Below, piece after piece: positions 1 through 64,000 of a stretch of 64,000 nucleotides of DNA. The stretch lies in assembly GCF_947036865.1 (NCBI RefSeq), contig NZ_CAMQSF010000004.1, positions 1 to 64,000 on the forward strand, given 5' to 3'. Below the pieces are notes generated by a model. It saw nothing but the letters and a program-made list of their open reading frames with translations. It did not search any database and was not told the DNA's origin. The number at the start of each line of letters is the position of its first letter. Position 1 is the stretch's first letter. A program made the position numbers and the translations under genes. The DNA comes from an uncultured Caulobacter sp. Lineage in GTDB: Bacteria; Pseudomonadota; Alphaproteobacteria; Caulobacterales; Caulobacteraceae.

Positions 1-97
1 TCCAGGCCGCGAACGCCTTCCTCGAGGGCGAGGGCTGGCTGCGCTGGTGTTTCGCCGTCAGCGACGCCCGGCTCGAGGAAGGCGTTCGCGGCCTGGA
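1..97. repeat. Perfect 26-bp inverted repeat with 45-bp loop
   Basis: Bases 1-26 and 72-97 are exact reverse complements (the left arm begins TCCAGGCCGCGAACG). The repeat begins at the first base of the window, so it may extend to the left. It lies inside the aminotransferase reading frame. Confidence 0.95.
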
Positions 98-125
98 GAC
101 CTGGCTCGCGGCCAGGGCGCGCTAG
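3..125 (+). CDS. C-terminal end of a PLP-dependent aminotransferase (class I/II), truncated by the window edge
   Basis: Only the last 40 codons are present, ending in TAG. The sequence contains GEGWLRWCFAVSDARLEEG followed by a short amphipathic tail, which matches the usual C-terminus of class I/II aminotransferases: an LRxCFA strand, then a helix of the type S-D-x-x-L-E-E-G-x-x-x-L-x-x-W-L. The catalytic lysine and cofactor site lie outside the window, so substrate cannot be stated. The first 26 bases are an exact reverse complement of bases 72-97, which is unusual inside a coding region and is reported separately. Confidence 0.6.
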   Translation, partial: QAANAFLEGEGWLRWCFAVSDARLEEGVRGLETWLAARAR

Positions 126-148
126 AGGCCATCGTGGAGAGAGCCACC

Positions 149-463
149 ATGTCGAACGGTTCCAAGGGCCCCAAGGGCTATGTCATCGCGCGGGTCACGG
201 TCACGGATCCGGAAGCCTACCAGCGCTACGCCGAGGGCGCGCGCGAGGCGATGCGCGAGCACGGCGCCCGAATCCTGGCGCGCGGCGGGCGCTTCGAGGC
301 GCTGGAGGGCGAGGCGCGGCCGCGCAATGTCATTCTCGAATTCGACAGCTTCGAAGCCGCCCGCGACTACTGGCGGTCCGAGACCTATCAGGCCGCCCGC
401 GCCCACCGGCTGGGCGCGGCGGAGATCGAACTCTGCGTCGTCGAAGGGGTCGAGGAGGTCTAA
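149..463 (+). CDS. DUF1330 family protein
   Basis: A 104-residue protein with the compact dimeric alpha-beta barrel pattern of DUF1330: an N-terminal strand of type G-Y-V-I-A-R-V-T-V, then D-P-E-A-Y-x-x-Y, a central G-A-R-I-L-A-R-G-G, a strand around V-I-L-E-F-D-S-F-E-A-A-R-D-Y-W and the terminal S-x-x-Y-x-x-A-x-x-x-R. Length and motif order fit the family, whose biochemical role is not established. The ATG at 149 is chosen because the family homology begins just after it and a purine-rich GGAGAGAG lies upstream; an in-frame codon at 47 would overlap the preceding gene. It starts 23 bases after the aminotransferase stop, so the two may be cotranscribed. Confidence 0.8.
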   Translation: MSNGSKGPKGYVIARVTVTDPEAYQRYAEGAREAMREHGARILARGGRFEALEGEARPRNVILEFDSFEAARDYWRSETYQAARAHRLGAAEIELCVVEGVEEV

Positions 464-468
464 GGCGA

Positions 469-2079
469 TCAGCCTCCCGCCTCCCGCGCCGGCCGTTCTT
501 CCCGCGCGAGCTCCGCCGCTCTTTGCCGCAGGATCTTCTTGTCGATCTTGCCCAGGGTGACTCTGGGCAACTCGTCGACCAGCACGATGGTGTCCGGGCG
601 CTTGAAGCTGGCCAGCTTTTCGGCGCACGCGGCGAAAAGGGCGGGGCGAGGATCGGGCGCGCCCGGCGCGGCGATGACGAAGGCCATGGGGGTCTCGTCC
701 AGCATGGGATGCGGCTTGCCGACGACGGCGACCTCGGCGACCAGGCCGGTGGCCATGAGCACGCGCTCGATCTCGGACTCGGCGACGTTCTCGGCGCCCA
801 CGCGCAGCATGTCCCGATCACGCCCCTCGAAGGTGACGCCCGTCGGGTGAAGGCTGACCCGGTCTCCGGTCTTGAACCAGCCGCGTTCGTCGAAGGCCGC
901 GGCGGTGGCCGCGGGGTCGTTCAGATACTCCTGGAACAGCGAAAGGCCGCGCACGCCGCGGATCCACAGATGGCCGGTCTCTCCGAAGCCCACCGGCGCG
1001 CCGGCCTCGTCGCGGACCTCGATCTCGTAGCCCGGCGTCGGGGTTCCCATGGATCCGAGCCGGCTCTTCAGATTGGGCGTCGAGACCAGCGGCAGCGAGA
1101 CGGTCTCGGTCATGCCGAACCAGCCCAGGCAAGGGATGCCGAAATGCGCGAGGACGGTCGGCGGATCGACCCCGCCCAGCCCCCAGAGCCGGAAGCTGTT
1201 GGCCGGCGCGGGCCTGGCCATCAGGGCCTTCAGCGTGAAGGGGATCTGGATGCCCCAGGTGCAGCCATGCTGGGTGACGCAATCCCAGAACCGGCTCGCG
1301 GAAAAGCGGCGCTGGAAGACGAGCGTCGCGCCCGCCCACAGCGTGCTGAGGTGGGAATAGGACAGCGCGTTGGTGTGATAGAGGGGCAGGCACGCGTGGC
1401 CGACATCCTGTGGTCCGACCTGACAGGCGAAGGCGCCCATCCGTCCGCCCCAAAGCGCGTTGGCGTGGGTCCAGACGACGCCCTTGGGCCGCGAGGTCGA
1501 TCCGGAGGTGTATTGCACGCTGTTGAAGGCGAAGGGCTCGGGCGGTCGAAGCGGCGCGAGGGCCGGGTCGCCGGTCGCCAAGTCCTCGAACGGCGTCAAC
1601 CCGGCCGGGCGGGGCGTCCCGGGCGTCTCGCCGCCGTCGGTGGCGGTGCAGGCGATCTCCACGAGATCCGGTCCCGCCTTGACAACGTTGGCGGCGTGGC
1701 AGGGCTCGGTCAGCGCGAGGCGCGCCCCCGAGTGGCCGATGAAATAGGCCAGTTCGTCCACCGAGGAGCGGGTGTTGGTCGTGACCGCCACCGCGCCGAG
1801 GCGAGAGCAGGCGTGCCAGGCCAGCAGGAACTCGATGCAGTTGTCCATGTGGATCAGCACGGGCTGGCCGAAATCGACGCCCCGGGCGGCCAGTCCGCCG
1901 GCCAGCCGCGCGACGGCCTGGTGAAAGGCCGCGTAGGACCAGATCTGGGGATCGCCCTCGAACGGGTGATAGATCAGAAAGGGATGGTCGCCCCGACGCG
2001 CGGCCTGGTTTTCCAGCAGGTGCGGAAGGTCCTGTCCCATGAAGGGATGCAGGGCGGACGGCTCCAGGCCAACAGTCAC
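469..2079 (-). CDS. AMP-dependent acyl-CoA ligase, CaiC/crotonobetaine-CoA-ligase-like
   Basis: A 536-residue ANL-superfamily adenylate-forming enzyme, expected to activate a carboxylic acid to its acyl-CoA with ATP in the cytoplasm. Visible motifs: P-loop-like YTSGSTSRPKG, the GWFGMTETVS aromatic/TE motif, the hinge motif TGDRVSLHPTG ... GRDRDMLRVGAENVAESEIE, and C-terminal PRVTLGKIDKK with the catalytic lysine. Full length for the family. A GTG start at 2079 is preceded by GGGAGAGA; an ATG 13 codons later is possible. It is transcribed away from the S12-hydrolase operon, with a 96-bp shared promoter holding two copies of the island's AT-rich motif. The substrate cannot be read from the sequence; the setting suggests an acid released by peptide or amide hydrolysis. 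Confidence 0.85.
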   Translation of the reverse strand: MTVGLEPSALHPFMGQDLPHLLENQAARRGDHPFLIYHPFEGDPQIWSYAAFHQAVARLAGGLAARGVDFGQPVLIHMDNCIEFLLAWHACSRLGAVAVTTNTRSSVDELAYFIGHSGARLALTEPCHAANVVKAGPDLVEIACTATDGGETPGTPRPAGLTPFEDLATGDPALAPLRPPEPFAFNSVQYTSGSTSRPKGVVWTHANALWGGRMGAFACQVGPQDVGHACLPLYHTNALSYSHLSTLWAGATLVFQRRFSASRFWDCVTQHGCTWGIQIPFTLKALMARPAPANSFRLWGLGGVDPPTVLAHFGIPCLGWFGMTETVSLPLVSTPNLKSRLGSMGTPTPGYEIEVRDEAGAPVGFGETGHLWIRGVRGLSLFQEYLNDPAATAAAFDERGWFKTGDRVSLHPTGVTFEGRDRDMLRVGAENVAESEIERVLMATGLVAEVAVVGKPHPMLDETPMAFVIAAPGAPDPRPALFAACAEKLASFKRPDTIVLVDELPRVTLGKIDKKILRQRAAELAREERPAREAGG

Positions 2080-2099
2080 GGCGTCTCTCCCTTTTTATA

Positions 2100-2151
2100 T
2101 AAGCGCTGATTACATTGACAGGGCTCTCGAAGCAAGGCTTGATATAATCAC
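2100..2151. promoter_or_regulatory. Divergent promoter with two inverted copies of the island operator-like motif
   Basis: TAAGCGCTGATTACATTGAC occupies 2100-2119 on the plus strand. A second copy, GTGATTATATCAA on the minus strand, occupies 2139-2151. The latter also contains an extended -10-like TGATATAAT on the plus strand, so part of the similarity could be promoter sequence. It lies between the acyl-CoA ligase and the first S12 hydrolase. Confidence 0.5.
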
Positions 2152-2175
2152 TGATAATATTTCCGGGCCCGCGCC

Positions 2176-3591
2176 ATGCCGCTCAGCGATAGAATGCGCC
2201 GCTTCTCCGAGGCGCTGTTGCCGGTCAATCCCGTCGCCGGCGTCGACGAGACCTGGTCCGCCGCCGAGCGCCTGGCCCACTACAACTGTCCGGGCTTTTC
2301 GGTCTGCGTCATCGAGGATGGCGAGGTCGCGGACGCGGCGGGCTTCGGCGTCAAGACGCCCGGCGGAGACGCCGTCGAGGCCGACACCGTTTTCGCGGGC
2401 GCCTCGATCAGCAAGCCCCTGGCGGCGGTGCTGGCGCTTCAGCTGGTCGATCGGGGCGAGGTGTCGCTGGACGCGCCGATCAACACCTATCTGAAGTCCT
2501 GGCGCTTGCCGGAAAACGACCTGACCCGTCAGGTCCCCGTGACGCTCCGGCATCTCCTCAGCCATCGGGCCGGCACCACCGTGCACGGCTTTGGCGCCTA
2601 TCCGCACGAAAAGCCCGCGCCGAGCCTTCTCGACGTTCTGAACGGAACGCCGCCCTCGCCGACGCCCGCCGTGGTGGTCGACAAGCTGCCGGGGACCTCG
2701 GTGCGCTATTCGGGCGGCGGCACCTCGATCGTCCAGCTTCTCCTCGAGGACCTGACCGGCCAGCCGTTCGCGGCGCTGGCGCAAGAGCGTCTCTTCTCGC
2801 CGCTGGGCATGACGCGCACGACCTTCGAACAACCCTTGCCGGAGCGGCTTCGGCCCTTCGCCGCCACGGGCCACCATCCCGACGGCTCGGCGGTCGCCGG
2901 GCGCTACACGTTCACGCCGCAGCTGGCGGCGGGCGGTGTCTACACCACGGCGCCCGACTACGCCCGTTTCATGATCGCGTGCCGCAAGGCCTGGCTCGGA
3001 GAGCCGAACCCGCTTCTGTCGCGAGACATCGCGCGCGAGATGATGACCCGACAGGGCGGCGGTCAGTTCGGTCTGGGCTGGGAAGTGTTCGGCGACGGCG
3101 CCTCGGCCCGCTTCGGCCACGGCGGTTCGAACGAGGGCTATCAGTGCAACACCGTCTGCGGCCTCGAAAAGGGCTGGGGCGGGGTGGTTCTGACCAACAG
3201 CCTCAGCGGCCTCATCCTCTATTACGAGGTGCTGAACGGGCTGGCGCGAGCCTTCGACTGGGACGGCTATCTGCGCGCGCCGCGCCAGATCCGCGCGCTG
3301 AGCCCCGAGGAGCAGGCCCGCTATGTCGGCCGCTACCGCATCACCGCCGGCATCGACGCGCCGCATATCGACATCTGGAGCGAGAACGGCGAGCTGCACA
3401 GCCACATCGTCGGCCTGATCCTGCCGCCTCGCCCGATCTATATGGACGAGAACGGCCGCTTCTTCTCGCAACAGACCCCCGGCGAGAGCCGGATCGAGTA
3501 TGGTCCCGACGGGCGCGCCCAGCGCCTGATCGCCTATGCCGAGGGCGAGACCGAACTGCTCCGGGCCGAGCGGGTGGAGGAGGGCGCATGA
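2176..3591 (+). CDS. S12-family serine hydrolase (beta-lactamase fold)
   Basis: A 471-residue serine beta-lactamase/D-aminopeptidase/esterase-like protein. The SxxK nucleophile motif is S77-I-S-K80, the second active-site motif is Y178-S-G, and the KTG-equivalent is H315-G-G. A C-terminal lipocalin-like extension (about residues 375-471) follows, as in D-aminopeptidase-like S12 members. No signal peptide is visible, so it is probably cytoplasmic. This superfamily includes MlrB, the linear-microcystin peptidase, as well as esterases and D-peptidases; the sequence alone does not decide between them. It is the first gene of an operon with pepN (ATGA overlap) and a second S12 hydrolase. No strong Shine-Dalgarno precedes the ATG at 2176. 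Confidence 0.85.
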   Translation: MPLSDRMRRFSEALLPVNPVAGVDETWSAAERLAHYNCPGFSVCVIEDGEVADAAGFGVKTPGGDAVEADTVFAGASISKPLAAVLALQLVDRGEVSLDAPINTYLKSWRLPENDLTRQVPVTLRHLLSHRAGTTVHGFGAYPHEKPAPSLLDVLNGTPPSPTPAVVVDKLPGTSVRYSGGGTSIVQLLLEDLTGQPFAALAQERLFSPLGMTRTTFEQPLPERLRPFAATGHHPDGSAVAGRYTFTPQLAAGGVYTTAPDYARFMIACRKAWLGEPNPLLSRDIAREMMTRQGGGQFGLGWEVFGDGASARFGHGGSNEGYQCNTVCGLEKGWGGVVLTNSLSGLILYYEVLNGLARAFDWDGYLRAPRQIRALSPEEQARYVGRYRITAGIDAPHIDIWSENGELHSHIVGLILPPRPIYMDENGRFFSQQTPGESRIEYGPDGRAQRLIAYAEGETELLRAERVEEGA

Positions 3592-6176
3592 ACGGACCCG
3601 CCGTCGTCCGCCTCGCCGACTACCGTCCCTATCCGTTCGATGTTCCCGATATCGCCCTCGACATCGCGCTCGATCCCCAAGAGACCCGGGTGCGTTCGGT
3701 CCTTCGGATCGAGCGGCGCGCTGGCGGAGCCGGCGAGCCCCTGACGCTCGACGGTCAGGAGCTGGAGCTCGTCTCGGCCCGCCTGGACGGCGTTCCCCTG
3801 GATCCTTCGCGCTTCGAGGCGACGCCCGACCGCTTCGTTCTGCGCGCCGCGCCCGACGCCTTCACCCTGGAGCTGGAGGTGCTGATCCGTCCCGACCAGA
3901 ACCTCGGCAAGAAGGGTCTCTTCTGGCACGCCGGCGTCCTGGCCACCCAATGCGAGGCCGAGGGCTTCCGCCGGATCACCTATTTCCCCGATCGCCCGGA
4001 CGTGATGACCCGCTATCAGGTCAGGCTGGAGGCGGACGCGGACCGCTTTCCCATCCTTCTGTCGAACGGCGACCTGGCGGAGGAGGGCGTCGAGGGGGGA
4101 CGCGCGTTCGCGCTGTGGAAGGACCCCTATCCCAAGCCGAGCTACATCTTCGCCCTGATGGCGGGCGACTTCGGCGTGGCGCGGGACCGCTGGAAGACGC
4201 CCTCGGGCCGCGAGATCAAGATCGCCATCCACGCCCGTCCCGGCGAGGAGGGGCGCTGCGGCTTCGCGTTGCAGGCGCTGAAGTCCGCCCTGGCCTGGGA
4301 GGAACGGACCTTCGGCCTCGAATACGACCTGGACCTCTACAACATCGTCGCGCTGGACGACTATTCCGGCGCCCAGGAGAACAAGGGTCTGAACCTGTTC
4401 GGGGCCGAGGGCGTCATCGCCGATCCGGCCATCACGACGGACGAGGAGTTCTCGCTGATCCAGCGGATCATCGGGCACGAATACTTCCACAACTGGACGG
4501 GCAACCGGGTCACCTGCCGCGACTGGTTCCAGCTGAGCCTGAAGGAGGGTCTGACGCGTCTGCGCGACCAGCTCTTCATGGAGGATGTGCTGGAGCCCGG
4601 CGCCTTCCGCATCGACCAGGTCAAGGCGCTGCGGCGCAACCAGTTTCCCGAGGACGACGGCCCCGCCGCCCATCCGGTGCAGCCGGACAGCTTTTCCGAA
4701 ATCGAGAACTTCTACACCAACACCATCTACGAGAAGGGGGCCGAGATCCTGCGCATGCTGCGCAGCCTGGTCGGACCCGAGGTCTTCGTCGCCACGATCC
4801 GGGACTATCTGACGACCTTCGACGGCCAGGCCGTGACCATGGAGGATCTGTTCGACCTGTTCGCGCGGCGCAACGGGCTGGACCTTGATCTCTTCCGCAA
4901 GTGGCTGAAGCAGGCGGGCCGACCGACCCTGGCCGCCCGCGGCGCCTATGACCAGGCGGGCCGGCGCTACACGCTCACCCTCTCCCAGACCCCGCCCGAC
5001 AAGCCGGGTCCCGGCGGCCCCCTGCACATCCCCGTCCAGGTGGCGCTGTTCGCGCGCGACGGCAAAAGGCTCTGCGCGCCGCGCCTTCTCGAGCTGAAGA
5101 CCGAAGCCGAGAGCTTCGTCTTCGAGGGTGTCGCCGAGGCGCCGGTTCCCTCGATCCTGCGCGCCTTCACCGCGCCGGTCAGCCTGGACCTCGACCTCGC
5201 CGACGCCGACCTCGCCGTGCTGGCCCTGTGCGACGACGATCCGTTCGTGGCCTGGAACAGCGCCCAGGATCTGATGATCCGGGCCATCCGGTCCATGGCA
5301 CGCGCGGAAGGGGAAGGGCGCTCGGCCGAGCCGCCCGAAGCCGTTCTCGATCTCGTCTCGCGCCTGCTGGAACAGGCCGAGTCCGCCCCGATGCTGACGG
5401 CGCTGAAGCTCGCGCTGCCGGACGAGCCGGTGCTGAGCGAGGGGCTGGAGGAGATCGCGCTCGATGCTCACATGCGCGCCCGCGCGCGCCTTCGCCAGCG
5501 CCTCGCCGAGCGGTGCGGCGCGCGGCTGTTCGCCCTGCACGAGGCGCTGGGCGGCCTCGATCCCCAGGACCGTTCGGCTCAGGCCATCGGCCGCCGGAGC
5601 TTGAGGTGCGCCTGTCTGGACCTGATGCTCGGCGGCGGCGCGGACGCGGCGGTGCAGGCGGCGCTGACCCAGATCGAGACCGGACCGTCGATGACCGAGC
5701 GGTTCGAGGCCTTGAGCCTGATCGCCCATGTCGACGTCCCGGCGCGGCGGGCGGCGTTCGAAGGCTTCTACCAGCGCTACAAGGACCAGCCCCTGGTTAT
5801 CGACAAGTGGTTCAAGGCCTACGCCCTCTCGCGCGCGCCGGGCGTGATCGACGAGATCATGGCGCTGGAAGCCCATCCCGCGTTCGACATCCGCAACACG
5901 GCCCGCGTCGTCGCCTTCTATGGCAGCCTGTTCCGGCAGAACCGCGTGACCTTCCACGAGCCCTCGGGCAAGGGCTATCGCTTCCTCGCCGACCGGCTGC
6001 TGATGATGGACCAGATGGGGGGAGGCCGGCCCAGCTACTTCACGCCGCAACTCGACCAATGGCGGCGGCACCTGGAGCCCCGGCGCGGCCTGATGAAGGC
6101 GGAGCTGGAACGCCTGGCCGCGACGCCGGGCATCACCGCGCGTCTGCGCGAAGTGGTGGAGCGCGCTCTTGGCTGA
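3588..6176 (+). CDS. PepN-type (M1) zinc aminopeptidase with altered GAMEN motif
   Basis: An 862-residue M1 aminopeptidase closely patterned on E. coli PepN. The zinc site H297-E-Y-F-H301 is followed by NWTGNRVTCRDWFQLSLKEG, which supplies the third ligand Glu, and the catalytic Tyr lies in the YEKGAE motif. The C-terminal DUF3458/helical domain is complete. The exopeptidase motif usually written GAMEN reads G261-A-Q-E-N265 here, and the residue before it is Ser where E. coli has Met260. The chosen ATG overlaps the previous stop as ATGA; homology starts within a few residues of it. The preceding and following genes are both S12 hydrolases, so this looks like a dedicated peptide-processing paralogue. 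It should trim N-terminal residues from peptides in the cytoplasm. Confidence 0.92.
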   Translation: MNGPAVVRLADYRPYPFDVPDIALDIALDPQETRVRSVLRIERRAGGAGEPLTLDGQELELVSARLDGVPLDPSRFEATPDRFVLRAAPDAFTLELEVLIRPDQNLGKKGLFWHAGVLATQCEAEGFRRITYFPDRPDVMTRYQVRLEADADRFPILLSNGDLAEEGVEGGRAFALWKDPYPKPSYIFALMAGDFGVARDRWKTPSGREIKIAIHARPGEEGRCGFALQALKSALAWEERTFGLEYDLDLYNIVALDDYSGAQENKGLNLFGAEGVIADPAITTDEEFSLIQRIIGHEYFHNWTGNRVTCRDWFQLSLKEGLTRLRDQLFMEDVLEPGAFRIDQVKALRRNQFPEDDGPAAHPVQPDSFSEIENFYTNTIYEKGAEILRMLRSLVGPEVFVATIRDYLTTFDGQAVTMEDLFDLFARRNGLDLDLFRKWLKQAGRPTLAARGAYDQAGRRYTLTLSQTPPDKPGPGGPLHIPVQVALFARDGKRLCAPRLLELKTEAESFVFEGVAEAPVPSILRAFTAPVSLDLDLADADLAVLALCDDDPFVAWNSAQDLMIRAIRSMARAEGEGRSAEPPEAVLDLVSRLLEQAESAPMLTALKLALPDEPVLSEGLEEIALDAHMRARARLRQRLAERCGARLFALHEALGGLDPQDRSAQAIGRRSLRCACLDLMLGGGADAAVQAALTQIETGPSMTERFEALSLIAHVDVPARRAAFEGFYQRYKDQPLVIDKWFKAYALSRAPGVIDEIMALEAHPAFDIRNTARVVAFYGSLFRQNRVTFHEPSGKGYRFLADRLLMMDQMGGGRPSYFTPQLDQWRRHLEPRRGLMKAELERLAATPGITARLREVVERALG

Positions 6177-7290
6177 TCTGGCGTCGTCCTTTCTGCCCCA
6201 GGCGGAGGACCTTGTCCTCCGGGGCATGGAAAGCCTGAAGGTCCCGGGCTGCGCGCTCGCCCTGATCGAGGGCGGCGAAACGGTCGCGGTTCGTGTCTTC
6301 GGCCTGGCCGACGCCGAGAAGAAGACGGCGGTGACGGAGGAGACGCGTTTCAGCCTGCAGTCGATCTCCAAGTCCTATGCCGCGCTCGCGGTGATGGTCC
6401 TGGTCGAGGAGGGGCGTCTTGATCTCGACCAGCCGATCAATCGCTATCTCACGCGGTTCCGCCTGACCGCCGCCGGGCCGTTCGACCTGGATCTGGTCAC
6501 GCCGCGCCGGCTGTTGTCGCACCACGCGGGCGTGACCGAGGCGGGATTTCGCGGCGTCGGGCTCGACCAGCGGGGCTTCACCCTGATCGACGCCATGGAG
6601 GGTCGCCTTCCGCCGCCGAACGAGGCGCAGGAGCGTCACTACGCCTATTGGGGCCTGCGTCGGGACGATGACCTGGTCGCGGTCACGCACCCGCCGGGCG
6701 AGGGCTGGCGGTACTCGAACGCCGGCTTCGGCCTGCTGGAATTGGCGATCGAGGACATCACGGGCCTGTCCTACGCCGCCTTCGTCGAGGCGCGGCTGCT
6801 GCGGCCGCTCGGCTTGTCCCGCACCGGCTTCGAGCGGATCGACGGCCTGCCCTTCGCCTCGCCGCACGACCGGGAGGGTCGGGTGACCGCCGATTACCGC
6901 TGGCTCTGCCGCGCCGCGGGCGGGGTCTACGCCACCGTCGGCGATCTCGCGGCCTTCGCGGCCGCGGAGTCGGCGGGGGCGCGGGGAGCGGCGCCAGGCC
7001 GCGGCGTGATCAGCCCCGCCTCGCTCGCCATCCTGCACACGCCTCACGGCGAGGCCGATTCCTTGCCCGATCTGCCGATGAAGGCGGGGCTGGGTCACAT
7101 TCTCGTCGACGCGGGCGGGGTGCTGAACGTCCACCACTCCGGCGGCTCGATCGGCTGGCGCAGCATCTATTCGATCTTCCCGACCCTGGGCTCGGGCGTC
7201 TGCATGGTGATGAACGGCGAGGCCGCCAACGAGCTCTGGCAGCCGGTCGTTCGGGCCTGGACCGAAGCGGTTCTCACGCGCCGGGCTTGA
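6169..7290 (+). CDS. Second S12-family serine hydrolase (beta-lactamase fold)
   Basis: A 373-residue serine hydrolase with S65-I-S-K68 as the SxxK motif, WRYSNAG as the YxN motif and HHSGGSIGW as the HxG motif near the C-terminus. It lacks the C-terminal lipocalin-like extension of the first S12 protein, so the two are paralogues with different architecture. A TTG start at 6169 overlaps the pepN stop by 8 bases, and homology (LKVPGCALALIEGG) begins about 22 residues later. No signal peptide is seen. It completes the three-gene operon S12 - pepN - S12. The gene converges on the SDR at 7322 with only 31 bases between them and no obvious terminator. Confidence 0.85.
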   Translation: MADLASSFLPQAEDLVLRGMESLKVPGCALALIEGGETVAVRVFGLADAEKKTAVTEETRFSLQSISKSYAALAVMVLVEEGRLDLDQPINRYLTRFRLTAAGPFDLDLVTPRRLLSHHAGVTEAGFRGVGLDQRGFTLIDAMEGRLPPPNEAQERHYAYWGLRRDDDLVAVTHPPGEGWRYSNAGFGLLELAIEDITGLSYAAFVEARLLRPLGLSRTGFERIDGLPFASPHDREGRVTADYRWLCRAAGGVYATVGDLAAFAAAESAGARGAAPGRGVISPASLAILHTPHGEADSLPDLPMKAGLGHILVDAGGVLNVHHSGGSIGWRSIYSIFPTLGSGVCMVMNGEAANELWQPVVRAWTEAVLTRRA

Positions 7291-7321
7291 CGCCCCCGCC
7301 GAACCCGAACGACGCCGGGCC

Positions 7322-8113
7322 TCAGCCGACGACGCCCTGAGGGTTTCCGGCCAGTTGGCCGCCATCGCAGGTCAGGATGGCGCCCGTCACATAGGTCGCC
7401 GCCTCGGAGCAGAGGAACGCCGCCATGTCGGCCACTTCGCGCTTCTCGCCATAGCGTTGCAGCGGGATGGAGCGCGTGATCCGCTCGGCCATCTCCGGCG
7501 TGCTCGACAGCCGCCTCATGCCCTCGGTGTCGGCGATCGGCCCCGGCAGGATCGCGTTGACGCGCACGCCCATCGGCCCCCACTCGACCGCCAGGGCGCG
7601 GGTCAGCATGTCGATGCCGGCCTTGGCCGAGCAGACATGCGCCTGGAACGGCATGGCCTGCTGGGATTGCACGGCCGAGATGTTGATCAGCGAGGCGCCC
7701 GGCCGTCGAAGGTGCTCGAACGCCGCCCGAAGCACGTTGTAGGTCCCGTTCAGGTCGATATCGACGACGGTCCGAAAGGCGTTGGCGCTCATGCCGGCGG
7801 CCGGCGCGACGAAGTTGCCGGCCGCGCCCGAGACGACGAAATCGATGCCGCCGCCCTTCTCCGCGAAGGCCGACACCGCTGCCGCCACCTGGTCATACTG
7901 GCGCACATCGCCCGTATAGCCGCTGGCGTCGATACCGTCGGCGCGCAGGCTGGCGACCGCGGCGTCGATCTTGTCCTGGGTGCGGCTGAACACCGCCACC
8001 TCGGCGCCGAGCGAACCCAGCCTGCGCGCGATCTCCAGATTGATCCCCGAAGAGCCGCCCGAAACGAAGGCGCGCCTGTTCTCGAACAGGCCCGGGGCAA
8101 AGACGTCGCGCAT
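7322..8113 (-). CDS. SDR oxidoreductase, 2,4-dienoyl-CoA-reductase-like
   Basis: A 263-residue classical-length SDR. The nucleotide-binding motif is SGGSSGINLEIA near residues 18-29. The usual catalytic Tyr of YxxxK is replaced: the segment reads AHVCSAKAGID, with Cys where Tyr is expected and Lys retained. This pattern (…SAKA…, then LAVEWGPxGxRVNxxxPGPIxxTEG) is typical of 2,4-dienoyl-CoA reductases, which reduce dienoyl-CoA with NADPH during breakdown of unsaturated acyl chains. It is the last gene of the operon aminotransferase - P1 peptidase - SDR (27-bp gap from the peptidase). With an acyl-CoA ligase nearby, a role in shortening an unsaturated acyl-CoA is plausible. Annotation as a generic FabG-like SDR is the alternative. 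Confidence 0.8.
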   Translation of the reverse strand: MRDVFAPGLFENRRAFVSGGSSGINLEIARRLGSLGAEVAVFSRTQDKIDAAVASLRADGIDASGYTGDVRQYDQVAAAVSAFAEKGGGIDFVVSGAAGNFVAPAAGMSANAFRTVVDIDLNGTYNVLRAAFEHLRRPGASLINISAVQSQQAMPFQAHVCSAKAGIDMLTRALAVEWGPMGVRVNAILPGPIADTEGMRRLSSTPEMAERITRSIPLQRYGEKREVADMAAFLCSEAATYVTGAILTCDGGQLAGNPQGVVG

Positions 8114-8140
8114 GAAAACTCCTCCGGATGGGGCGAGGCG

Positions 8141-9271
8141 TCAGTCCGTCTCGACCAGGCGGTTATAGCGACGCAGAATATCACGGACGGCGTCGACGGG
8201 CAGGGCGCGGACGGTGAAGTCGTTGATCCCGCTCATGGTCTCGTTCGCGAACATGCTGTTGAGGATCGCTTCCTCGACGGCTTGGATCGTGGCCTCGTAG
8301 AAGCGGCTCATCGCCGCCTCGCCGACGAAACTGGCGCTGACCAGGCCCTCGTGCTGGCTGACGGCCTCGGCGTTCGCGGTCGAGAAGGCAAGGAACAGGT
8401 CCCCGGACTCGTTCGAGGCGATGCCGCCCGTCGCCGAGATGCCGTAGGCGGCGCGACGCGCGATCCGGCGCAGGTGGTGCGGGGCCATGGGCGCGTCGGT
8501 GGCGACGACGCCGATGATCGAGCCGAACTCCGGCGGCGAGAAGTCGACGATCGGCAGTTCCAGACCCACCGGAACGCCGGCGATCTTCAGCAGATGGCGC
8601 TTGCCGAAGTTGGACTGGACGAACGCGCCGACTGTGTAGGTCTCGCCGGCGAACTCCACCCGGCGCGAGGCCGTGCCCGAGCCGCCCTTGAACTCGAAGC
8701 AGCGCATGCCAGTCCCGCCGCCGACGCTGCCCTCCTCGATCCAGCCGCCGCGCGCGTCCTCGAAGGCGTCGATGACGTCCTGTTCCTTGACGTGGTGGCC
8801 GTTAATGTCGTTGAGCGAGCCGTCATGGGTCTCGGCCGCGACCGGCAGATAGAAGGGCTGGTCGGTCTTCTCGCCGGGCTGATGCTGGCTGTAGAGCCAC
8901 TTCGCCGTCACGTCCCGCGTCAGACCGCAGGAATGGGTGTTGGTGATGGTGATCGGACCGTCGAAGCGCCCGCGCTCCTCGACAAAGGCCGCGCCGCTCA
9001 TCTCGCCGTTGCCGCTCATGTTGAAGTAGCCGGCCCAGACGGCGCCTTCGGGCTTTTGCCGACCGCGCGGGAAGATGGCGGTGACGCCGGTGCGGACGGG
9101 ACCCTGGCCCACGACCAGCGGGCCCGAACCCTGGATCAGGGTCTTGTAGCCGACCTCGACCCCCGCGACGTCGGTGATGGCGTTGGCCGGACCGGGTTCG
9201 CCGACGAAGGGCACGCCCGCGCCGCGCGCCCGAATCTTGCCGGCCGGCGTGGTGCGATGTTCCTGCCTCAT
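8141..9271 (-). CDS. P1 (DmpA/BapA-type) self-processing aminopeptidase
   Basis: A 376-residue N-terminal nucleophile enzyme of the DmpA family. The expected autocleavage Gly-Ser lies in PEFGSIIGVVATDAP, which would give alpha and beta chains with the new N-terminal Ser as nucleophile. Other family hallmarks are GVTAIFPRG, TNTHSCGLTRD, GSVGGGTGMRCFEFKGG and TGGIASNESGDLFLAFST. Known members release L-amino acids, D-amino-acid amides or beta-amino acids from peptides. No signal peptide is seen. It overlaps the upstream aminotransferase by ATGA, which suggests that the amino acid it frees is the substrate of that transaminase. The exact specificity cannot be read from the sequence. Confidence 0.9.
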   Translation of the reverse strand: MRQEHRTTPAGKIRARGAGVPFVGEPGPANAITDVAGVEVGYKTLIQGSGPLVVGQGPVRTGVTAIFPRGRQKPEGAVWAGYFNMSGNGEMSGAAFVEERGRFDGPITITNTHSCGLTRDVTAKWLYSQHQPGEKTDQPFYLPVAAETHDGSLNDINGHHVKEQDVIDAFEDARGGWIEEGSVGGGTGMRCFEFKGGSGTASRRVEFAGETYTVGAFVQSNFGKRHLLKIAGVPVGLELPIVDFSPPEFGSIIGVVATDAPMAPHHLRRIARRAAYGISATGGIASNESGDLFLAFSTANAEAVSQHEGLVSASFVGEAAMSRFYEATIQAVEEAILNSMFANETMSGINDFTVRALPVDAVRDILRRYNRLVETD

Positions 9272-10602
9272 GCGGCGGCCTTCCTCAGGGTCGAAAAGGC
9301 GACATGGGCCTCGTTGATGACATGGTCGATATCGGCCTCGGTGAGGGCGGTCGACAGGACGAAGAAGCCCGGCGCGCCCATCAGGACGCCATTGTCGAGC
9401 ATATGGCGGAAGAAGTGCTCGGCCTTGCGGCCCGCCTCGGGGTTATCGACCCGCGACTTCACCATGTCGCGGAAGGTTTCGCCGGAGCCCGAGACGTGGA
9501 AGAGGCCGACGATCGACGCCGCGCCCGTGACCCGGGCGGTCGCGCCGGCGGCCGAGGCGGCTTCGGCGAGGCCTTTCCGCAGGCGGTCGCCGAGGCCCGA
9601 AAGCCGGTCGAACGCGGCGCGATCGAACAGGCGCATCGAGGCCGCGCCCGCCGCCATGGTCAGCGGGTTGGCGTTGTAGGTCCCGCCATGGGAGACCTTG
9701 GCCTTGCCGCCGCGCGGGTCGAACACGGCGCTCATGATCTCGGCCGAGCCGCCCACCGCGCCGACCGGCAGGCCGCCGCCGATGATCTTGCCCAGCGCCG
9801 TCAGGTCCGCCCTGACGCCCAGGACCTCCTGGGCGCCGCCATAGCCGAGGCGAAGGCTGTAGACCTCGTCGAAGATCAGCAGGGCGCCCGCGGCCCGGGT
9901 CTCCTCGCGCAGCATCTCGAGGAAGGCGGGAGAAGCGGGGCGATAGCCCAGGTTCTTGACGAGGGGATCGACCAGAACGCCGGCGAGTTCGGCGCCGTGG
10001 CGCCGGATCAGGCGTCGCCCGCCCTCGACGTCGTTCATCTGCAGGATGATCACGTCCGCCGCCGCGCCGGGACCCGAGCCCGGCTCGGCAACGCCTCGGC
10101 CTTCGTCCGGATCGGCCCATTTCGACGGATGGGGATAGGTGCTGACGGCGGCGGTGTCGTCGCTGCCGTGATAGGCGCCCTCGACCTTGGCGATCAGCCG
10201 GCGGCCGGTGAAGCCGCGCGCGGCCTTGATCGCCATCATCACGCCCTCGGTGCCCGAATTGGCGAAGCGGATCTGCTCCACCGAGGGCAGGCGCGCGCAG
10301 AGATGCTCCGCCAGCTCGATCTCGGCCTCGGTCGGCAGGGAGACGGCCTGCAAGGTCGCGGCCTGGCGGGTGATCGCCGCGGTCACTTCCGGATGGCAGT
10401 GGCCGTGAATCAGCGAGGAGTAGTTGTTGATGAAGTCCAGCCGCGAGACGCCGTCGACATCGGTCACCCGCGCGCCCTCGCCCTTGGCCGCGTAGACGGG
10501 ATAGGGCGGAAAATAGACCGTGTGGCGCGAGTTGCCGCCGGGCATCACCTTGAGCGCTCGCTCGAACAGCGCCCTCGATCCGGGGTGGTCGTCAGGGAAC
10601 AT
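9268..10602 (-). CDS. Class III PLP aminotransferase, glutamate-1-semialdehyde-aminomutase-like
   Basis: A 444-residue fold-type I enzyme of the GSA aminomutase/beta-amino-acid transaminase group. Visible are PGGNSRHT near the N-terminus, FANSGTEGVMMAIKAARGFTG, the PLP-contacting FDEVYSLRLGYGG and the cofactor lysine in LGKIIGGGLPVGA. The biosynthetic HemL normally resides apart from catabolic clusters; linkage to a DmpA-type peptidase and a dienoyl-CoA-type SDR favours a catabolic role, perhaps deamination of a beta-amino acid, a known activity of relatives such as beta-phenylalanine aminotransferase. The ATG at 10602 is preceded by an excellent AGGAGGAGACGG. It leads a three-gene operon driven from the divergent promoter shared with the transporter at 10783. 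Confidence 0.85.
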   Translation of the reverse strand: MFPDDHPGSRALFERALKVMPGGNSRHTVYFPPYPVYAAKGEGARVTDVDGVSRLDFINNYSSLIHGHCHPEVTAAITRQAATLQAVSLPTEAEIELAEHLCARLPSVEQIRFANSGTEGVMMAIKAARGFTGRRLIAKVEGAYHGSDDTAAVSTYPHPSKWADPDEGRGVAEPGSGPGAAADVIILQMNDVEGGRRLIRRHGAELAGVLVDPLVKNLGYRPASPAFLEMLREETRAAGALLIFDEVYSLRLGYGGAQEVLGVRADLTALGKIIGGGLPVGAVGGSAEIMSAVFDPRGGKAKVSHGGTYNANPLTMAAGAASMRLFDRAAFDRLSGLGDRLRKGLAEAASAAGATARVTGAASIVGLFHVSGSGETFRDMVKSRVDNPEAGRKAEHFFRHMLDNGVLMGAPGFFVLSTALTEADIDHVINEAHVAFSTLRKAAA

Positions 10603-10642
10603 CCGTCTCCTCCTGTCGTCGGCGCCGCCGCGCCTTGGGCGC

Positions 10643-10769
10643 GTTAATGTGAGCAATGTATATATTCCGAGCAGCACGCGTCAATTGCGCGGCTGAAAAA
10701 TCGCGGCACGCTTATCCTTTCTGGACAATGGCTTTTTAGTGTGCCGATGTAAGCGGCGATAATTTTTCG
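10643..10769. promoter_or_regulatory. Divergent promoter with two copies of the island operator-like motif
   Basis: On the minus strand CATTGCTCACATTAAC (10643-10658) faces the aminotransferase operon. On the plus strand TAAGCGGCGATAATTTTTCG (10750-10769) precedes the transporter. The first matches 12 of 16 bases and the second 14 of 20 bases of the copy at 14481-14500, by hand alignment. GATAAT may double as a -10 element. Confidence 0.45.
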
Positions 10770-10782
10770 GCGGGGAGGTCGA

Positions 10783-12165
10783 ATGTTTCGTTCCAGCCTT
10801 GGCTCGGGTCAGTCGCTCTCCGCGTTGCAGCGCGTGGTCTATGGCATGCCCTCCATGCCGCACGCCTTCATCGCCCTGCCGCTCTACATGCTGCTGCCGG
10901 CCTATTACGCGGGGCACACCCACATCACCCTGGCCCAGATCGGCGCCGTCGCGGCGCTGGGACGCGTGTTCGACGCGGTCTGCGATCCGATCATCGGCTT
11001 CCTGTCCGACCGGACCCGCGCGGTGTTCGGCACGCGCAAGCCCTGGGCCGTGGGTTCGATGATCTTCTGCGCCCTTTCGGCGACGCGCCTGTTCCAGCCG
11101 CCCGCGAACGCCGATGTGGGCTATTTCGCGCTTTGGTCGGCGCTTCTCTATCTAGGCTTCACCATGTTCGAGGTGCCCAACTCCGCCTGGGGCGCGGAGC
11201 TCAGCCGCGACTATGTCGAGCGCTCGCGCATCGGGGCGGCGAAGGCGATCTTCAATATCGCCGGCAGCCTGTCGTCCTATCTGCTTCCCATCGGGCTTTA
11301 TTTCTACACGAAGAGCACGGCGATCAGCGGAACCTCGTTCGCGGTTCTCTCCACCGCCTATGTGATCGCTTTTCCGCTCTTCATGCTGCTGTCTCTGCTG
11401 ATCGTGCCGAACGGTCCCGTGGTGGAGACCAGGCGGGTCGAGCTCGGGGCGGTGCTGTCCAGCCTGCGGCGCTCGGCCGTGTTGCAGCGCTTTTACGGGA
11501 TCACCGCGCTGTGGGGCCTGGGCGAGGGCTTCTTCATGTCGACCACCTTCATCTTCATGACCGACTTCATGGGGCTGAAGGAGCAGTTTCCCTTCATCAT
11601 GGTGGCGCTTTTCGTCGCCGAGATGGCGTTCCTGAACGTCTGGCCGCCGATCCTGAAGAAGGTCGACCGGCATCGGGCGTGGGCCTTCTGCGTCGCGGCC
11701 ATCGTCTGCATGTCGCCGATCGTCCTGCTCCTGCCCAAGGGCGCGGCAGGCTTTCCCTTCTTCATCGGTCTCGTGTGCGTGCGCTCGTTCTTCGGCGCCC
11801 CGACCAACTTCCTGCCCGGCGCGGTGCTGGGCGACGTCATCGACCATGACGCCCTGAAGACCGGCTCATCCAAGGCCGGGAACTTCTTCGCCCTGCAGAT
11901 GCTGATCATCAAGGTGATGATGGCGATCGGCGGCGCCTGCGCCTTCCTGATCCTGGACAAGGCCGGCTACAAGGTCGGGCGTCCGAACGGCGAAATCGCC
12001 AATCTCGGCCTGATCGCGGCCTATGTCGGGGTTCCGCTGATCGCGCATCTCTCCATGGCCTTCGTGGCCTGGAACTTCCCGATCACGAGCCGCAAGCACG
12101 GGATCATCCAGCGCCGCCTCGAGGCGCGGGCGCGGCGTCTGGAGGCGAAGGCGGCGACGGAGTGA
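10783..12165 (+). CDS. GPH-family MFS cation symporter
   Basis: A 460-residue polytopic inner-membrane protein of the glycoside-pentoside-hexuronide:cation symporter type. Diagnostic are the loop with V-F-D-A-V-x-D-P-I-I-G-F-L-S-D-R-T-R and F-G-T-R-K-P-W, the conserved PNSAWGAELS segment and a late SFFGAPTNFLPGAVLGDVIDHD stretch with its conserved acidic residues. About twelve membrane helices alternate with short loops. It probably imports the product released in the periplasm or the compound taken up by the nearby TBDR; many GPH proteins in catabolic clusters carry non-sugar substrates. GGGGAGG precedes the ATG. It converges on the TetR gene with 16 bases between. Confidence 0.85.
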   Translation: MFRSSLGSGQSLSALQRVVYGMPSMPHAFIALPLYMLLPAYYAGHTHITLAQIGAVAALGRVFDAVCDPIIGFLSDRTRAVFGTRKPWAVGSMIFCALSATRLFQPPANADVGYFALWSALLYLGFTMFEVPNSAWGAELSRDYVERSRIGAAKAIFNIAGSLSSYLLPIGLYFYTKSTAISGTSFAVLSTAYVIAFPLFMLLSLLIVPNGPVVETRRVELGAVLSSLRRSAVLQRFYGITALWGLGEGFFMSTTFIFMTDFMGLKEQFPFIMVALFVAEMAFLNVWPPILKKVDRHRAWAFCVAAIVCMSPIVLLLPKGAAGFPFFIGLVCVRSFFGAPTNFLPGAVLGDVIDHDALKTGSSKAGNFFALQMLIIKVMMAIGGACAFLILDKAGYKVGRPNGEIANLGLIAAYVGVPLIAHLSMAFVAWNFPITSRKHGIIQRRLEARARRLEAKAATE

Positions 12166-12181
12166 CGCCGGCGCGCGCCGC

Positions 12182-12826
12182 TCAGCCCATGTCCGTGATG
12201 AAGGTGCGGGTCAGCGCCTCGACATAGCGGATCAGGTCCTTTCGCGTGCCCGACGGGTTCGAGATCATGTCCGTCGAGATCGCCACCGCCACGCCGTATA
12301 TGAACGAGAAGAAGGCGTAGGTCCGCTTGCAGTGCTCGTGCGACCAGGCGATGTCGTCGGCGCGGAAGATATCCTCGCCATAGACGATTTGCGTCAGGGT
12401 CGCGAGCGACCGGTCCGCCAGCTCGACATACTTCGGATTCTGCTTCGGATTTTTCGAGTATCCGAACATGATCCGGAAGAGCTGGGGCTTTTCGAGGCCC
12501 AGCTCGACGGTCTTGACCGCGCACTGGACCATGATCTCCTCGCGGGGCAGGCCGCGCTTCAGAAGGCGGCGCATCATGCGGATCCGCTCCTCGAAGCCCT
12601 TCGCGGCGATCTCCAGGAGCAGGAATTCCAGGCTCGGATAGTGGTTGTAGAAGTTGGCGGAGGTAACGCCCACTTCGCGGCAGAGGCGGCGGGCGGTGAT
12701 GTCCTCGACGGTTTCGGTCGCCAGGATGCGCTCGGCCGCCTCCATCATGCGCAGCGGAACGTTCCCCTTGTGATAGGGGGCGTTGGCGCTGGCCGGCTCG
12801 GCGCCGGCGGGGGTGGGGGCGGTCAT
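12182..12826 (-). CDS. TetR-family transcriptional regulator
   Basis: A 214-residue TetR protein. The N-terminal HTH (about residues 25-70) reads RMMEAAERILA … ITARRLCREVGVTSANFYNHYPSLEFLL, where the NFYNHYPS recognition helix is typical. The ligand-binding domain is not diagnostic. It is the only regulator in the first 18 kb and lies among the three divergent promoters that share an AT-rich motif, so it is the best candidate to bind that motif. I do not see a clear copy upstream of its own gene. Ligand unknown. Confidence 0.88.
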   Translation of the reverse strand: MTAPTPAGAEPASANAPYHKGNVPLRMMEAAERILATETVEDITARRLCREVGVTSANFYNHYPSLEFLLLEIAAKGFEERIRMMRRLLKRGLPREEIMVQCAVKTVELGLEKPQLFRIMFGYSKNPKQNPKYVELADRSLATLTQIVYGEDIFRADDIAWSHEHCKRTYAFFSFIYGVAVAISTDMISNPSGTRKDLIRYVEALTRTFITDMG

Positions 12827-12949
12827 CGCGGCTTCATCGCTCCATAGTCACGGGGCCGTTCGGGCGGACGCAACCAGAACGCCCGCCTTGGTACACTTCG
12901 CGCCCCTCTTGATAAATGCCGGGTTGGGCCTCGTCTTCCGATCGCCGCG

Positions 12950-14353
12950 TCAAAGGGTCGGAAACGGCCATGGCGAGTCCAGTTCGGCCAGGCGGGCCAG
13001 TCGCAGCAGCATGTCGTCGCGATGGCGGCGCGCCGTGATCTGCAGCCCGACCGGAAGGTCGTCCGAGGTGAAGCCCGCCGGAATCGAGATCGACGGATTC
13101 CAGCAGGCGTTGGCCAGCATGCCGAAGGGCTCGGCGCCGGTATAGGTCGCGTCCCGGCCGTCGATCATCGGGGGAATCGGATCGTCGGCGCCATAAGGCG
13201 CGCACGCGGTGGCGGGGGACATCAGGAGGTCGACCTCGGAGAAGAGATCGGCCACCTGCCGCTCGAGGAGGTGGACCTGCTCCCACGACTTCTTGACGTC
13301 GACCTCGTCGCGGTGCTCGCGGAACTTGGACAGCAGGCGCTGAACCGGCGCGGAGAGCATGTCGAACCCGTCGGGCAGGATGCCGTCGCGCGTGAAGTCC
13401 TCCTCCAGCGTCGAGCCGAAGATCGCCCCGAAGTCGCGGTAGATGTTCACGGGGCGGAAATCGACCGGCGTCTCCGCCAGGCGCGCCGCGCGCATCAGCC
13501 GTTCCGCGGCCTCGCGCGCGATCGCCGCGACTTCCGGCTCCACCGGGGCGTAGCCATGGTCGGGCGTCCAGAAGGCGCGCAGGCCCGACACGTCCAGCGT
13601 CTCGATCGCGTCCTCGAAACGACCGGGATAGGCGGGCAGGGACTGGCGGTCGCCGTCGTGCGGGCCGCTGGCCACGTCCAGGTGACGGGCCGCGTCCGCG
13701 GCGGTTCGGGCGAGGGCGCCATGCACCGACCAGTTGGAGAAGCCGTTCATCTTGGGGATGCGGCCGTGGCTGGGTTTCAGACCGACAAGACCGGTAAAGG
13801 CCGCCGGCTCGCGGATCGAACCGCCCGCGTCGGTGCCGGTGGCCAGCGGCGTCATGCCGGCGGCGACCGCCGCCGAGGAGCCGCCGCTGGACCCGCCGGG
13901 CGTCTTGTCGAGGTTCCAGGGATTCCGCGTCACGCCATAGAGCCGCGAGGTGGTCGCCGAATCCATGCCGAATTCCGAGGCGGCGGTGATGCCCACGATC
14001 ACGGCGCCCGCCGCCCGCAGCCGCGCGACGTGGCGCGAGTCGGCCTTTTCGGGCGGGTTGTCCTTCAGGAACCAGCTGCCCTGGGTGATGGGAAAGCCCT
14101 TGCAGGCCTCCATGTCCTTGACGCCCAGGGGCACGCCCGCCAGGGGGCCGGGATCCTGACCGGCCGCCACGGCCTGGTCGATCTCGTGGGCGCGGGCGAG
14201 GGCGCCGTCCGCGTCGACGCGAATGAAGGCGTTGATCGCGCCGTTGTGCTTTTCGATGGCGTCCAGCGCCTCCTTGACCCGATCCGTCGCCTTCAAGGCG
14301 CCTTTCCGGACCTGCTCCGCCGTTTCCACCGCCGTTCGCATAACGCCATCCAC
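12950..14353 (-). CDS. Amidase-signature family amidohydrolase
   Basis: A 467-residue amidase-signature enzyme with the Ser-cisSer-Lys triad assigned as K79 (GVPLGVKD), S155 (TPGGSSGGSS) and nucleophile S179 (GTDAGGSIRE). It hydrolyses a carboxamide to acid plus ammonia or amine. It lacks an obvious signal peptide. The family covers aryl and fatty amides as well as GatA; no GatB/GatC partner is present, so a catabolic amidase is favoured. ATG 14353 and ATG 14341 are both possible starts. It is transcribed divergently from a TBDR across a promoter with two motif copies, which links it to the peptide island. Confidence 0.88.
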   Translation of the reverse strand: MDGVMRTAVETAEQVRKGALKATDRVKEALDAIEKHNGAINAFIRVDADGALARAHEIDQAVAAGQDPGPLAGVPLGVKDMEACKGFPITQGSWFLKDNPPEKADSRHVARLRAAGAVIVGITAASEFGMDSATTSRLYGVTRNPWNLDKTPGGSSGGSSAAVAAGMTPLATGTDAGGSIREPAAFTGLVGLKPSHGRIPKMNGFSNWSVHGALARTAADAARHLDVASGPHDGDRQSLPAYPGRFEDAIETLDVSGLRAFWTPDHGYAPVEPEVAAIAREAAERLMRAARLAETPVDFRPVNIYRDFGAIFGSTLEEDFTRDGILPDGFDMLSAPVQRLLSKFREHRDEVDVKKSWEQVHLLERQVADLFSEVDLLMSPATACAPYGADDPIPPMIDGRDATYTGAEPFGMLANACWNPSISIPAGFTSDDLPVGLQITARRHRDDMLLRLARLAELDSPWPFPTL

Positions 14354-14437
14354 AGAAGGTTATCGGGTCTGACCCACCGGTAGCCTCGGCGCCGATCTTA
14401 TAGGCGCCAGGGGTTCGCCGGGACAAGCCAGTATGAG

Positions 14438-14500
14438 CAGTGTTGACATTGTCTTCAGCCCGTCACAACACTGAAAAAAGTAAGCGGTGATCATATTAAC
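14438..14500. promoter_or_regulatory. Divergent promoter with operator-like motif and a CAGTGTTG/CAACACTG inverted repeat
   Basis: TAAGCGGTGATCATATTAAC (14481-14500) matches the motif at 2100-2119 closely. TGTTGACATTGTC (14441-14453) matches the 2107-2119 copy at 10 of 13 positions and contains a -35-like TTGACA. An exact inverted repeat CAGTGTTG (14438-14445) / CAACACTG (14466-14473) brackets the interval. Confidence 0.5.
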
Positions 14501-14542
14501 GACGTCGCTCGCAGGTCGGAGCGATCAATCCGGGAGGGGAAT

Positions 14543-16783
14543 ATGAGGGGGTCTTGCCAGATGAAGGTTCTACTTCTCGCGGGCGCCGCCTGCTCGGTCA
14601 TGGCTGCGGGCGCGGCGCGAGCCGAAGGTCCCGCCGACAAGGGCGACAAGGTGGAGACCGTGCAGACCGTGGTCGTCACCGCCCGCCGTCGGGCCGAGGC
14701 GCTGCAGGAAGTCCCCGCGACCGTGACGGCCATCAGCGGGGCCGATCTGCGCGAGCGGGGCTTGACCAATATCCGCGACATCGTCGGCCTGGTGCCCAAC
14801 GCGGTGATCCAGGACTCGCCGAACAACCTGAACACCTTCATCAACATCCGCGGGATGCAGCAGGTGAACACCCAGGCCGAACCGAATGTCGGCCTCTATC
14901 GCAACGGCCTCTATGCCGGCGGCGAGCGGGAGAACCTCGGCGCCCAGGTCGATATCGAGCGGGTCGAAGTGCTGCGGGGGCCGCAGGGCGGCTACTACGG
15001 GCGCAGCTCGGTCGGCGGCACCGTCGACATCATCAACGCCATGCCCAAGCGCGACTTCGGCGGCTATGTGAAGGGCTCCTACGGGTCCTATCACCAGGCC
15101 GACATCGAGGGCGCGGTCAACGTGCCGGTCAATGACGTCCTCGCCCTTCGCTTGGCCGGGTGGAGCTTCAAGCAGACCCGGGCCGAAATGAAGAACGCGA
15201 CGCTGAACCAGTACATCGGCGCGTTCAGCGATCGGGGCGTGCGCGCCAGCGCCGCCATCCGGCCCAACGATCGGCTGGATGTGGAGCTCCTCGCCGAATA
15301 CGAGGCCTATCGCGGGCCGGCCCTGAGCTCGTTCGCGCCGGACGGCGTCCGCGGCAACGGCCTGACCTTCCAGCCGACGCCGAAGGAAACCTACAAGACG
15401 GTCTATCGCGACGCGTCGTCGGTCTCGTCGAAGACCAACGCCTACATGTTCGAGAAGACGTCCTATCACACCGACATGGGCGACCTGTCGTTGAACGCGA
15501 GCTATCGCCAGTACGGCTTCCACTCGTTCTACGACCTCGACCAGACGCCCCTGGGGCCGCCGTACAACATCGCCGCCACCTCGGGCGAGCACGACGTGGT
15601 GCACGACACCTTCGTGGAGGGCCTGTTCTCGTCCAAGCAGGACCAGCCCTTCACCTGGATGGTCGGCGCCTCGTACTTCAAGGAAGACTACGCCTATTCG
15701 GTCGCGGGCCGTTACACGCTGAACGTCGACGCCGTCACTGGGATGCCGCTGGGTCTCGGCGTCCAGACCGTTCCCGTCGGAAGCCCCAGCCCGGGCACCA
15801 GCATCAACACCCGGTCTTCCTCGGTGTTCGCCACCGCCGCCTACGCCTTCGACGACCACTGGTCCCTGAGCGGCGGCCTGAGGTTCAATCACGACAAGAA
15901 GGCCCTGGTCTTCCGCTCGGGGATCCAGCCGATCGCCAACCCGACCCTGGCCTTCGTGGCGGGCGCGGCCTTCGGCTCGGTCTTCCCGACCTACAACCTC
16001 GATATCGCCAAGTCCTTCAAGTTCACGGCCCCGTCCGTGACGCTGAAATACGCGGTCGACACCGACCTGAACTTCTACGTGACCTATTCGACGGGCTTCC
16101 GGCCGGGCGCCTTCAACCTCACCCCGACCTCGGCGGCCACCGTGCCGTACGACGAGGAGCGGGCCGAGAACTATGAGGCGGGCGTCAAGGCCGTGCTGTT
16201 CGGCGGCAAGGCCTCGATCGACGCGGCGGTCTTCTACATGCCGCAGGACAACGTGCTGATCACCCAGTCGACGGCGCTGGCTCAATCCTACTACGCCAAT
16301 GTCGGGACGAGCCGCACCAAGGGCTTCGAGGTCGAGTTCCTGTTCAAGCCGGTCTCGTGGCTCAGCGGCGGGGTCAGCCTGGGCCTGCTCGATCCGCGCT
16401 TCGACAAGGCGGTGGTCAACGCCGGCAAGCCGAACGCCTTCACCCTGAACGGCAAGCTGCTGCCCTACACCCGCAAGGGCACCCTGAACGCGGTGCTCAA
16501 CATCGATCGCCCCGTCACCGACGCCGTGCATTTCGTGGCCACGGGTTCGGCGCGCATCGAGTGGGGCGGCAAGCTGGGCGACTATGTCGGCGTGCTGCAG
16601 GGCTACAAGCAGTTCAACAAGATCGATCTGCAGGCCGGCGCCCTGGTCCACGACAACCTTCGGGTCACGGTCGGGGTGAAGAACCTGTTCGACCAGCACG
16701 TGCCGCAGTTCCTGTTCTACAACGGCGCCCAGACGGTGACCGAAGGGCGCACCTTCAGCTTCGACATCTCGCGCAAGTTCTGA
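14543..16783 (+). CDS. TonB-dependent receptor
   Basis: A 746-residue outer-membrane active transporter. It has a signal peptide (MKVLLLAGAACSVMAAGAARA), a TonB box/plug start at VQTVVVTARRRAE, plug motifs VPATVTAISGADL, FINIRGMQQVN and VEVLRGPQGGYYGRSSVGGTVDI, and a 22-strand-type barrel ending in the aromatic motif TFSFDISRKF. The plug resembles receptors for hydrophobic or aromatic compounds more than classical siderophores. Either ATG 14543 (after GGGAGGGGAAT) or ATG 14561 (after GAGGGGG) could start it. It faces the amidase and probably imports the compound degraded by the island. A GC-rich hairpin without a T-run follows at 16801-16818. Confidence 0.92.
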   Translation: MRGSCQMKVLLLAGAACSVMAAGAARAEGPADKGDKVETVQTVVVTARRRAEALQEVPATVTAISGADLRERGLTNIRDIVGLVPNAVIQDSPNNLNTFINIRGMQQVNTQAEPNVGLYRNGLYAGGERENLGAQVDIERVEVLRGPQGGYYGRSSVGGTVDIINAMPKRDFGGYVKGSYGSYHQADIEGAVNVPVNDVLALRLAGWSFKQTRAEMKNATLNQYIGAFSDRGVRASAAIRPNDRLDVELLAEYEAYRGPALSSFAPDGVRGNGLTFQPTPKETYKTVYRDASSVSSKTNAYMFEKTSYHTDMGDLSLNASYRQYGFHSFYDLDQTPLGPPYNIAATSGEHDVVHDTFVEGLFSSKQDQPFTWMVGASYFKEDYAYSVAGRYTLNVDAVTGMPLGLGVQTVPVGSPSPGTSINTRSSSVFATAAYAFDDHWSLSGGLRFNHDKKALVFRSGIQPIANPTLAFVAGAAFGSVFPTYNLDIAKSFKFTAPSVTLKYAVDTDLNFYVTYSTGFRPGAFNLTPTSAATVPYDEERAENYEAGVKAVLFGGKASIDAAVFYMPQDNVLITQSTALAQSYYANVGTSRTKGFEVEFLFKPVSWLSGGVSLGLLDPRFDKAVVNAGKPNAFTLNGKLLPYTRKGTLNAVLNIDRPVTDAVHFVATGSARIEWGGKLGDYVGVLQGYKQFNKIDLQAGALVHDNLRVTVGVKNLFDQHVPQFLFYNGAQTVTEGRTFSFDISRKF

Positions 16784-17067
16784 GCGTAGACCGTCGCGAC
16801 GGCCGGCGAGCGCCGGCCCGGCGGAAGGCGGACGCCTGGCAGCCCCCAGCGCGTCCGCCGGCGTGTCCGACCGCCCGGCGCTCGTCCGCATCGCTCCGTG
16901 TCCGGCTCGAGGCACGGAGCGATGCGGCTTCCAGAGGACTTTTCCCGCCTGAAAGGCCTGAGCGCCAAGCGCGCCTTGGCGCCGTCTTCGCGCCAGGCCC
17001 TGGTCATCCATGGCGGCGGGTCGATCCAGGCGGGGTCCGACCCCGTCTCTTGAAAGGAATACCGGAC

Positions 17068-17910
17068 GTGAAATTCATCCGCTTTGGTGAGGTCGGCGCC
17101 GAGAAGCCCGGCGTGGTCGACGCCGACGGCGTGATCAGGGACCTTTCGGGCCACGTCTCCGACATTGACGGCGCGGCCTTGGCCAGGGGCGCCGATCTGG
17201 GGCTCGGCGCGCTGGATCTTTCCGCCCTGCCGGCGGTCGACGCGGCGACGCGGATCGGTCCCTGCGTGGGCGCGGTGGGCAAGTTCGTCTGTATCGGTCT
17301 CAACTATTCGGACCACGCCGCCGAGACCGGGGCGACGGTCCCGCCCGAACCCGTGGTGTTTCTGAAGGCGACCAGCGCCATCTGCGGGCCCAATGACGCC
17401 ATCGAGCGTCCCCGCGACTCGACCCGGCTCGACTGGGAGGTCGAGCTTGGCCTCGTCATCGGCAAAAGGGCGAAATACGTTTCCGAAGCCGAGGCGATGG
17501 ACCACCTGTTCGGCTATTGCGTGGTCAACGACGTCTCGGAGCGCGCGTTCCAGATGGACCGCCACGGCACCTGGGACAAGGGCAAGGGCTGCGACACCTT
17601 CGGCCCCATCGGCCCCTGGCTGGTCACGCGCGACGAGGTCGCCGATCCGTGCGCGCTGTCGATGTGGCTGGAGGTCAATGGCCGCCGCTTCCAGAACGGC
17701 TCCACCGCCACGATGATCTACAAGCCGGCCTTTCTGATCGCCTATGTTTCGCGCTTCATGACCCTGATGCCCGGCGATGTCATCTCGACCGGCACGCCGC
17801 CGGGCGTGGGCATGGGGCAAAAGCCGCCCGTCTGGCTACAGCCCGGCGACGTGGTCGAGCTGGGCATAGACGGCCTGGGACGGCAAAGGCAGCGGGTCGT
17901 TCAAGGCTAG
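17068..17910 (+). CDS. Fumarylacetoacetate-hydrolase-family protein
   Basis: A 280-residue FAH-fold enzyme; the family cleaves or isomerises beta-keto acid C-C bonds (for example 2-hydroxyhepta-2,4-diene-1,7-dioate isomerase, acylpyruvate hydrolase). Motifs are GKFVCIGLNYSDHAAE, the metal-binding DWEVELGLVIGK with its two Glu, VVNDVSERAFQ with the metal Asp, KGCDTFGPIGPW and the terminal STGTPPGVGMG. The GTG at 17068 is preceded by GAAAGGAAT and starts the homology (VKFIRFGEVG). The gap from the TBDR is 284 bases, mostly GC-rich, so separate transcription is possible. The keto-acid substrate is not evident. Confidence 0.88.
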   Translation: MKFIRFGEVGAEKPGVVDADGVIRDLSGHVSDIDGAALARGADLGLGALDLSALPAVDAATRIGPCVGAVGKFVCIGLNYSDHAAETGATVPPEPVVFLKATSAICGPNDAIERPRDSTRLDWEVELGLVIGKRAKYVSEAEAMDHLFGYCVVNDVSERAFQMDRHGTWDKGKGCDTFGPIGPWLVTRDEVADPCALSMWLEVNGRRFQNGSTATMIYKPAFLIAYVSRFMTLMPGDVISTGTPPGVGMGQKPPVWLQPGDVVELGIDGLGRQRQRVVQG

Positions 17911-17980
17911 CCTCGCGCGCGGAGCCTCGGCGAGCGGACCCTGTCATCGAACCGTTTTGCTGTTTGGTCATAGACAGCGC

Positions 17981-19255
17981 ATGGGGCAGGTCGAGCAGCA
18001 GGGTCGGGAGGCGGTCGATCGGCCAGGGCGATCCCCGAGAACCGCCTATGGCGCCGGGCACTTCGCGAAAAGTCTCGCCTGGACATTCACGGATCTCCTG
18101 CTCGCCTACTATGTGAACGTGCGCGTGGGGTTGCCCGCGCACGAGACGGGCTTGCTGCTGTTCCTGTCGATGGCCTACGGCGCCGTGCTCGACCCGATCG
18201 TGGCCTATCTGCTGCGGGGCGCCGAGGGGAGCCGCCGCCAGATCCTGCGGATTCAGTTCCTGGCCGGGCTGGTCACGGCGGCGGCCTTGGTGGCGGTGTT
18301 CCTGCCGCGCGACCAGGGGGCCTCGGCCTTCCTCCATCTCGTCCTGGCGCTGGGTCTCCTGCGCACCGGCTACGCGGTCTACGACGTGGCTCAGAACGCG
18401 CTCGTATCGCTGCTGCCCGCCGACGACGCCGACGCGCATCGCTACGTGGTCTTGCGCCAGACGCTCAGCGCCGTCGCCCGCATCTGCATCGCGGCGCTTT
18501 CCTTCCTGATCGTGGACAAGGGGGCCCCGTCCGGGCGGGAGGTGCTCCTGGCGGGCGCGATCGGCTTAATGATCGTCGCCACCGCCAGCTGGATCCTGGC
18601 CTATTCCGGATCCGCGCGCGAGGGGTCCGCCCGCGGCGCGGCGGTCGGCCTTCGCCTGCCGAAGGGCGCGCCCCGCCTGTTGCTCGCCGCCGCCGTTCAC
18701 GCGGGGCCGTTCAACATGACCGCGCGGATGCTGGCCTTCGTCGATCGCGGCGGACCGAGGGACCATACGGGCGCCTCGCTGATTTTCGCCCTGGTTCTCG
18801 GAACCCTGATCGGGCCGATCCTGATCGGCCGGTTCAGGGAGGACGTTCAGCGGCCTTGGGCGACTATGGCCTACACGACGCTCGGGGTGGCGGCGGGCGC
18901 GGCCTTCCTGGCGGCGCCGCGTTCGGGCGTTCCAGCGCTCCTGGCTTGCGCCGCCTATGGCGTCAGTCTCGGGGCGACCTTGACGATGTTCTGGCGGGGC
19001 ATGAGCGCGGCGATCCGGGAGCATGCGCGCCTGACCGGCGAACGCACCGACCTGGCCGCGTTCGCCACCCTGACGGCCGCGCTGAAACTGGCCGGGGCGG
19101 TGTTTGGCGGCGCGGTCGGTCTGGCCCTGGATGGGTTCCGGGCCGGGCATGCGACGACGTCCCTGGCCCTGGGGCTGGTCATGGCGATCGGCGGCGCGTG
19201 TTTCGTCATGCTCATCGCGCCCGTCGGGCGTCGCCCGGCGCCGAGGCGGGTTTAA
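17981..19255 (+). CDS. MFS transporter
   Basis: A roughly 424-residue polytopic membrane protein with about twelve hydrophobic helices. The first loop contains SMAYGAVLDPIVAYLLRGAEGSRRQ, reminiscent of the GPH/MFS loop 2-3 D-P motif, and DVAQNALVSLLPADDADAHRY resembles the helix-4/5 region of GPH-like proteins. No substrate is indicated. The ATG at 17981 is taken as start; a TTG at 17957 would extend it by 8 residues and neither has a good ribosome binding site. It precedes the ROK regulator by 57 bases and is probably linked with it and the next TBDR. Confidence 0.75.
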   Translation: MGQVEQQGREAVDRPGRSPRTAYGAGHFAKSLAWTFTDLLLAYYVNVRVGLPAHETGLLLFLSMAYGAVLDPIVAYLLRGAEGSRRQILRIQFLAGLVTAAALVAVFLPRDQGASAFLHLVLALGLLRTGYAVYDVAQNALVSLLPADDADAHRYVVLRQTLSAVARICIAALSFLIVDKGAPSGREVLLAGAIGLMIVATASWILAYSGSAREGSARGAAVGLRLPKGAPRLLLAAAVHAGPFNMTARMLAFVDRGGPRDHTGASLIFALVLGTLIGPILIGRFREDVQRPWATMAYTTLGVAAGAAFLAAPRSGVPALLACAAYGVSLGATLTMFWRGMSAAIREHARLTGERTDLAAFATLTAALKLAGAVFGGAVGLALDGFRAGHATTSLALGLVMAIGGACFVMLIAPVGRRPAPRRV

Positions 19256-19312
19256 TAGTTCACAGAAAAGAAATAACGGCTGGAGCTTTCAACGGCCCAG
19301 TCCGGAGCGCCC

Positions 19313-20461
19313 ATGCGGTCGTCGCCCGCCATCCACCTCTCCGAGGATCAGAAGCGTATCGTCTGGCGCCTGCGCACCGGCGGCGAAGCGTCGCGGACCC
19401 AGCTGGCGCGCGATCTGGGGATACACAACGGCGCCCTGACCCGGCTCAGCCGCGAGCTGATCGCGCTGGGCGTGGTCGAGGAGCAGGATCAGGACGAACG
19501 CCCGGCGCGAGGGCGACCGATCATGCCCCTGAAGATCTCCGACCGCGCCGGCTATGCCGCCGGCGCGACCGTGCACCCAGGCTGGCTTGAACTATCGCTG
19601 GTGAATTTCGCCGGCGAGGTGGTCGCGCGCGACATCGAGCCGATCGAAAGCGACGACCCCGCCGATTTCGCGGAAGCGGTCGGGCGGCGGCTGCGCGGCC
19701 TGGCCGTCAATCACAACATGCTGCGCTCGCGGTTCCTGGGCCTGGGCGTCGGCATCCCGGGGCCGGCGATCGTGGCGCGTCCGAACCACTGGTGGGCCGT
19801 GGACTGGCTGCGAGGTTGGCGTGACCTGGACCTCGCGGCGTTCCTGGGCGAACGGCTGGGTCTGCCCGTCTGGCTGCAGAACGACTCCAGCGCCGCCGCG
19901 CTCGCCGAGTACTACACCGGCAGCCTGATCCGGGTCTGCGACTCGGCGCTGGTGCTGTTCATCGGGCACGGCGTGGGGGGCGGCGTGATCGCCGGCCGGG
20001 AGATGTTCGTCGGCGAATACGGAAACGCCGGCGAGGTCGGGCGTCTCTATCCCGGGGGCGGAAAACCGCGCCCATCGGGGATCGATCTCCTGGCGACCCT
20101 GCGCGCCGCCGGGGCCGAGGTCTCGTCGTTGCTCGACGTCGAGGACTGCTTGCGCACCCATCCGGACGTGATCGCCGGATGGATCGACCGCGCCGCGACG
20201 CAGCTGGAGCTGGTGGTCAATGCGGGCCTGGCCTGGATGGACCCTGGCGCCGTGGTGATTTCCGGCGCGCTGCCGCTTCCGGTTCTGGAGGGCCTGTCGC
20301 GCCATCTGGAGCGCTCGGCCTGGACCTTCATGACGCCGGAGAATCCGCCGCATCTCTCGCCGCCCTTGGTCAAGGCCTCCAGCCTGGGCAGCAGCGCGGT
20401 GTCGATCGGCGCGGCGCTGCTGCCGATCCACGAAATCGGCCGCCCCGGGGCGAACGACTAG
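19313..20461 (+). CDS. ROK-family (NagC/XylR-type) repressor lacking zinc-site cysteines
   Basis: A 382-residue protein with an N-terminal winged helix (about residues 9-70: EASRTQLARDLGIHNGALTRLSREL) and a ROK sugar-kinase-like domain. Visible are GVGIPGP, LQNDSSAAALAEYYTG and GHGVGGGVIAGREMFVGEYGNAGE. The CxCGxxGC zinc motif that normally follows in ROK proteins is absent; the sequence runs GRLYPGGGKPRPSGID. The effector is probably a sugar or sugar derivative. It sits between an MFS gene and a TBDR gene and immediately precedes a perfect 9-bp inverted repeat that is the likely operator for the receptor gene. An imperfect TTCACAGAAAAGAA lies before its own start and may allow autoregulation. 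Confidence 0.88.
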   Translation: MRSSPAIHLSEDQKRIVWRLRTGGEASRTQLARDLGIHNGALTRLSRELIALGVVEEQDQDERPARGRPIMPLKISDRAGYAAGATVHPGWLELSLVNFAGEVVARDIEPIESDDPADFAEAVGRRLRGLAVNHNMLRSRFLGLGVGIPGPAIVARPNHWWAVDWLRGWRDLDLAAFLGERLGLPVWLQNDSSAAALAEYYTGSLIRVCDSALVLFIGHGVGGGVIAGREMFVGEYGNAGEVGRLYPGGGKPRPSGIDLLATLRAAGAEVSSLLDVEDCLRTHPDVIAGWIDRAATQLELVVNAGLAWMDPGAVVISGALPLPVLEGLSRHLERSAWTFMTPENPPHLSPPLVKASSLGSSAVSIGAALLPIHEIGRPGAND

Positions 20462-20465
20462 CCCG

Positions 20466-20487
20466 ATTTATTTCCATAGAAATAAAT
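20466..20487. promoter_or_regulatory. Probable ROK-repressor operator (perfect 9-bp inverted repeat)
   Basis: ATTTATTTC (20466-20474), spacer CATA, GAAATAAAT (20479-20487). It is AT-rich in a very GC-rich setting, just after the ROK gene and 75 bases before the TBDR start, the usual position for a local operator. Confidence 0.7.
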
Positions 20488-20561
20488 AAATATGTCGCCG
20501 TGGACCCTTACTCGCCCCGCCCAGGGCGCGGTCGGCGCATCAAAAAGCAGGGGGTCGGTTC

Positions 20562-23312
20562 ATGAAAAGCCATCTCGTTCACGGCGTCGCGATCTGCGCG
20601 CTTCTCGGCGCCGCGGCGCCGGCCTTGGCGCAGACGTCGAGCGAGCCGGCGGCGTCGGTCGACGCGGTCGTCGTCACCGGCATTCGTCGCGCCAACATCA
20701 AGGCGATCGACAGCAAGCTGAAGGCCAGCGGCGTCGTCGACGTCGTCAGCTCCAACGAAGTCCAGGCCCTCCCGGACCTGACCATCGTCGAGGCCCTGCG
20801 CCGCGTCCCGGGCCTGTCGGTCCTGCCGGCCACCGACAACGAGCACCCGCGTGACGAAGCCGCCACGCCGGTCATCCGGGGCCTTGGCCCGGCCTACAAC
20901 AACGTCACGATCGACGGCTCGCCGATCGCCTCGCCGGGCACGCCGAACGGCAACCTGGGCTCGATCGGCCGCGGCGTCCGCCTCGACATCCTGCCCTCGT
21001 CGATGATCAGCGAGATGGCGGTGACCAAGACCTTCACCGCCGACCTCGACCCCAACGCCGTGGGCGGCGCGATCGACCTGCGCACGCGAAGCGCCTTCGC
21101 CGGCGGCGGCAAGCCGTTCTTCACCTTCGAGCTCGCCGGCGGCGGCGCCAACGACCAGGGCCTGCCGCGCAAGCAGTCGCCGATCGGCGGCCGCGCGCAG
21201 ACCACCGGCAGCTTCACGTTCGGTCCGGACGGCAAGTACGGCCTGACCGCCTCGGCCAACTATCAGAAGCTGGACACCTTCACCGAGACCCACATGACCA
21301 CCGACACGGTGCATGCGGGCTTCTATAACGACGCCGGCGTCCTGCAGAGCGGCGAGAACCTGGGCAACGGGTTCGCCGTGCCGCAGCAGGACAAGTACTG
21401 GTACGTCCAGGACCGCCGCGCCCGCTACGGCCTAACCCTGAAGGGCGAGGCCAATTTCACCGACGCGCTCTACGGCTTCGTGACCGGCGGTCTCTACCGC
21501 TTCCAGGACACGATGGAGCGCAACGAGCTGATCCTCGACTCCAACCAGCGCGGGGTGGTGCTGAACCAGACCGCCACCAGCGGCCAATACGCCAAGGGCG
21601 ACGTCGAGGTCGGCTTCGAACACGCCAACATCATCACCAACACCCAGCTGATCCAGGCCGGGCTGGATTGGAAGATCGCCGACGATCAGGTGCTCAGCGC
21701 CCGCGGCGCGATCTCGCGCGCGACCTATCGCGAGCCGATCACGATGATCAAGTACATCACCAACGCCGCCTATGGCGCGCCGGGGACCAGCACCGGGGCC
21801 ACGGTTGTCCCGACCGCCGCCTACGCCTTCACCTACGACACCAGCCGGTTCAATCAGCGGTTCAACATGAACCCGGCGGCGTTCTACGATCTCACGGCCT
21901 ACCGGGCCTTCTACTACCGTCCGGACTACAAGCGCTCGGCCAGCGACAACATCTACAGCGGTCGTCTGGACTGGCGGAAGAACCAGGGCCGCGACGCGCG
22001 GGGCTGGGGCTTCGCGGCGGGCGCCAGCTACACGCAGGACACCCCCGAATACAACGTCTACCGGGTCGAGTACGGGCCCAACGCCAACGCGACCCCGTTC
22101 ACCCTGGCCACCGCGGCCGGTCCGGCGGGCGCGCCGCTGCGCTATTCCGACGGCCTGTTCCTGCTGACCCTGGATCCGGTGAAGGCCGCCGCCCAGTGGG
22201 AAGCCGCCCGCGCCGCCGGCGTCCTCAACCGCACCGACCAGAGCAACTTCAGCAACCAGGACAATTTCGAGCACCGCGAGCGGACGCTCGGCGCCTATGG
22301 CGTCGTCAACTACGCCACCGACAAGCTGAAGGCGCAATTCGGGCTGCACGAGGACTCCACCCGCCAGGACACCACCGGCCGCGCCCGCGTCGCGGGCGTG
22401 TGGACCAAGCTGGCGACCAAGTCGTCCTACGACTTCCTGCTGCCGTCGGCCCTGGTGACCTATGACATCACGCCGACCATCGACGTGCGTCTGGGCGCCA
22501 GCCAGACCATCGGCCGGCCCAGCTATGACAGCTACGCGGCCCGGACCGCGATCAACTTCACCCAGGCCACCGACAAGGGTAACCCCAACGCCACGGGCGT
22601 GAGCGTCACGGTCGGCAATCCCGACATCAAGCCGCGCCTGTCGACCAATCTCGACCTGGCGTTCGACTGGCGCCTGTCCAACCGCTACGGCGGGCTGGTG
22701 TCGGTCGCGGTGTTCGACAAGGACATCAAGGACGAGATCTTCAACGCCGCTTCGCAGGGCTTCACCTATGACGGCGTGACCTATGTCAACGCGGTGGTCA
22801 CCCGGCCGGTCAACGCCAGCAAGGCCTCGGTGCGCGGGGTCGAGGCGAACCTGATCGTCAACTCGTTGGAATGGATCCACCCCTGGCTGAAGAACGTCGG
22901 CGTCAGCGGCAATCTGAGCCAGCTGGACGGCGAGCTGAAGGTGCTGCGCTCGAACGGCGTCGGCCGCACGCTCGACCGCCTGACCGGCCAGCCCGACGAG
23001 ACCCGCAACGCGACGATCTTCTATAGCCACGCGGGTCTGGAGCTGCGGGCCGCCTATAACCACCAGGGCAGGGCGCTGCGCTCGATCACGCCCGACATCG
23101 CCTGGCAGGACCTCTACTGGGCTCCGCGCGATCAGGTGGACGCGCAAGCGACCTACGAAGTGCGTCCGGGCCTGACGGTCTACGGCCAGGCCAGCAACCT
23201 GACCCACACCCGCATGACCAGCCTGTATGGCCCGGGGAAGAACCTGCTGAAGGACACCTATTCGGTGCCGACGGTCTTCTGGCTGGGGGTGCGGTTCACG
23301 CCGCGCTTCTAG
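20562..23312 (+). CDS. TonB-dependent receptor
   Basis: A 916-residue outer-membrane receptor with signal peptide (MKSHLVHGVAICALLGAAAPALAQ), a TonB-box-like VDAVVVTGIRRA, plug motifs VVDVVSSNEVQALPDLTIVEALRRVPGL, TPVIRGLGPAYNNVTIDG, and TADLDPNAVGGAIDLRTRSAF, and a long barrel ending VPTVFWLGVRFTPRF. The plug is of the large carbohydrate/oligomer type abundant in Caulobacter (IRGLG…NNVTIDG…LDPNAVGGxIDLxT). Placed behind an MFS gene and a ROK repressor, it likely imports a sugar or glycoside. Three consecutive hairpins follow its stop codon. Confidence 0.92.
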   Translation: MKSHLVHGVAICALLGAAAPALAQTSSEPAASVDAVVVTGIRRANIKAIDSKLKASGVVDVVSSNEVQALPDLTIVEALRRVPGLSVLPATDNEHPRDEAATPVIRGLGPAYNNVTIDGSPIASPGTPNGNLGSIGRGVRLDILPSSMISEMAVTKTFTADLDPNAVGGAIDLRTRSAFAGGGKPFFTFELAGGGANDQGLPRKQSPIGGRAQTTGSFTFGPDGKYGLTASANYQKLDTFTETHMTTDTVHAGFYNDAGVLQSGENLGNGFAVPQQDKYWYVQDRRARYGLTLKGEANFTDALYGFVTGGLYRFQDTMERNELILDSNQRGVVLNQTATSGQYAKGDVEVGFEHANIITNTQLIQAGLDWKIADDQVLSARGAISRATYREPITMIKYITNAAYGAPGTSTGATVVPTAAYAFTYDTSRFNQRFNMNPAAFYDLTAYRAFYYRPDYKRSASDNIYSGRLDWRKNQGRDARGWGFAAGASYTQDTPEYNVYRVEYGPNANATPFTLATAAGPAGAPLRYSDGLFLLTLDPVKAAAQWEAARAAGVLNRTDQSNFSNQDNFEHRERTLGAYGVVNYATDKLKAQFGLHEDSTRQDTTGRARVAGVWTKLATKSSYDFLLPSALVTYDITPTIDVRLGASQTIGRPSYDSYAARTAINFTQATDKGNPNATGVSVTVGNPDIKPRLSTNLDLAFDWRLSNRYGGLVSVAVFDKDIKDEIFNAASQGFTYDGVTYVNAVVTRPVNASKASVRGVEANLIVNSLEWIHPWLKNVGVSGNLSQLDGELKVLRSNGVGRTLDRLTGQPDETRNATIFYSHAGLELRAAYNHQGRALRSITPDIAWQDLYWAPRDQVDAQATYEVRPGLTVYGQASNLTHTRMTSLYGPGKNLLKDTYSVPTVFWLGVRFTPRF

Positions 23313-23359
23313 AGCGTGATAGCCGAAAGCGTGAGCGGTTTCGGCGGCTAGCACGCTCT
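23311..23359 (+). terminator. Dispersed palindromic repeat acting as terminator-like hairpin
   Basis: Outer arms AGAGCGTG (23311-23318)/CACGCTCT (23352-23359) and inner arms GCCGAAA (23322-23328)/TTTCGGC (23339-23345). The wording AGAGCGTGAT…GCCGAAA…GTGAGCGGTTT is a dispersed intergenic palindrome I recognise from alphaproteobacterial genomes. It begins within the receptor stop codon (TAG 23310-23312). Confidence 0.75.
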
Positions 23360-23370
23360 AGCGAGCGACC

Positions 23371-23430
23371 GGCGCGCGGTCCGACCGCGCGCCCCGCGGA
23401 GCGACGTTTCACCCCCGAGCGTCGCTCCGC
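23371..23430. repeat. Two further tandem hairpins between TBDR and GDPD genes
   Basis: GGCGCGCGGT (23371-23380)/ACCGCGCGCC (23384-23393) with a 3-base loop, then GCGGAGCGACG (23396-23406)/CGTCGCTCCGC (23420-23430). With the preceding palindrome this makes three stems in 120 bases. Confidence 0.8.
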
Positions 23431-23469
23431 ATCCTTCCTCCAAATCTCGACGCCTCGGAGATGGCTGTC

Positions 23470-24429
23470 ATGCGCGAATCCACGGGCCGGCTTCTTGGGC
23501 TCCTCACGATGCTTATCGCCGGCGGTCTGGCCTCGACCGCGCAAGCCTCGCCCGCCGAGGCGCTGCGCAAGCTGAACGATCCGAACGGCGGCGTCTTCGT
23601 GGTGGCGCATCGCGGCTGCCACAATCCCGCGCCGTCGCGCGGTCTCTATGATCCGACCCCGGAGAACTCGCTTCAGGCCATGGATCGCTGCGTGGCGCTG
23701 GGCGTCGACATGGTCGAGACCGACGTCCGGCGCACCAAGGACGGCGTGCTGGTGATCATGCACGACGAGACGGTCAACCGCACCACCAACGGCGCTGGGC
23801 GGGTGGCGGACATGACCGTCGCGGAGTTCAAGCGCCTGCGCCTCAGGCAGAACTTCGGCGGCGCCATGTCGCCGATGCTGACCGACGAGGCGCCGTCGAC
23901 CTTGGACGAGTTCATGGCGCACGCGCGCGGCCGCATCATGCTGAACCTCGACATCAAGGAGCCGATCTACGCCGAAGTCGCCGCGGCGGTGACCAAGGCG
24001 GGGCTGGCCGACCAGATGCTGGTCAAGGCCGACGCGCTGCCCGACGCGCTCCCCCTGGTCGACCAGGCGCCCTATCGCGACACCCTGTTCATGCCGATGC
24101 TGAACACCCTGAGGACGGGGCCCGGCGCCGATCTCGCCGCGATCCTGAAGGCTCAAGCCTCGGGCCATCGGCGGATCTCCGCGGTCGAACTCGTCTTCCT
24201 GCGGCCGGAGAGCTTTCCGACGGTCAGCTTGGCGGCGCGCGAGGCCGGCGTCAGGCTCTGGAACAATACGCTGACGGCTGTCGGCGTGCTGGGCGTCGTC
24301 GGCTACGGCGGCGACCTCGACGCGCTCCGCGCGCCCGACCGCGTCTGGGGGCGGCAAATCCGGGCGGGGATCAGCGTCTTCCAGACGGACGAGCCCGCCG
24401 CGCTGCTGGATTATCTCGCCGCCGCGTGA
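23470..24429 (+). CDS. Secreted glycerophosphodiester phosphodiesterase
   Basis: A 319-residue GDPD-family enzyme that hydrolyses glycerophosphodiesters to sn-glycerol-3-phosphate and an alcohol, probably in the periplasm. A signal peptide (LLGLLTMLIAGGLASTAQA) is clear. Catalytic/metal motifs: AHRG (H47, R48), PENS (E65), ETD (E83, D85) and MHDE with H98. Length is normal. ATG 23470 is chosen because CGGAG sits 9 bases upstream; ATG 23461 three codons earlier lies directly against that sequence. It is followed by another secreted phosphoesterase, and glpD/glpK later in the window would use its product. Confidence 0.9.
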   Translation: MRESTGRLLGLLTMLIAGGLASTAQASPAEALRKLNDPNGGVFVVAHRGCHNPAPSRGLYDPTPENSLQAMDRCVALGVDMVETDVRRTKDGVLVIMHDETVNRTTNGAGRVADMTVAEFKRLRLRQNFGGAMSPMLTDEAPSTLDEFMAHARGRIMLNLDIKEPIYAEVAAAVTKAGLADQMLVKADALPDALPLVDQAPYRDTLFMPMLNTLRTGPGADLAAILKAQASGHRRISAVELVFLRPESFPTVSLAAREAGVRLWNNTLTAVGVLGVVGYGGDLDALRAPDRVWGRQIRAGISVFQTDEPAALLDYLAAA

Positions 24430-24529
24430 CCGAGATCGCCTGGCTGGACCGCGCCTCGATCTGATCGCCACCCGAAGCGGGGTGACGGCCATACCGGCGC
24501 GCGCTCGATGTCGGCCGGCCGACACAAGA

Positions 24530-24551
24530 TTGTCGCAAGCGCGCACTAGCG
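24530..24551 (+). promoter_or_regulatory. Sigma-73-like promoter for the YncE-phosphoesterase gene
   Basis: TTGTCGC (24530-24536) followed after 9 bases by CTAGCG (24546-24551) fits the Caulobacter housekeeping pattern TTGaCGS / GCTANAWC, 28 bases before the start codon. The box matches 14 of 21 positions without gaps to 42569-42589. Confidence 0.5.
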
Positions 24552-24579
24552 ATGCCGCGAGGGTAGGGGAGAGCGGGCT

Positions 24580-27423
24580 ATGCGGCTGTTCAAATCGGGC
24601 TTCGGACGTCCAGCGGCGCCGATCGTCTCGGCGCTTGCGTGCTGGGCGCTTTTGACGCCGGCGCAAGCCGCGGTGAACGCGAACGCCCCAACGCCCTTGC
24701 CCACGGGGCAGATGCTGACGCCGCTGGCCGCGCCCGGCGCGGTCTTCGAGCCGCTTCCGGCCCGCATCGGTCCGCTCCCCGAGACCCTGGCGGACGGCGC
24801 CTCGGCCATCGTGGCGAGCCCCGACGGCCGCGAGGTTCTGGTGCTGACCAGCGGCTACAACCGCGTGAACGGCCCCGACGGCAAGATCATCGCCGGGCAA
24901 TCCAAGGACTATGTCTTCCGGTACGCGGTCGAGCCCACCGGCGCCCGCTTCGTGGAAACGGTTCAGACGCCCAACAGCTTCTCCGGCGTCGCCTGGACGC
25001 CGAACGGCGACGGCTTCATCGTCGGCGGCGGCGTGGACGACGTGGTCCATCGCTTCGTCCGCGCCCCCGAGGGGTTCCGCCCCGCGCCGGGCGGCCCCGT
25101 CGCGCTGGGTCACGCCCAAGGCAATGGCGTCAAGGTGAAGCCGGAAGCCGCCGGCGTCGCGGTCAGCCCCGACGGCGCCCGGGCCCTGGTCGCCAACTAC
25201 TACAACGACTCGGTCAGCCTGATCGACCTGGCCAAGGGCGCGGCGGTGTTCGAACGCGATCTGCGCCCGGGCAAGATCGACCCCGCCCAGGCGGGAGCGC
25301 CGGGCGGCGAATTCCCGTTCGCCGTAGTGTGGACCGACGCGTCTCACGCGGTGGTCTCGGCCCCGCGCGATCGACAGCTGGTGCTGCTGCGGGTCACGGC
25401 GGACGGCGTCGAGGTGACCGGCCGGATCGCCACGATCGGCGAGCCCACCGCGCTGCTCTGGGACGGCAAGGCCCGCCGGCTCTACGCCACCGAGGACAAC
25501 GCCGACCGCGTCGCGGTGGCCGATGTCGACGCGGGCCGGCTGGTCGCGGAGTGGAAGCTGGCGCTGCCCGGCCTCGACCCGTCCGTGGGCAAGGGCCTGA
25601 ACCCCAACGGCCTGGCGCTGACGCCGGACGGGCGCCTGCTGGTCACCCTGGGCGGCGTCAACGCGCTGCTCGTCCTGTCGGCGGACGGCAAGACCGAAGG
25701 CGCCGTTCCCACCGGCTGGTATCCGAGCGGCGTGGCGTACGACGCCGCGGCCGGGCGGGTCTTCGTGATCAACCGCAAGAGCCCGCCGGGACCCAATCCG
25801 CGCGGTTGCGGACCCAAGGTGGCGTCCATCAAGTCGCAGGCCAGCGCCTGCGGCTCCGCCAACCAGTATGTGTTCCAGCTTGAAAAGGCCGGCCTGCTGA
25901 CCTTCCCGCTGCCGTCGGGCGCCGCCCTGGCCCGGACCACCGCGCAAGTGGCCAAGAACCTGGGCGCGGACATGGCGCGCGAGCGCGCGGCGGCCGCCAA
26001 GACCATGGCGGAACTGCGCAAGCGCATCAAACACGTGGTGTTCATCGTCAAGGAGAACCGCACCTATGATCAGGTGCTCGGCGATCTGCCGGTGGGCAAC
26101 GGCGACCCCAGTCTCGCGATCCTCGGCCGGCGCCTGACCCCCAACCACCACCGGCTGGCCGAACAGTTCGTCACGCTCGACAATTTCTACGACAGTGGCG
26201 AGCAGTCGAGCACGGGCTGGACCTGGACCACCGCCGCGCGCGCGCCGGACCTTCTGGAGAAGACCGCGCCGGTGAACTATTCGGGACGCGGGCTGTCCTA
26301 TCACGCCGAGCAGGCGGACCGGAACGTGCCGACGGCGCTGAGCCTGGCCGAGCGGCGGGCGACCAATCCGGCGACGCCGAACGATCCGGACCTGATGCCC
26401 GGCAAGGCCCTGCTCACCGCGCCCGACGCCGACGGCGACGACGACGACGCCAAGGGCGCCGGCTTCCTGTGGAGCGCGGCGATCAAGGCGGGCGTCTCGG
26501 TGCGCAATTACGGCATGGCCGACGCTTCGGTGTACGATCAGGGCGAGCCGGGCGACGTCGCGCCCCTGCGCGAACCCTGGAAGACGCGCACGCGCATCCA
26601 CACCGCCAGCGACAAGCTGCTGGCGACCCGCAGCGATCCCTATTTCCGCGGCTTCGATCAGCGTCTGGCCGACTATTGGCGCGTGATGGAGTGGCGGCGC
26701 GAGTTCGCGCAACAGGTCAAGAGCGGCGCCATGCCCAGGCTCACGCTGCTGCGCCTGAGCCACGATCACTTCGGCGACTTCAAGGACGCGCTGGACGGGG
26801 TCAACACGGTCGAGACCCAGATGGCCGACAACGATTTCTCGGTCGGTCTCGTGCTGGAGTCCCTGGCCAAGAGCCCGTTCGCCAAGTCGACCGTCGTGTT
26901 CATGATCGAGGACGACGCGCAGAACGGCGCCGACCACGTCGATGCGCGTCGGTCGATCGCCTTCGTGCTGGGCGCCTATGTGCGCCAGAAGGCGGTGGTC
27001 TCGACGCGCTACACCACGGTGAGCATGGTGCGCTCGATCGGCGATCTGCTGGGCCTCAAGCCGCTGAGCCTAAACGCGCGGATGGCCGCGCCCATGGCCG
27101 ACGTCTTCGACCTGAAGCAGTCGCCGACCTGGACCTATCAGGCGGTCGCGTCCGACGTGCTGAAGGCGACGGGCCTGCCGATCCCCGCCGATCGGTTCGA
27201 GCCGACACGGACGAGCCAGGCCTGCCCGGTGCGCGACGCCGCCTACTGGGCCGAGGCCATGGCCGGCCAGAACTTCGCCAAGGAGGATCGGCTGGACACC
27301 GCGCGGTTCAACGCGGCCCTGTGGCGGGGGCTGGGAACTGGTCCCGAGCCGATCGTGCGGACCGGCGAGAACCTGGCGCGCGATCGCGACGCCCTGCTCT
27401 CGAAACAGCCCGTCTGCCGCTGA
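24580..27423 (+). CDS. Secreted YncE-type beta-propeller fused to an alkaline-phosphatase-superfamily phosphoesterase
   Basis: A 947-residue exported protein with a signal peptide (ALACWALLTPAQAA). The N-terminal half (about residues 60-430) contains YncE/LVIVD-like propeller repeats such as GVAVSPDGARALVANYYNDSVSLIDL and GLALTPDGRLLVTLGGVNALLVLS. The C-terminal half (about 480-860) has the phosphoesterase/PLC-type metal motif KHVVFIVKENRTYDQVLGDL, LDNFYDSGEQSSTGWTW, LSHDHFGDFKDA and IEDDAQNGADHVDARRS. The substrate is unknown; the superfamily includes phospholipases C and phosphodiesterases. It follows a GDPD gene at 150 bases with its own promoter-like box, so both may serve extracellular phosphorus scavenging. 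Confidence 0.88.
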   Translation: MRLFKSGFGRPAAPIVSALACWALLTPAQAAVNANAPTPLPTGQMLTPLAAPGAVFEPLPARIGPLPETLADGASAIVASPDGREVLVLTSGYNRVNGPDGKIIAGQSKDYVFRYAVEPTGARFVETVQTPNSFSGVAWTPNGDGFIVGGGVDDVVHRFVRAPEGFRPAPGGPVALGHAQGNGVKVKPEAAGVAVSPDGARALVANYYNDSVSLIDLAKGAAVFERDLRPGKIDPAQAGAPGGEFPFAVVWTDASHAVVSAPRDRQLVLLRVTADGVEVTGRIATIGEPTALLWDGKARRLYATEDNADRVAVADVDAGRLVAEWKLALPGLDPSVGKGLNPNGLALTPDGRLLVTLGGVNALLVLSADGKTEGAVPTGWYPSGVAYDAAAGRVFVINRKSPPGPNPRGCGPKVASIKSQASACGSANQYVFQLEKAGLLTFPLPSGAALARTTAQVAKNLGADMARERAAAAKTMAELRKRIKHVVFIVKENRTYDQVLGDLPVGNGDPSLAILGRRLTPNHHRLAEQFVTLDNFYDSGEQSSTGWTWTTAARAPDLLEKTAPVNYSGRGLSYHAEQADRNVPTALSLAERRATNPATPNDPDLMPGKALLTAPDADGDDDDAKGAGFLWSAAIKAGVSVRNYGMADASVYDQGEPGDVAPLREPWKTRTRIHTASDKLLATRSDPYFRGFDQRLADYWRVMEWRREFAQQVKSGAMPRLTLLRLSHDHFGDFKDALDGVNTVETQMADNDFSVGLVLESLAKSPFAKSTVVFMIEDDAQNGADHVDARRSIAFVLGAYVRQKAVVSTRYTTVSMVRSIGDLLGLKPLSLNARMAAPMADVFDLKQSPTWTYQAVASDVLKATGLPIPADRFEPTRTSQACPVRDAAYWAEAMAGQNFAKEDRLDTARFNAALWRGLGTGPEPIVRTGENLARDRDALLSKQPVCR

Positions 27424-27451
27424 GCGGCGGCGGATCGGCCCCTCGCTTCGC

Positions 27452-28090
27452 TCAGTCCAGATCGGTCTGGCGCACGGCGAGGGTCGCGACGACGTCGCCG
27501 TCGCGGATCGTGAGGCAGCGCGACGCGTGGTCACGGCAGCGCGCGAAAAGGTCGCCGCCCTCGGCCCGCGTGGCGATGTCGCGCGCCTCGTAGAGACGGG
27601 CGCGCCCCGTGCGCTTGGCGTGGGCTTCCTTGGCGGTCCACAGCGCGAGGGCCAGCCGGGGCTGGCCGGCGATCCGCTCGCGTTCCGCCGGCGTGAAGGC
27701 GTCGTCCGGCGGGGGGTCTTGATCGACGCGCTCGAGGTCGACGCCGACCGGCTGTCGGGCCACGGCGACGGCCAACCGGGGCCAGCGGGCGCTCAGGCTG
27801 ACGTGCCAGCCGTCGGGGCTCATGACGAGCGGCGCGCCGAGCGTCGAGCGGCCGATGACGACGGCGTCGGGGTGCAGATCGGCCAGGCCGGCGATCAGCC
27901 CCTTCACCAGACGCCGCCGCGCCAGCCGCGACGCGGCGTCGGCGCGTCCGGCGAAGTCCGCGTAGTCGGCCGGCGTCAGCGCGGCGCGCGCCATCAAGGA
28001 CTCGGCCTCGGCGCTGTCCAGCGACGTCAGCCAGGCGAAGGGTTGGGCCGCCCGGACCGGGAGGTCCAGCGGCCCGACGATCCAACTCAC
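27452..28090 (-). CDS. 4'-phosphopantetheinyl transferase (Sfp type)
   Basis: A 212-residue Sfp-type transferase that converts an apo-carrier protein to its holo form using CoA. The signature reads GVDLERVD (magnesium Asp/Glu) and WTAKEAHAK, with WHVSLSA as the SHS-equivalent strand. The GTG at 28090 overlaps the NRPS stop as GTGA, and the reading frame before it runs into the NRPS gene, so translational coupling is likely. This strongly suggests that it modifies Ser583 of the neighbouring synthetase. It is convergent with the YncE-phosphoesterase gene, 28 bases apart. Confidence 0.9.
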   Translation of the reverse strand: MSWIVGPLDLPVRAAQPFAWLTSLDSAEAESLMARAALTPADYADFAGRADAASRLARRRLVKGLIAGLADLHPDAVVIGRSTLGAPLVMSPDGWHVSLSARWPRLAVAVARQPVGVDLERVDQDPPPDDAFTPAERERIAGQPRLALALWTAKEAHAKRTGRARLYEARDIATRAEGGDLFARCRDHASRCLTIRDGDVVATLAVRQTDLD

Positions 28091-31000
28091 CGCGCCGCGA
28101 TCCGCGCGGGCGAGCCTTCCCACGAGGTGCCGGCGGGCAGCAGCTCGCCCTTCATCACCACCGACAGGTCCCCGAGCATCGCGTCGTCGGCCAGTTCGGC
28201 GTCATAGAGAACCACCGCGTAGGATCCGATCGTGACCCGATCGCGGACCTGGACGCCGCTGACCTTCATGACCCGGTCCTCGAAGAGGTGGGTCTGCAGG
28301 CCCCCGAAGTCGTTGATCGCCACGTCGTCGCCGATCTCGACGAGGTCGTGCTCGGTGACGTCGGTCGTGTCGAGATAGCCGCGCTTGCCGATCTTGCAGC
28401 CCATCAGGCGAAGATAGACCGCGAGCCAAGGCGTGCCGCGCAACGGCTCCAGCAGATTGGTGACCGCGAGGTTCTCGTAGGTGGCCGTGACCAACTCGGT
28501 GCGCCAGACGAAGGTGCTCCACAGCGGTTGGATCGTCGGCTTGTAGCGTCCGATCACCAGCCACTTCAGCGCGACCACGAAGAGACCGGCGGCGAGCGCG
28601 AACCCTATGTAGAGGAACGGGAAGCTGAGCGCGATGAGCAAGGCGCCGTTGGGGAGGTCGTCGAGATCGCCGACCACCGAGAGCAGGACGGAAAACAGCG
28701 CCAGGAACACCGTCAGGGACAGGATCACCCTCACGAACTCGATCGAGAGACGCGTGGCCACCAGACGCTTGGACGGGTTGAACCGGGCGCCCTCGTCGAA
28801 CAGGCCGACGACTTGCCGGCTGGGCAGCGAGATCGGCGGCGAGCCGAACCAGGTGCCGCCGGGCTTGGCGGCCTCGCCCTGTTCCGGCGGCTTGGACAGC
28901 ACCCCGATCAGCACCTCGTCGCCGATGCTCGCGCCGGTCGGCAGGAGGGCGGAGTTGCCGATGAAGCTGCGCCGGCCGATGCGGGTGTGCTCCAGGCGAA
29001 TGGCGCCGGGCTCCACGCGCGCCGCGCCGAACTGAACCGCGTCGGCGATGAAGCTTTCGGGCCCGATCTCGACGAGGTCCGGCACGATCTTGGCGGCGGT
29101 CGAGATCTCGGCGCGGCGGCCCACCTTGACCCCCAGCGCCCGGTACCAGGGCAGGACATAGAGCGTCGCGTAGATCGGATGCAGCAGCCGCAGCGCCAGG
29201 TCGTTGATCTGCTGCACGAACCAGAACCGCACGTAGAACAAAGAGTTCAGGCTGTACCGGCCCGGCTTGACCTTGCCCAACAAGACCTGTTTGGCGAACA
29301 CCGTCAGGACGCACATCATCACGACGTAGGTGATGGCCAGCAGGGGCGCGACCGCCAGGTAGCCGTAGTCGTCCGTCCGCCAGTCAAGCTCGATCATCAT
29401 CACCAGACCTGGCGCGATCGGCAAAATGGCCATCAGCGGCAAGAGCAAGGCCCCCAGCATCAGGGCCAGGGTCGCGCGTCCCCGCGTGAAGGCGGTTTCG
29501 GCGGGCGCATCGCGATGCTCGGCGACCCGTCCCGTCGGTTGGGCGGGCGAGCCGTCCCAGATCTCGCCGGCGGGCACGTGCTGACCCGCGCCGAGGGCCG
29601 AGAGGTCCTCGAGCATCGCGCCCTCGCCCAGCGAGGAGTCGCGGCCCATCACGGCCATCGATCCCACGAAGGCGCGGGGTCCGATCGTCACGGGCCCCAG
29701 ATGCAGCATGCCCCGCTCGACGGCGCTGGTCGCCAGCAGCGCGTCGTCGCTGAGGATCGCGCCATCGCCGAGGGTCACCAGATCCGCCGCGTCGATATGG
29801 CCCTGACCGATGAAGGCGCCCTTGCCGATCTTGGCGCCCAGGAAGCGGTAATAGACGCGGATCATCGGCGTCCCGGCCATGTAGGGCGTGGCGATCACCT
29901 CCGAGAACCGTCTGACGAACCACCAGCGGAAATAGTAGGCGCCCCACAACGGGTAGCTGCCCGCGCGGTAGCGGCCGATCACCAGCCACTTCACCGCGAC
30001 CGAGACCGCCACGGCCAGCGGCGGGATCAGGATGAAGCTGAGACCGCTCAGCAGCAGCGCGGTGACCTTCGACATGTTGCCGTCGAGGTGCGTGTAGGTC
30101 AGGTAGGGGAAGAACCACTGCAGCCCCGCCACCGCGTAGATCGGGATCAGCGCCAGGGTCTGGGCGACGTAACAGGCCCAGCGCTTCCAATCGGCGATGC
30201 GATGGAAATCCTCGGGCGCGTGGCGCTTGCTGGACGTCCGTTCGCCGAGCCGGCCGGCCAGGCCGCGAATGGTCGGGGCGGCATAGAGGTCCTGGATCGA
30301 GACGCCCTCCAGGCCCGGCAGCTTGCGGATAGCCGAGACCAGGCGCGCCGCCTTCAGGGAGTGCCCCCCCAGGTCCTCGAAGAAGTCCTCCAGCACCGAG
30401 ACCTTGCGGGGCGCGAACGCCTCGGCCCAGACGGCGTGCAGGGTCTCTTCCATCGGCGTGGCCGGCGGCTCGACGTCGCCTTCGGCTTGGACGTCGGCCC
30501 GCGGTCGAACCAGCGCCTTGCGATCGACCTTGCCCGAGGCCGGCAGCGTCGGCAGCGCCTGCAGTTGCTGATAGGCCGCCGGGCGCATGTAGTTGGGCAG
30601 CCGGTCTCTGACCCGCGCGCGGATCGGCTCCAGGTCGATGACCGCGCCGCTTCGGGCGACCACGAAGGCGGCCAGCATCTCGCTGCCGTCCTCGTCCTGG
30701 AACAGGTGCGCCACCGCCTGGGCCACCGCCGGATCCTCGGCGATGACCGACTCGATCTCGCCAAGCTCCACCCGGAAGCCGCGGATCTTCACCTGGGTGT
30801 CGATGCGGCCCAGGAACTCGATGTCGCCGACCGCGTCGAGCCGCACGAGATCGCCGGAGCGATAGACCCGCGTCGGCGCGCCGTCCGGGGTCTTGAACGG
30901 CGTGGTCACGAACTTGGCCTCGGTGAGGTCGGGCCGGTTGACATACCCCTGGCCGACCCCGGGGCCGCCAATGATCAACTCGCCCTCGGACCCCGCCGGC

Positions 31001-32106
31001 ACCGGCCACAGCGCCTCGTCGACGATCCAGGCGGCGTAGCCGGGCAACGGCCGGCCGATCGTCACGCGCTGACCTGGCTGCAGCTCGGTCCAGGTGGCCG
31101 TGACCGTCGTCTCCGTGGGGCCATAGGTGTTGAGCAGCCGCAGCCCGGGCTTGGCCCAGCGCCCGACCAGCTCCGGCGGACAGGCCTCGCCGCCCAGGTT
31201 GAGCAGCCGCAAATCGGGCAGCTCATGGTCAACCAGCGACAGCAGGGAGGGCACCGCGTGCCAGACCGTGACGCCGGCCTCCGCCAAGGCGGGGGCCACG
31301 TCGGGTCCCGCCTTGGCCAGGGCCTCCGAGGCCACCAGCAAGGTCGCGCCGACGAAGAAGGCGCTCCACATGGTCTCCACCGACATGTCGAAGGCCAGGC
31401 TGAAGCCGCCGAAGACGCGGTCTTCCGGATCCAGGGCCAGCACGGCGCACTCGGAACGCACCAGGTGGCAGGCGTTGGCGTGGCTGATCATCACGCCCTT
31501 GGGGCGCCCGGTCGTTCCGGAGGTGTAGATGATGTAGGCCAGGTCGTCGGGCTGAACGCCCGTTTGCTCCCGCGTGACGGGGGCGGGGGCATGGGCGGCC
31601 AGGTCGCCCAGGGCCTCGTCGAGCGCCAGGGTCGCGACCGGCATCGCCCCGGCCCGCTCGCGCTCCGTCACGACCAGACGCGCGCCGCTGTCCTCGATGA
31701 TGAAGTCGATGCGATCCTGGGGATAGGACCAGTCGACCGGCACGTAGCAGGCGCCGGCCCACAGGATGCCGAGAATGGCCATGTACTGATCGAGGCCGCG
31801 GGGCAGGCAGAGGACCACGCGGTCGCCGCGCGTGACGCCCAAGGTCGCGAGGTGATGGGCGAACCGCAACGCGCGATCCTCGAGTTCCGCGTAACTGATC
31901 TCCGCGCGACGCGTGCGGTCGAGCTCGGGCGCCAGGAACCGCAAGGCCCGTCGGGTCGGATGCTGTCGGCAGGTGGCCTCGAAGATTTCGTGGAGCAGCT
32001 CGTGGCGCGCATAGGGCTCGCCATCGCGGATCGGCACGGTCGGCGCTATCGGCGCGAACACGGTGTCGTCGGTCAAGGCGCCCGTCGGCGACAGATCATC
32101 AGCCAT
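28087..32106 (-). CDS. Pls-type single-module NRPS (poly-amino-acid synthetase-like)
   Basis: 1339 residues. The adenylation domain (about 35-535) has YTSGTTGRPKG (194-204), YGPTETT, YRSGDL and ASGKVDRKAL; the carrier domain has DLGGHSLKAARL with phosphopantetheine Ser583. There is no condensation or thioesterase domain. Instead six membrane segments (about 643-668, 681-710, 878-905, 915-943, 1121-1146, 1153-1186) alternate with three left-handed-beta-helix-like tandem domains (about 715-870, 950-1100, 1190-1339). This is the layout of epsilon-poly-L-lysine synthetase and of the NRPS terminal-domain family. Hand-read pocket residues D240 M241 E244 H283 N303 G305 T327 V335 T336 K526 give Glu at the second code-defining position after Met, as in lysine-activating domains. 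The product is inferred, not shown. A cognate PPTase follows in the same operon. Confidence 0.88.
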   Translation of the reverse strand: MADDLSPTGALTDDTVFAPIAPTVPIRDGEPYARHELLHEIFEATCRQHPTRRALRFLAPELDRTRRAEISYAELEDRALRFAHHLATLGVTRGDRVVLCLPRGLDQYMAILGILWAGACYVPVDWSYPQDRIDFIIEDSGARLVVTERERAGAMPVATLALDEALGDLAAHAPAPVTREQTGVQPDDLAYIIYTSGTTGRPKGVMISHANACHLVRSECAVLALDPEDRVFGGFSLAFDMSVETMWSAFFVGATLLVASEALAKAGPDVAPALAEAGVTVWHAVPSLLSLVDHELPDLRLLNLGGEACPPELVGRWAKPGLRLLNTYGPTETTVTATWTELQPGQRVTIGRPLPGYAAWIVDEALWPVPAGSEGELIIGGPGVGQGYVNRPDLTEAKFVTTPFKTPDGAPTRVYRSGDLVRLDAVGDIEFLGRIDTQVKIRGFRVELGEIESVIAEDPAVAQAVAHLFQDEDGSEMLAAFVVARSGAVIDLEPIRARVRDRLPNYMRPAAYQQLQALPTLPASGKVDRKALVRPRADVQAEGDVEPPATPMEETLHAVWAEAFAPRKVSVLEDFFEDLGGHSLKAARLVSAIRKLPGLEGVSIQDLYAAPTIRGLAGRLGERTSSKRHAPEDFHRIADWKRWACYVAQTLALIPIYAVAGLQWFFPYLTYTHLDGNMSKVTALLLSGLSFILIPPLAVAVSVAVKWLVIGRYRAGSYPLWGAYYFRWWFVRRFSEVIATPYMAGTPMIRVYYRFLGAKIGKGAFIGQGHIDAADLVTLGDGAILSDDALLATSAVERGMLHLGPVTIGPRAFVGSMAVMGRDSSLGEGAMLEDLSALGAGQHVPAGEIWDGSPAQPTGRVAEHRDAPAETAFTRGRATLALMLGALLLPLMAILPIAPGLVMMIELDWRTDDYGYLAVAPLLAITYVVMMCVLTVFAKQVLLGKVKPGRYSLNSLFYVRFWFVQQINDLALRLLHPIYATLYVLPWYRALGVKVGRRAEISTAAKIVPDLVEIGPESFIADAVQFGAARVEPGAIRLEHTRIGRRSFIGNSALLPTGASIGDEVLIGVLSKPPEQGEAAKPGGTWFGSPPISLPSRQVVGLFDEGARFNPSKRLVATRLSIEFVRVILSLTVFLALFSVLLSVVGDLDDLPNGALLIALSFPFLYIGFALAAGLFVVALKWLVIGRYKPTIQPLWSTFVWRTELVTATYENLAVTNLLEPLRGTPWLAVYLRLMGCKIGKRGYLDTTDVTEHDLVEIGDDVAINDFGGLQTHLFEDRVMKVSGVQVRDRVTIGSYAVVLYDAELADDAMLGDLSVVMKGELLPAGTSWEGSPARIAAR

Positions 32107-32413
32107 TCGTCACTCATCGTCTCGGCGCGCGGGGCCTGGCAGATTCGCACCCTACTGGGACAGGAATCTGACGTCTGCCACGAGCAGCGTCCACCATGGG
32201 GGCGGCGAACTCATTCCGGGAAACGACTCCGGCCGCGCCGAGACGCAGCGGCATGCCAGCCCGGCGCCGACGCCGTCGTTGAGTGCTTTAGTCTAAGCCT
32301 CTGGAAGCGCGGCCCCCCGTTGGCTGGGCCGTTGGTCAGGCGATCACGCGGCTTCGCCTCCGCGACGGTCGCGCCGTCGCGGAGGCGTCCGAATCCGCCA
32401 AGGCGGGACGCGG
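32107..32413. other. 307-bp intergenic region upstream of the Pls-type NRPS
   Basis: No convincing gene. It holds the promoter region of the NRPS gene (minus strand) and the 3' region of the isochorismatase-family gene. The only clear structure is a 14-bp perfect hairpin at 32355-32387, listed separately. Confidence 0.6.
32355..32387 (-). terminator. GC-rich hairpin after the isochorismatase-family gene
   Basis: CGCCTCCGCGACGG (32355-32368), loop TCGCG, CCGTCGCGGAGGCG (32374-32387), 27 bases beyond the stop codon. The stem is perfect, but no T-run follows, so termination is likely but not certain. Confidence 0.6.
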
Positions 32414-33178
32414 TCAGCGCAGATTGCCGCGGGCATAGGCGTCGAACACGCCTTCCGCGCCCATGGCCTGGAAGAAGGCCGCGGAGACCTTGTTCTTGTA
32501 GTCGCCGAGCATCGAGGTGATCATCGGCGTCACCACCATCTGATCGATGCCGGCGTTGTTCAGCAACGTCAGGCTGGTGCGCGCGCCAAGCTTGGTGGTC
32601 GCCGCGGAAATGTCGACGAGCGCCACCACGTTGAAGCCCTCCTCCTTCGCCGACAGGGCCGGCGGAACGAGGCAAACATCGGTGGTGAGCCCGCCGATCA
32701 GCAAGTTATGCTTGCCCGTCGCGCGGACGGCCGCCGCGAAAGCGGGATCGTCCCAGGCGTTGATCACGCCCGTGCGACGAATGCGGGCGGCGTATTCCTG
32801 GGGCAGGATCTGCTGGAACTCCGGCAGAAGCGGTCCTTGCGCCTCGGTCTCGAGGCTGGAGGTCAGCACGATCGGCATCCCGGCGGCCTTGGCGAACCGC
32901 GCGATCGTGCGCGTCCACATCTTGAGCTGGTCGCGTTCCTCTTGATTGGCGAGTTCGCCCGCCCAGCCGATGGTGCCGACCTGGTGGTCGACCAGGACCA
33001 GCGCGGTGTTTTCGGTGGTCAGGGCGCGAAATCCGCTTTTCGGACGCATTCGAGTCTCCTTGGGTTGGGGTTGAGACTGAGCGGCGGCAGGGTCGGCGGC
33101 GGCGACCAGAATGGCTCCGGTGGCGGTGGCGATACCGGCGAGAATATCGCGTCTGCCGAGTGTGGGTTCGGCCTGCAT
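32414..33178 (-). CDS. Tat-exported isochorismatase-family cysteine hydrolase
   Basis: 254 residues. A twin-arginine signal (LGRRDILAGIATATGAILVAAADPAAA, R9 R10) precedes an isochorismatase-fold domain with the catalytic Asp in ALVLVDHQVG, a KxxxxP helix region and the nucleophile Cys in GGLTTDVCLVPPAL. Relatives hydrolyse amides, nicotinamide, N-carbamoyl compounds or are of unknown function; the substrate is not evident. Export of this cytosolic-type fold by Tat is somewhat unusual but seen in YcaC-like proteins. ATG 33178 has GGAG upstream on its strand. A LysR gene diverges 112 bases away and probably controls it. Confidence 0.82.
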   Translation of the reverse strand: MQAEPTLGRRDILAGIATATGAILVAAADPAAAQSQPQPKETRMRPKSGFRALTTENTALVLVDHQVGTIGWAGELANQEERDQLKMWTRTIARFAKAAGMPIVLTSSLETEAQGPLLPEFQQILPQEYAARIRRTGVINAWDDPAFAAAVRATGKHNLLIGGLTTDVCLVPPALSAKEEGFNVVALVDISAATTKLGARTSLTLLNNAGIDQMVVTPMITSMLGDYKNKVSAAFFQAMGAEGVFDAYARGNLR

Positions 33179-33290
33179 GCCTGGCTCCTCAGTGAGCGGT
33201 CGTTGATGACCACGCCCGACAGTAGATTGCGCCGGAAACGGCATTAAGATACCTGTACGGCGCTCAGTATGCCGCTCATGGGATAATAGC

Positions 33291-34184
33291 TTGGACGAGC
33301 TGCGCGATATCGCGAGCTTCGTGGAGGTCGCCAGAGCGCGGAACTTCGGCCGGGCGGCGGCGCGTCTGGGCGTTCCGGCGTCGACGCTTTCGCGGCGCAT
33401 CGCCGAACTCGAGGCCGGGCTCGGCGCCCAGCTGCTGGTGCGGACAACCCGCCGCGTGGATCTGACGGAAGCCGGGGCGCTGTTCCTGTCGCGATGCGAG
33501 GACATCGTGGAGGCCGCGCGCGGGGCGCGGGCGGAGCTTTCCGAACTCGTCCACCGACCGCGCGGAACGCTCCGCGTCTCGGTGACGCCGGACTTCGCGA
33601 CGGCCTTCCTGGCGCTTGTCGTCGTCGACTTCTGCAAGCGCCACCCCGAGATCGATCTGCGGCTGGACCTCAGTCCCCGACGCGCCGACCTGCTGGCCGA
33701 CGGCGTCGATGTGGCGATCCGCATAGGGACGCCCCAGGAGCCCTATCTTTTCGCGCGCAAGCTGATCTCGGCGCGGCGTGGCCTCTATGCCAGCCCCGCC
33801 TACCTGGCGGCGGCGGGCGCGCCCCTGACGCCAATCGACCTGACGCGACATCAGTGTCTCAGCGTCTCGTCCGGACAAGCCGAGCCTTGGGTCCTGCGTC
33901 GCGGGGAGGAGCGGGCGGAGATCCCCGTCCGAGGTCCGGTTCAAGCGAACGCCCCCGGCATCATTCTGCGTCTGGCCGCCGGAGGGCTCGGGATAGCCGC
34001 GGCCGACGAGGTGATGGCGTCGGCCTACCTGGCGCGCGGAGAGCTGGTCACCGTCCTGCCCGACTGGTCGATCCGCCCGGTCCCGATCCATGCCGTGACC
34101 GCGACCAAGGTCTATCCGGTCAAGACCCGGCTGTTTCTCGAGTTCGTCCAGGCGGCGCTGAAGGGGTTTGGCGCCCCCGCCTGA
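33291..34184 (+). CDS. LysR-family regulator
   Basis: 297 residues. The N-terminal HTH is FVEVARARNFGRAAARLGVPASTLSRRIAELEAGLGAQLLVRTTRRVDLTEAG, followed by the periplasmic-binding-protein-like effector domain typical of the DntR/AaeR-like group (FCKRHPEIDLRLDLSPRRADLLADGVDVAIRIG). It starts at TTG 33291; no ribosome binding site is evident. It diverges from the Tat-exported hydrolase. The interval holds an interrupted repeat ATAC-N14-GTAT near 33250-33271 that could be a LysR box. Effector unknown. Confidence 0.85.
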   Translation: MDELRDIASFVEVARARNFGRAAARLGVPASTLSRRIAELEAGLGAQLLVRTTRRVDLTEAGALFLSRCEDIVEAARGARAELSELVHRPRGTLRVSVTPDFATAFLALVVVDFCKRHPEIDLRLDLSPRRADLLADGVDVAIRIGTPQEPYLFARKLISARRGLYASPAYLAAAGAPLTPIDLTRHQCLSVSSGQAEPWVLRRGEERAEIPVRGPVQANAPGIILRLAAGGLGIAAADEVMASAYLARGELVTVLPDWSIRPVPIHAVTATKVYPVKTRLFLEFVQAALKGFGAPA

Positions 34185-34240
34185 TCGCGCGCCGCGACGG
34201 GCCGCCGGGGCCTTTGCTCGGCCGACGTCAACAAGTCGTC

Positions 34241-34255
34241 ATACTTTAAACGTAT
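34241..34255. promoter_or_regulatory. AT-rich interrupted palindrome upstream of a TBDR
   Basis: ATACTTTAAACGTAT has ATAC/GTAT ends around TTTAAAC. It sits in the AT-rich part of the 282-bp gap before the receptor gene. The rest of that gap shows no gene. Confidence 0.3.
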
Positions 34256-34466
34256 AGAAGAAAACATCTCATTTGCATTTCTTATATGCCTGTTCGCAAG
34301 GGGGCTTCGCGAATGGCGCATCGCAAACGGGACCCGGCCTCGCACAACTCTGCCCTGATCCGCCCGCTCTTGGGGCCTTCAGGTCGTTAGCCCACCGGTG
34401 ATCGCCGGGGGGAGGGGACGGCGCGCGCCTTGAGCGGGCGTCGGGACACAATCAACGGAGTCACCC

Positions 34467-37310
34467 ATGTTCAACCCGCCATCGCGCCTGAAGCTCGCGG
34501 CCCTGACCGGCGTCAGCCTATTCGCGCTCGCCGTCGTTCCGGCCGCTCGAGCTCAGACGACGAATAATCAGGCTCAGAAAAACCAGGCTGAACCCACCGA
34601 CGCCGTCAGCGCGGTGGTCGTCACCGGCCAGCGCCTGTCGACCGTGAACTCGATCCAGGAGCAGAAGAAGGCCACCGGCGTCGTGAACGTCATCTCGGCC
34701 GACGACCTGGGCAAGCTGCCCGACGCCAACGTGGCAGACGCCCTGGCGCGCATCCCGGGCGTCAACGTCGTCGTCAACCAGGAGACCGGCGAGGGCGAGT
34801 ACGTCTCCATTCGCGGCCTGGCCAGCACCTACAACGCCTATTCGATCAACGGCACCCGCGTGGCCTTGACCGACGCCAGCTCGCGCAAGATGTCGATGAC
34901 GGTGCTGCCGCCCAACGGCCTGAAGGCGATCGCGGTCTATAAGACCCTGACGCCGGACCTGGACGGCGACGCCATCGGCGGCGCGGTCAACTTCGTCACC
35001 CCGACCGCCTTCGACTTCCGCAAGCCCACCCTGCGCGTCTTCGCCTCCTACGGCCTCAACGACCGCGCCAAGAAGGACGACGAGCCGGCCGGCAGCGGCC
35101 AGATCCAGGTCGACCTCGCGCGCAAGTTCGCCGACGATCGTCTGGGCCTGTTCGGCTCGATCTATTACGGCAAGAGCCACTACACCAACGAAGAGACCGA
35201 AAACGACGGCGAGTGGGAGCCCTATCGCTGGCGCAAGAACTCGACCGAGACGATCGACAGCCGCTCGATGTACCTGCCGGGCATCGACCTGGACTTCCGT
35301 CGGGGCGAGCAGAAGCGCTTCGGCGGCAACTTCTCGATCGACTATCACGTCGATCATCACGAGTTCTATGTTCGTGGCCAGTACGCCAAGCTGAACCGCA
35401 AGGGCACGAACGACTATACCGACGAGCGCAGCCGCACGACCGCGCGTCTGACCCAGGTCAACCTGGAAGACACGACCCTGCTGCAGCCCGAGCAGATGAT
35501 CATCGGCAAGGACCCGGTGAAGGGCAATATCTACGGCTACACCCTGTCCCAGATCGTCGACGCGGATAAGGACGGCCTCATCACCGACGCCGACCGCAAG
35601 TCCAGCAAGTCGTACTGGTCGCTGTTTGGCCGTTCGGGCGTCTGGAACCCCAAGGCTTTCCAGTTCGCCCGCACCTTCGAGACCCAGGATCAGGAGTCGT
35701 CGCTCTATACGATCAACGCGGGCGGTCACAGCCGCTTCGAGCGCCTGACGGTCGACTACGACCTCAGCTACTCGTACGGCGAGAAGGGCACGCCGCTCTA
35801 CTACGGCATCGGCTACAACTGCGACCGGTGCTCGACCGACCCGATGTTCACCTCGACCGGCATCCTGTGGTCGTCGGCCGATCCGCGCTTCCCGCTGGCG
35901 CAACTCCCGGCCTACGCCGCCAATGTCGACCGCCGCGACGACCTGCTGCCGTTCGACGGCGCGTCGATGAACAAGGACAAGCAGTCCGACGCCCGCACCG
36001 CGCTGAAGGTCGACGCCCGCTACGAAACGAGCGGTCTGGTCGATTACGTCAAGGGCGGCTTCAAATACCTGAAGTCGGAACGCGAATACGACTCCACGCC
36101 TATCTGGGAAGGCGACCTCTCCGGCACGCCGCTGAACGGCAAGTCGCTGGCCGGGTCCGGTCTGGTCGAGCGTCAGCTCGATGGCTTGTTCAAGGACCGC
36201 TACTATTACGGTTCGATCCTCAGCCGTGACCGCGTCGTCGCCGCCCTGACCGCCGCGCGCGCGGCCAATCCGGTCACCTACTCGACCGCCGACCTCAATC
36301 GCGACGACAAGAAGGGCTCGGAAACCATCTATGCCGGCTATGCCCTGGCCCACGTCCGCTCGGGCGACCTCGAGGTCATCACCGGCGCCCGGGTCGAGCA
36401 CACCAAGGTGGAAACCACGGCGTGGATCGACGACGGCTCCAAATCGGGCTTCGGCAAGACCAGCCGCGACTACACCAATTTCCTGCCGAGCTTCACCGCC
36501 GTCTATCGGCAGGGCCAGAAGCTGATCTATCGCGGCGCCGTCTGGACCAGCTTCTCGCGGCCCGAATACGCCAACATCTCGCGCGGCGAGAGCGTGACCC
36601 GCGATCCGGCGACCAAGGAAATCATCGCCATCAGCCGCGGCAATCCGGACCTCAAGCCCGGCGAGTCGCTCAATTTCGACCTTTCGGCGGAATACTATCC
36701 GGATCGTTCCAGCCTGGTGTCGATCGGCGTTTTCCACAAGAAGATCAAGAACTTCATCTTCACCAACGGCCGTTCGGTCAATGCCGACACCAAGGAAGGC
36801 ACGATCACCATCACTCAGCCGCAAAACGGCGAGAAGGCGACCCTGACGGGCGTGGAACTGAACCTGATCAAGTCGTTCGACGGCCTGGGGGCCCCGTTCG
36901 ACGGCTTCGGCGTCGAGGCCAATATCACCTCGCAGACCTCGTCGGCGGAGACCGGCCTCGACTATCGCCGCGGCCATCCGATCTCGTTCCTGCAGGCGCC
37001 GGACCTGATCTACAACACCTCGCTGACCTACCAGAAGTACGGCATCGAGGCCAAGCTCAGCTACCAGTATCAAGGGGCCTATATCGAAGACACGCGGGAC
37101 AACGCGGTCGACAAATGGGTTCAGCCCAACAAGTCGCTCGACCTGCACACCCGCTACAACATTCGCCCCGGCATGACGGTCGATTTCGACGTTCAGAACA
37201 TCCTGGACGGTCACCGCTATTACACGACCAAGGGCAAGAACCCGAGCTACCAGAAGGACTACATGGAGCCCGGGCGTAACTTCATCCTGCGCGTCGCCTA
37301 CGCCTACTGA
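34467..37310 (+). CDS. TonB-dependent receptor
   Basis: A 947-residue outer-membrane receptor with signal peptide (LAALTGVSLFALAVVPAARAQ), VVVTGQRLS, and the plug motifs ATGVVNVISADDLGKLPDANVADALARIPGVNV, YVSIRGLASTYNAYSINGTRV and LTPDLDGDAIGGAVNFVTPTAFDF. The barrel closes with ARNFILRVAYAY-like aromatic residues (GRNFILRVAYAY). The plug belongs to the large TBDR group that contains many glycan receptors. A good rho-independent terminator follows. The next gene is the LysR of the PhnZ/PLC operon, so cargo could be an organophosphorus compound, but adjacency is the only argument. Confidence 0.92.
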   Translation: MFNPPSRLKLAALTGVSLFALAVVPAARAQTTNNQAQKNQAEPTDAVSAVVVTGQRLSTVNSIQEQKKATGVVNVISADDLGKLPDANVADALARIPGVNVVVNQETGEGEYVSIRGLASTYNAYSINGTRVALTDASSRKMSMTVLPPNGLKAIAVYKTLTPDLDGDAIGGAVNFVTPTAFDFRKPTLRVFASYGLNDRAKKDDEPAGSGQIQVDLARKFADDRLGLFGSIYYGKSHYTNEETENDGEWEPYRWRKNSTETIDSRSMYLPGIDLDFRRGEQKRFGGNFSIDYHVDHHEFYVRGQYAKLNRKGTNDYTDERSRTTARLTQVNLEDTTLLQPEQMIIGKDPVKGNIYGYTLSQIVDADKDGLITDADRKSSKSYWSLFGRSGVWNPKAFQFARTFETQDQESSLYTINAGGHSRFERLTVDYDLSYSYGEKGTPLYYGIGYNCDRCSTDPMFTSTGILWSSADPRFPLAQLPAYAANVDRRDDLLPFDGASMNKDKQSDARTALKVDARYETSGLVDYVKGGFKYLKSEREYDSTPIWEGDLSGTPLNGKSLAGSGLVERQLDGLFKDRYYYGSILSRDRVVAALTAARAANPVTYSTADLNRDDKKGSETIYAGYALAHVRSGDLEVITGARVEHTKVETTAWIDDGSKSGFGKTSRDYTNFLPSFTAVYRQGQKLIYRGAVWTSFSRPEYANISRGESVTRDPATKEIIAISRGNPDLKPGESLNFDLSAEYYPDRSSLVSIGVFHKKIKNFIFTNGRSVNADTKEGTITITQPQNGEKATLTGVELNLIKSFDGLGAPFDGFGVEANITSQTSSAETGLDYRRGHPISFLQAPDLIYNTSLTYQKYGIEAKLSYQYQGAYIEDTRDNAVDKWVQPNKSLDLHTRYNIRPGMTVDFDVQNILDGHRYYTTKGKNPSYQKDYMEPGRNFILRVAYAY

Positions 37311-37331
37311 TTTCGGTTTATCCCTGACCTC

Positions 37332-37364
37332 GCCCTTCCGGCCCCGCCGGAAGGGCTCTTCTTT
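37332..37364 (+). terminator. Rho-independent terminator after TBDR
   Basis: GCCCTTCCGG (37332-37341), 5-base loop, CCGGAAGGGC (37347-37356), then TCTTCTTT. Confidence 0.85.
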
Positions 37365-37459
37365 GGGCGGGGGGCAAGTGCCTGTTTCGCAAGGCAAAGC
37401 CTGTTTCGGTCCGGTGTCCTGATTTATATGCTCCGTCCGGCCCGTTCGAAGAGAGAATC

Positions 37460-38386
37460 ATGACCGTTTCGCCTGACGACAGCGCCGAGCGTAGCCGCCG
37501 CCGCGAGACCGGCAGTCTTTCGATCGGGGCCCTGAAGGCCTTCGTCACCGTCGTCGACCAGGGCTCGTTCTCGCGCGCCGCCGCCGTGCTGGGCGTGTCG
37601 CAGCCCAACATCTCCAACCAGATCAACGCGCTGGAGCAGATCTGCGGGGTTCGCCTGCTGAACCGGCGCACCCAGAACCAGAACCTCACCGACGCCGGGC
37701 GCGAGCTCTATACGCGCGCGCGGCTGGTCATCAGCCGCGTCGACGACTTCGAGATGACCGCCAACCTGTTCAGCGGGTTGAAGCGCGGGCGCATGTCGAT
37801 CGGCTTCTCGACGCCGCCGGCGGCCATGCAACTGATCAGTCAGTTCCGGCGCACCTATCCGGACATCGAGATCACCACCCGCCTTGGCAATACGCGGTCC
37901 CTCACCCAGGACGTGATGGAGTGCCGCGCCGACGTGGCGATCATCTCGCTGCTGGAGCCGGATCCGGTGCTGGCCTGCCATCTGGTGTTCGAACAGTCGC
38001 TGAACCTGATGGTGCCCGTCGACCATCCCTTCGCCCAGCGCGACCACATCGAGGCCCGCGAACTGGGCGGCCTGCCACTGGTGCTGCGGGAGGAGGGGTC
38101 GGTCACCCGCGCTCTGACCGAGATCGCGCTGGGCCGGGGCGCGGCCAGCGTCGAAAGGGGCTTCATCGTCGAGAGCCGCGAGGCGGTGAAGGAAGCCACG
38201 GCGCACGGCATCGGCTTCGGCTGCATTCTGGACGGCGAGACAGGACACGACGCCCGGCTCAAGGCGCTGCCGGTCCATGGCATGCCCCGAACGGGGGGCG
38301 TCTACATTGTCACCTTGCGGGAAAACATGGAAATTCCAGCGGTTTCCGCCTTTATCCGCCTTGCCGGCCTGCGGGGAAGCGCATAA
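37460..38386 (+). CDS. LysR-family regulator of the PhnZ/PLC operon
   Basis: 308 residues with HTH (GALKAFVTVVDQGSFSRAAAVLGVSQPNISNQINALEQICGVRLLNRRTQNQNLTDAG) and a LysR substrate domain resembling the CysB/phosphonate-linked group (RRTYPDIEITTRLGNTRSLTQDVMECRADVAIISLLEPDPVLACHLV). GAGAGA precedes the ATG. It lies 42 bases upstream of the PhnZ-like gene in the same direction, separated by an AT-rich inverted repeat, so it probably controls that operon. Two copies of GCCTGTTTCG (37380-37389, 37399-37408) lie in its own upstream region. Confidence 0.88.
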   Translation: MTVSPDDSAERSRRRETGSLSIGALKAFVTVVDQGSFSRAAAVLGVSQPNISNQINALEQICGVRLLNRRTQNQNLTDAGRELYTRARLVISRVDDFEMTANLFSGLKRGRMSIGFSTPPAAMQLISQFRRTYPDIEITTRLGNTRSLTQDVMECRADVAIISLLEPDPVLACHLVFEQSLNLMVPVDHPFAQRDHIEARELGGLPLVLREEGSVTRALTEIALGRGAASVERGFIVESREAVKEATAHGIGFGCILDGETGHDARLKALPVHGMPRTGGVYIVTLRENMEIPAVSAFIRLAGLRGSA

Positions 38387-38391
38387 TAACT

Positions 38392-38424
38392 ATATTAAAT
38401 ATCATCCGTAGATGGATTTAATAT
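38392..38424. promoter_or_regulatory. AT-rich inverted repeat between LysR and phnZ-like genes
   Basis: ATATTAAAT (38392-38400) and ATTTAATAT (38416-38424) are exact reverse complements around a partly symmetric ATCATCCGTAGATGG. It ends 4 bases before the next ATG, which has no Shine-Dalgarno, so the site may be both operator and promoter. Confidence 0.6.
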
Positions 38425-38428
38425 TTCT

Positions 38429-39013
38429 ATGACAGCGCCTTCCGCCGCCGAGGCCTTGCATCAGGAAATCCGGGACATCTATCTGGGCAACGCCCGGCGT
38501 CCCTACGGCCTATATGGCATCAATCAGTTGCAGCACGCCTTGCAATCGGCCGCCCACGCCGAGGCCCAGGCCCTGTCGTCGTCCATGGTCATGGCCTGCC
38601 TGCTGCACGACGTCGGGCACATGATCCACGACCTGGGCGAGGCGCCGGCGGAAGACGGGGTCGACGACCTGCACGAGGCGCTGGGCGCGGCGTGGGCGGC
38701 CGAACGCTTTCCGCTCGCGGTCAGCGAACCGATCCGCCTGCATGTGGCCGCCAAGCGCTATCTGTGCAGCGTCGAGCCCGGCTACCAGGACGGCCTGTCC
38801 AAGGATTCCCGGATTTCCCTGGCGCTGCAGGGCGGCGTGATGGGCAATGCCGAGCAGATCGATTTCCTCAACGAGCGTTTCGCGGATCAGGCCATCGCCC
38901 TGCGGCGCATCGACGAGCTGGCCAAGGACAAGAACGCCGTCACCGACGAGCTCGAGGTCTTCCTGCGCCGTCATCTGGCGGCGGCCCTCGTCGCGGACGT
39001 CAGTCCCGCCTGA
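38429..39013 (+). CDS. PhnZ-like HD-domain di-iron oxygenase (phosphonate C-P cleavage)
   Basis: 194 residues with the complete PhnZ metal set: H36, H60-D61 (LLHDVGH), H82, H105 and D162, plus the phosphate-binding K109 in HVAAKRYLC and conserved QGGVM. The numbering is within two residues of characterised PhnZ (H34, H58, D59, H80, H104, D161, K108). PhnZ oxidatively cleaves 1-hydroxy-2-aminoethylphosphonate to glycine and phosphate; TmpB does the same for the trimethylated analogue. The iron-capping Tyr is probably Y26, but the residue three further on, Glu in PhnZ, is Tyr29 here. No PhnY/TmpA hydroxylase is visible in the window. There is no Shine-Dalgarno before the ATG. Confidence 0.88.
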   Translation: MTAPSAAEALHQEIRDIYLGNARRPYGLYGINQLQHALQSAAHAEAQALSSSMVMACLLHDVGHMIHDLGEAPAEDGVDDLHEALGAAWAAERFPLAVSEPIRLHVAAKRYLCSVEPGYQDGLSKDSRISLALQGGVMGNAEQIDFLNERFADQAIALRRIDELAKDKNAVTDELEVFLRRHLAAALVADVSPA

Positions 39014-39045
39014 TCGTCACACGATTATAGTAATTCAGAATTATA

Positions 39046-39061
39046 ATTATATGCATATAAT
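39046..39061. promoter_or_regulatory. Perfect 16-bp AT palindrome between phnZ-like and MFS genes
   Basis: ATTATATGCATATAAT is its own reverse complement. It lies in a 74-bp gap far richer in A+T than anything nearby, 27 bases before the transporter start. Candidate operator or internal promoter. Confidence 0.6.
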
Positions 39062-39087
39062 CTAGTGTTATAGATATCGGGGGCCGG

Positions 39088-40362
39088 ATGACTTCCAGAC
39101 TTACGCGCGGCCTGGCCCGGTCCGGGCCTGGGTGGGTGGCCGTCTACGCCCTCGCGGCGGCCTTCACGACCTACTTCTGCATGTACGCGTTCCGGAAGCC
39201 CTTCGCCGTGGCCAGCTATGCGGGCGTCTCGGGCTGGCCGTTCGCGATCGACTTCAAGATCGCCCTCGTGATCGCCCAGGTCATGGGCTACGCCCTGTCC
39301 AAGATGGTGGGCGTCAAGGTGGTCAGCGAGGCCAAGCCGCAGCGCCGGGCGCTGCTGATCGTGGGCTTCGTGCTCGCCTCCTGGCTGGCCCTGATCCTGT
39401 TCGCCGTCCTGCCCGCGCCGCTGAAGGTGGTCGCCATCTTCCTGAGCGGCCTGCCGCTGGGGATGATCTGGGGGCTGGTGTTCGGCTTTCTGGAGGGACG
39501 TCGCGCCACCGAATGGCTGGGCGCGGGTCTCTGCGTCAGCTTCATCGTCTCGTCGGGCGTGGTGAAGTCCGTCGGCCGGGCGCTGGTGGTGGATTACGGC
39601 GTGCCGGAGCTGTGGATGCCGGCGGCCACCGGCGCGCTGTTCCTGCCGCTGCTGGCCCTGTCGGTATGGATGCTGTCCCAGACCCCGCCGCCGGACGCCC
39701 GCGACGTGGCCGAGCGCATGGAGCGCCAGCCCATGTTCCGCGAGGAGCGGCGGGCCTTCTGGACCCGCGCGGGCCTGGGCCTGGCGCTGCTGATCGTCGC
39801 CTATGTCGTGCTGACGGCCCTGCGCGACTTCCGCGACAACTTCGCCGTCGAGCTGTGGGACGCGCTGGGCTATGGCGGCGAGCCGGCCATCTTCAGCCTC
39901 TCCGAGCTGCCGATCGCCGCGCTGATCCTGCCGCTGTTCGGCCTGACGGCGCTGATCCGCGACAATCGCCGCGCGGTGCTGGTCTATCACGTGATGATCA
40001 TCGTCGGCGCGATCCTGGTCGCGCTGGCGACCCTGGCCTGGCAGGCGCATCTGCTGAGCCCGCTGTGGTGGATGATCGCCGTCGGGGCCGGGGTCTATCT
40101 CGGCTACATCCCGTATAACGCCGTCCTGGCCGACCGGCTGACCGCCGCGCTCGGCCTGCCGGGGAACGCGGCCTTCTTCATGTATCTGGCCGACGCCTCC
40201 GGCTACGGCGGCAGCGTCGCGCTGATGCTGCTGAAGAACTTCGGCCTGTCCCTGAGCTGGCTCGGCTTCTTCACCGGTCTCTGCTACGCGGCCGCCGCCA
40301 TCGTGGGCGTCGCGACCATGGGCTCGGCCCTCTACTTCGCCCTGAAGGTCTTCCGCGAATGA
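39088..40362 (+). CDS. MFS transporter, DUF5690-like
   Basis: A 424-residue membrane protein with about twelve helices. The N-terminal AAAFTTYFCMYAFRKPFAVASY is typical of the DUF5690 MFS family, and the loop after helix 3 carries SKMVGVKVVSEAKPQRR. No characterised substrate is known to me for this family. It overlaps the phospholipase C gene by ATGA and follows the PhnZ-like gene after a 74-bp AT-rich gap, so it probably imports the phospho- or phosphono-headgroup liberated outside the cytoplasm. GGGGGCCGG precedes the ATG. Confidence 0.78.
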   Translation: MTSRLTRGLARSGPGWVAVYALAAAFTTYFCMYAFRKPFAVASYAGVSGWPFAIDFKIALVIAQVMGYALSKMVGVKVVSEAKPQRRALLIVGFVLASWLALILFAVLPAPLKVVAIFLSGLPLGMIWGLVFGFLEGRRATEWLGAGLCVSFIVSSGVVKSVGRALVVDYGVPELWMPAATGALFLPLLALSVWMLSQTPPPDARDVAERMERQPMFREERRAFWTRAGLGLALLIVAYVVLTALRDFRDNFAVELWDALGYGGEPAIFSLSELPIAALILPLFGLTALIRDNRRAVLVYHVMIIVGAILVALATLAWQAHLLSPLWWMIAVGAGVYLGYIPYNAVLADRLTAALGLPGNAAFFMYLADASGYGGSVALMLLKNFGLSLSWLGFFTGLCYAAAAIVGVATMGSALYFALKVFRE

Positions 40363-42521
40363 CCTCGACCCGCCGCCCCGTTTCCGCCGACCGCCGCCAG
40401 GTCCTGAAGGCGCTGGGCGCCGCGGGCCTGAGCGCCGCCACCCTGGCCACGCTGGAAAAGGCGATGGCCACCCCGGCCCACAACCGCACCGGCACGATCA
40501 TGGACGTCGAGCACGTCGTGATCCTGATGCAGGAGAACCGGGCCTTCGACCACTATTTCGGCAGCTTCCCCGGCGTGCGCGGCCTGGGCGATCCGCGTCC
40601 CCTGCGCCTGCGCAACGGCCACACCGTCTGGCGCCAGCCCAGCGACCAGCATCCGGACGGCTATGTCCAGCCCTACTGGGCCGATTCCAAGAGCGCCAAC
40701 GCCTATGTGGTCGACGGCGGCGATCAGGGGCACACGGCCGCGACGATCATCGTCAACGGCGGGCGGTTCGATCAGTGGGGCGTGTCGCGCCAGCTGCACA
40801 ACCGCATGACCTACTACAAGGCCTCGGACCTGCCCTTCTACCACGCCCTGGCCTCGACCTTCACGATCCTGGACGCCTATCACTGCTCGACCCTGACCCA
40901 GACCTATCCCAACCGCCTGCACCTGTGGACCGGCTGCAACGGCGGCGGCCGGGTGGGCGGCGATCCGGTGATGAGCAATTACGGCGAGGACGAGACCCCC
41001 TCGGCCGACATGGCCACCGATCAGCCGATCAAGGCCTATGAGTGGACGACCTACGCCGAGCGTCTCGAAGCGGCGGGGGTGAGCTGGAAGGTCTACCAGG
41101 AATACGACAATTTCGGCGACAACATCCTGTCGGTGTTCAAGCCCTTCCGGCCCTGCGACAAGGCCTCCAACCTCTATAAACGCGGCCGGTCCTGGGTGTC
41201 CGAGCACAAGGACGGCCCCGATCGCACCCGCTCGGACGGCCAGCAGCTGGTCGAGGCCTTCCGCGCCGACATCGCCGCCGGCCGCCTGCCGCGGGTGTCG
41301 TGGATCGTCACCGCGGCGGCCCTGTCCGAGCACCCGAACTGGACGCCGGCCGACGGCGAGAACCTGACCGCCAAGCTGATCGAGGCGCTGGTCGACCATC
41401 CGGAGGTGTTCTCCAAGACCGTCTTCATCCTGAACTATGACGAGGCGGGCGGCCTGTTCGACCACATGCTGCCGCCGATGCCCGCCGCCGACGCCAGCCG
41501 CGGCCACAGCGGCGTCAGCGTGGCCGGCGAGTTCAAGGATTACGACAAGCATCCCCACCCCGGCGTGAGCGGCCCGCAGCCCCTGGGCCTGGGCATCCGC
41601 GTGCCGGCCATCGTCGTCTCGCCCTGGAGCCGGGGCGGCTATGTCTGCTCGCAGGTGTTCGACCACACCTCGACCCTGAAGTTCCTCGAAAAGCGCTTCG
41701 GGGTGAGGGAGCCGAACATCTCCGACTGGCGGCGCGCGGTGTCGGGCGACCTGACGTCGTGCTTCGACTTCAAGACCCCGAACGCCGACACGCGGGGCCT
41801 GGCCCTGCCGTCGACCGACGACTACGGCCAGCGCCTGGCCCACGCCGCGCGCCAGCCGGCCCTGAAGATCCCCGCGGTCCAGACCGCCGCCAGCCAGCCA
41901 GCCGTGCAAAGGCCCGCGCGGGCTTTGCCCTATCGCCTGGGCGCGGACCTGCGGCCCGAGGGGGAGGGCGTGCTGATCGACCTCGTCAACACCGGCGACC
42001 AGGCGGCGGTCTTCTCCGTCCACGATTACGCGCCCTACGGCCTGGGCGCGGCGTGGCACTACACGCTGGTCGCGGGCGAGCGCCACACGGCGGGGCATTG
42101 GAACGCGGCCGACAAGGAAGCCTATGACCTGGCCGTGCACGGCCCGAACGGCTTCTATCGCCACTTTCGCGGTCCGAAGCCCAAGGGCCTCGGCGTGCGG
42201 GTCGCGCTACGCGAGGCCCCGGAGGCCGGAAAGATCGTCCTGGACCTGCGGAACGACGCCTCGACGGAGGCGGCCCTCGGCCTCGCGATGGATCCGCGCT
42301 ACCCCGTCGCGCCCGGCGCGGCGCGAACGCAGGCCATCGCCCTGAAGCCCGGCGAGCGGCGCGAGATCGCGCTCGATCTGACCGCCAGCGACCTGTGGTA
42401 CGATCTCAGCCTGACCGACGCGGCGGGCGCCGACACGCTCTGGCGCTATGCCGGCCACGTCGAAACCGGCAGGCCCAGCCGCACCGATCCCGGCATTGGC
42501 GCGATGGTGCTGACGGCGTGA
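40359..42521 (+). CDS. Tat-exported phospholipase C (phosphocholine-specific family)
   Basis: A 720-residue non-haemolytic/haemolytic PlcN/PlcH-type enzyme. The Tat signal is D11-R-R-Q-V-L-K-A-L-G. Catalytic-domain motifs are EHVVILMQENRAFDHYFGSFPGVRG, STLTQTYPNRLHLWTG, PRVSWIVTAAALSEHPNWTPADGEN, FILNYDEAGGLFDHMLPP and VSPWSRGGYVCSQVFDHTS. Two C-terminal DUF756 domains (about 545-715) complete the usual architecture. The family releases phosphorylated headgroups from phospholipids in the periplasm or outside. Position after a PhnZ-like oxygenase and a transporter suggests a headgroup-release, import and mineralisation pathway. A 12-bp perfect hairpin follows at 42528-42564. Confidence 0.92.
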   Translation: MTSTRRPVSADRRQVLKALGAAGLSAATLATLEKAMATPAHNRTGTIMDVEHVVILMQENRAFDHYFGSFPGVRGLGDPRPLRLRNGHTVWRQPSDQHPDGYVQPYWADSKSANAYVVDGGDQGHTAATIIVNGGRFDQWGVSRQLHNRMTYYKASDLPFYHALASTFTILDAYHCSTLTQTYPNRLHLWTGCNGGGRVGGDPVMSNYGEDETPSADMATDQPIKAYEWTTYAERLEAAGVSWKVYQEYDNFGDNILSVFKPFRPCDKASNLYKRGRSWVSEHKDGPDRTRSDGQQLVEAFRADIAAGRLPRVSWIVTAAALSEHPNWTPADGENLTAKLIEALVDHPEVFSKTVFILNYDEAGGLFDHMLPPMPAADASRGHSGVSVAGEFKDYDKHPHPGVSGPQPLGLGIRVPAIVVSPWSRGGYVCSQVFDHTSTLKFLEKRFGVREPNISDWRRAVSGDLTSCFDFKTPNADTRGLALPSTDDYGQRLAHAARQPALKIPAVQTAASQPAVQRPARALPYRLGADLRPEGEGVLIDLVNTGDQAAVFSVHDYAPYGLGAAWHYTLVAGERHTAGHWNAADKEAYDLAVHGPNGFYRHFRGPKPKGLGVRVALREAPEAGKIVLDLRNDASTEAALGLAMDPRYPVAPGAARTQAIALKPGERREIALDLTASDLWYDLSLTDAAGADTLWRYAGHVETGRPSRTDPGIGAMVLTA

Positions 42522-42527
42522 TCGCCC

Positions 42528-42564
42528 GCGTTCGGCGCGAGCGATCGCGAGCCGCGCCGAACGC
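42528..42564. terminator. Hairpin after phospholipase C gene
   Basis: GCGTTCGGCGCG (42528-42539) and CGCGCCGAACGC (42553-42564) are exact reverse complements with a 13-base loop. AAACT follows rather than a T-run. Confidence 0.65.
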
Positions 42565-42568
42565 AAAC

Positions 42569-42589
42569 TGTCACGAAGCCGTGCTAGCG
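42569..42589 (+). promoter_or_regulatory. Promoter-like box before the ECF sigma gene
   Basis: TGTCACGAAGCCGTGCTAGC plus G: a -35-like CTGTCAC and a -10-like GCTAGCG, matching 14 of 21 positions with 24531-24551, nearly all differences being transitions. 63 bases before the sigma start. Confidence 0.45.
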
Positions 42590-42652
42590 GCGCGGCATGC
42601 TCGAGGCGCGTTGGTCATCGCAGGCGGTTTGTGATCCGTGGGGCTCGCGCTC

Positions 42653-43156
42653 ATGACGGATCTGGCGAGCCTGCGGGCGCAGCGGCGCGATCTCTACCAG
42701 TTCATCGTGCGGCGCACGCGCGATCCGGCCGCCGCCGAGGATCTGGTGCAGGAGACCTTCGAGCGCCTGCTGGCCTATGAGCGCGCCCGTACGATCGCCG
42801 ATCGGGCGGCGCTGGGCTATCGCATCGCGCTGAACCTGGTGCGCGATCACTTCCGGCGGGCCCAGCGGCGGCCGGCCGAGACGCTCGACGACGACATCCC
42901 CTGCGAAGCCCCCGCGCCGGAGCAGATCCTGATGCATCGCCAGAAGGTCGAGGTGTTCAGCAAGGCGCTGGACGCCATGCCGCCGCTTCGGCGGGACGTG
43001 TTCATCCGCCGGCGCCTGCATGGCCAGTCGTCGCGCCAGATCGCCGACGAACTCCGGCTGAGCGAGGCGGCGATCGACAAGCACGTGGCGAGGGCCTTGG
43101 AGCAGTTGCAGCGCGAGGTCGCCAAGGCTGAACGCCGGGCGGGAGGTCGCCGATGA
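42653..43156 (+). CDS. FecI-type ECF sigma factor
   Basis: A 167-residue sigma-70-family ECF factor. Region 2 is RRDLYQFIVRRTRDPAAAEDLVQETFERLLAYE … ALGYRIALNLVRDHFRR. Region 4 is ALDAMPPLRRDVFIRRRLHGQSSRQIADELRLSEAAIDKHVARALEQL. This is the FecI subgroup that answers outer-membrane receptor signalling. ATG 42653 is preferred; an in-frame GTG at 42638 is possible. It overlaps the FecR-like anti-sigma gene by ATGA, and an STN-domain TBDR follows, giving the full surface-signalling set. Confidence 0.92.
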   Translation: MTDLASLRAQRRDLYQFIVRRTRDPAAAEDLVQETFERLLAYERARTIADRAALGYRIALNLVRDHFRRAQRRPAETLDDDIPCEAPAPEQILMHRQKVEVFSKALDAMPPLRRDVFIRRRLHGQSSRQIADELRLSEAAIDKHVARALEQLQREVAKAERRAGGRR

Positions 43157-44079
43157 GCCGCGCCCGCCGGGACGCCGCCGTCTGGGCGGCGCGTCGCCTC
43201 GACGCTCAACGGCGGGACGAGGCCGCCTTCGAGACCTGGAAAACGTCCGACCCGGCCCACCCCGGCGCCTTCGAGCAGGTGTGGGAGGTCAGCCAGGACC
43301 CGGCCCTGATCGAGGCCCTGAAGCTCAGCGAACAGCGCCGCGCGGCGCCGCGTCGCCCGGCCTGGCCGCTCGCGACGGTCGCGGCCGGCCTGGCCGCCTG
43401 CGTCCTGGCCCTGACCCTGGCCTGGCCGCGGCTCGAACTGATGACGGTGACCCCGCTGTTGCTGGAGACCTCGCCGGGCCAGCATCGCGACGTGACGCTG
43501 GCCGACGGCAGCAGGCTCACCCTGGATGGCGCGACGCGGTTGGAGGTTCGCCTGGCGCGTCACCAACGCGAGGTGCGGCTCGATCGAGGCGAGGCCTTCT
43601 TCGACGTGGCGCACGACGCGCGGCGGCCCTTCACGGTCAGGGCGCCCGAGGGCTCGGCCCGCGTGCTGGGAACGGCCTTCGACCTTGAGCGCGTTCAGGG
43701 ACGACTTGAGCTGTCGGTACATCGTGGCCGCGTGCGGCTGGCGCCGGTCGGTCTGATCCACCGCACCGCCGACCTGACGGTGGGCCAAAGGGCGTTCGCC
43801 AAGGAAGGGCGTCTCTCGGTGATCCGGACCTTCGACCCCGCCGCCGACGACTGGCGCAGCGGCTGGCTGGAGACGGAGGGGCTGACCCTGGACCGTCTGG
43901 TCGAGCGCCTGAACCGGACATCGCCGAAGCCGATCGTCATCGGCGACCCGGCCCTGGGCCGTCAGCGTGTAGCCGGGCGTTTCCGTCTCGACGATCCCGA
44001 CGCGCTGGTGCGCAATCTGGCGCTGATGCACGGCTTCACCGTCCGTCAGTCGGCGGAGGGTCTGGTCCTGGCGCGCTGA
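43153..44079 (+). CDS. FecR-type anti-sigma/signal transducer
   Basis: 308 residues: N-terminal DUF4880 (AVWAARRLDAQRRDEAAFETWKTSDPAHPGAFEQVWEVS) that binds the sigma factor in the cytoplasm, one membrane helix at about residues 74-95 (ATVAAGLAACVLALTLAWP), a periplasmic FecR domain (TLADGSRLTLDGATRLEVRL … GEAFFDVAHDARRPFTVRAPEGSARVLGTAFDL), and a C-terminal STN-like segment (TEGLTLDRLVERLNRTS … IGDPALG) that would contact the receptor signalling domain. Confidence 0.92.
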   Translation: MSRARRDAAVWAARRLDAQRRDEAAFETWKTSDPAHPGAFEQVWEVSQDPALIEALKLSEQRRAAPRRPAWPLATVAAGLAACVLALTLAWPRLELMTVTPLLLETSPGQHRDVTLADGSRLTLDGATRLEVRLARHQREVRLDRGEAFFDVAHDARRPFTVRAPEGSARVLGTAFDLERVQGRLELSVHRGRVRLAPVGLIHRTADLTVGQRAFAKEGRLSVIRTFDPAADDWRSGWLETEGLTLDRLVERLNRTSPKPIVIGDPALGRQRVAGRFRLDDPDALVRNLALMHGFTVRQSAEGLVLAR

Positions 44080-44089
44080 GCGCGTCGCC

Positions 44090-44120
44090 GAAACTTCACA
44101 AAATTCCCTGTCCGAGTCTT
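44090..44120 (+). promoter_or_regulatory. Candidate ECF promoter for the signalling TBDR
   Basis: GAAACTT (44090-44096) and GTCTT (44116-44120), 19 bases apart, in the gap between the FecR gene and the receptor. ECF -35 elements commonly contain GAAxxT/AACTT and -10 elements GTC. The call is tentative. Confidence 0.3.
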
Positions 44121-44181
44121 GCGCCCTCCAGCGTCTTCCCGGCCGAAGCCGGCGACCACGCCGGACGAAATCGGGGATGAC

Positions 44182-47076
44182 ATGATGACTTCGAAGACCT
44201 GGATCCCGCGCGGCGCCGTCTCGGCCCTGGCGCTGCTGGCCGCGAGCTCGGCCGTCGCCGCGCCGGCCGAGCAGCCGACCCTGGCCATTCCGGCCGGCGA
44301 CCTGGCCTCGGCCCTGCCGAATTTCTCGCGCGCCACCGGGCTGCAGGTCATGGCCGATCCGGCCCTGCTGACCGGCAAGCACACCGACGGGGTCCACGGC
44401 CGTTTCGACGCCGAGCGCGGCCTGACCCAGCTGCTGCGCGGCACGGGTCTGACTTTCATGCGCAGCGGCGGCGCGGCCATCCTGCGCCCCGCGGCCCAGA
44501 AGATCTCGACCGCCCGCGCGCCCGCCGCCGCCGCCGTCGCCGCTCGCGCCGAGACCGCCGCCGCCCCGATCGAAGCGCCCGCGACCGTGGACGCGGTCGT
44601 CGTCAACGGCTTCGCCAATTCGCTGACCCGGGCGCTGTCGGAAAAGCGCAAGGCGGCGAACGTCGTCGACGCCATCTCGGCCGAGGACATCGGCAAGTTC
44701 CCGTCCAACAACATCGCCGAAGCCCTTCAACGCGTGCCGGGCGTCGCCATCACCCGCGACCGGGGCGAGGGCCTGTTCGTGCGCGTCCGGGGCCTTGGTC
44801 CCAACTTCCAGATCGTGACCCTGAACGGCCGCAGCGCCGCGGTGAACGAGAACATGCGCGACAGCGGCCAGAGCGGCCGTCAGTTCCGCTTCGACACCCT
44901 GCCGTCGGAACTGGTGGCGGGCGTCGAGGTCGGCAAGACGCCGCTGGCCTCGCTGGACGAGGGCGCGATCGGCGGCGTCGTCGACATCCGCACCTTTCGC
45001 CCGCTAGACCTGGGCCGCAGCACCCTGGCCCTGTCGGCCACCGGCAGCCGTCCCGAACTGGCGGACAAGACCGATCCGCGCGTGTCGGGCCTGGCCAGCT
45101 GGACCAACGCCGCGGGCACCTTCGGCGTCTTGGCGGCGGCGGTCTATGACGAGCGCACCCTGCGCCAGGACCGCGTCACGGGCGTGGGCTGGAGCTATCC
45201 GAACGCCAGCACCACCCTGGGCAAGAGCCTGCTCGCTCAAGGCGTGACCCTGTACGCGACCAACATCCGCCCGACGCTGGAGCGCGAGAATCGCAAGCGC
45301 AAGGGTCTGGTGCTTTCCGCCCAATACCGTCCCAGCGAGGCGACGGAAATCACGCTCGACGGCAGCTACACCAAGCTGGACGACCACTATGACGAACTGA
45401 CCTATTCGGTCGATCCGGACCTCTCGACCCTGGTCGCCGGCTCCGCCGTGATCAAGGACGGCGTCATGACGGGCGGCACGGCCAACGCCAACAGCCAGAT
45501 CGGCCACGAGGTCAGCGACCTCGCCCACGACAACATGATGGTCGCCGGCAAGATCCGTCAGAAGCTGGACGCATGGACGTTCACCGGCGATCTGGCCTAT
45601 GCCCGCGCCTATTCGGAGACCTCCAAGCCGATCACCCGCACCCGCTTGCAGGGCGCGATGGGGCAGGCGGCGTTCAATCTGCCCAAGGCCGGCGAAGCGC
45701 TGCCCCAGGTCAAGCTGCTGACGGCCGACCTGAACAACCCCTCCCTGTTGCCGTTCCGCCGAATTGAGTGGCGCATCAACAACGCGACGGACGACGAGAC
45801 CGCGCTCCAGTTCGACGCCGAGCGTCCCGTGAGCTTCGGCCCGGTCAGCCGGCTCCAGTTCGGGGTCAAATACCGGGAGCGCTCGCGATCCTATAATCGC
45901 GCGGACATCAACTATACGACCAACCTGACGGGCAAGTTCTTCGGGGCGGACTATTTCGACCCGTTCCCGGTGAGCAACTTCCTGGGCGGCGCCTCCGCCG
46001 GCCTGCCGACGGCCTGGGCCGTGCCGGATCCGGCCGCGTTCTGGGCCGTGCGCGATCCGAACCAGAAGGGCACCGCCCGCGCCGACCAGCGCAACTCGTA
46101 TCGCGTGTCCGAGAAGATCGCCGCCGGCTATGCCCTTGGCGACATCGATACGACCCTGTTCGGCGCGGCCCTGCGCGGGCAGGTCGGCGCGCGGGTGGCT
46201 CAGACCAAGCAGGTCTCGTCCGGCTATGCCGACAACGGCACGGCGGCGCTGCCGGTCCGTTTCGAGAAGACCTATACGGACGTCCTGCCGACGGCCAACT
46301 TCGCCCTGGAGCTCACGAACCGCCTGCAGGCCCACGTGGCCGCCGCCAAGGTGATCACCCACCCGTCCTTGGCCGACCTGGCCCCGCGCCTGACGCTCAA
46401 CTCCGGGACCCTGCTGACCGCCGTCGGCGGCAATCCGCTGCTGAAGCCGTTCGAGGCCTGGCAGTATGACGCGACCCTGGAATGGTACTTCGCCCCGGGC
46501 AGCGCCCTGATCGGCGGCGCCTTCTACAAGGACATCACGACCTTCGTTTACAGCCAGAACACCAACATCGTCATCGACGGCCAGACCTATGTGCTGACCT
46601 CGCCGACCAATGGCGGCAAGGCGACGATCAAGGGCGTCGAGCTGGCCTATCAGCACCTGTTCAAGAGCCTGCCGGCTCCGTTCGATGGTCTGGGCGTCTT
46701 GGCCAACTACACCTACACCGACACCGAGGCGACCTATTCGCCGACCCTGCGGGACGAGATGGTCAATGTCGCCAAGAACAGCTTCAACCTGACCGGCTTC
46801 TACGAGAAGGGGCGCTTCGCGGCCCGGGCCAGCTACAGCTGGGTCGACGACGTGCTGCAGGACGTCGGCGGCGCCGGGCTCTCGGCTCTGAACGACAAGG
46901 CGTTCGGCTCGCTGGACGCCAGCATCAGCTACAAGATCACGCCCCGGATCACGGCGGCGATCGAGGGCCAGAACCTGACCGACGCCTCCCAATGGCAGTT
47001 CGTCAAGGGCGGCTGGTTCGGCGGCTACACGCGCTATGGCCGCACGGTGAGCTTCGGCCTGCGCGCCCGCTTCTAA
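44182..47076 (+). CDS. Signalling TonB-dependent receptor with N-terminal STN domain
   Basis: 964 residues. After a signal peptide (AVSALALLAASSAVAAPA), an STN domain spans about residues 32-103 (LAIPAGDLASALPNFSRATGLQVMADPALL … RGLTQLLRGTGLTF), the part of FecA/FpvA-type receptors that contacts FecR. The plug follows (NVVDAISAEDIGKFPSNNIAEALQRVPGVAI, FVRVRGLGPNFQIVTLNGRS, LASLDEGAIGGVVDIRTFRPLD) and the barrel ends GRTVSFGLRARF. The plug resembles carbohydrate-type TBDRs more than siderophore receptors. ATG 44182 or 44185 can start it. A strong terminator follows. Confidence 0.93.
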   Translation: MMTSKTWIPRGAVSALALLAASSAVAAPAEQPTLAIPAGDLASALPNFSRATGLQVMADPALLTGKHTDGVHGRFDAERGLTQLLRGTGLTFMRSGGAAILRPAAQKISTARAPAAAAVAARAETAAAPIEAPATVDAVVVNGFANSLTRALSEKRKAANVVDAISAEDIGKFPSNNIAEALQRVPGVAITRDRGEGLFVRVRGLGPNFQIVTLNGRSAAVNENMRDSGQSGRQFRFDTLPSELVAGVEVGKTPLASLDEGAIGGVVDIRTFRPLDLGRSTLALSATGSRPELADKTDPRVSGLASWTNAAGTFGVLAAAVYDERTLRQDRVTGVGWSYPNASTTLGKSLLAQGVTLYATNIRPTLERENRKRKGLVLSAQYRPSEATEITLDGSYTKLDDHYDELTYSVDPDLSTLVAGSAVIKDGVMTGGTANANSQIGHEVSDLAHDNMMVAGKIRQKLDAWTFTGDLAYARAYSETSKPITRTRLQGAMGQAAFNLPKAGEALPQVKLLTADLNNPSLLPFRRIEWRINNATDDETALQFDAERPVSFGPVSRLQFGVKYRERSRSYNRADINYTTNLTGKFFGADYFDPFPVSNFLGGASAGLPTAWAVPDPAAFWAVRDPNQKGTARADQRNSYRVSEKIAAGYALGDIDTTLFGAALRGQVGARVAQTKQVSSGYADNGTAALPVRFEKTYTDVLPTANFALELTNRLQAHVAAAKVITHPSLADLAPRLTLNSGTLLTAVGGNPLLKPFEAWQYDATLEWYFAPGSALIGGAFYKDITTFVYSQNTNIVIDGQTYVLTSPTNGGKATIKGVELAYQHLFKSLPAPFDGLGVLANYTYTDTEATYSPTLRDEMVNVAKNSFNLTGFYEKGRFAARASYSWVDDVLQDVGGAGLSALNDKAFGSLDASISYKITPRITAAIEGQNLTDASQWQFVKGGWFGGYTRYGRTVSFGLRARF

Positions 47077-47098
47077 GCGACTTCAGCCTATCCGCCTT

Positions 47099-47132
47099 GG
47101 CCCGCGCGCGCGTCGCGCGGGCCTTTGTTTTT
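47099..47132 (+). terminator. Rho-independent terminator after signalling TBDR
   Basis: GGCCCGCGCG (47099-47108)/CGCGCGGGCC (47114-47123) followed by TTTGTTTTT. Confidence 0.9.
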
Positions 47133-47164
47133 GGACGTTTGCGTCCGCGCGAAAGCGCGGCCTT

Positions 47165-47214
47165 AAAGTGGCCTGACCACTCTTTGCAAATTGACAGGCC
47201 AATCCGGATTGGCC
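47165..47214. promoter_or_regulatory. Operator region of the MFS-GH31 unit
   Basis: AAAGTGGCCTGACCAC (47165-47180, with GTGG/CCAC ends), a 21-base block 47186-47206 ending CAGGCCAATCCG, a -35-like TTGACA (47191-47196), and a perfect 18-bp palindrome GGCCAATCCGGATTGGCC (47197-47214). Related blocks recur upstream of the TBDR at 54623. 70 bases before the transporter start. Confidence 0.7.
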
Positions 47215-47283
47215 ATGGATGGACGAGCCAGGCGGACGGGCGGCCAGCGCTTTAATGAACAATAAGAACGGGTAGGAAGATCA

Positions 47284-48531
47284 ATGACCTGGCGCTCGGC
47301 GCGGCTGCGCATCCTCCTGCTGGTGATCGTCGGCACGATCATCAACTACATCGCGCGCAATTCGCTGGGCGTGCTGGCGCCGCAACTGAAACAGCACTTG
47401 GCGATCACGACCGAGCAATACAGCTATGTCGTCGGCGCCTTCCAACTGGCCTATACGGTGATGCAGCCGATCGCGGGCCTGCTGATCGACAAGATTGGCC
47501 TGACCGCCGGCTTCGCCCTGTTCGCCCTGGCCTGGAGCCTGGCCAACATGGCGCACGGCGCGGCCCGAGGCTGGCTGTCGCTGGCGGCGTTTCGCGGCAT
47601 GCTGGGCATGGCCGAGGCGGCCGCGATCCCCGCCGGCATGAAGTCGATCGGCGAGTGGTTCCCCGACCGCGAGCGCTCCGTCGCCGTCGGCTGGTTCAAC
47701 GCCGGCACCTCGCTGGGCGCCGTGATCGCTCCGGTGCTGGTGGCCCTGGTGGCCAAGACCTGGGGCTGGCAGTCGGCCTTCGTGGTCACGGGCGCGATCG
47801 GCGTGGTGTTCGCCGGCGTCTGGTGGCGGTTCTATCGCTCGCCGACTCAGGCCTCGTACGTCTCGACCGAGGAACTGGCTCAGATCCAGGCGGGCCAGCG
47901 TCCGGTTCCGGCCAGCGCCGTCACCCTGCGCGCCATCGCCGCGACCCCGCGCTTCTGGGCCATCGCCGTGCCGCGTTTCCTGGCCGAGCCGGCCTGGCAG
48001 ACCTTCTCGTTCTGGATCCCGCTGTATCTGGCCAAGGAGCGGGGCATGGATCTGACCCACATCGCCCTGTTCGCCTGGATGCCGTTCCTGGCCGCCGACG
48101 CCGGCGGCATCCTGGGCGGCTATCTGGCGCCGCTGCTGCAGAAATGGCGCGGCCTGTCCCTGGAAGGCTCGCGCATCGCCGGCATCACCCTGGGCGCGGT
48201 GCTGATGATCGCGCCGGGCTTCGTCGGCCTGGTCGGCCATCCGATGGCGGCCATCGCGCTCCTGGCCATCGGGGGCTTCGCCCACCAGGTGATCTCGGTG
48301 TTGATCAACACCCTGTCGGCGGACGTCTTCCCCAAGGGCGACATCGCCAAGGCCAATGGCCTGGTCGGCATGGCCGGCTGGACCGGCGGGCTGCTGTTCT
48401 CGCTGGCGATCGGGCAGCTGGCCGACAAGATCGGCTTCGCGCCGCTGTTCGCGTGCCTGGGCGTCTTCGATCTGCTGGGCGCGGCCTGGCTGTTCGCCAT
48501 GCGCCGCCATCTCGTCGTCAAGGAAGCCTGA
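47284..48531 (+). CDS. MFS transporter (ACS/hexuronate-type)
   Basis: A 415-residue twelve-helix membrane protein of the anion:cation symporter type. Typical features are INYIARNSLGVLAPQLKQHL at helix 1, QLAYTVMQPIAGLLIDKIGLTAGF, the helix 4-5 motif RGMLGMAEAAAIPAGMKSIGEWFPDRERS and NAGTSLGAVIAP. ACS members carry hexuronates, galactonate and other organic acids. It is followed after 2 bases by a GH31 glycosidase, so the substrate is probably the monosaccharide or small glycoside that enzyme deals with. TAGGAAG precedes the ATG. Confidence 0.88.
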   Translation: MTWRSARLRILLLVIVGTIINYIARNSLGVLAPQLKQHLAITTEQYSYVVGAFQLAYTVMQPIAGLLIDKIGLTAGFALFALAWSLANMAHGAARGWLSLAAFRGMLGMAEAAAIPAGMKSIGEWFPDRERSVAVGWFNAGTSLGAVIAPVLVALVAKTWGWQSAFVVTGAIGVVFAGVWWRFYRSPTQASYVSTEELAQIQAGQRPVPASAVTLRAIAATPRFWAIAVPRFLAEPAWQTFSFWIPLYLAKERGMDLTHIALFAWMPFLAADAGGILGGYLAPLLQKWRGLSLEGSRIAGITLGAVLMIAPGFVGLVGHPMAAIALLAIGGFAHQVISVLINTLSADVFPKGDIAKANGLVGMAGWTGGLLFSLAIGQLADKIGFAPLFACLGVFDLLGAAWLFAMRRHLVVKEA

Positions 48532-48533
48532 CC

Positions 48534-50948
48534 ATGCGCAAAGCCAGCCTGGCCAAGCCGCCGCTCTTCGCCCTGGCCGAGCGCGAGGGACCCCGGGTCA
48601 CCCTGCGCGCCGACACCGGCGCCGTGGCCCATGTCTTCGTCCTGGAGGAGGACGTGGTCCGCGTCCTGCTGCTGGCGAACGGAGAGGTGACCTCGCCGCC
48701 GAGCTGGACGATCGCGCCAGGGCAAAGCGACATCGCCGAGCCGGGCCGCGACCGGATGGACGTCTCGGGCTTTTCCGCCCCCGCCTTCACGTTGGACGAG
48801 GCGGACGGGGTCCTGGTCGTCGCCACCGGGCGTCTGCGTCTGGAGATCACCCTGGCCGGCCTCTTCTGTCGCTGGTCGCAGGCGGGCGCGGACGGCTGGC
48901 GCGTCATCGCCGAGGACCGCCCGACCCAGGCCTATAACTTCGGCTGGTGGGACGAGGGCGTCTATCACTACGTCAAGCGCCAGCCGGGCGAGCGCTATTA
49001 CGGCCTGGGCGAGCGGGCCGGGGCGATGGACCGCGCCGGGCGGCGCTTCCGCCTGACGAATCTGGACCCGATGGGCTACGACGCCTCGGCCGACGATCCG
49101 CTCTACAAGTCGATCCCCTACGTCCTGGTGGTCGACGCCGAGGGCGCGGCGCACGGGGTGTTCTACGACACCATGGCCGACCCGGTGTTCGACTTCGGGC
49201 ACGAGCACGACAACTACCACCCCCACTATCGGTACATGCGGGCCCAGGGCGGCGATCTCGACTACTACATGATCGCCGGACCCGACGCCCGAGAGGTCAC
49301 GCGGCGCTACACCTGGCTGACGGGGCGGCCGGCGCTGATGCCGCGCTGGGCCGTGGGCTATTCCGGCTCGACCATGACCTACACCGACGCGCCGAACGCC
49401 CAGGAGCGCATGGGCGAGTTCATCGCCGGCGTGGAGCGTCACGACATCCCGTGCGAGTCGTTCCACCTGTCGTCGGGCTACACCTCGATCGGCGACAAGC
49501 GCTACGTCTTCCACTGGAACCGCGACAAGTTCCCGGACGTGGAAGGTTTCGTGCGGGGCTATGCCGAGGCCGGTGTCCAGCTGGTCCCGAACATCAAGCC
49601 GGCCCTGCTGGTCAATCACCCGCGCTACGACGAGCTGGCCGCCAAGGGCTGGTTCGTGCGCGACGCCGACGGCGATCCGATCGTCTGCCAGTTCTGGGAC
49701 GAGGTCGGCAGCTATGTCGATTTCACCCACCCCGAGGCCGCCGCCTGGTGGCGCGCCCAGGTGACCGAGCAGCTGTTGGCCCACGGCATGCGCTCGACCT
49801 GGAACGACAACAACGAGTACGAGATCTGGGACCAGCGGTCGCGCATCCACGGCTTTGGCCAGCCGCGCGCGGCGGCGGGCGAGCGCCCGGTCCAGACCCT
49901 CCTGATGATGCGCGCCAGCCGCGCGGCCCAGATCGCCTATCGCCCGGACGAGCGCCCTTACGTCGTCACGCGCTCCGGCATGGCCGGCATGCAGCGCTAC
50001 GCCCAGACCTGGTCTGGCGACAATTACACCGCCTGGAAGACCCTGCGCTTCAATCAGAAGATGGGCCTGGGCCTGGCGCTGTCGGGGGTCTCGAACACCG
50101 GCCACGACATCGGCGGCTTCGCGGGACCCGCGCCGGAGCCGGAACTGCTGCTGCGCTGGGTGCAGGCCGGGATCGTGATGCCGCGCTTCTCGATCCACAG
50201 CTGGAACACCGACCGCACCGTCAACGAGCCCTGGATGTATCCTGAGGCGACGCCGGCCATCGTCGGCATGATGAAGCTGCGGCGGGCGCTGCAGCCGCTG
50301 CTGCACGAGCTCTTGTGGCGTCACCACGCGGACTACGAGCCGGTGACCCGGCCGCTCTGGCTGGATTTCCCGGACGATCCGAAGGCCTGGGACGATGGCG
50401 ACACCTACCTGCTGGGTCCGGACCTGCTGGTCGCCCCGGCGCTGGACCAGGGCGTCGAGACCGTGCGCGCCTATCTGCCGGCCGGCGCGACCTGGCGCGA
50501 TCTGCGCGACGATAAGGTTTATGCGGGCGGCGCGGAGCACGACCTCGCCGCGCCGCTGGAAGGCCTCCCGCCGATGCTCGTCCGTGAAGGCGCGGGCGTG
50601 TTCCTTGATGTCGCCCCGGCGGGCTTCGTCGCCGCGCCGCCCGAGCCGGCGGTGCTGCTCTATCCGCCGACGAGCGGGGCGATGGCCTGGCGCGGCTTCG
50701 ACGAGGCCGACGCCGGCTGGCGCGATCCGGACGCGCCGCAGGGCTGGCGCGTGACCGTCGAGGCCGGCGCCGAGGTTCTGGAGGTCACGGCCACCTGGGT
50801 CGGCGAGGTCCCGCCGCCGGCCAAGGCGCTGAAGCTCGTCCTGCCCGCCGCCGAGACCCGGACCGTGGTCCTGAACGGTAAGGCCGTGACTCCTAGCCTC
50901 GACGAGGTGCTGGGCGTGTCTCGCGGCGTGCTTACCTGGAGCTTGTGA
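48534..50948 (+). CDS. GH31-family alpha-glycosidase
   Basis: An 804-residue GH31 enzyme. The N-terminal galactose-mutarotase-like domain ends around QPGERYYGLGERAGAMDRAGRRF. The catalytic barrel shows PRWAVGYSGSTMTYTD, HLSSGYT, the nucleophile region STWNDNNEYEIWD with the D-x-N-E arrangement of the family, the acid/base region TWSGDNYTAW and SNTGHDIGGF. C-terminal beta domains follow. No signal peptide is seen, so it acts in the cytoplasm on imported glycosides. Specificity (alpha-glucoside, alpha-xyloside, sulfoquinovoside or other) is not settled by these motifs. It is cotranscribed with the upstream MFS gene. Confidence 0.93.
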   Translation: MRKASLAKPPLFALAEREGPRVTLRADTGAVAHVFVLEEDVVRVLLLANGEVTSPPSWTIAPGQSDIAEPGRDRMDVSGFSAPAFTLDEADGVLVVATGRLRLEITLAGLFCRWSQAGADGWRVIAEDRPTQAYNFGWWDEGVYHYVKRQPGERYYGLGERAGAMDRAGRRFRLTNLDPMGYDASADDPLYKSIPYVLVVDAEGAAHGVFYDTMADPVFDFGHEHDNYHPHYRYMRAQGGDLDYYMIAGPDAREVTRRYTWLTGRPALMPRWAVGYSGSTMTYTDAPNAQERMGEFIAGVERHDIPCESFHLSSGYTSIGDKRYVFHWNRDKFPDVEGFVRGYAEAGVQLVPNIKPALLVNHPRYDELAAKGWFVRDADGDPIVCQFWDEVGSYVDFTHPEAAAWWRAQVTEQLLAHGMRSTWNDNNEYEIWDQRSRIHGFGQPRAAAGERPVQTLLMMRASRAAQIAYRPDERPYVVTRSGMAGMQRYAQTWSGDNYTAWKTLRFNQKMGLGLALSGVSNTGHDIGGFAGPAPEPELLLRWVQAGIVMPRFSIHSWNTDRTVNEPWMYPEATPAIVGMMKLRRALQPLLHELLWRHHADYEPVTRPLWLDFPDDPKAWDDGDTYLLGPDLLVAPALDQGVETVRAYLPAGATWRDLRDDKVYAGGAEHDLAAPLEGLPPMLVREGAGVFLDVAPAGFVAAPPEPAVLLYPPTSGAMAWRGFDEADAGWRDPDAPQGWRVTVEAGAEVLEVTATWVGEVPPPAKALKLVLPAAETRTVVLNGKAVTPSLDEVLGVSRGVLTWSL

Positions 50949-50958
50949 AGCCCTCCTC

Positions 50959-51068
50959 GTGTCATCCCGGAAGCCTCGAAGAGGCTATCCGGGACCCAGG
51001 GGCCACAAGCGCGGCGTTACCGCACCCCTGGGTCCCGGCTATACGCTTCGCTTCGGCCGGGATGACAC
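50959..51068. repeat. Nested dispersed palindromic repeat between convergent genes
   Basis: GTGTCATCCCGG (50959-50970) pairs with CCGGGATGACAC (51057-51068), and CCGGGACCCAGGGG (50989-51002) pairs with CCCCTGGGTCCCGG (51025-51038); all arms are exact. The TCATCCCGG … CCGGGACCCAGGG wording is a widespread intergenic repeat of this bacterial group. It fills the gap between the GH31 gene and the convergent esterase gene and can serve as a bidirectional terminator. Confidence 0.9.
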
Positions 51069-51079
51069 AATAGGTTTGC

Positions 51080-52012
51080 CTACGGCGCGAACTTCATCGC
51101 CTTGAGCCACAGCGCGTACTGGTCGAACCAGGCGTCGCTGGTCGTGCCGTGCGGCTGTGAGGCGAAGCCGTGGCCGCCGGCGCTGTAGAGATGCAGCTCC
51201 ACCGAGCCGCCGGCGCGCCGCCAGTTGTGGATCAGGCTGAGATCCTGCGATCGGAAGAAGCGGTCGTCGGCCGCCAGGGCCGCGAACAGCGGCGGGGCGT
51301 TGGCGGGAACCGTGCTCGACTCCGTGGGGCCATAGATCATGCCGGCGAAGTCGGGCCGCGCGTCGGCGGCGTTGGCCTGCAGCGCGCCCAGCGTCGTCAT
51401 CGCGCCGGCCGAGAAGCCGAGAATGCCGACCCGGGCGGGATCGACGCCCCAGTCGCGGGCGTGCGCGCGGACGGCGCGGATCGCCGCCTGGGCGTCGGCC
51501 ACGGCATAGGGGATCTGCCGCGCGCGTTCCTCGGCGCCTTCGCCGCGCTGGAAGGTGGCGGCCAGGGCGGCCTTGAAGCCGTCGAAGCTGTCGGGCAGCG
51601 GCAGGGTCCGGTACTTCAGGATGAAGACCCGCACGCCCAGCGGGCTCAGGCGCTTGGCGACGTCGTAGCCTTCGTTGTCCATGGCCAGGAACTGGTAGCC
51701 GCCGCCGGGGATCAGGATCACGGCGGGCGCGGCCCGGTCGGCGGGCGGTCCGCCCGGCATCAGGGTCAGGGTCGGGCGCGAGACGTTGTAGACGAGGCGC
51801 TGCTTCGGATCCTGCTGGGCCCAGGCCTCGCGCGCCGGGTTGGCCAGCGGCGTCGCCACGGGCAGGGCGAAGGTCGGCGGCTCCTTCGGCGTCGGGATCG
51901 CGGTGACGCCATTGACCCATTCGCCAGGCGCGGCGTGGGCGCCGAGGGCGAGCAGACACGCCGACGCGCCGGCCACGAGGCCCAGCAGGCGGCGGGAGAG
52001 GGCGTTGTTCAT
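51080..52012 (-). CDS. Secreted alpha/beta hydrolase (acetyl-xylan-esterase-like)
   Basis: 310 residues. A signal peptide (LLGLVAGASACLLALGAHA) precedes an alpha/beta-hydrolase domain with the oxyanion GGG in ILIPGGGYQFLAMDNEG, the nucleophile elbow GFSAGA, the acid Asp in ALAADDRFF and the catalytic His in GGHGF. The arrangement is that of bifunctional feruloyl/acetyl-xylan esterases that deacylate decorated glycans. ATG 52012 has CAGGAGA upstream. It is downstream of the TBDR on the same strand (265-bp gap with terminator and repeat) and faces the GH31 gene, so it belongs functionally to the glycan unit. Confidence 0.85.
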   Translation of the reverse strand: MNNALSRRLLGLVAGASACLLALGAHAAPGEWVNGVTAIPTPKEPPTFALPVATPLANPAREAWAQQDPKQRLVYNVSRPTLTLMPGGPPADRAAPAVILIPGGGYQFLAMDNEGYDVAKRLSPLGVRVFILKYRTLPLPDSFDGFKAALAATFQRGEGAEERARQIPYAVADAQAAIRAVRAHARDWGVDPARVGILGFSAGAMTTLGALQANAADARPDFAGMIYGPTESSTVPANAPPLFAALAADDRFFRSQDLSLIHNWRRAGGSVELHLYSAGGHGFASQPHGTTSDAWFDQYALWLKAMKFAP

Positions 52013-52129
52013 GCGGGTCTCCTGATTTGGCGGGGATAAAAGAAGGCTTTGCTCACGTTGAGTGTGGCGGCGGGGCCGAATGGAAATCCTCGTCCCCCCC
52101 GGGTCCGGCGGCGCCGGCCCGAGGACATG

Positions 52130-52201
52130 CTTCGACAAGCTCAGGATGAGGATTTTGCGCCAGCGGAGCCGACAGTTGTCCTCACCCTGAGCCTGTCGAA
52201 G
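52130..52201. repeat. Dispersed inverted repeat of the TTCGACAAGCTCAGGATGAGG type
   Basis: CTTCGACAAGCTCAGGATGA (from 52130) runs to GGA at 52152 and is mirrored with two mismatches by TCCTCACCCTGAGCCTGTCG (from 52179) ending 52201. This element is very common between genes of alphaproteobacteria. It occupies much of the 265-bp gap between the esterase and TBDR genes, which otherwise shows no gene. Confidence 0.9.
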
Positions 52202-52214
52202 GGCGAAGACAGCC

Positions 52215-52247
52215 AAAAAAAGGGGGAGCAGGCATGGCCCGCTCCCC
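52215..52247 (-). terminator. Rho-independent terminator for the minus-strand TBDR
   Basis: Read on the minus strand: GGGGAGC (52247-52241), loop, GCTCCCC (52229-52223), then seven T residues (52221-52215). Confidence 0.9.
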
Positions 52248-52277
52248 ATCGCAGGGTCGTTCGGGGAGGAACGAGTC

Positions 52278-54623
52278 CTAGAACTTGGTGTCGACCTTGA
52301 CGCCGAAATAGCGGTCGCTTTCGCGCGACAGGATCTGGGTCACCAGGTGGACGCCATACGAGCCGAAGCCGTCGGCGATGCCCGACACGAAGTGCTCGTT
52401 GAACAGGTTGTTGACGAAGACCGTGGCCTTGACGTTGCCGCGTTCCACCGCCGCCGAGGCGTTCAGCAGGCCATAGGCCTTCTGCTCGGCCAACGGGTTG
52501 CCCAGCAGGTCGAAATTGACCTTGCTCTGGTACTGATAGTTGACCGTGAACACGCCCTTCAGATCGCTGGCCAGGTCACGCGTGACCGTGCCGCCCAGAT
52601 TGATCTTGAACTTCGGGCTGTTGGGCAGCTGGGTGTTCGAGCGATCCTGGACGTTGCCCAGGCCCGGCGGGTTCACCGACGGCGCGCAGCCGACGCCGGT
52701 CGCCGCCTGGCCCGGATAGCAGGCCGCGTTCGGGAACGAGACCACCTTGGCGTCGGTATAGGCGGCCGAGGCGTCCAGGCGCAGCCATTCGACCGGCATC
52801 GCCTGGGCTTCGACTTCCAGGCCCTTGGTGCGCAGCTTGCCGACGTTGTTCAGCTTCTGCTGCAGCGCGCCGTTGATGTACTGCGACGACTGGGCCTGGA
52901 AGTTGTTGTAGTCGGTCAGGAAGGCCGCGACGTTCAGCTGGACGCGGTTGTCGAAGAAGCGGCTCTTGATGCCGCCTTCGTACGAGGTCGACTTCTCGGG
53001 TTGCACCGGGTTCTGGGTGCGCAGCGGGGTGTAGCCGGACGAGATGTCGTAGGCGAAGCCCTTGTAGCCGGTGGCGACGCTGGCGTAGCCCGACACGCGC
53101 GGCGCCAGTTCCTGGTTCAGCGACAGCTTCCAGGTGGCGACGGTGTCGGTGTTGGTGCCGGCGCACAGCTGGCTGCCCGCGCCGCAGGTGCCGATGCTGG
53201 TCGGCGAGGTATAGACGGTGGCCGTCGGCAGCAGGTTGACGAAGCTGTCCTCGATACGCTCCTTGTTCAGACGGACCGCGCCGCTGACCGTGGTGTTGGT
53301 CGGGAACTTGTAGTCGACGCCGGCGAAGGCCGCGATGCTGCGGGTGCTCTGCCAGCCGCTCCACTTGGCCAGGATCAGAGCCGGGCCGCGCTGGAACTCA
53401 CGCGTGGTCTTGGCGTCGGCGTAGAAGGCGCCGAGCACGTAGGACAGCGGACCCTCGCCCTTCGAGGTCAGGCGCACTTCCTGGGTGAACGACTTGGCGT
53501 GATACGGACCGGAATTGCTGACGCCGGCGCCCGGCGAGATCGGGTTGGTGACGTTCGGCGCCGCGCCGTTGACCGCCAGATCGGTGCCGTCGACATCGGC
53601 CGAGAAGTTGTACTTCCAGTCCTGGTACGAGGTGACCGAGATCAGGCTGGCGAAGCCGAGATCATAGGCGAGCTTGCCGCTGAAGCTGGCCTGCTTGTTG
53701 TCGTTGAAGGCGTCGTTGTCGACCCGGACCTTGCGGTTGTCCGCGCCGGGGGTGATGCCGACCAGGGCGGGCGCGATCGGCACGCCGTTGTACTTCGGGA
53801 TCACCGGCGTGGTGGCCCCGGCGGGGATGTAGTTCAGGTCGATGAAGCGCAGCGGCGCCGCCGTGCCGTTCGACTTGGACTTGGCGTAGGAGCCGTTCAG
53901 CGACAGCACCAGCTTGTCGGTCAGGTCCGAGCGCAGCTTGGCGCGCACGCCGTAAGAGGTGTTGTCGTTCAGCCTGTGGCCGTTGCTCAGGTTGTCGACG
54001 TTGCCGTCCCAGTGGCTGTAGTAGGCGCCCAGGCGGAAGCCGGTCTTGTCGCTGATCGGACCCGAGATCGCGCCGTCGGCCTTGTAGCCGTGATCGGTGG
54101 TGGCGGTGGCCGAGGCGTGGCCGCTGAACGCGACCGAAGGATCCTTGGTGACGATGTTGATGGCGCCGGCGCTGGCGTTCTTGCCGAACAGCGTGCCTTG
54201 CGGGCCGCGCAGCACCTCGATGCGCTCGACATCCGACAGGTTGTCGAAGGCCTGGGCCTGCTGCACCACCGGCACGTCGTCGATGATGACCGCCACCGAC
54301 GGCTCGACGCCGATCGAGAAGGCGTAGGTGCCGATGCCGCGCAGGATGATGGCGTTGTTCGGCGCGGCCGTGCTCTGCGTCAGGGTCAGCGAGGCGGCGG
54401 CGCGGGTCAGGTCGCTGAACTCGGCGATGCGCTGGTTCTGGATCGTCTCGCCGGTCAAGGCGGTGACGGCGACCGGCACGCTCTGCAGATTGGCCGAGCG
54501 CTTGGTGGCGGTGACGACGACCTCGGCGAGGCCGGTGACCTCGTTCTTCTGCTGCGCCGCGGCCAGGCTGGGCGCCGCCAGGACGCTCGCGGCCGCGCCC
54601 GCGAGCAGGATCATCTTGTACAT
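52278..54623 (-). CDS. TonB-dependent receptor
   Basis: A 781-residue outer-membrane receptor with signal peptide (MILLAGAAASVLAAPSLAAAQ), EVVVTATKRSANLQSVPVAVTALTGETI, plug motifs IILRGIGTYAFSIGVEPSVAVIIDDVP and VERIEVLRGPQGTLFGKNASAGAINIVTKDP, and a barrel ending SDRYFGVKVDTKF. The plug is the sphingomonad/Caulobacter small-molecule or oligosaccharide type. AGGGAGGGTAAC precedes the ATG. Its promoter carries the same two sequence blocks as the MFS-GH31 promoter 7 kb away, which ties it to that unit. Confidence 0.92.
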   Translation of the reverse strand: MYKMILLAGAAASVLAAPSLAAAQQKNEVTGLAEVVVTATKRSANLQSVPVAVTALTGETIQNQRIAEFSDLTRAAASLTLTQSTAAPNNAIILRGIGTYAFSIGVEPSVAVIIDDVPVVQQAQAFDNLSDVERIEVLRGPQGTLFGKNASAGAINIVTKDPSVAFSGHASATATTDHGYKADGAISGPISDKTGFRLGAYYSHWDGNVDNLSNGHRLNDNTSYGVRAKLRSDLTDKLVLSLNGSYAKSKSNGTAAPLRFIDLNYIPAGATTPVIPKYNGVPIAPALVGITPGADNRKVRVDNDAFNDNKQASFSGKLAYDLGFASLISVTSYQDWKYNFSADVDGTDLAVNGAAPNVTNPISPGAGVSNSGPYHAKSFTQEVRLTSKGEGPLSYVLGAFYADAKTTREFQRGPALILAKWSGWQSTRSIAAFAGVDYKFPTNTTVSGAVRLNKERIEDSFVNLLPTATVYTSPTSIGTCGAGSQLCAGTNTDTVATWKLSLNQELAPRVSGYASVATGYKGFAYDISSGYTPLRTQNPVQPEKSTSYEGGIKSRFFDNRVQLNVAAFLTDYNNFQAQSSQYINGALQQKLNNVGKLRTKGLEVEAQAMPVEWLRLDASAAYTDAKVVSFPNAACYPGQAATGVGCAPSVNPPGLGNVQDRSNTQLPNSPKFKINLGGTVTRDLASDLKGVFTVNYQYQSKVNFDLLGNPLAEQKAYGLLNASAAVERGNVKATVFVNNLFNEHFVSGIADGFGSYGVHLVTQILSRESDRYFGVKVDTKF

Positions 54624-54680
54624 GTTACCCTCCCTAAGTCTTTGATTTTAGTTTATTTAAGCTTTGCTATATCTTTAGCC

Positions 54681-54717
54681 GCAACTGGTCAAGCCAATCC
54701 GCAAAGTGGCTGAACAG
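54681..54717. promoter_or_regulatory. Operator region of the TBDR sharing both blocks with the MFS-GH31 promoter
   Basis: The 21-base block 54681-54701 (GCAACTGGTCAAGCCAATCC plus G) matches 17 of 21 positions of 47186-47206. AAAGTGGCTGAACA (54703 onward) matches the AAAGTGGCCTGACCA block at 47165. Relative to gene direction both blocks are inverted compared with the other promoter. Confidence 0.65.
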
Positions 54718-54742
54718 TTTTCGACGGTGTCGTATTTCTGTC

Positions 54743-56247
<1,505 letters not shown>

Positions 56248-56251
<4 letters not shown>

Positions 56252-57765
56252 GCTTCCAGCGCCTTCATCGCGGGCGCGTCGGCCTTGCCGGCCAGATAGG
56301 CCTCGAGCCGGGCGACCGCCTCGCGCGGCAGATGCAAGCCGAGCTTGCTGCGGCGATAGAGGATGTCCTCGGCCGTGCGGGCCCATTCCTCGGCGACCAG
56401 ATAGTCGACCTCGGCGGCGTAAAGCCCCGCGCCGAAGGCCTCGCCGAGATCCTTGGGGCTCGTCGCGCCGGCCATGAACCGCCGCGCGCGCGTCCCGTAG
56501 GAGCGCGCCAGGCGCAGCGCCAGGTCGTCGGCGAGGAACGGGAACTCCGCGCGCAGCGCCTGGGCGAGGGCGCGCTGGTCCAGGTTCGGCACGTCGCCGC
56601 CGGGCAGGACGGCGCCGCGCGTCCAGGACGGTCCGGCGTGGGGGAAGAAGGTCGCCAGCCGATCCAGCGCGTGGTCGGCCAGGCGGCGATAGGTGGTGAT
56701 CTTGCCGCCGAACACCGACAGCACCGGCGCGGCGCCCTCCGGCGCGTCGACCTCCAGCACATAGTCGCGCGTCACGGCCGAGGCGTCGTCGGCCTGGTCG
56801 TCGAACAGCGGGCGCACGCCGGCATAGCTCCAGACCACGTCGTCTGGCGTGGTGGGACGGGTGAAGTAGCGATTGAGGCTCTCGCACAGATAGTCGACCT
56901 CGGCGTCCGAGATCCGGGCCGGTCCCGGCGCGGCGTCCCAGGCGACGTCGGTGGTGCCCACCAGGGTGAAGCGATCCTCGTAGGGGATGGCGAACACGAT
57001 CCGGCGGTCGGGGTTCTGCAGCATGTAGGCGTGATCGCCCTCGAACAATCGGGGCACCACGATGTGGCTGCCCTTGATCAGCCGGGTCCCGCTGCCGCCG
57101 GCCACCTTCAGGGCGCCGCCCAGCACCTCGGACACCCAGGGGCCGGCCGCGTTGACGATGGCCCGGGCGCGGACCTTCCTGGCCGGCCCGTTCTCGGGCT
57201 CGAGCAGCGCCTCCCAGGATGCGCCGCTGCGGCGGGCCGAGACCAGCTTGGTTCGGGTCTCGATCTGGGCGCCGCGCGCGCGCGCGTCCAGGGCGTTCAG
57301 GGTCACCAGCCGCGCGTCGTCGACCCAGCAGTCCGAATAGACGAAGGCCTTGCGGTAGTCGGGCCGCAGCGACGCGCCCTCCAGCGCGCCCTTCAGGTCG
57401 AGGCCGCGCGAGCCGGGGAGGCGACGACGGCCGCCCAGATGGTCGTAGAGAAACAGGCCCAGCCGCACCAGCCAGGCGGGGCGAGTGGCGTGAGCGTGGG
57501 GCAGCACGAAGCGCAGCGGCCAGATGATGTGCGGGGCCATGGCCAGCAGCGTCTCGCGCTCCTCGAGCGCTTCGCGGACCAGCCGGAACTCATAATATTC
57601 GAGATAGCGAAGGCCGCCGTGCACCAGCTTGGTGCTGGCCGAGGACGTGGCGCTCGCCAGGTCGTTCTGTTCGACCAGCAGCACCGACAGCCCGCGACCC
57701 GCCGCGTCACGGGCCACGCCCGCGCCGTTGACGCCGCCGCCGACCACCAGAAGGTCGAACTCCAT
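56248..57765 (-). CDS. glpD: Aerobic glycerol-3-phosphate dehydrogenase
   Basis: A 505-residue FAD-dependent, quinone-reducing dehydrogenase converting glycerol-3-phosphate to dihydroxyacetone phosphate at the inner membrane. The N-terminal FAD motif is [29 protein letters not shown], followed by [48 protein letters not shown] and the C-terminal [21 protein letters not shown] 57765 is preferred over GTG 57771 for its spacing from GGAGG. It is the first gene of glpD-glpK, divergent from glpR across a 175-bp gap with a DeoR-type operator. Confidence 0.97.
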
Positions 57766-57815
57766 CCTCACGCTCCTCCCTTATTTTGCGATCTCGTTAG
57801 CGCATTGGGCTTCAA

Positions 57816-57829
57816 TTCGCAAATTCGAA
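57816..57829. promoter_or_regulatory. Probable GlpR operator
   Basis: TTCGCAAATTCGAA, a TTCG…CGAA pattern typical of GlpR/DeoR-family sites, within the AT-rich centre of the glpD/glpR intergenic region. Further CGAAA-like half-sites follow to about 57845. Confidence 0.6.
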
Positions 57830-57940
57830 ATCAAAAAGCGAAACCAAACGTGAAAAGGCGCGCGCGAATGCGAAAGCAACGCGCGAGCGCGCTGGTCAAA
57901 GACTCCGCCGACGCGCTAAGCGGAGGGGGGAGGTGCGTTG

Positions 57941-58717
57941 ATGGCCGTCGAGCAGCGTCACGAGGCGATTCTGGGGCTCGCCCGCAAGAGCGGTCGGGTG
58001 ACGGTCGAGGCCTTGGCCGACCAGCTCCAGGTGTCGCGCCAGACGATCCGCAAGGATCTCAACGACCTCTGCGATCAGGGCCTGCTCAATCGCGTCCACG
58101 GCGGCGCGGTGATCGCGGCCGGCGGGGTCGACAATCTGGAGTACGAGGCGCGGCGCGTGCTGGCGCGAGAGGCCAAGGAGGCCATCGGCGCCGCCGCCGC
58201 GGCGCTGATCCCCGAAAAGGCCTCGCTGTTCATCAATATCGGCACGACGACCGAGGAGGTGGCCAAGGCCCTGCAAGGGCGCACGGGCCTGCTGGTCATC
58301 ACCAACAACCTCAATGTCGTCGACATCCTGGCCGCCTCGCCCGGCATCGAGGTGATCGTCGTGGGCGGCCGGGTCCGCAGCGCCGACCGCGCCTCGGTCG
58401 GGGCCTTCGCCGTCGACTTCATTCGCAACTTCAAGGTCGATTTCGCCGTCATCGGAGCCTCGGCCATGGACGAGGACGGCTCGCTGCTCGATTTCGACAT
58501 CAACGAGGTGCAGGTCTCGCAGACGATCATCCACAGCTCGCGGCGGGTGATCCTGGTCGCCGACAGCCAGAAGCTGGGCCGGCCCGCGCCGGTCCGGATC
58601 GGACATATCGGCGACGTCCACGTCTTCGTGACGGATCGCCTGGACAGTCCCACCCTGGCGGCGCGCTGCGAGGCCCAGGGCGTGCGGGTGATCGAGACGG
58701 GCGCGGCCAGCGCCTGA
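57941..58717 (+). CDS. glpR: DeoR-family glycerol-3-phosphate regulon repressor
   Basis: 258 residues. The N-terminal HTH is RHEAILGLARKSGRVTVEALADQLQVSRQTIRKDLNDLCDQGLLNRVHGGAV, the GlpR-type DeoR signature. The effector domain has INIGTTTEEVAKAL, VITNNLNVVDILA and the terminal HSSRRVILVADSQKLGR. It is divergent from glpD-glpK, the standard arrangement for GlpR, which is released from DNA by glycerol-3-phosphate. GGAGGGGGGAGG precedes the ATG. It converges on the LysR gene with 10 bases between. Confidence 0.92.
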   Translation: MAVEQRHEAILGLARKSGRVTVEALADQLQVSRQTIRKDLNDLCDQGLLNRVHGGAVIAAGGVDNLEYEARRVLAREAKEAIGAAAAALIPEKASLFINIGTTTEEVAKALQGRTGLLVITNNLNVVDILAASPGIEVIVVGGRVRSADRASVGAFAVDFIRNFKVDFAVIGASAMDEDGSLLDFDINEVQVSQTIIHSSRRVILVADSQKLGRPAPVRIGHIGDVHVFVTDRLDSPTLAARCEAQGVRVIETGAASA

Positions 58718-58727
58718 GGACCGCGCT

Positions 58728-59618
58728 CTAGCCGGGGTCCGACGCGGCGAGCTCGACGGCGATCGCCCTCAAGGCTCGGACCACGGCGCTGCGTCGGCGG
58801 TCCCGCTGGCAGACGAGATAACCGCGCAGGGGCTGCTCTCGCACCAGGCCCGACAGCGGGCGATAGACGATGCGCGGATCCGGGGGGCACTCCGACGAGA
58901 AGAACACGGCGACCCCCAGGCCCAAGGCGACGGCCTCGCGGATCGTCTCGCGGCTTTGCAGCTCCAGGGTCTCGCGCGGCTCGACGCCGGCCGCGCCCAG
59001 GGCCTGTTCGGTGAAGGCGCGGGTCTTGGAGGTGGCCTCGCGGACCAGCAGCGTCTCCTCGGCCAGCCGGTCGATCGGCGCCGTCTCAAGGGCCGCCAGC
59101 GGATGGCCGTTCGGCAGGACGACGACCAGGCGGTCCGTATAAAGGGGATCGTAGGTGAACTGGCCGTCGGCCGGGGGATCGCTGGCCACCGCCGCGTCGA
59201 TCTCGGCGTCCGCCAGCCAGCGCATGGTCTCGCGCGAATTGCCCATCCTGGCCTGGACGAGGGTCTTGGGGCTGATCGCCTTGAAGCGGGCGATGACCCG
59301 GGCGACCTGCGGCGGACAGTCGCCGCCGATCCGCAAGGTCCCGCCGTCCAGGCTGACGGCCTCGCCCAGCATGTCGTCGACATCCGCAGCGGCCGAGAAC
59401 AGCCGCTCGGTCAGGGTGAACAGGTCCTGGCCGGCCGCGGTCAGCTTCAGCGGCGACCGCCGGTTCTCGAACAGATTGACGCCGTGCCGCGCCTCCAGCG
59501 CCTTCAGCTGCTGGGACAGGGTCGGCTGGGCGAGGTTGAGGCGGCGCGCGGCGCGGGTGACGCTGCCTTCGAGCGCGATCGCGTGGAAGGCGCGCAGATG
59601 CTGATAGTTGGCGGCCAT
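58728..59618 (-). CDS. LysR-family regulator of the phosphonate oxidase/PhnX operon
   Basis: 296 residues with HTH (HLRAFHAIALEGSVTRAARRLNLAQPTLSQQLKALEARHGVNLFENRRSPLKLTAAG) and a LysR effector domain (RIGGDCPPQVARVIARFKAISPKTLVQARMGNSRETMRWLADAEIDAAVASDP). It resembles LysR regulators found beside phnW/phnX genes in proteobacteria, and it diverges from an FAD oxidase and phnX. ATG 59618 is at the start of the HTH homology. Two matching interrupted palindromes lie in the shared promoter. Confidence 0.9.
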   Translation of the reverse strand: MAANYQHLRAFHAIALEGSVTRAARRLNLAQPTLSQQLKALEARHGVNLFENRRSPLKLTAAGQDLFTLTERLFSAAADVDDMLGEAVSLDGGTLRIGGDCPPQVARVIARFKAISPKTLVQARMGNSRETMRWLADAEIDAAVASDPPADGQFTYDPLYTDRLVVVLPNGHPLAALETAPIDRLAEETLLVREATSKTRAFTEQALGAAGVEPRETLELQSRETIREAVALGLGVAVFFSSECPPDPRIVYRPLSGLVREQPLRGYLVCQRDRRRSAVVRALRAIAVELAASDPG

Positions 59619-59631
59619 GGTGGAGCTTTCC

Positions 59632-59700
59632 CATAGGCGCGCGGTATGACGCCGCCGTGAACCTCGATGATCGCCGCCGCGCCCATAGGTCCGGCCTATG
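59632..59700. promoter_or_regulatory. Pair of LysR-type boxes
   Basis: CATAGGCGCGCGGTATG (59632-59648) and CATAGGTCCGGCCTATG (59684-59700) are both 17-mers of form CATAGG-N7-TATG and contain AT-N11-AT, the LysR T-N11-A arrangement. Their starts are 52 bases apart. Confidence 0.6.
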
Positions 59701-59802
59701 CCCCCCATCCATCCAAACACTTTGCCTCGGCCCTGCCCGGCGCTGCATCGTGGCGAATGTGGACGCCGATGGCGGCGCCGATCCCGGTCAAGGACGACGA
59801 GG

Positions 59803-60939
59803 GTGGAACAGCAATTCGATCTGGCCGTGGTCGGGGCGGGTATCGTGGGCCTGGCCCACGCCCTGGCCGCCGCGCGCCTTGGCAAGCGGGTGGTGGTCAT
59901 CGACCGCGACGCCCAGGCCAACGGCGCGTCCGTCCGCAATTTCGGTTTCGTAACGGTCACCGGGCAGGCGCGGGGCGAGGTGTGGCGGCGCGCGCGGCGC
60001 TCCGCCCAGGTCTGGGACGAGATCGCCGGTCCGGCCGGGATCGCGGTGTTGCAGCGCGGCCTGACCATGGTCGCCCGCCGGCCCGAGGCCCGCGACGTGC
60101 TGCGGGCCTTTCTCGACACCGAGATGGCGCAGGGCTGCGCTTGGCGCGAGGCCGACGACCTGGCCGACCGGATGCCCCGGCGCGGCGCGGTCTTGGGCGC
60201 CCTGACCAGTTCCGTCGATCTGCGCGTGGAGTCTCGCACCGCGATCCCGCGCCTCGCGACGTGGCTGGAGGCGGCCCACGGCGTCACGTTCCGGCGCGGC
60301 GTGGCCGTTACCGATGTCGAGACCGGCCGGGTGGAGACCTCGGCGGGCGCGGCGCGGGCCGACGCGATCATCGTCTGCCCCGGCGACGACCTGACGACCC
60401 TGTTCCCCGACAGCTTCGCCCGCGCCGAGGTGACGCGCTGCAAGCTCCAGATGCTGCGCCTGGCCGATCCGGGCTGGCGGCTGCCTTCGCCGGTGATGTC
60501 CGATCTGGGGCTCGTGCGCTATCTCGGCTATGCCGAGCTGCCGCAGGCCGGCGCGCTGCGGGCGCGGCTCGAGGCCGAGCAGGGCGAGCATCTGGCGCAC
60601 GGCGTCCATCTGATCGTCACCCAGAGCGCCGACGGCTCGCTGGTGGTCGGCGACAGCCACCACTACGCCGCCACGCCCGATCCGTTCGCGCGCGAGGATG
60701 TCGACGCCCTGATCCTCGACGAATTCGCCCGGGTCTTCGGCCAGGCGCCGCCGCCGGTGGTGGAGCGCTGGACCGGCACCTACGCCTCGGCGGCCAGCCA
60801 CAGCCTGGTCGAGGCCCCGCTGCCGCGCGTGCGCCTGGTGACCGTGACCAGCGGCACCGGCGCCTCGACCGCCTTCGGCCTCGCCGAGGAGGTGATCGCC
60901 GGCCTCTATGACCTGCCCCGCCAAGGAGCCGCCGCATGA
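59803..60939 (+). CDS. FAD-dependent amine oxidoreductase of the phosphonate type (TIGR03364-like)
   Basis: A 378-residue DadA/glycine-oxidase-like flavoprotein. FAD motif FDLAVVGAGIVGLAHALAAARLGKRVVVIDRD, then GASVRNFGFVTVTGQ, which is typical of the phosphonate-linked subgroup, and a C-terminal VRLVTVTSGTGASTAFGLAEE. Subgroup members beside phnX have been reported to oxidise aminoethylphosphonate or its N-methyl form to phosphonoacetaldehyde; that is the expected role here. GTG 59803 fits the homology start and has AAGGACGACGAGG upstream; in-frame ATG 59698 would add an atypical Arg/Pro-rich leader. It overlaps phnX by ATGA. Confidence 0.88.
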   Translation: MEQQFDLAVVGAGIVGLAHALAAARLGKRVVVIDRDAQANGASVRNFGFVTVTGQARGEVWRRARRSAQVWDEIAGPAGIAVLQRGLTMVARRPEARDVLRAFLDTEMAQGCAWREADDLADRMPRRGAVLGALTSSVDLRVESRTAIPRLATWLEAAHGVTFRRGVAVTDVETGRVETSAGAARADAIIVCPGDDLTTLFPDSFARAEVTRCKLQMLRLADPGWRLPSPVMSDLGLVRYLGYAELPQAGALRARLEAEQGEHLAHGVHLIVTQSADGSLVVGDSHHYAATPDPFAREDVDALILDEFARVFGQAPPPVVERWTGTYASAASHSLVEAPLPRVRLVTVTSGTGASTAFGLAEEVIAGLYDLPRQGAAA

Positions 60940-61745
60940 CCCGTAGTTCCATTGAGGCCGTCGTCTTCGACTGGGCCGGCACGATGATCGACTTCGGCTG
61001 TCGCGCGCCCGTCGTGGCCCTGCGCGACGTCTTCGCGGACGCCGGGGTCGAGATCTCGGAAGCCGAGGCCCGCGCCGATATGGGCAAGGCCAAGAAGGAC
61101 CATATCCGGTCCCTGCTGGCCATGCCGCGCGTCGCCGACCTCTGGCGCGCCCGCCACGGCGCGGCCTCGACCGAGGCCGATGTCGACCGGCTTCACGACG
61201 CCGTCGAGCCGATGATGCGGGCCGCCGCCCGCGAGTGCGCGCGCCTGATCCCCGGCGCCGCCGAGCTCGCCGCCGACCTGCGGGCGCGCGGCGTCGGCAT
61301 CGGGTCCTCGACGGGCTATACGCGCGCCATGATGGCCGACATCCTGCCGCTGGCGGCCGAGCAGGGCTACGCGCCCGACGTGGTGGTCTGCGCGGGCGAG
61401 ACGGCCGCCGGGCGGCCCTCGCCTCTGATGATGTGGAAGGCCCTGGTCGAGCTCGGCGCCTGGCCGGCGCGGGCGTGCGTCAAGGTCGACGACGCGGTGG
61501 TCGGGATCGCCGAGGGGCTGGAGGTCGGCGCCTGGACCGTGGGCCTCTCGGCCTCGGGCAATGGCGTCGGCCTGGACGCCGAGAGCCTGGCGGCCTTGCC
61601 CGTCGAGGAGCGGGCGGCGCGGGTCGAGGCCTCCGCCAAAGCCCTGCGCGAGGCCGGCGCGCACTACGTCGTGGAGAGCGTGGCGGACCTGGGTCCAGTG
61701 CTCGCCGACATCGAGGCGCGCATCGCGCGCGGCGAGCGCCCCTGA
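60936..61745 (+). CDS. phnX: Phosphonoacetaldehyde hydrolase (phosphonatase)
   Basis: A 269-residue HAD-superfamily enzyme that cleaves phosphonoacetaldehyde to acetaldehyde and phosphate. Nucleophile motif D12-W-A-G-T with the characteristic Trp, the Schiff-base lysine K53 in MGKAKKDHIRSLL at the same number as in Bacillus phosphonatase, SSTGYTR, CAGETAAGRPSPLMMWKALVELG, and the metal motif KVDDAVVGIAEGLEVGAWTVGL. Full length. It is the second gene after the FAD oxidoreductase; no phnW transaminase is nearby. Confidence 0.96.
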   Translation: MTRSSIEAVVFDWAGTMIDFGCRAPVVALRDVFADAGVEISEAEARADMGKAKKDHIRSLLAMPRVADLWRARHGAASTEADVDRLHDAVEPMMRAAARECARLIPGAAELAADLRARGVGIGSSTGYTRAMMADILPLAAEQGYAPDVVVCAGETAAGRPSPLMMWKALVELGAWPARACVKVDDAVVGIAEGLEVGAWTVGLSASGNGVGLDAESLAALPVEERAARVEASAKALREAGAHYVVESVADLGPVLADIEARIARGERP

Positions 61746-61843
61746 CGCGGCGTTCGACCTTTCGCGCGCCCCATTCCGGCGGGGCCATGATTTGCGCGCC
61801 CAGGACGCTGACGTTACGATAGGTGTGAAGGAGCAAGCCCGTC

Positions 61844-62536
61844 TTGTCCAGGACCAAGGGCGCCAAGGACCTCGATCATGAGGTCAAGCGCAAGGAGCTG
61901 TTGGAGAAGATGACCCTGCGCCTGGTGGCGCGGGCGGGCGAGCGCGTGAGCTTTCGCGACCTGGCGGCGGCTGCCGGCGCCTCGCCCCCGACCTTGCGGC
62001 ATTATTTCGGCGACCGGCGCGCCGTGCTCGACGCGGTGCTGGCCGAATGCCTGCGCCGGGGGCGGCTGGGACTGGACGCCCAGCGCGAGACCGACCTGCC
62101 CTTCGCCGAGTCCATCCGGGCCTATGCGCGCGGCCTGGTGAATGCATTGCGGGCCGAGAAGTCGGTGCGCCTGGGCGATGTCTTCGCGCTCAGCCTGGCG
62201 GAAGGGCTGATCGATCCCGCCTACGGCCGTCCGGCTCTGGAGCACATCGTCGAGCCGACCTTGCAGGCGCTGGAGGCGCGGCTCGCCCTGCACATCGCGC
62301 GGGGCGAGATGCGCGCCGACGCCGATCCGCGGATGGCCGCGCTGCAACTGGTGTCGCCGCTGCTGCTGGCCTGTCTGCACCAGGACCAGCTGGCGGGCGC
62401 CGACCTGCGCGTCCTTGATGTCGAGACGCTGATCAACACGGCCTGCGACGTCTTCGTGCGGGCCTTCGCCATCGCGCCCGCCGCGAGCCCCCGCCCCGCC
62501 GGGGCCGCGAGAGCCTTGGCTGCGGCAAATACGTAG
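61844..62536 (+). CDS. TetR-family regulator
   Basis: 230 residues. HTH segment LLEKMTLRLVARAGERVSFRDLAAAAGASPPTLRHYFGDRRAVLDAVLAECL; the PTLRHYFGDR recognition helix is clear. The C-terminal domain is of the TetR_C type. TTG at 61844 is chosen for GAAGGAG 10 bases upstream. It lies 98 bases after phnX and 69 bases before a DUF3429-SDR gene pair; a palindrome in that second gap is its likely binding site. Confidence 0.88.
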   Translation: MSRTKGAKDLDHEVKRKELLEKMTLRLVARAGERVSFRDLAAAAGASPPTLRHYFGDRRAVLDAVLAECLRRGRLGLDAQRETDLPFAESIRAYARGLVNALRAEKSVRLGDVFALSLAEGLIDPAYGRPALEHIVEPTLQALEARLALHIARGEMRADADPRMAALQLVSPLLLACLHQDQLAGADLRVLDVETLINTACDVFVRAFAIAPAASPRPAGAARALAAANT

Positions 62537-62549
62537 CCTCCTTTCTTTA

Positions 62550-62561
62550 TACCAATTGGTA
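62550..62561. promoter_or_regulatory. Probable TetR operator
   Basis: TACCAATTGGTA, a perfect 12-bp palindrome of a kind common for TetR-family sites, 14 bases after the TetR stop and 45 bases before the DUF3429 gene. Confidence 0.6.
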
Positions 62562-62605
62562 CATTAAATTCCCGGCGATCGGTTCGATCGAAGGGAAGGC
62601 TTCGC

Positions 62606-63085
62606 ATGGCTGTGGTCGAGGGCGAGAACCAAGGCGCCGCGCTGGCGAGCACCATGAGCGTGCTGGGCGCGTTGGGTCTGGCGCCTTTCGTCGCGCCGCC
62701 GCTGGCGGTGTTCGCCGGACTGATCGCCCCGCCGGTGGCCTGGGTGGCCCAGGCCGCTTACGCCTCGGCGATCCTGGCCTTTCTCGCCGGCACCCGCGCC
62801 GCCCACGCCGCCTTGGGACCTCATGCGGACAGGACGTCGCTGCTGATTTCGATGCTCCCGCCGCTGGTCGGCTTCGCGGCGGCCGCCGTGGTCGCTCGCG
62901 ACAGCGCGGGCCTTGGCGCTGTCCTGGGCTTGCTCGCCCTGGCCTTGGCGCTGGCCCTGCACGGCGTCTGGGACGTCACGGCGGCCGCGCTTCCGGACTG
63001 GTATCGGAGGCTGCGCGCGCCGCTGACGGTCGTGGCCTGCGGGGCGCTGCTGCTCGGCGCCTGGGGCGCGGGGCTGGTCGCGTGA
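62606..63085 (+). CDS. DUF3429 family membrane protein
   Basis: A 159-residue protein with about five hydrophobic segments (GALGLAPFVAPPLAVFAGL, WVAQAAYASAILAFLAGT, LLISMLPPLVGFAAAAVV, LGAVLGLLALALALALHG, VACGALLLGAWGAGLVA). The order and the G-A-L-G-L-x-P-F, Y-A-S-A-I-L-A-F-L-A-G and W-Y-R-R-L-R-A-x-L-T motifs fit DUF3429, an inner-membrane family of unknown function. The GTG start of the following SDR overlaps its stop codon. Confidence 0.82.
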   Translation: MAVVEGENQGAALASTMSVLGALGLAPFVAPPLAVFAGLIAPPVAWVAQAAYASAILAFLAGTRAAHAALGPHADRTSLLISMLPPLVGFAAAAVVARDSAGLGAVLGLLALALALALHGVWDVTAAALPDWYRRLRAPLTVVACGALLLGAWGAGLVA

Positions 63086-63804
63086 CGTCGCGCGTCGCCG
63101 TCGTCGTCGGGGCTAGCGGAGGCCTTGGCCGAGCGCTGTTGACTCGCCTGGCCGCCGAACCCGGACGCGCGTTCGTCGTCGGCGTCGGCCGCCGGCGCCC
63201 CGCCGATTGGCCCAGCGCGCCGCGCACGCCCTTCATCGAGGCCGACCTGTTGGACGAGACGGCGCTGGCGGCCCTGGCCGAAACCCTCTCGGGGATGGGC
63301 GTGGTCGATCTGATCCTGATCGCCACGGGCCTGCTGCACGAGGACGGCGTCACGCCGGAAAAGACCATGCGGGCGATCGGCGCCGAGACCCTGTGCCGGC
63401 TGTTCGAGGTCAATGCGATCCTGCCCAGCCTGGTGGCCAAGCATCTGGCCCCGCTGCTGCCTCGCGACGAGGCCAGCGTCCTGGCCGCGCTTTCGGCGCG
63501 GGTCGGCAGCATCGGCGACAACCGTCTGGGCGGCTGGCACGCCTACCGCGCCAGCAAGGCGGCGCTGAACATGATTTTCCGCTGCCAGGCGCTGGAGCTT
63601 CGCCGCGAGCGCCCCCGCGCGGTGTGCGTCGTGCTGCACCCGGGCACCGTGGCCACGGCGCTCAGCGCCCCGTTCGCCAAGTCCTCCCGCGCGATGATCA
63701 GCGCCGACGACGCCGCGGAGCGGCTGCTGAAGGTCCTGGCCCGTCTGGAGCCCGCCGATAGCGGCGAGTTCTTCGCCTATGACGGCGAGCGCATCCCTTG
63801 GTGA
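63082..63804 (+). CDS. SDR-family oxidoreductase (C-factor-like)
   Basis: 240 residues. Nucleotide-binding motif VVVGASGGLGRALL, then the catalytic YRASKAAL motif with Tyr and Lys in place, preceded by a Ser in LAALSARVGS, and a C-terminal HPGTVATALSAPF. The group includes CsgA/C-factor-like and cell-cell-interaction SDRs without a firm substrate. The GTG at 63082 overlaps the DUF3429 stop, so the two genes are cotranscribed, probably under the TetR protein. Confidence 0.85.
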   Translation: MTSRVAVVVGASGGLGRALLTRLAAEPGRAFVVGVGRRRPADWPSAPRTPFIEADLLDETALAALAETLSGMGVVDLILIATGLLHEDGVTPEKTMRAIGAETLCRLFEVNAILPSLVAKHLAPLLPRDEASVLAALSARVGSIGDNRLGGWHAYRASKAALNMIFRCQALELRRERPRAVCVVLHPGTVATALSAPFAKSSRAMISADDAAERLLKVLARLEPADSGEFFAYDGERIPW

Positions 63805-63849
63805 CCCGCCCGTGTTCTCCCCCTCCGCCAACCGCATGAGACGCCCAGA

Positions 63850-64000
63850 ATGCTGATCCCCGGCGATGTCGCCCGCGCCGTGCGCCGGACGACCACGACC
63901 TTCGTGCTGAACTGGATCGACGCGCGCCAGCGCGCGCTCGACCTGGACCCGCTGGAGTTCCTGATCTTCCACACCATCGCCGCCGCCAACCTGCAGCATC
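63850..64000 (+). CDS. N-terminus of an unidentified protein, cut by the window end
   Basis: Fifty codons are visible, starting MLIPGDVARAVRRTTTTFVL and continuing through NWIDARQRALDLDPLEFLIFHT. The helix pattern would suit a small regulatory protein, but I do not recognise the family. It begins 45 bases after the SDR stop in the same direction. Confidence 0.45.
   Translation, partial: MLIPGDVARAVRRTTTTFVLNWIDARQRALDLDPLEFLIFHTIAAANLQH

Follow-up and report, generated by a model that had tools for sequence, protein, structure and literature searches.

The synthetase gene and its neighbours

The analysed DNA (the window) is a stretch of 64,000 nucleotides from an uncultured Caulobacter sp., and it carries a synthetase gene followed by a gene for a 4'-phosphopantetheinyl transferase (PPTase) (Table 1). 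The bases GTGA at 28090-28087 contain both the stop codon of the synthetase and the GTG start codon of the PPTase, as the preliminary description had stated; an alternative PPTase start in the list of open reading frames, an upstream GTG at 28123, gives a protein of 223 aa. The PPTase belongs to the superfamily of the Pfam family ACPS (PF01648; 39.3 bits, cut-off 25). It contains the PPTase motifs VGVDLE and WTAKEAHAK. The only NCBIfam match at E 0.01 was the AusB PPTase, an Sfp-type enzyme, with 27.4 bits, far below the cut-off of 225. The length of 212 aa and the two motifs fit the Sfp type, to which the window PPTase is putatively assigned.

The phosphoesterase and glycerophosphate genes of the window look like functions for organophosphate or phospholipid use, outside the synthetase-PPTase cassette. 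Several TonB receptors are also found around the pair. The DUF5690 protein (494 bits) has a four-base overlap with the phospholipase C-like gene that follows it.

Table 1. Positions of the features discussed, in window coordinates.
Feature	Position	Strand	Remarks
Glycerophosphodiesterase	23461-24429		
Phosphoesterase-family protein	24513-27437		also given as 24580-27423
4'-Phosphopantetheinyl transferase, 212 aa	27452..28090	-	GTG start; GTGA stop/start overlap with the synthetase
Long DNA match to the nearest relative (L176)	27495..32120	-	83% identity, against 20 kb around the G485 synthetase
Pls/PosA-family homopolymer synthetase, 1339 aa	28087..32106	-	ATG start; adenylation (A) - carrier - six-helix membrane polymerisation domain
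Membrane polymerisation domain	28090..30201	-	residues 636-1339; contains three left-handed beta-helix (LbH) domains along with six hydrophobic helices
Carrier domain	30247..30444	-	residues 555-620; serine 583 in LGGHSL
Adenylation domain	30487..32106	-	about residues 1-540; pocket code DMEHNGTVTK
DUF5690 protein	39088-40362		
Phosphoesterase-family protein, phospholipase C-like	40359-42521		
Alpha-glycerophosphate-oxidase-like protein	56248-57771		

Domain architecture and substrate pocket of the synthetase

The synthetase matched AMP-binding (residues 42-388), AMP-binding_C (450-520), PP-binding (555-620) and hexapeptide repeats in Pfam; none of the six families matched (E up to 1) was a condensation or thioesterase family. 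NCBIfam TIGR02353 ('Pls/PosA family non-ribosomal peptide synthetase') scored 818.5 bits (cut-off 423.1), and residues 647-1334 covered all 695 profile positions (1-695). Hydropathy revealed six strong hydrophobic segments in the C-terminal part (643-669, 676-712, 875-909, 913-947, 1115-1152 and 1151-1189) with peaks of 1.66-2.77, at a threshold that also flags weaker stretches within the A domain (none peaking above 1.54). Three helix pairs, with beta-helix-like strands after each, were seen in the AlphaFold2 model (mean pLDDT 87.4, pTM 0.88). The protein has one A domain and one carrier without condensation or thioesterase domains in the Pfam scan, and six predicted helices that form three pairs, with three domains interposed (hydropathy and model), as expected of Pls/PosA enzymes. 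The layout read in the preliminary description (A-carrier-six helices-three terminal domains, 1339 residues, no condensation or thioesterase domain) was borne out by Pfam, TIGR02353, hydropathy and the model, and the likeness to Streptomyces Pls holds at the family level (TIGR02353). The synthetase is a real and apparently intact member of this known family. All 71 aligned rows have the carrier serine, Ser583, which is the putative phosphopantetheine site. H1273 was the only conserved histidine of the membrane polymerisation domain.

The pocket code D-M-E-H-N-G-T-V-T-K, read by hand in the preliminary description, was correct: its ten residues were located at 240, 241, 244, 283, 303, 305, 327, 335, 336 and 526, and places 1-9 were aligned to PosA and Pls. 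The Asp and Glu of places 1 and 3 (D240 and E244) are conserved in cationic homopolymer synthetases, according to PMC10522769. As already suggested, the substrate is likely to be a basic amino acid, specifically a diamino acid. Lysine, the earlier model substrate, was not supported. The pocket agrees with that of PosA (DMEHNGTVSK) at 9/10 places, with Ser replaced by Thr at place 9, but with the lysine-type Pls code (DAESIGTVVK) at only 6/10, so that ornithine is probably the likelier substrate of the two. Moreover, Met241 occupies place 2, where lysine pockets have Ala. The authors' code table in the supplement of PMC10522769 may hold the window's code.

PosA is the delta-poly-L-ornithine synthetase of Acinetobacter baumannii (PDB 8G95-8G98), described in a 2023 paper that includes structures and mass spectra of the product (PMC10522769). 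Its use of ornithine was demonstrated by experiment. A cationic homopolymer from a Gram-negative bacterium, which had been put forward as new, was thus already on record. The window enzyme shares with PosA the domain order, the pocket (9/10) and a membrane domain in which, by prediction, three beta-helices lie above six helices, but A-domain identity is 39-40%, place 9 differs, and posA reportedly forms an operon by itself (PMC10522769), while the window synthetase is overlapped by a PPTase gene. Rows with the PosA code (L147, L148, L150 and L154) form a separate clade from the window synthetase in our tree, where these rows, with 70-77% identity to the printed stretch of PosA, act as stand-ins for PosA, which is itself outside the tree. 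Pls, the epsilon-poly-L-lysine synthetase of Streptomyces (PDB 7WEW), has an A domain of the same family, the two being 51% identical across the pocket stretch, and the same domain order (PMC10522769). Its pocket agrees with that of the window at 5/9 places seen in 7WEW, with Ala at place 2; the 6/10 agreement refers to a row from Streptomyces that matches the 7WEW stretch at 98% identity.

A comparable enzyme that uses another diamino monomer (lysine, 2,4-diaminobutyrate or a modified one) is a rather unlikely alternative to an ornithine polymerase. It would fit the whole pocket stretch, which is equally close to Pls and PosA, and the Thr at place 9, common to the window and to enzymes with the code DFEALGTVTK. 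The PosA A domain has some lysine activity, but PosA made no lysine polymer (PMC10522769), and both the Met at place 2 and the His-Asn at places 4 and 5 are those of PosA. Specificity seems to drift in the clade, since nearby Caulobacterales relatives carry different pockets (DVEANGTGSK, DIECNGTVTK).

Five variant pockets (these two, DVECNGTVTK, DVEFNGTVAK and DIEADGTVAK) were found in relatives L071, L073, L075, L081, L091, L095, L098, L101 and L102, mostly Caulobacterales. They are absent from the codes in the main-text sections of PMC10522769 that were compared, and it is possible, judging from the codes, that these enzymes use other substrates. Relative L162 (genome G281, of the window's class) has the pocket DSECYGGVTK, which PMC10522769 gives as the code of a 'Bdellovibrionales' enzyme active with L-arginine. 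DLED-type pockets, a unique signature without known product in that paper, form a clade (L155-L161, L168 and L170, also L109 and L110) from Azospirillum, Rhizobium, Bosea, Beijerinckiaceae and further genomes.

PPTase coupling, distribution and origin of the gene pair

We analysed coupling in 96 relatives with an ORF of at least 1100 aa, among which L102 and L152 are probably one genome counted twice. L081 and L092 had no room downstream and were left out of the coupling count; L085, L089, L105, L106 and L115 (ORF <1100 aa) were left out of the code and coupling counts, as was row L163, a duplicate of L041. The link to a PPTase recurs: the PPTase was directly downstream in 58 of the 94 relatives with room, and a four-base stop/start overlap was available in 46 of these 58. 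Coupling followed identity to the window protein (50/51 at 66% or more, 56/64 at 54% or more, vs. 2/30 below 54%), with the 54% split chosen after the rows were seen and the last value a possible undercount because the PPTase search profile was built from near PPTases. Relatives with at least 54% identity are nearly all Sphingomonadales or Caulobacterales. The window's genome has two ACPS-family matches, the window PPTase and an acpS (TIGR00516, 70.0 bits, cut-off 59.8), while among 75 genomes of the genus one match was found in 55, two or more in 17 and none in 3. The simplest reading is that the synthetase cassette brings its own activator. Two neighbourhood tests found no further conserved gene beside the pair.

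Sphingomonas relatives annotated 'Pls/PosA family' (the S. parapaucimobilis plasmid NZ_CP155753.1 and others) are 68-69% identical over nearly the whole window protein, and have the window's pocket and a PPTase gene in an ATGA overlap. Unlike the window, NZ_CP155753.1 has a third gene, for a GNAT acetyltransferase, that overlaps the PPTase gene. A GNAT gene (PF00583) is present in 35 Sphingomonas loci (including L164:12526-13083, the only one in which the overlap with the PPTase gene was read), after the PPTase in 34 of them and apart, upstream, in L046; a search with the Sphingomonas gene gave no match in the window's genome. This GNAT might acetylate the monomer or the polymer for self-protection.

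The family is common: of 398 genomes sampled from the window's phylum, 26, the window's own included, passed the TIGR02353 cut-off, and members are reported from bacteria and archaea as well as from fungi and some other eukaryotes (PMC10522769). Within Caulobacter the synthetase was present in 2/75 genomes, the window's own and the OR37-like G485, and the nearest relative found was that of Caulobacter OR37 (88% identity). A tree built by a quick method, for which thinning at 88% identity left 62 of the 97 rows, places the pair within the Sphingomonadaceae and next to a row from Novosphingobium; other Caulobacteraceae branch elsewhere. Grouping seven Caulobacteraceae rows together, a group named after the tree was seen, was rejected (p-AU 2.3e-5, 22 rows). 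Besides the long match in Table 1, the window shares just three matches (56-117 bases) with the 20 kb around the G485 synthetase, and the phosphoesterase gene adjoining the PPTase matches another G485 contig. The flanking genes are rare in the genus at the limits used (phosphoesterase 2/75 and isochorismatase-like gene 1/75 genomes). Base composition gave no hint of transfer (GC3 91.8% in the synthetase vs. 91.2% in the phosphoesterase gene). Synthetase relatives also occur on a Sphingomonas plasmid and in an Aureimonas (L049). Tree and distribution give good support for horizontal gain of the pair, which seems to be a two-gene cassette that is self-sufficient and came in by horizontal transfer. 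This PPTase-coupled, apparently mobile arrangement is the modestly new part of the finding.

Proposed polymer synthesis and its significance

Our preferred explanation, with a probability of roughly 0.7 for the whole, is a Pls/PosA-family synthetase of a cationic homo-poly(amino acid), most likely isopeptide-linked poly-L-ornithine, encoded in a cassette of sphingomonad origin. The overlapping PPTase would place phosphopantetheine onto Ser583. The A domain, judging from pocket and family, would activate L-ornithine with ATP and load the phosphopantetheine arm. The C-terminal membrane domain (three helix pairs and acyltransferase-like beta-helices) would then repeatedly transfer the aminoacyl group onto the side-chain amino group of another residue or chain, with His1273 in the third beta-helix, on account of its conservation, the best candidate for the catalytic base. 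Polymer making has been demonstrated for other Pls/PosA family members. The gene pair, self-sufficient as a cassette, would have entered this genome from the sphingomonad side, in agreement with tree and distribution.

It is very improbable that a diamino acid is loaded but yields just short oligomers or a decoration of envelope components, with a polymer not being the physiological product. Such a role might be read from the resemblance of the polymerisation domain to O- and N-acetyltransferases of small molecules and from the two neighbourhood tests described above. It is opposed by the chains of 7-12 units reported for a family member with a like C-terminal domain (PMC10522769), and by several polymerisation-domain residues that are invariant in 97 rows, including a Streptomyces Pls-type row. 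A literature search, with most subscription journals outside its coverage, found no product of this kind from Caulobacter or Sphingomonas.

More broadly, and only tentatively, a portable synthetase-PPTase cassette may allow bacteria that usually possess just one, AcpS-like activator to produce cationic isopeptide polymers; it may have spread among sphingomonads and into Caulobacter, with a Caulobacterales branch that drifted to pockets for undescribed polymers. Thanks to the coupled PPTase, the pair lends itself to study in a laboratory host. No experimental structure of the polymerisation domain of this class was available at the time of PMC10522769, according to that paper, and the lone conserved histidine of this domain is a direct handle on amino acid joining without a condensation domain. 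If poly-L-ornithine synthesis by the window pair is true, sphingomonads and Caulobacter would join the producers of a proven class of antimicrobial-type polymers, and a specific substrate could be named.
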